Source: a virus
IMG/VR virus record: IMGVR_UViG_3300025853_000875
Location: 1-20,165 of that record
Direction: 5' to 3' (one strand)
Length of the DNA stretch: 20,165 nt
Part shown: piece after piece, positions 1 to 20,165 of the stretch
Numbering within the stretch: the first letter of the stretch is position 1
Layout: each line of letters opens with the position of its first letter
Translations under genes and position numbers: made by a program
Notes under the pieces: model-generated
Told to the model about the DNA's origin: nothing
The model's database searches: none
The model's input: the letters and a program-made list of their open reading frames with translations, nothing else

Positions 1-1481
1 TTATACAATCTTTAATCAATGCGGCTCAAAATGGTACAGGTGGTAGATCGATTTATTTCCCCGCTGGTGAGTATTATTTTGAACCACAAAGCGGGAAGAT
101 TAACACTTGCCTTCAATTCGCTGAAAGTGATCCTACTTATCAAGATCAACCTGAACCTATTAAAATCTACGGAGATGGCTCTAATAGTCGTATTGTAGTA
201 AACAATGTAGGTGCTAATAATGTTTGGATGGCTGGTCCTGACGGTGCTGCGTCCGAGTGTGTAAGTGCAGTTTTCGTTGAAGATTTAAATTTCTGCTCAA
301 GTTCCGCTGCTGCTTCTGACGCTACAGATAGAACGACATACAAGAATAACTACATTACTATGCCTAATTACGCTCGCATATTTAATGTGGGTAGGATGTG
401 GCGTTGTGAGTTTAGAAATTTATTCTTTGAATATTGTAATGGGTTCTTTACTGAAGCGAGCGGGGAAGATAGTAACAATTCATTTGCTCAACAAATTACC
501 GTTGATGGATGCCATTCAACTCAGCACCAGTATTACTTCATAGACCTTAATCAAGCTTGGTCTTGCACATTCTCAAATAATACAATGGAGAGTGGGAACG
601 GTTGTATGAAGATCGGAAGAAGTAGCGGTCAATCATCTTATGGTGTAAGAATTATAGGCAACACAATGCAAGGTAACGGTACTGACTTTTGCGGTTTACG
701 CCTTAACTTTGGTTCTAGTATCTATATATGCGGTAACTACTTTGAAAGTAATAGAGGTAATACAGGATTCGCCACTCCTCAAATATTCTTTAATAATAAT
801 GCAACTGAAACAAGTATTATTATTGACGGTAATTTCTTTGCTCAATCTTTAGCCAATATAAATGGTTATGGGAATGATTATTACCATGTAAGATTAGATG
901 AGGTTAGAGATACGGTAGTTTTTAGAGGCAATACATTTACAGGCGGTAATGCTTATGACTGTGTCAGTACTAGTGATGGTTATCTAATCTCTTTAAATGA
1001 TAAGTTTGAACCTGTAGGAAGCACTTATAACGAAGGGATCATAGCAAGCGGTATTACTTTTTCAGATACCATTCCAATATATAAACCAGCTACGGCATGG
1101 ACTCCTGTTATTTCAGATGCAGCATCAGGTGGGAATACAGCTACTATAGGTACACTCAGCGGGCTAAGATATGTAAGAAACGGTGATCTTGTTACGATCT
1201 CTGCTCAAATGTTAAATATTGATACTACAGGTATGACCGCTGGTAATACTCTTTACATACAAGGTTTACCATTTACAGCTTCAAGTGAAGGTTTGAGTCA
1301 AGGTTCATGTGTTCTTGAACAGATAACATTCAATGGTTTTGTAGTTCCTCAAATTGCGGATAATTCAGATGTGGTTCAACTTAGACAATCACAATCGGGA
1401 GGTAATGACTTGAGTCTAACAGTTGGAGCTTTAAATTCAGGTACTGCCGATATTCAGTTTACAGTTACATATAGAATTTAA
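1..1481 (+). CDS. Tail spike / tail fibre protein, right-handed beta-helix (pectate-lyase-like), 5'-partial
   Basis: The frame is open from the first bases of the window, so the gene starts upstream and at least 493 residues are visible. Near the window start the protein reads GRSIYFPAGEYYF, the opening typical of phage pectate-lyase-3-like beta-helix tail spikes. Repeated short strands rich in Asn, Gly, Phe and Ile follow (for example FRGNTFTGGNAYDC), as expected of beta-helix rungs. The last ~130 residues, beginning near ATAWTPVISDA at about 1089, form a separate Gly/Thr-rich beta domain of a kind I recall at the C-termini of many phage fibres; it probably helps trimerisation or receptor binding. 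By family, such proteins bind and sometimes cleave surface polysaccharide; no catalytic residues can be assigned here. It occupies the place of T7 gene 17, just before a holin-like gene. The beta-helix call is fairly sure; enzymatic activity is not. Confidence 0.8.
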   Translation, partial: IQSLINAAQNGTGGRSIYFPAGEYYFEPQSGKINTCLQFAESDPTYQDQPEPIKIYGDGSNSRIVVNNVGANNVWMAGPDGAASECVSAVFVEDLNFCSSSAAASDATDRTTYKNNYITMPNYARIFNVGRMWRCEFRNLFFEYCNGFFTEASGEDSNNSFAQQITVDGCHSTQHQYYFIDLNQAWSCTFSNNTMESGNGCMKIGRSSGQSSYGVRIIGNTMQGNGTDFCGLRLNFGSSIYICGNYFESNRGNTGFATPQIFFNNNATETSIIIDGNFFAQSLANINGYGNDYYHVRLDEVRDTVVFRGNTFTGGNAYDCVSTSDGYLISLNDKFEPVGSTYNEGIIASGITFSDTIPIYKPATAWTPVISDAASGGNTATIGTLSGLRYVRNGDLVTISAQMLNIDTTGMTAGNTLYIQGLPFTASSEGLSQGSCVLEQITFNGFVVPQIADNSDVVQLRQSQSGGNDLSLTVGALNSGTADIQFTVTYRI

Positions 1482-1489
1482 TAGAAATA

Positions 1490-1741
1490 ATGATCGACTC
1501 TCTATCAGGTCTTCTTAACACCGCTCTAGCTGTCGCCCTTGGAGTTATCGGTTGGATTATTAAACGCATGGTTGAACGGTTAGATGTCGGTGATAAAAGA
1601 CTTACCAAGATAGAGGTGGAGTTAGCTACACAACGGGAAAGAGACGCTGCTGTTGAAAGTAGAATCGGTAAAGTCGAGTCAGCTATACAGGAGATGAATA
1701 ACAAATTAGATCGTATGATGGAATTATTAGTGAGGAAATAG
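1490..1741 (+). CDS. Small membrane protein, putative holin or lysis accessory
   Basis: This 83-residue protein has one hydrophobic segment near the N-terminus (about residues 6-26, LLNTALAVALGVIGWII). A charged, heptad-like helix follows (about residues 27-80, with spaced Leu, Val, Ile and Met), which looks like a coiled coil. T7 carries its small class II holin (gene 17.5, 67 residues) at this same spot, directly after the tail fibre. A role in lysis therefore fits the position, size and topology, but there is no sequence match I can name. A membrane-anchored coiled-coil protein of another kind is possible. The ribosome binding site is weak, and the gene begins 8 bases after the spike stop codon, so translation may be coupled. 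Confidence 0.6.
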   Translation: MIDSLSGLLNTALAVALGVIGWIIKRMVERLDVGDKRLTKIEVELATQRERDAAVESRIGKVESAIQEMNNKLDRMMELLVRK

Positions 1742-1743
1742 AT

Positions 1744-1872
1744 ATGCCAAAAGGATTATATTACAACATGAACAGAAGAAAGAAACTCGGTATCAGCCGT
1801 AGTAAGAAGAAGTCTACCATTACTCCTAAAGCTTACGCTAATATGAAGCGTGGGTTCCCGAAGAAAAAGTAA
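1744..1872 (+). CDS. Tiny basic phage protein with KGLYYNM start
   Basis: This gene encodes 42 residues, strongly basic, opening MPKGLYYNMNRRKK and ending in KRGFPKKK, with a central SRSKKKSTITPKAYA stretch. I recall similar small basic proteins with an N-terminal KGLY(A)N motif next to fibre and lysis genes in marine podoviruses and myoviruses; their function is unknown. The start lies 2 bases after the upstream stop codon, and its own stop overlaps the next start by one base (TAATG), so the genes are probably translated as a coupled set. The charge suggests nucleic-acid or acidic-surface binding, but that is only inference. Confidence 0.72.
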   Translation: MPKGLYYNMNRRKKLGISRSKKKSTITPKAYANMKRGFPKKK

Positions 1873-2114
1873 TGGCTCGGTCTGTTTCGTTATCCCTCGG
1901 TAGAGGTGAGAAGTCCCGTAAGGGTGGGTTAACTGCTAAAGGTAGACGGAAGTACAATCGTGCTACTGGTTCTAAACTGAAAGCTCCTCAACCTGGTGGT
2001 GGTCCTAGAAAGCGTTCCTTCTGTGCGAGGATGTCTGGAGTAAAAGGACCGATGAAGGACAGTAAAGGTAGACCTACTCGTAAAGCATTAGCGTTGCGTA
2101 GATGGAAGTGTTAA
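1872..2114 (+). CDS. Small basic protein of a conserved phage family (DUF6321-like)
   Basis: This is an 80-residue, very basic protein. The conserved features are GGLTAKGRRKYNRATGSKLK, then RKRSFCARMSG, then GPMKDSKGRPTRKALALRRW ending in KC. I recall this pattern as the family named DUF6321, common in aquatic phages and some large DNA viruses; the family number is from memory. The invariant Cys residues (in SFCARM and at the C-terminus) and the many Arg and Lys residues suggest nucleic-acid contact or metal binding, but no function is established. It overlaps the preceding tiny basic gene by one base, and the two seem to form a unit lying between lysis-like and fibre genes. Confidence 0.8.
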   Translation: MARSVSLSLGRGEKSRKGGLTAKGRRKYNRATGSKLKAPQPGGGPRKRSFCARMSGVKGPMKDSKGRPTRKALALRRWKC

Positions 2115-2115
2115 T

Positions 2116-2370
2116 ATGCCTATCCGTCCTATAGTTCGTCCACACCCACTGTCTGCTCAGTACCGGACACTTAGTAATGTTGCTAGTAAAGGAGTGGCTG
2201 AAGCAGTCGCTACTACACAAGCTGCTAAAGCGATTACAGATTCTATTACATCAGACCCTGACATCATCGGATTGGTTGGTGGTAACGCTGCCCTGACTGA
2301 CCCACAGATCGACGGTTTAGGTGCAAACGCTAGTGATAATTTAGATGTTTACAATGGAGGAGGAGCGTAA
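2116..2370 (+). CDS. Small hypothetical protein, Ala/Asp-rich
   Basis: This 84-residue protein is not recognised. The N-terminus (MPIRPIVRPHPLSAQYRTL) is basic and Pro-rich. The middle is an Ala/Thr-rich predicted helix (VAEAVATTQAAKAITDSI type composition), and the C-terminal part (residues ~50-84) is rich in Gly, Asn and Asp. It begins one base after the previous stop and lies 3 bases before a fibre gene that has a strong GGAGGAGG ribosome binding site inside this gene's 3' end. Its place between virion-associated genes suggests a structural or assembly role, which cannot be shown from the sequence. Confidence 0.6.
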   Translation: MPIRPIVRPHPLSAQYRTLSNVASKGVAEAVATTQAAKAITDSITSDPDIIGLVGGNAALTDPQIDGLGANASDNLDVYNGGGA

Positions 2371-2373
2371 CAA

Positions 2374-2607
2374 ATGGCAACTTTCAGTAAAAGAATACAA
2401 CTTAGAAACGATTCCGCTACGAACTGGAGCACAGCTAACCCCGTACTTTTAGAGGGGGAGATAGGAATCGAGATAGACTCGGCTCGCAACAGAATTAAGA
2501 TAGGTGACGGGACGACTGCCTGGAACGATTTGCCTTACTTCCTTGACGCTCGTGAAGAAGAAGTGGGTGATTACCAAGATTTCATTGACGGTTTAACTAC
2601 ACCCTAA
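2374..2607 (+). CDS. Mtd_N-like fibre head protein
   Basis: This 77-residue protein matches the small N-terminal domain seen in major tropism determinant and many tail fibre proteins. The family hallmarks are an opening IQLRNDSATNW, then NPVLLEGEIGIEID, then IKIGDGTTAWNDLPYF. In the family this domain usually heads a longer fibre and helps trimer assembly or attachment. Here it is nearly the whole protein, ending about 20 residues later in an acidic tail. It is therefore either a stand-alone module that assembles with the following fibre-like proteins, or a split fibre. The start is well supported by GGAGGAGG 12 bases upstream. Confidence 0.8.
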   Translation: MATFSKRIQLRNDSATNWSTANPVLLEGEIGIEIDSARNRIKIGDGTTAWNDLPYFLDAREEEVGDYQDFIDGLTTP

Positions 2608-2624
2608 TATAACATCGCCTCGAT

Positions 2625-2963
2625 ATGAGTAGCTTACTTACACAATTAGGACAGAAGGTTAAAGCCAAGCTTGATAATAAGCTGAATACATCCGGAGGTA
2701 CTATCAGTGGCGATCTTACTGTCTCTCAGTTATTACAACTAGGATCGTACACCTCAACAAGTTTACCAAGTAGTGGAACAGCAGGACGAGTCGCTTATGT
2801 ATCTGATGGTGATAGCGGAAGTCCTTGTCTAGCAATAGATAACGGAAGTGATTGGTTGATTAGTAGTCTCGGTTCTGCTATACCTCAAGCTATACATCTT
2901 ACAGATGAGCTTGGTGATTCGCTACTTACAGAAGCTGGTGACATTATAATTGCTGAAGCTTGA
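2625..2963 (+). CDS. Small tail fibre-like protein with MSSLLTQLGQK tag
   Basis: This 112-residue protein begins MSSLLTQLGQKVKAKLD and continues into NTSGGTISGDLTVSQ, which is nearly the same N-terminal module as the next gene. The GGTxSGxLT motif is common in fibre proteins, where it often starts a beta-rich or collagen-like stalk. The middle (TAGRVAYVSDGDSGSPCLAIDNGSDW) resembles the short beta domain found in many phage fibre tips. The C-terminus (residues ~92-112, ELGDSLLTEAGDIIIAEA) is acidic. It probably forms part of the tail fibre or a decoration. A virion role is inferred from motifs and neighbours; exact placement is unknown. Confidence 0.65.
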   Translation: MSSLLTQLGQKVKAKLDNKLNTSGGTISGDLTVSQLLQLGSYTSTSLPSSGTAGRVAYVSDGDSGSPCLAIDNGSDWLISSLGSAIPQAIHLTDELGDSLLTEAGDIIIAEA

Positions 2964-2988
2964 CACTCATTAGTTCCGCTAATACTCT
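2960..2988 (+). promoter_or_regulatory. Possible sigma70-type promoter and small hairpin before the long fibre gene
   Basis: A perfect TTGACA lies at 2960-2965, overlapping the stop codon of the upstream gene. Seventeen bases on is a poor -10 (TACTCT, 2983-2988); TAATAC at 2980 is closer to consensus but only 14 bases away. The same gap holds a 5-bp hairpin (ATTAG/CTAAT, 2969-2983) followed after a few bases by six T residues, which could be a weak terminator. The two readings exclude each other in part, and neither is strong. Confidence 0.25.
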
Positions 2989-3027
2989 TTTTTAACACAA
3001 CTAACCCACAACAAAGGATAATATATT

Positions 3028-3999
3028 ATGTCTAGTTTGCTTACCCAATTGGGTCAAAAAACCAAAGTAGAGCTTGATAAGAAGCTTGCCCTCGCAGGAG
3101 GAACAATGACCGGAGCTTTGACGCTCTCAGGTGCTCCTACTGCCTCCCTTCACGCTGCCACTAAGGCTTATGTTGATAGTGCTTCTGACACTTCAGCTCT
3201 TCAAACCGAAGTAGATGCTACTCAAACTGGTGCCGGTCTTGGTACTGACGGTTCTTATTCCGCTAACGGTTCGACCAACTATCTCGGTTCTGTAGCCAGC
3301 CTTAAAGCTGCTGACGAAGCTCTTGATAGCCAACTTAAAACTGTTGCTGACGCTGTTGCTTCTAACGATTCTGACATCTCGACTCTTCAGTCCAATGTTA
3401 GCTCCAATGATAGTGACATCGCTACCTTGCAATCCAATGTGTCGTCTAATGACAGTGATATTTCTTCACTTCAATCTGATGTTAGCACTTTGCAAAGCAA
3501 TGTCTCATCGAATGATTCGGACATCTCCACCCTTCAAAGCAATGTTTCCAGCAACGACACAGACATCTCTGCTCTGCAAACTCAAGCTGGTTCCCTCGCT
3601 TCCGACGGTAACTCCGCTTCCTTCTCCGGTAACATCAGTGCTGCCAACGCTACTTTCAGCGGTAACTTGACTGTTAATGGTACTACGACTTCCGTAAACA
3701 CCACTAACATCGATGTAACTGACAGCATCATGAACCTTTCTAAAGGTGCTGCTTCCGGAACCAATGCTTCCAATGACGGAGGTTTTGTTGTTGAGCGTGG
3801 TTCTTCCGAAAGCAATGTTGCTTTTATCTGGGACGAAGGAGACGACAAGTTCAAAGTTCTCTCTACTTCCGCAACAGCTGCTGCTACTGACATCTCTTCG
3901 ACTGACGGTAGTGCTTCGCTTGCAGACTTAGACGCTAACCTCTACCACAACGGTACTGAGTTAGGAACTGTTTCTGAGTTTGAAGCTGCTTTAAGCTAA
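3028..3999 (+). CDS. Long tail fibre-like structural protein with coiled-coil repeats
   Basis: This 323-residue protein has three parts. Residues 1-50 share the MSSLLTQLGQK tag with the upstream gene and include GGTMTGALTLSGAPTAS and AATKAYVD, a typical fibre opening. Residues ~110-184 are 14-residue repeats of the form ISTLQSNVSSNDSD, which look like a trimeric coiled-coil stalk. Residues ~195-323 hold the NATFSGNLTVNG and DSIMNLSKG motifs, then NDGGFVVERG and AFIWDEGDDKFKV. I know this motif set from fibre and baseplate-associated proteins of many aquatic phages. Codons differ from its neighbours (many GCT, TCC, AAC, TCT), as in a highly expressed virion protein. AAGGA lies about 10 bases before the start. 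A strong terminator follows the stop. Confidence 0.75.
   Translation: MSSLLTQLGQKTKVELDKKLALAGGTMTGALTLSGAPTASLHAATKAYVDSASDTSALQTEVDATQTGAGLGTDGSYSANGSTNYLGSVASLKAADEALDSQLKTVADAVASNDSDISTLQSNVSSNDSDIATLQSNVSSNDSDISSLQSDVSTLQSNVSSNDSDISTLQSNVSSNDTDISALQTQAGSLASDGNSASFSGNISAANATFSGNLTVNGTTTSVNTTNIDVTDSIMNLSKGAASGTNASNDGGFVVERGSSESNVAFIWDEGDDKFKVLSTSATAAATDISSTDGSASLADLDANLYHNGTELGTVSEFEAALS
3358..3579 (+). repeat. In-frame 42-nt repeats encoding coiled-coil stalk
   Basis: Inside the long fibre gene, units of about 42 bases encode 14-residue steps with the pattern I(S/A)xLQSNVSSNDSD, four times and then a fifth partial step. One unit is longer by 7 residues (SDVSTLQ), which keeps the heptad phase. 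Third-codon-position differences between units show the array is not a recent perfect duplication. Confidence 0.8.
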
Positions 4000-4022
4000 G
4001 AGTCTATTACTCATATCATCAA

Positions 4023-4051
4023 GGGGCAGTCCAATCGGGCTGCCTCTTTTT
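4023..4051 (+). terminator. Rho-independent terminator
   Basis: A 10-bp stem (GGGGCAGTCC / GGGCTGCCTC with two G-U pairs) closes a 4-base loop AATC at 4023-4046, followed at once by five T residues. It lies 24 bases after the fibre stop codon and separates the late structural genes from the terminase pair. It should reduce read-through from the very active virion gene block, much as the T7 terminator sits between structural gene groups. Confidence 0.88.
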
Positions 4052-4087
4052 GTTTACAAAGATAACAACTATTAATAGAGTAAGTAT

Positions 4088-4333
4088 ATGCTAAGTCACG
4101 AAGAGGGAAGTAAACTACACGACAAGGTAGCTAAAGCGTACAAGGAAAGCATCGAGCTTATGCACGCTGAAGGAGAGTTCAATGCTGCGTTGTTAAATGG
4201 AGCAAGACAATTCCTAAAGGATAACATGGTAACTATGGACTCAGGAGTCGGTACACCTCTACACGCATTAGCTGACGAAATCAACGTACCATTTGAAACC
4301 GAAGAAACACCAAGAGATACCGCCACAGTTTAG
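4088..4333 (+). CDS. Terminase small subunit-like protein
   Basis: This 81-residue, acidic helical protein is followed directly by the large terminase subunit, overlapping it by 41 bases. The motif AALLNGARQFLKDN (residues ~34-47) is close to the sequence seen in small packaging proteins of T7-like phages (DNA maturase A, gp18 of T7, 89 residues). By family it recognises phage DNA and recruits the large subunit to the concatemer for cutting and packaging. Length, order and motif agree. No separate DNA-binding domain can be pointed to. It starts 37 bases after the terminator, so it needs its own promoter or read-through; none is recognisable in the A/T-rich gap. Confidence 0.78.
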   Translation: MLSHEEGSKLHDKVAKAYKESIELMHAEGEFNAALLNGARQFLKDNMVTMDSGVGTPLHALADEINVPFETEETPRDTATV

Positions 4334-5987
4334 GGACTTTAGAAACTTTCTATTCCTGGTTTGGAAGCATTTAAACCTCCCCGATCCAACAACGCTACAA
4401 TACGACATCGCTGAGTACCTGCAAAACGGTCCTAAGCGGTCTGTTATCATGGCGTTCCGTGGTGTCGGAAAATCGTGGGTCTGTTCAGCTTTTGTAGTAC
4501 ATCAGCTGCTGCTGGACCCATCTAAGAACATACTTGTTGTATCTGCGTCTAAGAATCGATCAGATGACTTCTCTACTTTTACCTTGCGAATCATTCAGGA
4601 GATTCCCATTTTACAAGGATTAAAGCCGTCAGAGAACCAACGATTCAGTAAGATAGCATTTGATGTAGGACCTGCTCCAGCCTCTCACGCTCCCTCTGTT
4701 AAGTCCCTTGGTATATCGTCCCAGCTAACAGGATCTCGTGCTGATATAATTGTAGCAGACGATGTGGAAGTAGCTAACAACAGTGCTACTCAAGGAATGA
4801 GAGATAAGCTGGATGAACAAGTAAAAGAGTTCGACGCTATCATTAAACCCCTGGACACCTCCCGTATCATCTTTCTTGGTACTCCTCAATGTGAGGACAG
4901 TATCTACAACAAACTGCGAGAGAGGGGCTACAAGAGCCGTATATGGCCTTCAGAGTATCCAGACGATACAGAAGCTATAAACAACTACGGAGGCGATCTA
5001 GCACCCCTTATAGCGGATAACATAGCTCCTGAGACTATTGGTACTTCTACAGAACCCTTACGATTCACTGATCTCGACCTAGAAGAAAGAAAGATGTCGT
5101 ACGGTCGGACTGGGTACGCTCTACAGTTCATGCTCAATCCGAAGCTATCGGACGCTGATAGATACCCACTAAAGATTAACGACCTGGTAGTTATGGATGT
5201 AGATGTTGATGTAGCTCCTGAAAAGATCGTGTGGTCAAGTGACCCTGATAACTGTGATAGAGAGTTACCTAATGTAGGACTGGCTGGGGATCGATATAGA
5301 AGACCTGCTAACACTGTTGGTGATATGATACCGTACACAGGCTCGGTGCTGTCTATTGACCCCTCTGGTCGTGGTAAGGATGAAACAGGGTACGCTGTAG
5401 TAAAGATGCTAAACGGTCAGCTGTTTGTTCCGGATGCTGGTGGTATAAAAGGTGGGTACGACACTAAGACTTTACAACAACTGGTAGCTATCGCTAAGGA
5501 TAACAAAGTTAATAAGGTAGTGATAGAGTCTAACTTTGGTGACGGTATGTTTATGGAGCTGATAAAGCCTCTGTTTAGAACAACCTATCCTGTTACTATA
5601 GAAGAAGTCAGACATAACAAACAGAAGGAGCTTCGTATAGTAGATACCTTAGAACCTGTGCTTAACTCTCATAGACTTATAGTAGACCCTTCCGTCATCG
5701 CTGATGACTACAGGTCAGCTCTATCCTATCCTATTGAACAACAAACCAGGTACATGCTTATGTATCAGTTATCTAGGATAACAAGAGATAGAGGTAGCTT
5801 GGTACATGATGACCGTCTTGATGCTTTATCAATAGCTGTTGGTTATTGGGTGCAGCAGATGGCTGCTGATGTTAACCAATCTATGATTGATAGACAACAA
5901 GAGCTCCTTCATGAAGAGTTAACAAACTTTGTAGATAGCTTCCATAAAAGAAGTAATAACAAAGTTAGTGCTCAGTTATGGATGTAA
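4293..5987 (+). CDS. Terminase large subunit (T7 gp19-like packaging ATPase/nuclease)
   Basis: This 564-residue protein is the DNA packaging motor and end-cutting enzyme. The ATPase half has Walker A AFRGVGKSW (residues ~54-62), Walker B DIIVADDVE (~151-159) and the coupling motif FLGTPQ (~194-199). The RNase-H-like nuclease half has SIDPSGRGKDETGYA (~354-368, Asp356), IESNFGDG (~411-418) and HDDRLDALSIAVGYW (~505-519), giving the usual acidic cluster. Length agrees with T7 gp19 (586 residues). The only start in this frame that keeps the usual N-terminus (RDFRNFLFLVWKHLNLP) is TTG at 4293. The next ATG (4449) is at residue 53, against Walker A, and an in-frame stop lies at 4269. No clear ribosome binding site is visible, so coupling to the small subunit is likely. 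Confidence 0.95.
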   Translation: MKPKKHQEIPPQFRDFRNFLFLVWKHLNLPDPTTLQYDIAEYLQNGPKRSVIMAFRGVGKSWVCSAFVVHQLLLDPSKNILVVSASKNRSDDFSTFTLRIIQEIPILQGLKPSENQRFSKIAFDVGPAPASHAPSVKSLGISSQLTGSRADIIVADDVEVANNSATQGMRDKLDEQVKEFDAIIKPLDTSRIIFLGTPQCEDSIYNKLRERGYKSRIWPSEYPDDTEAINNYGGDLAPLIADNIAPETIGTSTEPLRFTDLDLEERKMSYGRTGYALQFMLNPKLSDADRYPLKINDLVVMDVDVDVAPEKIVWSSDPDNCDRELPNVGLAGDRYRRPANTVGDMIPYTGSVLSIDPSGRGKDETGYAVVKMLNGQLFVPDAGGIKGGYDTKTLQQLVAIAKDNKVNKVVIESNFGDGMFMELIKPLFRTTYPVTIEEVRHNKQKELRIVDTLEPVLNSHRLIVDPSVIADDYRSALSYPIEQQTRYMLMYQLSRITRDRGSLVHDDRLDALSIAVGYWVQQMAADVNQSMIDRQQELLHEELTNFVDSFHKRSNNKVSAQLWM

Positions 5988-6088
5988 TAACAAACCTTGT
6001 TCTCTTCGTTCTCATCGCAGTGCGGACTCGCTACGCTCATCCTTGCTCACTTCGTTCACCAATAGCTCTCTTTAGTAGATATATATAA
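5978..6088 (+). CDS. Possible tiny membrane protein after terminase (doubtful)
   Basis: A 36-codon frame starts inside the terminase stop region. It opens with a hydrophobic run (MDVITNLVLFVLIAV) followed by RTRYAH. T7 has a small membrane protein gene (19.5, 49 residues) at the same position, which makes this worth recording. Against it: there is no ribosome binding site, and its second half is translated from the short dispersed repeat at 6002-6057, so the sequence may not be under coding selection. It may equally be chance. Confidence 0.25.
   Translation: MDVITNLVLFVLIAVRTRYAHPCSLRSPIALFSRYI
6002..6057 (-). repeat. Dispersed short repeat, inverted copy
   Basis: Read on the - strand this segment gives GAACGAAGTGAG, then GATGAGCGTAGCGAG and, at its far end, GAACGAAGAG. 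The first 12-mer recurs exactly on the + strand at 11463-11474, and the last 10-mer at 6253-6262. The segment is the opposite-orientation partner of the copy at 6253-6310. It is more G/C-rich than the surrounding DNA. Confidence 0.65.
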
Positions 6089-6252
6089 GGTGTTTTTGTA
6101 GTTAGTTTAAATACATTTATATTGTTATAGCTATACCTTGAAATCCTAAAGTTAGACTTTTAATTTACATGGTTTATTTATAAACACACCTATCCTTAAA
6201 AACTTTTAAAGAAGAGCTGTGTTGATCACCGTACTAAATGTTAGTTACGAAA

Positions 6253-6316
6253 GAACGAAGAGTCTTTATCGAACGCAGTGAGTAAAGACGATGAGGAGCG
6301 TTAGCGATAAAGTATG
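6253..6316 (+). repeat. Dispersed short repeat with 7-bp stem, 14-nt loop hairpin
   Basis: The segment reads GAACGAAGAG, then a perfect 7-bp stem GTCTTTA/TAAAGAC (6262-6268, 6283-6289) around a 14-nt loop holding CGAACGCAGTGAG, then GATGAGGAGCGTTAGCGA and ATGAG. The same arrangement, with a different paired stem but the same stem and loop lengths, occurs at 8822-8849 and 11430-11457. Only a 12-codon frame follows its ATG (6314), so it does not seem to lead a gene here. Confidence 0.65.
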
Positions 6317-6317
6317 A

Positions 6318-6364
6318 GTAACTACAGTAGCTGTATATCAACCATTGTGTAACTGAAGTAGCTG
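6318..6364 (+). repeat. Pair of 16-base direct repeats
   Basis: GTAACTACAGTAGCTG (6318-6333) and GTAACTGAAGTAGCTG (6349-6364) match at 14 of 16 bases and are offset by 31 bases, about three helical turns. The two halves AGTAGCT and GTAACTG recur in swapped order at 7184-7200 just after the early promoter. They may be binding sites for a regulator, which is inference from spacing only. Confidence 0.5.
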
Positions 6365-6434
6365 CTAATGTATTCTTTGTAACGAAGTGGAAAAGGAAAG
6401 CTGTAGCAAAGGGACAGTTAGTGTAACTCTAAAT

Positions 6435-6462
6435 CACTTGCTTGTACTTCTTACCTTATAAT
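6435..6462 (+). promoter_or_regulatory. Possible host-type promoter before the first small early gene
   Basis: TATAAT at 6457-6462 is a perfect -10 hexamer in an A/T-rich stretch. The -35 is poor: CACTTG at 6435-6440 with 16-base spacing is the best I find. If real, it would serve the genes at 6631 and 6806. Confidence 0.35.
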
Positions 6463-6630
6463 TATTTATAGGTACAGTTTAAGTACTATCTTAATATCAA
6501 TATTATAACGATCACACACCGAAGGACAGTTGTAAAGCTTTTATTTCAAGATGCTAGATAAACACTGGTCAAGAATCGTACAACAGATTTACCTATGAAA
6601 TCGTCTCGTCTTATGATATGGTTATAACTC

Positions 6631-6843
6631 ATGAACATTAACGATCAAACAGACACCTTCCAGTACGAACTAGCAAAGCTCATATACCGCTTCAAACGAG
6701 AGTACGATCTTAATGACTACACTATAGCAGGATGCCTGGACTTCGCTAAACTGTCTGTACTAACTGAATCAGATGATGTTATATTTGAAGGAGACTTTAC
6801 AACCGATGAAGAAGACACCGACACCTTTGAGCCACAATTCTAG
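6631..6843 (+). CDS. Small acidic early protein, unknown
   Basis: This 70-residue protein is not recognised. Its N-terminal half is probably helical and mixed in charge (YELAKLIYRFKREYDLND). The C-terminal 20 residues are very acidic (DEEDTDTFEP), a composition often seen in phage proteins that mimic DNA or bind basic host targets, though that is only a suggestion. It is the first gene after the presumed genome joint, the place where T7 keeps its host-interference genes. Its 3' end overlaps the next gene by 38 bases. No good ribosome binding site is visible ahead of the ATG. Confidence 0.6.
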   Translation: MNINDQTDTFQYELAKLIYRFKREYDLNDYTIAGCLDFAKLSVLTESDDVIFEGDFTTDEEDTDTFEPQF

Positions 6844-7042
6844 TCGCAAGCTCCCTATCATCCGGATCCTATCTGAAGAGGAAGAGCTGTTCGTAAAGCT
6901 AAACCTAGAGATGGAAGATGAAACCCACGATATTCTTGTTAAATGGGGCAAAGAAGTAGCTTCCGATGAAGACTATGTAAGCATAGCTATTAGGGCTGGT
7001 CTTGAGGAGTATGTAGATGCCTTAGATAACAAGCAAAAATAG
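6806..7042 (+). CDS. Small early protein with putative short helical DNA- or partner-binding domain, unknown
   Basis: I place the start at 6806 because AAGGAG lies 12 bases upstream (6788-6793). The frame is open further up to an ATG at 6773, which has no ribosome binding site. The product is 78 residues. After a basic N-terminus (MKKTPTPLSHNSSRKLP) it is helical and acidic: EEEELFVKLNLEMEDETHDI, then a stretch like DYVSIAIRAGLEEYVDAL that has the feel of the second helix pair of a small ribbon-helix-helix or similar dimer domain. That resemblance is weak and no family is claimed. It overlaps the preceding gene, so the two are probably co-translated. Confidence 0.55.
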   Translation: MKKTPTPLSHNSSRKLPIIRILSEEEELFVKLNLEMEDETHDILVKWGKEVASDEDYVSIAIRAGLEEYVDALDNKQK

Positions 7043-7146
7043 GTGCTTCAAAAATATTTGGTAGAAAAATCTGAGAGGCTTATATACGCTATGTAACCGC
7101 CCGTTTACCCCTCGTACCCCTAAGCTTTTTATATGGCAGGGGGGTA

Positions 7147-7175
7147 TTGATACAATTAGACATAATACATATTAT
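7147..7175 (+). promoter_or_regulatory. Sigma70-type early promoter
   Basis: TTGATA (7147-7152), a 17-base spacer and TATTAT (7170-7175) match the bacterial consensus at 5 of 6 bases in each hexamer with ideal spacing. It faces the cluster of small early genes, methyltransferase and RNA polymerase. In T7-type phages these are read by the host polymerase. An inverted repeat TACCCC/GGGGTA (7115-7120 and 7141-7146) touches its upstream edge and could be an operator or an upstream stop signal. Confidence 0.6.
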
Positions 7176-7399
7176 GCGAACACCAGTAGCTAAGTAACTG
7201 ACAACCAATGCTTTACAGTATTGCAAGTAGTCTGCATTAGGTGATATTGCTTATTATTTTCGCAAATCGACAGAAATTACTAGCAGATTGCGTCAAAGCT
7301 CCCGATCAAATCAACTGCTGAATCAATCGCTTGTTAGTGTATTTACATGAATTACTTGTTTGTATCTTTTTCTCTTTCGATGTTCTATTTTCATTTATT

Positions 7400-7444
7400 T
7401 TTGAAACGATTGAAATGATTGAAACGATTGAGATTCAGTCTCAA
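7400..7444 (+). repeat. Four 9-bp iteron-like repeats and adjoining palindrome
   Basis: Successive 9-base units TTTGAAACG, ATTGAAATG, ATTGAAACG and ATTGAGATT run from 7400 to 7435. The last unit merges into a perfect 6-bp inverted repeat TTGAGA/TCTCAA with a 5-base centre (7428-7444). A/T-rich DNA lies directly upstream. Such arrays often bind a protein at origins or operators. Confidence 0.7.
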
Positions 7445-7570
7445 CAAGCAATTGTAGCTCAACTTATCTAGTCATTAGAAATACTTATAGCACCTATTAG
7501 ATTTACAGGTAATTTACTTAGTCGGCATTTTGTCCTCGCTGATGCTCTTTTTTCTGCTAATAGGTAAAGC

Positions 7571-7765
7571 ATGAATAACAACTTAAACCAATCGGAAGCT
7601 GACCTGTACGCTAGAATTAAAGCTAAGGGTCAAGTTAATATCAGAACCTTAAACAGTGATGATTTGATTACTTGTATGACATTACATTTCAATCATGACC
7701 TCATTACAATTAAGAAAACAAGGCGAGGCAATCTTTCAAGACGCTTCGTTATTATCAAACAATAA
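7571..7765 (+). CDS. Small early protein, unknown
   Basis: This 64-residue basic protein is not recognised. It looks like a compact alpha/beta fold: a helix (SEADLYARIKAKG), then NIRTLNSDDLITCMTLH and a basic end (KKTRRGNLSRRFVIIK). AGGTAAAG precedes the start and may serve as a ribosome binding site. It is the first gene after the early promoter, about 390 bases downstream, so it is likely among the earliest proteins made. The basic tail could bind nucleic acid; this is a guess. Confidence 0.6.
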   Translation: MNNNLNQSEADLYARIKAKGQVNIRTLNSDDLITCMTLHFNHDLITIKKTRRGNLSRRFVIIKQ

Positions 7766-7771
7766 AAACAC

Positions 7772-7924
7772 ATGAAAACAGACAATCTTAAAACCTTTGA
7801 TGCTATCGCTGAATTGCAAGATGAAATATGCGATCAAGAGGATATTATAAGAGAGGCTCTTATCGTCATTAAAAAGCTCAAAGCTAAAATTAAAAGAAAA
7901 GAGAGAGCTTTAAACAACCAATAA
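7772..7924 (+). CDS. Small helical early protein, unknown
   Basis: This is a 50-residue protein lying 6 bases after the previous stop. It is predicted to be a single long helix or hairpin: an acidic N-terminal half (FDAIAELQDEICDQEDII) and a Lys/Arg-rich C-terminal half (KKLKAKIKRKERALNN). Hydrophobic residues recur every 3-4 positions, consistent with a short coiled coil. It has no recognisable relative and no strong ribosome binding site, so translation may depend on the upstream gene. Confidence 0.55.
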   Translation: MKTDNLKTFDAIAELQDEICDQEDIIREALIVIKKLKAKIKRKERALNNQ

Positions 7925-7949
7925 ACACCAAAACTACTACATTACTACT

Positions 7950-8204
7950 ATGAATACTATAGACACTAAATACAACGGATGGACAAACTACGCAACTTGG
8001 CGTGTAAACTTAGAGCTATTTGACGGCGACAATGAAAAGTGGTCTTATGGCTCATCTGATGGAATGCGTGAATTTGCAGAGCTATTGATCGAGGAAAGTA
8101 CTGACGAGGGCGTGGGCAGAGATTATGCAATGGCTTTCCTTGACGAAGTAAACTGGCAAGAAATTGCAGAGCATTATGAAGAAGAAGAACTTGCAACCGC
8201 ATAA
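7950..8204 (+). CDS. NGWxNYxTWxxxL-motif protein (DUF7249-like), function unknown
   Basis: This 84-residue acidic protein opens with KYNGWTNYATWRVNLELFDG. The motif NGWxNxxTWxxxLxL is shared by small proteins scattered through plasmids, phages and anti-restriction-type islands. I recall the family as DUF7249, from memory. The rest is helical and strongly acidic, ending WQEIAEHYEEEELATA. Family function is not established. Being acidic, small and early, it could be an inhibitor of a host nuclease or restriction system, but nothing in the sequence proves that. The start is preceded by ACTACTACATTACTACT rather than a ribosome binding site, a feature it shares with the gene at 9437. Confidence 0.68.
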   Translation: MNTIDTKYNGWTNYATWRVNLELFDGDNEKWSYGSSDGMREFAELLIEESTDEGVGRDYAMAFLDEVNWQEIAEHYEEEELATA

Positions 8205-8208
8205 GACT

Positions 8209-8307
8209 ATGAAACAGAAACTCATTGACCTCTCAAAAGACTCATTATTCATCATCTTAGCTTTTGGATCATTTTGGCTATTCGCTTTGATCTACTTTAC
8301 ATCATGA
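8209..8307 (+). CDS. Very small membrane protein (32 aa), unknown
   Basis: A 32-residue protein with a short polar N-terminus (MKQKLIDLSKDS) and one hydrophobic helix (LFIIL then FWLFALIYF). It begins 4 bases after the previous stop, and its TGA overlaps the ATG of the next gene (ATGA), so it sits in a tight translational chain. The overlaps and clear transmembrane character favour a real gene despite its size. Small membrane proteins in phage early regions often act on host membrane targets or block superinfection; which applies here is unknown. Confidence 0.55.
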   Translation: MKQKLIDLSKDSLFIILAFGSFWLFALIYFTS

Positions 8308-8486
8308 ACTTAATCGAATCATATTGCAAAGCTGTTGCTGATAATGGCAAAGAGATAACAATAACCATTCAAGACAACCTCACACAAAAGCTGTTTGATA
8401 GAGTCAAAGCTGTTGCTATTCAATACGACATTGCTTGCCATGCTCACACATCAGGAATCTTGTTAAAACCTAAAGTTACCTCATGA
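8304..8486 (+). CDS. Small early protein, unknown
   Basis: The start at 8304 is chosen because it overlaps the upstream stop as ATGA; an in-frame ATG at 8274 lies inside the upstream gene. The product has 60 residues in an alternating pattern: helix (NLIESYCKAVADNG), strand (KEITITIQD), helix (LTQKLFDRVKAVAIQYD) and a final strand (GILLKPKV). This would suit a small alpha/beta protein. It is not recognised. Its stop again overlaps the next start as ATGA. Confidence 0.6.
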   Translation: MNLIESYCKAVADNGKEITITIQDNLTQKLFDRVKAVAIQYDIACHAHTSGILLKPKVTS

Positions 8487-8641
8487 AAAAACAATACGAA
8501 GTAATATGTCTGGACAAGGTTAACAAACCTAAACCTGTTGCCACTATAACCTCACCCTCTCAAACAAAAGCCCGAGAAGCAGGTAAAAGACTAGCAATGG
8601 CTCTTAACCTAAGATTCCACACTGCTAAATTAATTAAATAA
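8483..8641 (+). CDS. Small basic early protein, unknown
   Basis: This 52-residue basic protein starts in an ATGA overlap with the preceding gene and stops one base before the next ATG. It opens MKKQYEVICLDKVNKPKPVATI, likely a beta hairpin, followed by a helix with Lys/Arg residues (KAREAGKRLAMALNL). The layout of a strand pair then a basic helix resembles small DNA- or RNA-binding folds, but no family is recognised. Confidence 0.58.
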   Translation: MKKQYEVICLDKVNKPKPVATITSPSQTKAREAGKRLAMALNLRFHTAKLIK

Positions 8642-8642
8642 T

Positions 8643-8861
8643 ATGAAAATAGAACAACCTACCGACAATTCTCTTTATGTTACCATCGGAGATTATGTTT
8701 ACTACTTTGACGATTCAATAGATGGTGAAAATATCGTCGCAAGGTGGCATTTAGATGATGATGAATCCGATACAAAGGAAGATTTACAACTTGATAACAA
8801 ACTAATACCGACACATCAAAAGCATTCAGTGAGCAAAGCGAATGAATGCGTTGGAGCGTAG
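8643..8861 (+). CDS. Small acidic early protein with repeat-derived C-terminus, unknown
   Basis: This is a 72-residue protein, acidic in the middle (VARWHLDDDESDTKEDLQLD), with a beta-like N-terminal half (NSLYVTIGDYVYYFDD). It is not recognised. Its last 12 or so residues (HSVSKANECVGA) are translated from a copy of the short dispersed hairpin repeat at 8822-8873. This suggests that the repeat entered the 3' end and replaced the original stop. It overlaps no gene but ends 4 bases before the next start. Confidence 0.6.
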   Translation: MKIEQPTDNSLYVTIGDYVYYFDDSIDGENIVARWHLDDDESDTKEDLQLDNKLIPTHQKHSVSKANECVGA

Positions 8862-8873
8862 CGACATGAGCGT
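8822..8873 (+). repeat. Dispersed short repeat with 7-bp stem, 14-nt loop hairpin
   Basis: A perfect stem GCATTCA/TGAATGC (8822-8828 and 8843-8849) encloses 14 bases (GTGAGCAAAGCGAA). GGAGCGTAGCGAC follows and then ATGAG, the start of the next gene. GGAG here is also the probable ribosome binding site for that gene, so the repeat forms a gene junction and could influence its translation. Confidence 0.7.
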
Positions 8874-9138
8874 ATCATTTATCTATCAAAACCTACAATT
8901 TCACTACCGCATTGATTCTCACAGCTCCTCACTACCTTTTATAGCGTGGGGATGTAGGGAGCTACCGATAAGCGGTCAAAGTCCGTCAAAGGAGGCTATG
9001 TACAGCGATATTGAGAAGACATTAAAGCAATACTATCGTAACCGATTACCTGTCCAGAAATGTAAAGATTGCGGATTGACAAACCCTAAGATGGAGTCAC
9101 ATGATACCTGCCCAGATTGCATAATAGAAAACAAATAA
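8866..9138 (+). CDS. Small protein with C-terminal zinc-ribbon-like motif
   Basis: I start this gene at 8866, 9 bases after GGAG; an in-frame ATG at 8842 lies inside the hairpin repeat. The product has 90 residues. The N-terminal part is beta-rich (MSVSFIYQNLQFHYRID), the middle may be a helix (MYSDIEKTLKQYYRNR), and the end carries two CxxC pairs (CKDCG then, 15 residues on, CPDC) that should bind zinc. Such short ribbons occur in proteins that contact DNA, RNA or other proteins, including host RNA polymerase. The specific role is unknown. Confidence 0.65.
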   Translation: MSVSFIYQNLQFHYRIDSHSSSLPFIAWGCRELPISGQSPSKEAMYSDIEKTLKQYYRNRLPVQKCKDCGLTNPKMESHDTCPDCIIENK

Positions 9139-9158
9139 CCAATAGAAAGAAAACCGAT

Positions 9159-9278
9159 ATGAATGACTTACAAATAATCAAACAGCTATTAAATGGTAAT
9201 TATTTAAACAAAGAAGAACTTAAACGAGCAAAGGAACTTATCAAAAGTTTAGAATTAGAAATAAATGAGCGTATCTAA
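9159..9278 (+). CDS. Very small helical protein (39 aa), unknown
   Basis: This 39-residue frame reads as two short helices joined by NGNYL (MNDLQIIKQLLNGNYLNKEE, then LKRAKELIKSLELEINERI). The regular Leu/Ile spacing suggests a coiled coil or helical hairpin. It is followed with a 14-base overlap by the next frame. The coherent helical pattern supports a real product, but it is small and has no recognised relative or strong ribosome binding site. Confidence 0.48.
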   Translation: MNDLQIIKQLLNGNYLNKEELKRAKELIKSLELEINERI

Positions 9279-9444
9279 TACCGACCCTTCTAACCTATCC
9301 ACGCTTGACGAACCATCCTTGCAAACTTTGATCGATCATTACCTGTCCGTGCAGGAGAAGCTACCTGAGAATGTAAGTGTCCGTGACCGGTTGATTGAGC
9401 TTCAACAAGAACTACTAAAGAGAAATACTACTACTAATGAATAA
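9265..9444 (+). CDS. Small early protein, unknown
   Basis: This gene encodes 59 residues. It has a Ser/Thr-rich beginning (MSVSNTDPSNLSTLDEPSLQ), then helices (LIDHYLSVQEKLPENVSVRD, LIELQQELLKR). It overlaps the gene before it by 14 bases and the one after by 8, in keeping with the crowded early cluster. The first three residues, MSV, also open the zinc-ribbon protein at 8866, but there is no wider similarity. It is not recognised. Confidence 0.58.
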   Translation: MSVSNTDPSNLSTLDEPSLQTLIDHYLSVQEKLPENVSVRDRLIELQQELLKRNTTTNE

Positions 9445-9637
9445 TCCTACTACTATACCTGCTAAACCACTAACTTATGACCTTGTTGAACTTGTTATCC
9501 ACTTTGGCGATAACAATACTGAATCAATGATTGTATCACTGAACTCTTTTGCACATGAAGCTGTGAAAGACTACGCCAAGATCAACGGGTACAAACTAGA
9601 TTGTTTAACACCTGACGAATCTACTCTTGTTATATGA
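9437..9637 (+). CDS. Small early protein preceding the methyltransferase, unknown
   Basis: This 66-residue protein has a likely alpha/beta makeup: strand (DLVELVIHFGDN), strand (ESMIVSLNSF), helix (AHEAVKDYAKIN), strand at the end (STLVI). It is not recognised. The start overlaps the previous gene and follows ACTACTACTA instead of a ribosome binding site. Its stop overlaps the methyltransferase start (ATGA), so the two are translated together. That tie suggests, without proving it, that it assists or tunes the methyltransferase. Confidence 0.6.
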   Translation: MNNPTTIPAKPLTYDLVELVIHFGDNNTESMIVSLNSFAHEAVKDYAKINGYKLDCLTPDESTLVI

Positions 9638-10485
9638 AATACGATTTAGAATTAGATAATGTGCTGTCATTGTTTGATGGTATGTCATGCGGTCAACTGG
9701 CTTTGGATACACTTGGTATTAAAGTTAACAACTACTTTGCCAGTGAGATTGATCCGTATGCTATTAAGATAGCTAAAAAGAACTATCCAAACACCAAGCA
9801 TATTGGTTCTGTTGTGGATGTTAAAGGTAGTGACTTACCAAAGATTGATTTACTTATCGGAGGTAGTCCGTGCCAGTCTTTTTCCAATGCAGGAGAGCGT
9901 ACAGGTATGGATGGTAAAAGTAAATTGTTTTGGGAGTTTGTACGTGTCCTTAAAGAGACCAACCCTACCTACTTTTTACTAGAGAATGTACGGATGAAAA
10001 AAGAGTGGGAGAATATAATAACCGAACAACTTGGTGTTAAACCTATTCTTATTAACTCTCGCTTAGTGTCCGCACAGAACAGACCACGACTTTACTGGAC
10101 AAACATACCTAATATTGAACAGCCTATGGATTGCGGTTTAGTGCTTGCTGATATATTGGAAGACGCTTGGGATGATAAGTTTAACCTGTCCGAAAAAGCT
10201 TGTGATTATATGTCACGATTACGAAACGGAAAACCTAGATGGGAGTACCACACAAACCCTTTAAATGGGAAGAGTGCGTGTCTCACAGCTAATATGTATA
10301 AAGGTGTACCTTATGGCGTTATAAAGGAGCAGTTAAGAAGGCTTACTACAGTTGAATGTGAACGCTTACAGACCGTACCTGACAACTACACAGCCGGAGT
10401 TAGCGACACTCAAAGGTTTAAGATGTTAGGTAATGGATGGACGATTGATGTTATCGCACACATTCTAGTTAACATGAAATACTAA
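9634..10485 (+). CDS. DNA (cytosine-5) methyltransferase
   Basis: This complete 283-residue enzyme transfers a methyl group from S-adenosylmethionine to C5 of cytosine in a specific DNA site. Motifs appear in the usual order: I LSLFDGMSCGQ (residues 11-21), IV GGSPCQSFS with catalytic Cys80 (76-84), VI ENVR (117-120), VIII QNRPRLYW (148-155), IX RRLTTVECERLQTVP (235-249) and X MLGNGW (264-269). The target recognition region between VIII and IX is short (about 80 residues), as in a monospecific phage enzyme. No restriction endonuclease lies beside it. The likely role is to protect phage DNA from host restriction, or to mark DNA for its own replication or packaging. It is translationally coupled to the gene before it. 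Confidence 0.95.
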   Translation: MKYDLELDNVLSLFDGMSCGQLALDTLGIKVNNYFASEIDPYAIKIAKKNYPNTKHIGSVVDVKGSDLPKIDLLIGGSPCQSFSNAGERTGMDGKSKLFWEFVRVLKETNPTYFLLENVRMKKEWENIITEQLGVKPILINSRLVSAQNRPRLYWTNIPNIEQPMDCGLVLADILEDAWDDKFNLSEKACDYMSRLRNGKPRWEYHTNPLNGKSACLTANMYKGVPYGVIKEQLRRLTTVECERLQTVPDNYTAGVSDTQRFKMLGNGWTIDVIAHILVNMKY

Positions 10486-10507
10486 ATAGAACCAATAAAG
10501 AAACATC

Positions 10508-10579
10508 ATGAGTGCAACCACTATCTTCACGCTAATATTCATCTTCGTACTTATCATTGCGGTGTTATACCGAGATTAG
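10508..10579 (+). CDS. Possible 23-residue membrane peptide
   Basis: A 23-codon frame is almost entirely a transmembrane helix: MSATTIFTL, then IFIFVLIIAV, ending LYRD. Its start lies 22 bases after the methyltransferase stop, and its stop lies 4 bases before the next start, so it fills the gap neatly. The clean N-out or N-in helix with a positively charged end looks like a small membrane protein, but a frame this short can arise by chance. Confidence 0.42.
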   Translation: MSATTIFTLIFIFVLIIAVLYRD

Positions 10580-10583
10580 ACTT

Positions 10584-10805
10584 ATGAGAACCATCCAAGC
10601 TAACCAGGATGTACTAGCTGATCTGAACTTTAGTCTTCACGGTTTAGACTCTGTCAGCACGATTAAATTACCTGTCCAACAGCTCAGGAAGTTTGTTAAT
10701 TGTCCGTCGAAAGACGGTATGTCCTTTGAAACTTTTGACTATTTAACCGACCTATACGAGAGTGAGGATTTGTCCGAGGAAACTGAAATAATTTTATATG
10801 TATGA
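10584..10805 (+). CDS. Small acidic early protein, unknown
   Basis: The start is placed at 10584; an in-frame ATG at 10557 falls within the 23-residue gene before it. The product has 73 residues, acidic overall. It opens MRTIQANQDVLADLNFSL, has STIKLPVQQLRKFVN in the middle and a very acidic end (DLYESEDLSEETEIILYV). It is not recognised. Its stop overlaps the next start (ATGA). Acidic early proteins of this size in T7-like phages are often inhibitors of host enzymes, which is the most that can be said. Confidence 0.62.
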   Translation: MRTIQANQDVLADLNFSLHGLDSVSTIKLPVQQLRKFVNCPSKDGMSFETFDYLTDLYESEDLSEETEIILYV

Positions 10806-10972
10806 ATAACCGAGAGATATTACTACAACCGAGCGATATGATTGAAGAACTTATGTACCATATCATGTGGAATGAGTTTGACGGGGAGCTTGATCCAAAC
10901 CACAAATACTTTCCATTGTACCTGTCCTTACAACAGCTGTTAGAGGACGAAACACGGAGACTAGAGGAATGA
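10802..10972 (+). CDS. Small acidic helical protein, unknown
   Basis: This 56-residue protein sits between two ATGA overlaps, at its start (with the gene ending at 10805) and at its stop (with the gene starting at 10969). It is acidic and helical: MIEELMYHIMWNEFDGELD, then YFPLYLSLQQLLEDETRRLEE. The tight coupling on both sides supports a real gene. No relative is recognised. Confidence 0.62.
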   Translation: MNNREILLQPSDMIEELMYHIMWNEFDGELDPNHKYFPLYLSLQQLLEDETRRLEE

Positions 10973-11139
10973 ACAGCTACGACAACTGGCTTAACAGTAC
11001 AAACCCATACGATGATGCAGACTATGAAGAAAGAGAAAGAGAGTGGCTTCTTAAAGAGCTTGAAGAATTTGAAGGTGATGAAGAAGCTATTCAAGAGTGG
11101 CTTTCCAGAGAAGGATACGACGATCCGAGAAAGAACTGA
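10969..11139 (+). CDS. Small Glu-rich protein, unknown
   Basis: This 56-residue protein starts in an ATGA overlap. It is very acidic, with many Glu, Asp and Trp residues (YDNWLNSTNPYDDADYEERE, EWLLKELEEFEGDEE, AIQEWLSREGYDDPRKN). It is probably one long helix after the first 20 residues. Another frame on the same DNA (11012-11212) is open and encodes a Lys-rich product, but the overlap start and the coherent acidic composition favour this one. Function unknown. Confidence 0.62.
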   Translation: MNSYDNWLNSTNPYDDADYEEREREWLLKELEEFEGDEEAIQEWLSREGYDDPRKN

Positions 11140-11177
11140 CCTGTTTTGGGAAGCTGAAGCTGACATACTGAGAGAAG

Positions 11178-11420
11178 ATGAGCGAAGAATACTTAGAAAC
11201 CGACTGGATTGATGTACCTGTTGTACCGATTGACCACCAAGCTTTGCACGAGGGCTTTCGGTACTTTTGGAGTAACAATCAGATAACCGGATTCAAGCGT
11301 GATAAGAACGGTAACTATGTCCGTGACGAGGACGGTAATCTTATCGCTTATCGTACATCTAAAGCACGGGTGATGCACACTGGTTGGTTTAATTTTAAGA
11401 ACGAGAACAATTATGAGTGA
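11178..11420 (+). CDS. Small protein preceding RNA polymerase, unknown
   Basis: This 80-residue protein shares 8 bases with the RNA polymerase start. It reads MSEEYLETDWIDVPVVPIDH, then GFRYFWSNNQITGFKRDKNG and NYVRDEDGNLIAYRTSKARV. The KDxxGNxVRDEDGN-type stretch looks like a beta hairpin with Asp/Gly/Asn turns. It is not recognised. Being coupled to the polymerase gene, it may help set the amount of RNA polymerase made or bind it, but this rests only on position. Confidence 0.6.
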   Translation: MSEEYLETDWIDVPVVPIDHQALHEGFRYFWSNNQITGFKRDKNGNYVRDEDGNLIAYRTSKARVMHTGWFNFKNENNYE

Positions 11421-13806
11421 AGACCGAGAGCATTCTGCGAACAACGAGAGAGAATGCGATACGAACGAAGTGAGAAAGGGTCATGTGTGGAGGATGCGTG
11501 AGTGGGGACGAGCACAATATCGTAACCGACAAGCCAAGCTGAGAGCAGAAGGAGAGTCATCTAAGACTGAAGCTAGTAAGCGTATGTTACGGGTCATGGC
11601 TCCAAGGTTAGGCAAGAGGGTAGAGGATTTCATGTACACATTCGGAGGTAACACTGAACACACAACACCGTTGTTCCTTACCTTCATATTAGATATGTGT
11701 CCGTATCAGGTGTCCGCTACTGCTATTCAAACATTCCTTGATAACCTCCAGTTCAACTTACCTGTCGGTAGAATGGCGTACAAGATAGGTAAAGCATTTG
11801 AGAACCAAGCACGGTGGAACAAAGCATTAGAGACTCTGCATCCGAACAAGCTTGATTTGTTAGCACTGGATGATCGATCAAAGGCGATGAAGCTGAAGCA
11901 GTTCTACGACTATGAGGAGGAACGGTTCACGCTGTGGGATAGTAAGTGTAAGACAGCTCTTGGTGCTTGGTTATTAGAAGAGATACGGATCGAGACTGGA
12001 CTGTTTGAGATAGGATTCAATACGGGTGGACAGAAGAGCTATAAACCGGAACGCATAGTCTTACCTACTGCACAGTTTAAAGATTGGATACAACGGTTTG
12101 ATGCGTGGAAGGAGACTACTCGTGTCTTCAAGATGGCATTACCTGACCGTCCTGTTGATTGGTACGGATTAGTAGGTGGTGGGTACAGCGTCAAGCACAT
12201 GCCTCCACAAAAGTTCATAACAGGTAAGCCAGTTCAGTGGTTCCAAGATTACGAGAAGAGTTACGACCACGCTTTTTCTGCTGTCAATAAGTTGCAACAG
12301 GTAGAGTGGCAGATCAATAGCGACATGTTAGAGATCGTCTTGAAGTGTTGGGAGAACGAGAGAGTTGTTGGTAATATACCTAACTTCGGTACGATACCTG
12401 AACAACCGAGGTACACAGGTGATTGTCCGCATGAGTTACGAGCTTGGAAGTTAAAACAGAAAGATATTAAACAAGCGAATGACGCTAACAACAGCAAGCG
12501 GTATCAAACTTGTAGGATTCTACACCTAGCTAAGATATATAAGAGCTGGGATAAGATATACTTCCCGTATCGTTGCGACTATCGTGGTAGGGTTTATGCT
12601 TTACCGTACTATTTACACCCACAAGGCACTGACTTAGCTAAGAGTTTGTTAGACTTTAAGAACGGTCAGCAGGTGGTGGATGAGCAGGACTTAGAAGCTG
12701 TACTTGTACACGGAGCGAACATGTGGGGAGTGAAGGGTACGATAGACGAACGGTTAGAGTGGGTTGAGAAACGCAAGGAGTTTATATTGGAAGCAGCGAA
12801 TGATCCACACGGTACTGACTGGTGGACTGAAGCATCCGATCCGTTCTGTTTTCTGCGGTTCTGTTTAGAGTACAAGAAGTTTACGGAAGAGGGCTACGGA
12901 TATGTTAGCTACTTACCTGTAAGACAAGACTGTAGTAACAACGGTATGCAGATACTATCTTTGTTATTACGAGATAAGAATACCGGACGCATGTGCAACC
13001 TGGTAGAGGAAGACAAAGCTAATGATATGTACACTGAGTTTGCAGATATGGTGTACGATGAGATGAGACAAGACGGTGGTACACTAGCACAGAGCTGGAT
13101 GAGGTACGGGTTCACGAGGAAGCACGCTAAGTTAGCAGTGATGAACAGACCTTACGGTGCTACTCACTACAACTTGGTACAAGATTTATTTAAAAGCATA
13201 GGAGTCAATCATCCGTGGACCAGTACAGGAGAGATGCTTACCTCTGTTATATGGATCAGTAAGATCGTCAACCGATTAGCTAACCAAGTGTGTCGCCCTG
13301 TTAATAAAGTGATGAACTTTTTAAGAGAGAGTGTACGAGCTTTAGGTTACGACTCAGCTATTACTTGGACAACACCAACAGGATTTAAAGTGGTACAAAG
13401 CTACCGTAAATATAAGAAGGTAGAGGTACAATCTGTCTTTCAAAACCTAAGCGTTGCTATACAAGCAGATGAATTAGATAACAAGATTGATCCAAAGGGA
13501 CAAGGCAACGCAGTGACTGCTAACTTTATCCACAGTCTAGACGCTTGTATTGTACATCAAGTAGCTAATGAGGTTGACTTTGACTTAGCAACTATACATG
13601 ACTGCTTTGTGACTCACGCTTGTAATGTACGAAAATGTAATACGATTGTACGACAGATGTACGCAAAAACTTTTTCTGTTGATCTCCTGACTGAGTTCCG
13701 AATGGAGCAAATCAACATGAACCCGACCGCAGAACTTCCATCCGTGCCGGAACTTGGTGACTTAGATGTTACCGCAGTAAAGCGTATGAAGTATCTGTTG
13801 TCTTAA
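11413..13806 (+). CDS. T7-type single-subunit RNA polymerase
   Basis: This 797-residue enzyme (T7: 883) transcribes the replication and late genes from phage promoters. Catalytic residues align with those of T7: Asp506 in motif A (VRQDCSNNGMQ), Lys573 and Tyr581 in motif B (KLAVMNRPYGAT; T7 Lys631 and Tyr639, same 8-residue spacing), and Asp730 in motif C (TIHDCF). CDYRGRVYALPYYLHPQGTD (388-407) and NFIHSLD (704-710) are also conserved. Motif A departs from the usual DG(T/S)C(N/S)GLQH: Cys follows the Asp, Asn replaces the Cys, and Ile the final His. The N-terminal domain is short. The first ~25 residues come from DNA holding a copy of the dispersed repeat. No strong ribosome binding site is seen; the start overlaps the upstream gene. 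Confidence 0.95.
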   Translation: MSEDREHSANNERECDTNEVRKGHVWRMREWGRAQYRNRQAKLRAEGESSKTEASKRMLRVMAPRLGKRVEDFMYTFGGNTEHTTPLFLTFILDMCPYQVSATAIQTFLDNLQFNLPVGRMAYKIGKAFENQARWNKALETLHPNKLDLLALDDRSKAMKLKQFYDYEEERFTLWDSKCKTALGAWLLEEIRIETGLFEIGFNTGGQKSYKPERIVLPTAQFKDWIQRFDAWKETTRVFKMALPDRPVDWYGLVGGGYSVKHMPPQKFITGKPVQWFQDYEKSYDHAFSAVNKLQQVEWQINSDMLEIVLKCWENERVVGNIPNFGTIPEQPRYTGDCPHELRAWKLKQKDIKQANDANNSKRYQTCRILHLAKIYKSWDKIYFPYRCDYRGRVYALPYYLHPQGTDLAKSLLDFKNGQQVVDEQDLEAVLVHGANMWGVKGTIDERLEWVEKRKEFILEAANDPHGTDWWTEASDPFCFLRFCLEYKKFTEEGYGYVSYLPVRQDCSNNGMQILSLLLRDKNTGRMCNLVEEDKANDMYTEFADMVYDEMRQDGGTLAQSWMRYGFTRKHAKLAVMNRPYGATHYNLVQDLFKSIGVNHPWTSTGEMLTSVIWISKIVNRLANQVCRPVNKVMNFLRESVRALGYDSAITWTTPTGFKVVQSYRKYKKVEVQSVFQNLSVAIQADELDNKIDPKGQGNAVTANFIHSLDACIVHQVANEVDFDLATIHDCFVTHACNVRKCNTIVRQMYAKTFSVDLLTEFRMEQINMNPTAELPSVPELGDLDVTAVKRMKYLLS
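11430..11474 (+). repeat. Dispersed short repeat inside the RNA polymerase N-terminus
   Basis: A perfect stem GCATTCT/AGAATGC (11430-11436 and 11451-11457) encloses a 14-nt loop (GCGAACAACGAGAG). GAACGAAGTGAG follows at 11463-11474 and is the exact reverse complement of 6046-6057. The element encodes about residues 6-21 of the polymerase (roughly EHSANNERECDTNEV), a polar, probably disordered stretch that would tolerate an insertion. Confidence 0.68.
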
Positions 13807-13826
13807 CACTGATAAATAAAATAGAT

Positions 13827-14456
13827 ATGGCTATTAAAGCACGAAAAAAACATGATATAGTAAAAGCAAAGGGTACAGCTAAGTACTGCCACCTAAACGA
13901 ACCGAACAAGAAGTTTGAAGCTGAGTACGGAGCTTGGAGTTGTGATGTCGTAATAGACAAAGAACAAGCAGACGCAATCAAAGCACAGCTTCGTCCGTTG
14001 TACGAGCAGGAGTTGCGTGATGTACAGGAAGCTAACGCAGGTAAGAAGATTCAACAGCGTGACTTTCCGATTGATGAAGTTGACGGTGGGTTTGTACTTA
14101 AAGCAAAGCTGAAAGCTGGCGGTCGTCGTAAGGATGGTAGTGAGTATCACTTGAGTGTACCGCTGTATGATTCAGTAGCTAAACCACTTGATCCAGATGT
14201 TAAAGTATGGGGAGGTAGTAAAGTAGTAGTAGCTTTCCGTCCTCGTTTTTACTACACCTCGATGGTAGGGTTTGGAGTTGGTTTTGACTTGCAAGCTGTA
14301 CAGGTACTGGAAGTTGCAGGAGGTGGTATGTCATCTGTAGCTGCTAGTTCGTTCGGATTTACTGAAGAAGAGAGTGGATTTGTAAACGGTGGTGAAAACT
14401 TAGAGGGTGGATTCGATGCGGAAGAGACGGAAGAAGAGGTCATCGCCAACTTCTAG
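13827..14456 (+). CDS. Single-stranded DNA binding protein (T7 gp2.5-like)
   Basis: This 209-residue protein (T7 gp2.5: 232) coats single-stranded DNA during replication and recombination and contacts the polymerase and primase/helicase through its C-terminus. The body is beta-rich, as expected for an OB fold, with GTAKYCHLNEPNKKFEAEYG near the start, GGRRKDGSEYHLSVPLYDS (~97-115) and KVVVAFRPRFYY (~131-142). The last ~30 residues are very acidic and end in phenylalanine (EETEEEVIANF). The family needs this terminal aromatic. It overlaps the endonuclease I gene by 41 bases, so the two are produced together. A 20-base gap separates it from RNA polymerase, with no clear promoter. Confidence 0.88.
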   Translation: MAIKARKKHDIVKAKGTAKYCHLNEPNKKFEAEYGAWSCDVVIDKEQADAIKAQLRPLYEQELRDVQEANAGKKIQQRDFPIDEVDGGFVLKAKLKAGGRRKDGSEYHLSVPLYDSVAKPLDPDVKVWGGSKVVVAFRPRFYYTSMVGFGVGFDLQAVQVLEVAGGGMSSVAASSFGFTEEESGFVNGGENLEGGFDAEETEEEVIANF

Positions 14457-14916
14457 ATACCGTAGCGGATTCGAGCAAACCTTAGCTAACCAGCTGAAGC
14501 GTAGTGGTGTTGCTTTTGAGTACGAAACAGTAAAGTTAGAGTACAGAAAGATAGCAACTTACACTCCCGACTTCATACTACCCAACGGCATCATCATTGA
14601 AGCCAAGGGTTTATGGACTGTGGAGGACCGAACGAAGCATTTACTAGTGCGGGAACAACATCCACACTTAGACATCCGACTAGTATTTATGAATGCTTTT
14701 AATAAGATTCGGAAAGGAAGCAACACTACCTACGCTCGTTGGTGCGAAAAGAAAAATATACTATATGCAAATAAAACTATACCAAAATCATGGCTTTCAC
14801 AAACACACACCAACCCTGTCCAAAGTGCGGATCAAGTGATGCAAGAGCCACTAACGACGACGGAAGCTGGCATTGTTTCAGCTGTAACAGTCACGCTGGA
14901 GGAGGAGAACGAGTGA
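14416..14916 (+). CDS. Endonuclease I, Holliday junction resolvase (T7 gp3-like)
   Basis: This 166-residue enzyme cuts branched DNA, resolves packaging intermediates and helps degrade host DNA. The PD-(D/E)XK catalytic residues match T7: Glu20 (SGFEQTL), Glu35 (FEYE), Asp52 (YTPDFILPNG), Glu62 and Lys64 (IIIEAKGLW); REQHPHLDIRLVF also agrees closely. The ATG at 14416 is preceded by AGAGGG; a GTG at 14407 is less likely. Homology to T7 (149 residues) fades around residue 127. The last ~42 residues are encoded by DNA that in another frame codes for the primase zinc finger, so this tail is probably an overprinted extension. It also overlaps SSB at its 5' end. Confidence 0.92.
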   Translation: MRKRRKKRSSPTSRYRSGFEQTLANQLKRSGVAFEYETVKLEYRKIATYTPDFILPNGIIIEAKGLWTVEDRTKHLLVREQHPHLDIRLVFMNAFNKIRKGSNTTYARWCEKKNILYANKTIPKSWLSQTHTNPVQSADQVMQEPLTTTEAGIVSAVTVTLEEENE

Positions 14917-16373
14917 GCGAACCAACACCGAGAGAGTTTGTCAACGGATCACCTCAAGCAATAGCACGAAGAAACCTAACAGAAGATACTTGTCGGAAGT
15001 GGGGGTATTGGATGGGAACTGCGGACGGTCAACCTGTGCAGATAGCTAACTATAAAACAAGAGACGGTAAGACATGTGCACAGAAGCTCAGGTTTGCTGA
15101 CAAAAGTTTCAGAGTTAGAGGAGAACTGATAGGACTGTACGGTCAGCACTTGTGGCGAGACGGAGGTAGACGAGTGGTTGTGTGTGAGGGAGAGGTAGAT
15201 GCGTTGAGTATCAGTCAAGCTTTCGATAACAAGTGGCCTGTCGTTAGTGTACCTAACGGAGCTGGAGCAGCTAAGAAGTTTATAGCACAAGCCATCGATT
15301 GGCTGGATCGTTATGAACAAGTTGTCTTCTGCTTTGATATGGATGATGTCGGACGAAAGGGAGCAGCGGAATGTGCAGCACTCTTGACACCTGGCAAAGC
15401 ACACATCGCAGAGCTACCACTAAAGGATGCGAACGACATGCTTGTTGCTAACAGAAGTAAAGAGTTAGTGCAGTGCTTGTTCGACGCTCGTGAGTACAGA
15501 CCAGACGGTATCGTAAACGGTAAGGAACTCTGGGATGTTATCTCTCATAAGGAGGAACATAAAAGCAAACCTTATCCATTCATCGGTCTTAACAGTATCA
15601 CTCACGGTATGAGGTTGGGTGAACTTGTAACTGTTACTGCTGGTAGTGGTATCGGCAAGAGTTTGTTCTGTCGTGAGATAGCACACCATCTGTTAGGACT
15701 AGGTGAGACTGTTGGTTACATAGCTCTTGAAGAATCTGTCAGGCGTACAGCGTTGGGTATCCTTGGTATCCACATGAACAAACCGCTACACCTCGACGAT
15801 GATATGTTAGATGAGAAGGAGATGAAACCTGCGTTCGATAAGACAGTAGGTAACGGTAAGTTCTACACCTACGATCACTTCGGGAGTATGGAGTCCGACA
15901 ATCTGTTATCTAAGATTAGGTACTTAATTAAAGGATTCGATTGTAAATGGATATTCCTAGATCACCTATCGATTGTTGTTAGTGGTATCCAAGGAGACGA
16001 TGAACGCAGATTGATTGATAATACAATGACCAAGCTACGATCTCTAGTAGAAGAGACAGGGTGCGGTATGGTATTGGTCAGTCACTTGAAGCGTGTGGAT
16101 ACAGGACATGAAGAGGGTGGGCGAGTAAGTCTGCATCACCTCCGAGGGTCTCAAGCAATCGCACAGCTATCGGACATGGTCATCGGACTTGAACGCAACC
16201 AACAAAGCGACAGACTATCCAACGAAACAAAAGTAAGAGTACTGAAGAATCGATTCAGCGGTGAGACCGGACACTGTAGTACATTGTATTACAACATAGA
16301 CACCGGACGATGCACCGAGGAAGAGAGAGCTAGTACCTTTAACGATGAAGAAACAAATAATGAACCATTCTAA
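14790..16373 (+). CDS. Primase/helicase (T7 gp4-like)
   Basis: This 527-residue bifunctional replication protein unwinds DNA 5'-3' and makes RNA primers. The zinc finger has Cys10, Cys13, Cys29 and Cys32, with CxxC-15-CxxC spacing as in T7. The TOPRIM primase core has VCEGEVDALS (131-140) and FCFDMDDVGR (180-189). The DnaB-like helicase has Walker A AGSGIGKS (284-291), Glu314/Glu315 in ALEES and Walker B WIFLDH (387-392). The acidic C-terminus ending in Phe (NNEPF) matches the T7 tail that contacts DNA polymerase. The zinc finger fixes the start at 14790; it lies wholly inside the endonuclease I gene (127-base overlap). T7 gp4A is 566 residues. No internal start for a helicase-only form is obvious. 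Confidence 0.96.
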   Translation: MAFTNTHQPCPKCGSSDARATNDDGSWHCFSCNSHAGGGERVSEPTPREFVNGSPQAIARRNLTEDTCRKWGYWMGTADGQPVQIANYKTRDGKTCAQKLRFADKSFRVRGELIGLYGQHLWRDGGRRVVVCEGEVDALSISQAFDNKWPVVSVPNGAGAAKKFIAQAIDWLDRYEQVVFCFDMDDVGRKGAAECAALLTPGKAHIAELPLKDANDMLVANRSKELVQCLFDAREYRPDGIVNGKELWDVISHKEEHKSKPYPFIGLNSITHGMRLGELVTVTAGSGIGKSLFCREIAHHLLGLGETVGYIALEESVRRTALGILGIHMNKPLHLDDDMLDEKEMKPAFDKTVGNGKFYTYDHFGSMESDNLLSKIRYLIKGFDCKWIFLDHLSIVVSGIQGDDERRLIDNTMTKLRSLVEETGCGMVLVSHLKRVDTGHEEGGRVSLHHLRGSQAIAQLSDMVIGLERNQQSDRLSNETKVRVLKNRFSGETGHCSTLYYNIDTGRCTEEERASTFNDEETNNEPF

Positions 16374-16379
16374 ATAAAT

Positions 16380-16598
16380 ATGAAAACTAATATTACAAAA
16401 AAACAATTATACACACTCATTAACTTAGCACATTATCTTGAAAAGATTTCTACTTGGAATGAACAAGCTGAGTGTTATCCAGACTTTGATCAGCATGAAC
16501 TATGGGAAAGGGCTATGGAACTACACGGTTTAGCTTACGCTTTGACACCTATCGATGATGAAGAAGAAAAAGAAAACACTGAGCCTGAACAAGAATAA
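16380..16598 (+). CDS. Small acidic protein, unknown
   Basis: This 72-residue protein starts 6 bases after the primase stop. It is predicted helical (KKQLYTLINLAHYLEKISTW, then QHELWERAMELHGLAYAL) with a very acidic end (DDEEEKENTEPEQE). It is not recognised. It occupies the place between primase/helicase and DNA polymerase where T7 has genes 4.3-4.7, also small and of unknown function. Its last 44 bases overlap the next gene. Confidence 0.6.
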   Translation: MKTNITKKQLYTLINLAHYLEKISTWNEQAECYPDFDQHELWERAMELHGLAYALTPIDDEEEKENTEPEQE

Positions 16599-16770
16599 AC
16601 CTAGCAAGTTTAAGGGTGAGTTTCTTGACATGTGTATTGAAGCAGTTAAGAACAATGACCCTAGTAACAGGATGAATGACAACGATTGGGTACGAGCTTT
16701 AAAAAAACTTATACCCTTGCAACCAATAATTAGAGAAACAACCAAACAAAATAAACCGGAGAATAATTAA
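16555..16770 (+). CDS. Small basic protein, unknown
   Basis: This 71-residue protein opens with a Lys run (MMKKKKKTLSLNKNKPSKFK) and continues FLDMCIEAVKNNDPSNRMND, a likely helix, and DWVRALKKLIPLQPIIRE. The acidic run at the end of the previous gene and the basic start here are the same bases read in two frames, so both reflect a purine-rich GAAGAAGAAAAA stretch. The start could be either of two adjacent ATG codons. It is not recognised. Confidence 0.52.
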   Translation: MMKKKKKTLSLNKNKPSKFKGEFLDMCIEAVKNNDPSNRMNDNDWVRALKKLIPLQPIIRETTKQNKPENN

Positions 16771-16773
16771 GAC

Positions 16774-17040
16774 ATGGAACTTACACCTATAGAATTAGAA
16801 TTTATCGTATCAGATATGTGCAACTGGGCACGAATAGCCTTCCTTAATAATGTAGGATTCAATAAAAAAACTAGGGAAAATCCGTCTAGACTTTTTATGG
16901 ATACTTTTAAACAGCTTGATTTGTGGGAGGATGAAACAGTGAGAGATACAATTAGAGATGCTGTTATTAAACACATGGAAGATAACCAAGAGTTGTACAT
17001 GATTTACGGAGAGAAGAGTGAAGTTTTGGAATCAATATGA
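16774..17040 (+). CDS. Small acidic helical protein preceding DNA polymerase, unknown
   Basis: This 88-residue helical protein lies 3 bases after the previous stop and shares ATGA with the DNA polymerase start. Segments are ELTPIELEFIVSDMCNWARI, SRLFMDTFKQLDLWEDETV and DTIRDAVIKHMEDNQELY. It is not recognised. Overlap with the polymerase gene indicates joint translation and makes a replication-linked role plausible, but no motif supports a specific one. Confidence 0.62.
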   Translation: MELTPIELEFIVSDMCNWARIAFLNNVGFNKKTRENPSRLFMDTFKQLDLWEDETVRDTIRDAVIKHMEDNQELYMIYGEKSEVLESI

Positions 17041-18887
17041 GAACACTATTCTTTGATATAGAAACAAATGCTCTTGAAGACTTCACTAATCTGACGGACT
17101 TACACACGGTACACTGCTTGTCTGTGTACGATCCAATGGTTCCGAAGATGGTGACCTTTGCAGGAGATAGTATACCGCATGGACTTAAAGCACTAGCAGA
17201 AGCAGACCGTATCGTCGGACACAATGTTATTAAGTTTGATATACCTGCACTGAAGAAGCTGTACGGATTCTCTCCACCTCTTGTTAAAGTAGTAGATACA
17301 TTGGTGATGAGTCGTTGTATCTTTTCTGACCTACGCAACGAGGACTTCGGTCGTAATAACTTCGATGATAAGTTAGTAGGTAGTCACTCACTCAAAGCTT
17401 GGGGACACCGGATGGGAAAGCAGACGAAGCTGACATACGGAGAAGAGGACGGTGCGTTCGATCACTACAACGAGGAGATGAAGAAGTACTGTGAGCGTGA
17501 TTGTATAGTTACACAGTTGTTGTACGATTATTTAATCAAGCAAGAGCCTAGTAATGTTATGATGAGTATCGAGCATTGGTTCGCATTCATCATCAGTCAA
17601 CAGGAGCGACACGGTTTTAGCTTCGATCTTGATAAAGCAGACAGACTGACAGCCAAGCTAACATCTATTCGTGCTGAGTTGAAAGATGAACTGCAACAAA
17701 TGGTAGCACCCAAGGTTGAAGAGATGAAGAGTCCAGCTGGTTGGGAGGTTGAAGGGTATACAGCACCAACTAAAGCAAAGCTAAAGTTGATCCTTAAAGA
17801 AGCAGGACTGAAACAATCTCTTGCCAACGAAGCAGTCAAGACTGGTAACAAACAAAAGACTACACTGTTTAACCCTGGTTCTCGACAACAGATAGCAGCT
17901 GCATTAGCTGACCTTGGATACGAACTACCAAAGGAACAAGATGCTACCACACCTAAAGTCGATGAGGGAGTACTGAAGAAGATCGATCATCCGATAGCAC
18001 AGAAGCTGTTAGACTATCTCCTTGTACAGAAAAGACTAGGTCAGTTAGCGGAAGGACAACAAGCGTGGTTGAAGCTAGCTAAGAACGGGCGGATACACGG
18101 AGCAGTGAATACAAATGGAGCGGTGACCGGGCGGTGTACACACAGCAATCCAAATGTAGCACAGGTTCCTGCTTGTCGTGTACCGTATGGTGAAGAGTGT
18201 CGAGGATTGTTCGGTGCGGGTAGTGGTATGAAGTTGGTGGGATGTGATGCTAGTGGTTTGGAGCTACGAATGTTAGCACATTACTTAGCATTCTACGACG
18301 GAGGGGAGTACGGAAAGATCGTAACGGAGGGAGATATACACACAGCCAATCAACAAGCTGCTGGACTGGAGACACGAGACCAAGCTAAGACATTCATCTA
18401 TGCTTTCCTATACGGAGCAGGTGATGCAAAGATTGGAGACATCGTAGGAGGTACAGCTAGACATGGACAGATGTTAAAGCGTAAGTTCCTATCCAACCTA
18501 CCAGCACTGAAGAGACTGCAACAAGACATCCACAAGAAAGTAGAGAACGGTGGTGTACTTATGGGACTGGACGGTAGGTTGTTACGCATACGCAGTAGCC
18601 ACGCAGCACTGAACATGTTACTTCAATCAGCCGGAGCAGTGTGTATGAAGGTAGCTTTGATACAGCTCTTCCATGCACTCGGTAAGAGCAGATGGCAGCA
18701 CGGTAGAGAGTACGCATTTGTTGCTAACATACACGACGAGTTCCAAGCAGAAGTAATACCACAACACGCAGAAGACTTCGGTAAGTTAGCAGTGAAAGCG
18801 ATTCGTGTAGCTGGTAAAGAACTGAAGCTGAATGTACAGTTGGACGGTGAGTACAAAGTAGGTGATAGCTGGGCGGAGACTCATTGA
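17037..18887 (+). CDS. Family A DNA polymerase with 3'-5' exonuclease (T7 gp5-like)
   Basis: This 616-residue replicative polymerase (T7: 704) has a proofreading domain with DIET (Asp7, Glu9), NVIKFDIP (Asp68) and YCERD (Asp155). The polymerase domain has motif A GCDASGLELR (402-411, Asp404), the O helix RDQAKTFIYAFLYGAG (447-462) and motif C IHDEF (565-569, Asp567). The O-helix residue matching E. coli Phe762 and T7 Tyr526 is Tyr455. In T7 a thioredoxin-binding loop lies just before FNPSSR. Here the stretch before FNPGSR (about 222-278) is some 25-30 residues shorter than in T7 and unlike it, so host thioredoxin dependence is doubtful. The start overlaps the previous gene by 4 bases. Confidence 0.96.
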   Translation: MRTLFFDIETNALEDFTNLTDLHTVHCLSVYDPMVPKMVTFAGDSIPHGLKALAEADRIVGHNVIKFDIPALKKLYGFSPPLVKVVDTLVMSRCIFSDLRNEDFGRNNFDDKLVGSHSLKAWGHRMGKQTKLTYGEEDGAFDHYNEEMKKYCERDCIVTQLLYDYLIKQEPSNVMMSIEHWFAFIISQQERHGFSFDLDKADRLTAKLTSIRAELKDELQQMVAPKVEEMKSPAGWEVEGYTAPTKAKLKLILKEAGLKQSLANEAVKTGNKQKTTLFNPGSRQQIAAALADLGYELPKEQDATTPKVDEGVLKKIDHPIAQKLLDYLLVQKRLGQLAEGQQAWLKLAKNGRIHGAVNTNGAVTGRCTHSNPNVAQVPACRVPYGEECRGLFGAGSGMKLVGCDASGLELRMLAHYLAFYDGGEYGKIVTEGDIHTANQQAAGLETRDQAKTFIYAFLYGAGDAKIGDIVGGTARHGQMLKRKFLSNLPALKRLQQDIHKKVENGGVLMGLDGRLLRIRSSHAALNMLLQSAGAVCMKVALIQLFHALGKSRWQHGREYAFVANIHDEFQAEVIPQHAEDFGKLAVKAIRVAGKELKLNVQLDGEYKVGDSWAETH

Positions 18888-18888
18888 T

Positions 18889-19350
18889 ATGGACGAAGTA
18901 CAATACGACATGTACACTACACTTGCTACAATCTACGACACACAAGACCTCACCATGCCATCATCAAACGCACAAAGGATAGGAGCAATCGCAGAGACTC
19001 GCTTCACAGCTGAATGTTTAGAGCGGGACTTTGAACCACACACACCCACAACACCTATGCCTTGGGACTTCATTGTTACTTGCCCAGCGGGAGACTTAAA
19101 GGTACAGATAAAAAGCACAAGCGTCAGAGACAAGTCAGCTTACACAGTTAACTCGTCGTGCGGTGGAGCAATAAAAGGACACATGTCTGATGATATAGAT
19201 GTTGTAGGTATTTATATAGCTCCGTTGAAGGAGTGGTGGATGATACCAAGGTACTTGATAAAGAGTAAGACGATCAAGCTGTACCCTGATAACCCAAGCA
19301 CTAGCAAATATAAACAATACCAAAACAACTGGAGCATATACTATGAGTAA
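18889..19350 (+). CDS. PD-(D/E)XK nuclease, Holliday junction resolvase-like
   Basis: The start is set at 18889, one base after the polymerase stop; the frame is open further upstream inside the polymerase gene. The product has 153 residues. Residues 28-76 carry the PD-(D/E)XK signature of small archaeal-Hjc-like or PDDEXK endonucleases: GAIAETRFTAECLER (Glu36), MPWDFIVTC (Asp60) and VQIKST (Gln73, Lys75, where Gln stands for the usual Glu, as in several members). The C-terminal half has aromatic segments (EWWMIPRYLI, NNWSIYYE). Its place between DNA polymerase and exonuclease implies a part in recombination or concatemer resolution, besides endonuclease I. Family level is fairly sure, the exact substrate is not. 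Confidence 0.72.
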   Translation: MDEVQYDMYTTLATIYDTQDLTMPSSNAQRIGAIAETRFTAECLERDFEPHTPTTPMPWDFIVTCPAGDLKVQIKSTSVRDKSAYTVNSSCGGAIKGHMSDDIDVVGIYIAPLKEWWMIPRYLIKSKTIKLYPDNPSTSKYKQYQNNWSIYYE

Positions 19351-20165
19351 AACTACACTATTAATAGACGCAGATGTCCTCGCTTTTGAGGCAGCTGTTG
19401 TCGCAGAAGAACCTATCAGATGGAAGGAGGAACTGTGGACTGTACACGCAGACATGGCATTAGCTAAAGCTCGTGTTATCAATCGCATACAAGAGTTCAG
19501 AGAGACACTGAAGTGTGAGAATGTAGTGCTGTGTCTATCAGACCGTGCTAACTTCCGACGCAAGTTGTACCCTGATTACAAAAGTAACAGAGCTAAGTCT
19601 CGACTACCTATCATCCTTCGACAAGTAAAGCAGTGGATCATCGATGAACTTGGTGGTGTGCTGTGGGATAACTTAGAAGCAGACGATGTTATATCTATCT
19701 TAGCTACTGACAAAGCGATGGATGAAGAGACGATCATTGTTAGCATCGACAAAGACTTCAAGAGTGTACCAGGTATCTTCTACGATTATAACAAAGGAGA
19801 GTATCACCAACCATCAGTAGAAGAAGCAGATAACTTCCACCTTATACAAACCCTGACCGGAGATTCAACAGATGGCTTTAGTGGTGTACCAAAGGTTGGA
19901 CCAGTAGCTGCTAAGAAAGCGTTGGATAAATACGGATACACATGGGAGACTGTTGTAACATGTTACGAGAAAGCTGGACTGACCGAACAAGATGCTTTGA
20001 TGAATGCATGGATGGCACGATTACTACGAGCAGAGAACTACTGCTTCAGAACTAAAACAATAAAGAAACTATGGACACCGAAGAACTACCAAACCAAGGA
20101 TATACTAGAAACTTCAGCACTGGGGCAAGGCGTGATGGGGACAATGGACGGGGACGACCCAGCCT
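19343..20165 (+). CDS. 5'-3' exonuclease (T7 gp6-like, FEN family), 3'-partial
   Basis: The frame runs from ATG at 19343 to the window edge with no stop, 274 residues so far; T7 gp6 is 300, so little is missing. By family it removes RNA primers, degrades host DNA and creates single-stranded ends for recombination. Metal-binding acidic residues are visible: LLIDADV (Asp9, Asp11), ADDV (Asp114, Asp115), SIDKDFK (Asp136, Asp138) and LTGDSTDGFSGVPKVGP (Asp174, Asp177), the last being the helix-hairpin-helix DNA-binding step. DYKSNR (78-83) is the conserved arch region. It overlaps the PD-(D/E)XK nuclease gene by 8 bases, so both belong to one translation unit. Confidence 0.93.
   Translation, partial: MSKTTLLIDADVLAFEAAVVAEEPIRWKEELWTVHADMALAKARVINRIQEFRETLKCENVVLCLSDRANFRRKLYPDYKSNRAKSRLPIILRQVKQWIIDELGGVLWDNLEADDVISILATDKAMDEETIIVSIDKDFKSVPGIFYDYNKGEYHQPSVEEADNFHLIQTLTGDSTDGFSGVPKVGPVAAKKALDKYGYTWETVVTCYEKAGLTEQDALMNAWMARLLRAENYCFRTKTIKKLWTPKNYQTKDILETSALGQGVMGTMDGDDPA

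Follow-up and report, generated by a model that had tools for sequence, protein, structure and literature searches.

Overlaps between genes on the same strand, the gp4A and gp4B forms of the T7 primase-helicase, and the gene 4.1 reading frame of T7 are all known. T7 gp4 occurs in a 63 kDa and a 56 kDa form, which are described as equimolar in PMC9198812. According to the same paper, the short form starts at codon 64 and does not contain the zinc-binding domain. The hypothetical gene 4.1 of T7 (11635-11757) is located over the zinc finger in the +1 frame relative to gene 4A, and ends with ATGA on the 4B start (11754).

Roseophage CRP-125 and the pelagiphages HTVC109P and HTVC019P are among the closest named phages of the virus described here, with a primase identity of 47-56%. 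These phages share the gene order ssb, endonuclease, primase with the virus, but carry a lysozyme gene between the endonuclease and primase genes, with CRP-125 containing one small ORF more. Their endonucleases stop three to four residues after the tryptophan, and there is no overlap with the primase.

The junction of endonuclease I and primase-helicase

The window, i.e., the whole stretch of DNA that was analysed, is a 20,165-base contig of an uncultured T7-like (Autographiviridae-like) virus. Its endonuclease I gene (14416..14916, plus strand) encodes 166 amino acids, ends with TGA at 14914-14916, and is assigned by its sequence to the T7 gp3 type, a Holliday-junction resolvase family. ATG 14416 is most likely the start of this gene and is preferred because the codon at 14407 is GTG. 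The gp4A-type primase-helicase gene (14790..16373, plus strand) begins with ATG 14790 and encodes 527 amino acids. Its product matches phrog_239 (E 3.7e-187) as well as PF21268, PF13155, and PF03796, and the T7 gp4-type domain set, consisting of a CxxC...CxxC zinc finger, a TOPRIM domain, and a DnaB-like helicase domain, is complete.

A preliminary description of this DNA had as its main claim an overlap of 127 bases between the two genes, and the ends of the ORFs confirm it. The double-coding overlap extends over 14790..14916 (plus strand, 127 nt), with the endonuclease frame being +1 relative to that of the primase, and contains 41 whole endonuclease codons. The codons of the primase zinc finger, C10...C32 (CPKC...CFSC; 14817..14885, plus strand), lie within the overlap, including all four zinc cysteines (C10, C13, C29, and C32), as had also been claimed. 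The primase start is superimposed on the TGG codon of the invariant endonuclease residue Trp126 (14791..14793, plus strand), as the preceding A together with TG forms the primase ATG.

The endonuclease is matched by PF05367 (Phage_endo_I) at residues 5-132 (E 7.5e-50) and by phrog_945 (E 7.1e-51), and the match to PDB 1m0d covers residues 14-130. The residues E20, D52, E62, K64, and W126 are invariant in 35 sequences including T7, in which E20, D55, E65, and K67 are the active-site residues of endonuclease I. The homology to T7 gp3 had been proposed to end near residue 127, which is close to the limit of the Pfam match at 132, and a tail beyond the T7 homology is supported. This C-terminal extension comprises approximately 36-40 amino acids. 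In an AlphaFold2 model the endonuclease core mostly reaches a pLDDT above 90, with values below 50 for residues 139-166, and the tail is predicted to be disordered.

The endonuclease gene shares bases with both of its neighbours, the gene for the ssDNA-binding protein (SSB) at its 5' end and that for the primase at its 3' end. The gp2.5-type SSB gene (13827..14456, plus strand; PF21265, phrog_112) shares 41 nt (14416-14456) with the endonuclease gene, and in this segment the acidic C-terminal tail of the SSB (EETEEEVIANF) overprints the basic N-terminus of the endonuclease (MRKRRKKR). In a script-based survey, this acidic/basic overprint recurs in the rows of the clades A and B defined below in which both ends were found. 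Elsewhere in the window, the adjoining ORFs 2625-2963 and 3028-3999 have identical first residues (MSSLLTQLGQK), and the latter contains repeated LQSNVSSNDSDI-type units. The ORF 18862-19350 is PDDEXK_5 nuclease-like (PF11645), and its GTG start overlaps the end of the DNA polymerase gene.

Distribution and origin of the overlap

Relatives were gathered as the best 80 of 264, 158, 208, 81, and 239 matches. In the first survey, covering the best 80 of 264 matches, the endonuclease was detectable in 75 of 80 loci, and in every one of these the two genes overlap by 124-136 nt, again in the +1 frame. A base error or assembly artefact as the cause of the read-through is thus ruled out with near certainty, as these 75 loci among the best 80 of 264 matches keep the overlap on separate contigs. 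A programmed -1 frameshift from the endonuclease into the primase was also considered and rejected, as scans revealed no slippery X XXY YYZ site in the endonuclease frame between about 14700 and 14914, and no run of at least five equal bases in 14760-14920.

Of 372 sequences (371 loci and the window), those in which both genes were present and the zinc finger could be read amounted to 244 distinct loci. Among the matches listed, 127 of these loci have the endonuclease stop beyond the zinc finger, 54 within it, and 63 ahead of it; the 181 overlapping loci all use the +1 frame. A distinct primase body of at least 300 amino acids was available for 203 loci. Grouping those of equal state at 93% identity left 70 representatives, for which a tree was calculated with FastTree from the primase body excluding the zinc finger, with T7 as the outgroup; some outgroup branches in this tree are long. 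The clade membership of the 203 loci was read from this tree via hand-listed representatives.

On the 70-row tree the overlap appears as one change, defining a clade of 37 rows with a local support of 99. Judged from these sequences, it has a single origin. The overlap clade is divided in two. In clade A (17 rows, 101 loci), to which the window belongs, the endonuclease frame extends beyond the zinc finger, whereas in 17 of the 20 rows of clade B (45 loci) it stops inside. In all 146 loci of both clades among the matches listed, the primase start codon is formed on the TGG of endonuclease Trp126, giving ATG in 138 loci and TTG in eight. The CxxC...CxxC motif is present in 101 of 101 clade A loci among the matches listed. 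The eight loci with TTG as a possible primase start belong to clade B (L216, L254, and relatives) and also have an ATG further upstream, 18 codons ahead of the first cysteine. No isolated member of the overlap clade was found in 50,697 phage records, with a best primase identity of 56% for the window as the query, and of 55% (L184) and 54% (L254) for clade B queries.

The preliminary description considered the tail to be newly gained in this phage. This view does not hold, as the overlap is common to the whole clade. It also regarded an earlier stop in relatives, combined with a base error in this sequence, as evidence against the overlap. An earlier stop does occur in clade B, inside the zinc finger, where it is a stable lineage difference; the base error did not materialise.

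The overlap accompanies the loss of the lysozyme gene that lies between the endonuclease and primase genes in several outgroups. Lysozyme (gene 3.5, PF01510) was detected in nine of ten outgroup records (2/2 and 7/8) and in none of the 16 records from the overlap clade, which are 30-47 kb long and may be fragments; the records (18 + 8) were chosen by length and clade, not at random. Therefore, a deletion is more likely than the simple loss of a stop codon. The loss of lysozyme alone does not create the overlap, since the outgroup fosmid phage L085 has no annotated lysozyme between endonuclease and primase and yet shows no overlap, and one of the eight outgroup records gave no lysozyme match. 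In the simplest account, the ancestral genome of this marine clade would have been rearranged once, most likely losing lysozyme, the end of the endonuclease, and the old primase start in a deletion. The genes would have been joined such that the invariant tryptophan codon of the endonuclease (A followed by TGG) became the start of the primase.

Constraint on the two reading frames

The preliminary description had stated that both frames are constrained and had suggested examining substitution patterns across relatives. Double coding with constraint on both frames is supported by synonymous suppression and by codon randomisation, and clades A and B differ in the synonymous rate of the primase in accordance with where their endonuclease stops. 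Relative to the rest of the gene, this rate is 0.46 for codons 2-19, 0.43 for codons 20-32, and 0.12 for the linker in clade A (82 neighbour pairs). In clade B (23 neighbour pairs), it is 0.27 for the double-coding codons 2-19, then 1.11 and 0.97 for the segments at and beyond the endonuclease stop. For pairs of close relatives, the ratio of overlap to rest was 0.39, 0.47, 0.38, and 0.26 in four groups of clade A. Among clade A pairs with a protein identity of 70-90%, in which third positions are near saturation, the suppression is slight, with a ratio of 0.91 (p 0.17). Changes in the linker are distributed over the three primase codon positions as 78/55/40 in clade A, which is how changes would be ordered under the endonuclease frame, and as 26/30/59 in clade B, which is the primase order; counts for 300 codons from the rest of the gene, unaligned across indels, were left out of this comparison. 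The difference between the clades has a chi-square p of 2e-6 with no correction for relatedness, and since near relatives are not independent, chi-square and Poisson figures overstate the significance.

In a codon randomisation based on the primase amino acids and codon usage, 8.3 of 17 clade A rows, 23.4 of 33 outgroup rows, and 12.5 of 20 clade B rows were expected to have a +1 frame that is open through the zinc finger; the observed numbers are 17, 22, and three, respectively. Clade A keeps the +1 frame open, and clade B retains its stop. The amino acids of the window itself give an expected openness of 1.0, i.e., its open frame is forced, and hence the evidence beyond chance comes from the relatives and not from the window sequence alone. 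Few residues of the zinc finger and linker are L, I, V, or M, so that the +1 frame is partly open by default and its stops tend to coincide with the Met or Val of the linker, which counts against a selective explanation. The endonuclease stop of clade B (e.g., in L184 at about position 1550) is made by a valine codon of the primase, which is GTA in 31 of 31 cases; elsewhere, GTA accounts for 331 of 1230 valine codons. This is a conserved silent codon that holds a stop in the other frame.

An OLGenie-like class count covering the entire overlap did not detect constraint on the residues of the tail (NN/NS 1.02): primase-altering changes are not preferentially silent in the endonuclease frame, which counts against a functional tail. 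The values for the clade A segments are 0.62, 1.17, and 0.90, and those for the clade B segments without double coding, which served as controls, are 0.55 and 0.97, a scatter that makes the outcome of this estimator either negative or uninformative. Changes that are silent in the primase nearly always hit codon position 2 of the endonuclease, which sets the residue class. A loose constraint on the composition of the tail rather than on its exact sequence would therefore fit the data.

Two further explanations were weighed against a coding role of the endonuclease frame. Signals at the RNA level, such as start context, Shine-Dalgarno (SD) sequence, or structure, could suppress synonymous changes. 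The first codons of genes are often constrained, and the linker minimum of 0.12 contains the SD. However, codons 20-32 of the zinc finger lie apart from both starts and still differ between clade A (0.43) and clade B (1.11). RNA structure as a cause was rejected, as the folds of three segments are ordinary (z -0.37, 0.72, and 0.42), and RNA-level signals as a whole are considered improbable. Alternatively, the tail may be translated but functionless, as a neutral read-through that has been tolerated ever since the genes were fused in the ancestor. The predicted disorder of the tail and the NN/NS near 1 are in line with this notion, as are its varying length between clades A and B and also within B, and the roseophage and pelagiphage endonucleases, which manage with three to four residues past the tryptophan. 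Against it stand the synonymous suppression in the primase, which ends at the endonuclease stop in clade B and continues in clade A, and the retention of the clade B stop by its GTA codon and closed frame. A functionless tail seems rather unlikely. Constraint along the endonuclease frame is shown by the sequences. The two sister clades differ in how far the endonuclease reaches into the primase, making the cost of double coding directly measurable in the same zinc finger. They provide a natural experiment on the mutual constraint of two overlapping genes.

The start codon on the endonuclease stop and its counterparts in T7

The primase start had been described as immovable downstream without loss of the zinc finger. 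This is correct for the primase, but an in-frame GTG at 14913-14915, which the preliminary description missed, lies on the endonuclease stop directly after the zinc finger (primase codon 42), has a strong ribosome-binding site, and matches the start of the zinc-finger-less T7 gp4B. The GTG shares the sequence GTGA with the endonuclease TGA and would initiate a proposed helicase-only short form (14913..16373, plus strand), equivalent to gp4B. The SD-like AGGAGG (14900..14905, plus strand) is located 7 nt upstream, and its bases contribute to GGG when read as primase and to EEE when read as endonuclease. The anti-SD duplex energy is -12.1 for GTG 14913 and -11.6 for T7 gp4B, while gp4A of the window has no SD (+1.6). 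Among the 32 start sites of the window that were scored, just one other, at 2374, also reaches -12.1. Most gene starts in the window, including those of the RNA polymerase, the ssDNA-binding protein, and the DNA polymerase, have a weak SD, and 2374 and 14913 stand out. As SDs are weak at most genes of this phage, including gp4A, SD strength may matter less in the host.

Among the matches listed, ATG or GTG is placed on the endonuclease stop in 91 of 101 clade A loci, and the anti-SD energy at this start is -5 or lower in 89 of the 91 (median -9.3). This start and its SD are thus conserved in the clade A sequences. The remaining ten of the 101 loci have a non-start codon at the stop, which counts against coupling. 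Among the representatives, the median best SD of linker starts is -8.8 in clade A and -0.9 in clade B, in which 16 of 20 rows have a linker ATG.

The overlap could be old and double-coding, with the coincidence of stop and internal start being passive and no short helicase being made or needed. This alternative is serious, because a stop in the +1 frame requires a codon pair NTG-A or NTA-R, of which there are few in the linker, and the only suitable residue there is Met or Val. The open frame of the window is forced by its composition, the start codon is lost in the ten clade A loci mentioned above, and the first +1 stop falls on a start in six of 33 outgroup rows, equal to the expectation of 5.2. 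In clade A, by contrast, the first +1 stop falls on ATG or GTG in 11 of 17 rows, with 3.0 expected from codon randomisation. The strong SD of the clade A starts, unlike the situation in clade B, also speaks against a passive coincidence, as does the presence of ATG or GTG in most clade A loci. Furthermore, a valine at the stop-overlapping site of clade A is encoded by GTG in 40 of 41 cases, compared with 664 of 3182 valine codons elsewhere. A passive coincidence retains an appreciable, though minor, share of the probability. The best reading, held with slightly more confidence than doubt, is that termination of the endonuclease is coupled to re-initiation of the helicase-only form.

According to the proposed mechanism, ribosomes translating the endonuclease would continue through the zinc finger in the +1 frame and add the disordered tail. 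In the lineage of the window, the frame would be held open up to the internal in-frame GTG or ATG and its SD just past the zinc finger, i.e., the equivalent of the T7 gp4B start. Termination at GTGA or ATGA could then feed re-initiation of the helicase-only isoform, and the tail would occupy both the frame and the slot of T7 gene 4.1. The explanation as a whole, combining the ancestral junction, the tail through the zinc finger, and the coupled helicase-only start, is considered probable. It is more speculative, and on present evidence doubtful, that the recombination nuclease acts as a translational governor in the gene 4.1 slot. Each of its terminations would deliver a ribosome to the helicase-only start and thereby fix the ratio of endonuclease to helicase isoform. 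The tail, with its acidic end in which the SD itself encodes the glutamates, would be maintained as part of the device. A leader whose termination feeds a helicase-only start would offer a possible reason for the unexplained gene 4.1 frame of T7.

The overlap of endonuclease and primase is not named in the titles and abstract openings covered by a literature search that lacked most subscription papers. Neither is a neighbouring replication gene that fills the gene 4.1 frame as far as the start of the putative isoform and for which a sister clade provides the control; the evidence for novelty is correspondingly weak. Unidirectional overlaps formed by stop loss or start shift (e.g., PMC3887535) are likewise on the same strand and involve replacement of a stop and a start. 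In comparison with this class, the overlap of the window is long (124-136 nt in relatives), and the start located on the stop would be that of an isoform, not the first start of the gene.

The closest counterpart is T7. The window endonuclease and T7 gene 3 endonuclease I have the family, the active-site residues, and the C-terminal tryptophan helix in common. The T7 tail consists of about 20 residues encoded by its own DNA and is followed by the lysozyme gene, whereas the tail in the window is read from the primase zinc finger. As in T7 4A/4B, an in-frame start with an SD directly follows the primase zinc finger, and AGGAGG precedes the internal start in both; gp4A of the window has no SD of its own, unlike that of T7. 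As in T7 gene 4.1, a +1 ORF over the zinc finger stops on the internal start, with GTGA in the window and ATGA in T7. In T7, this ORF is a separate hypothetical gene of 40 codons, whereas in the window it forms the C-terminus of the endonuclease encoded upstream. In terms of sequence, the tail of the endonuclease is the reading frame of gene 4.1, joined to the gene that precedes it.
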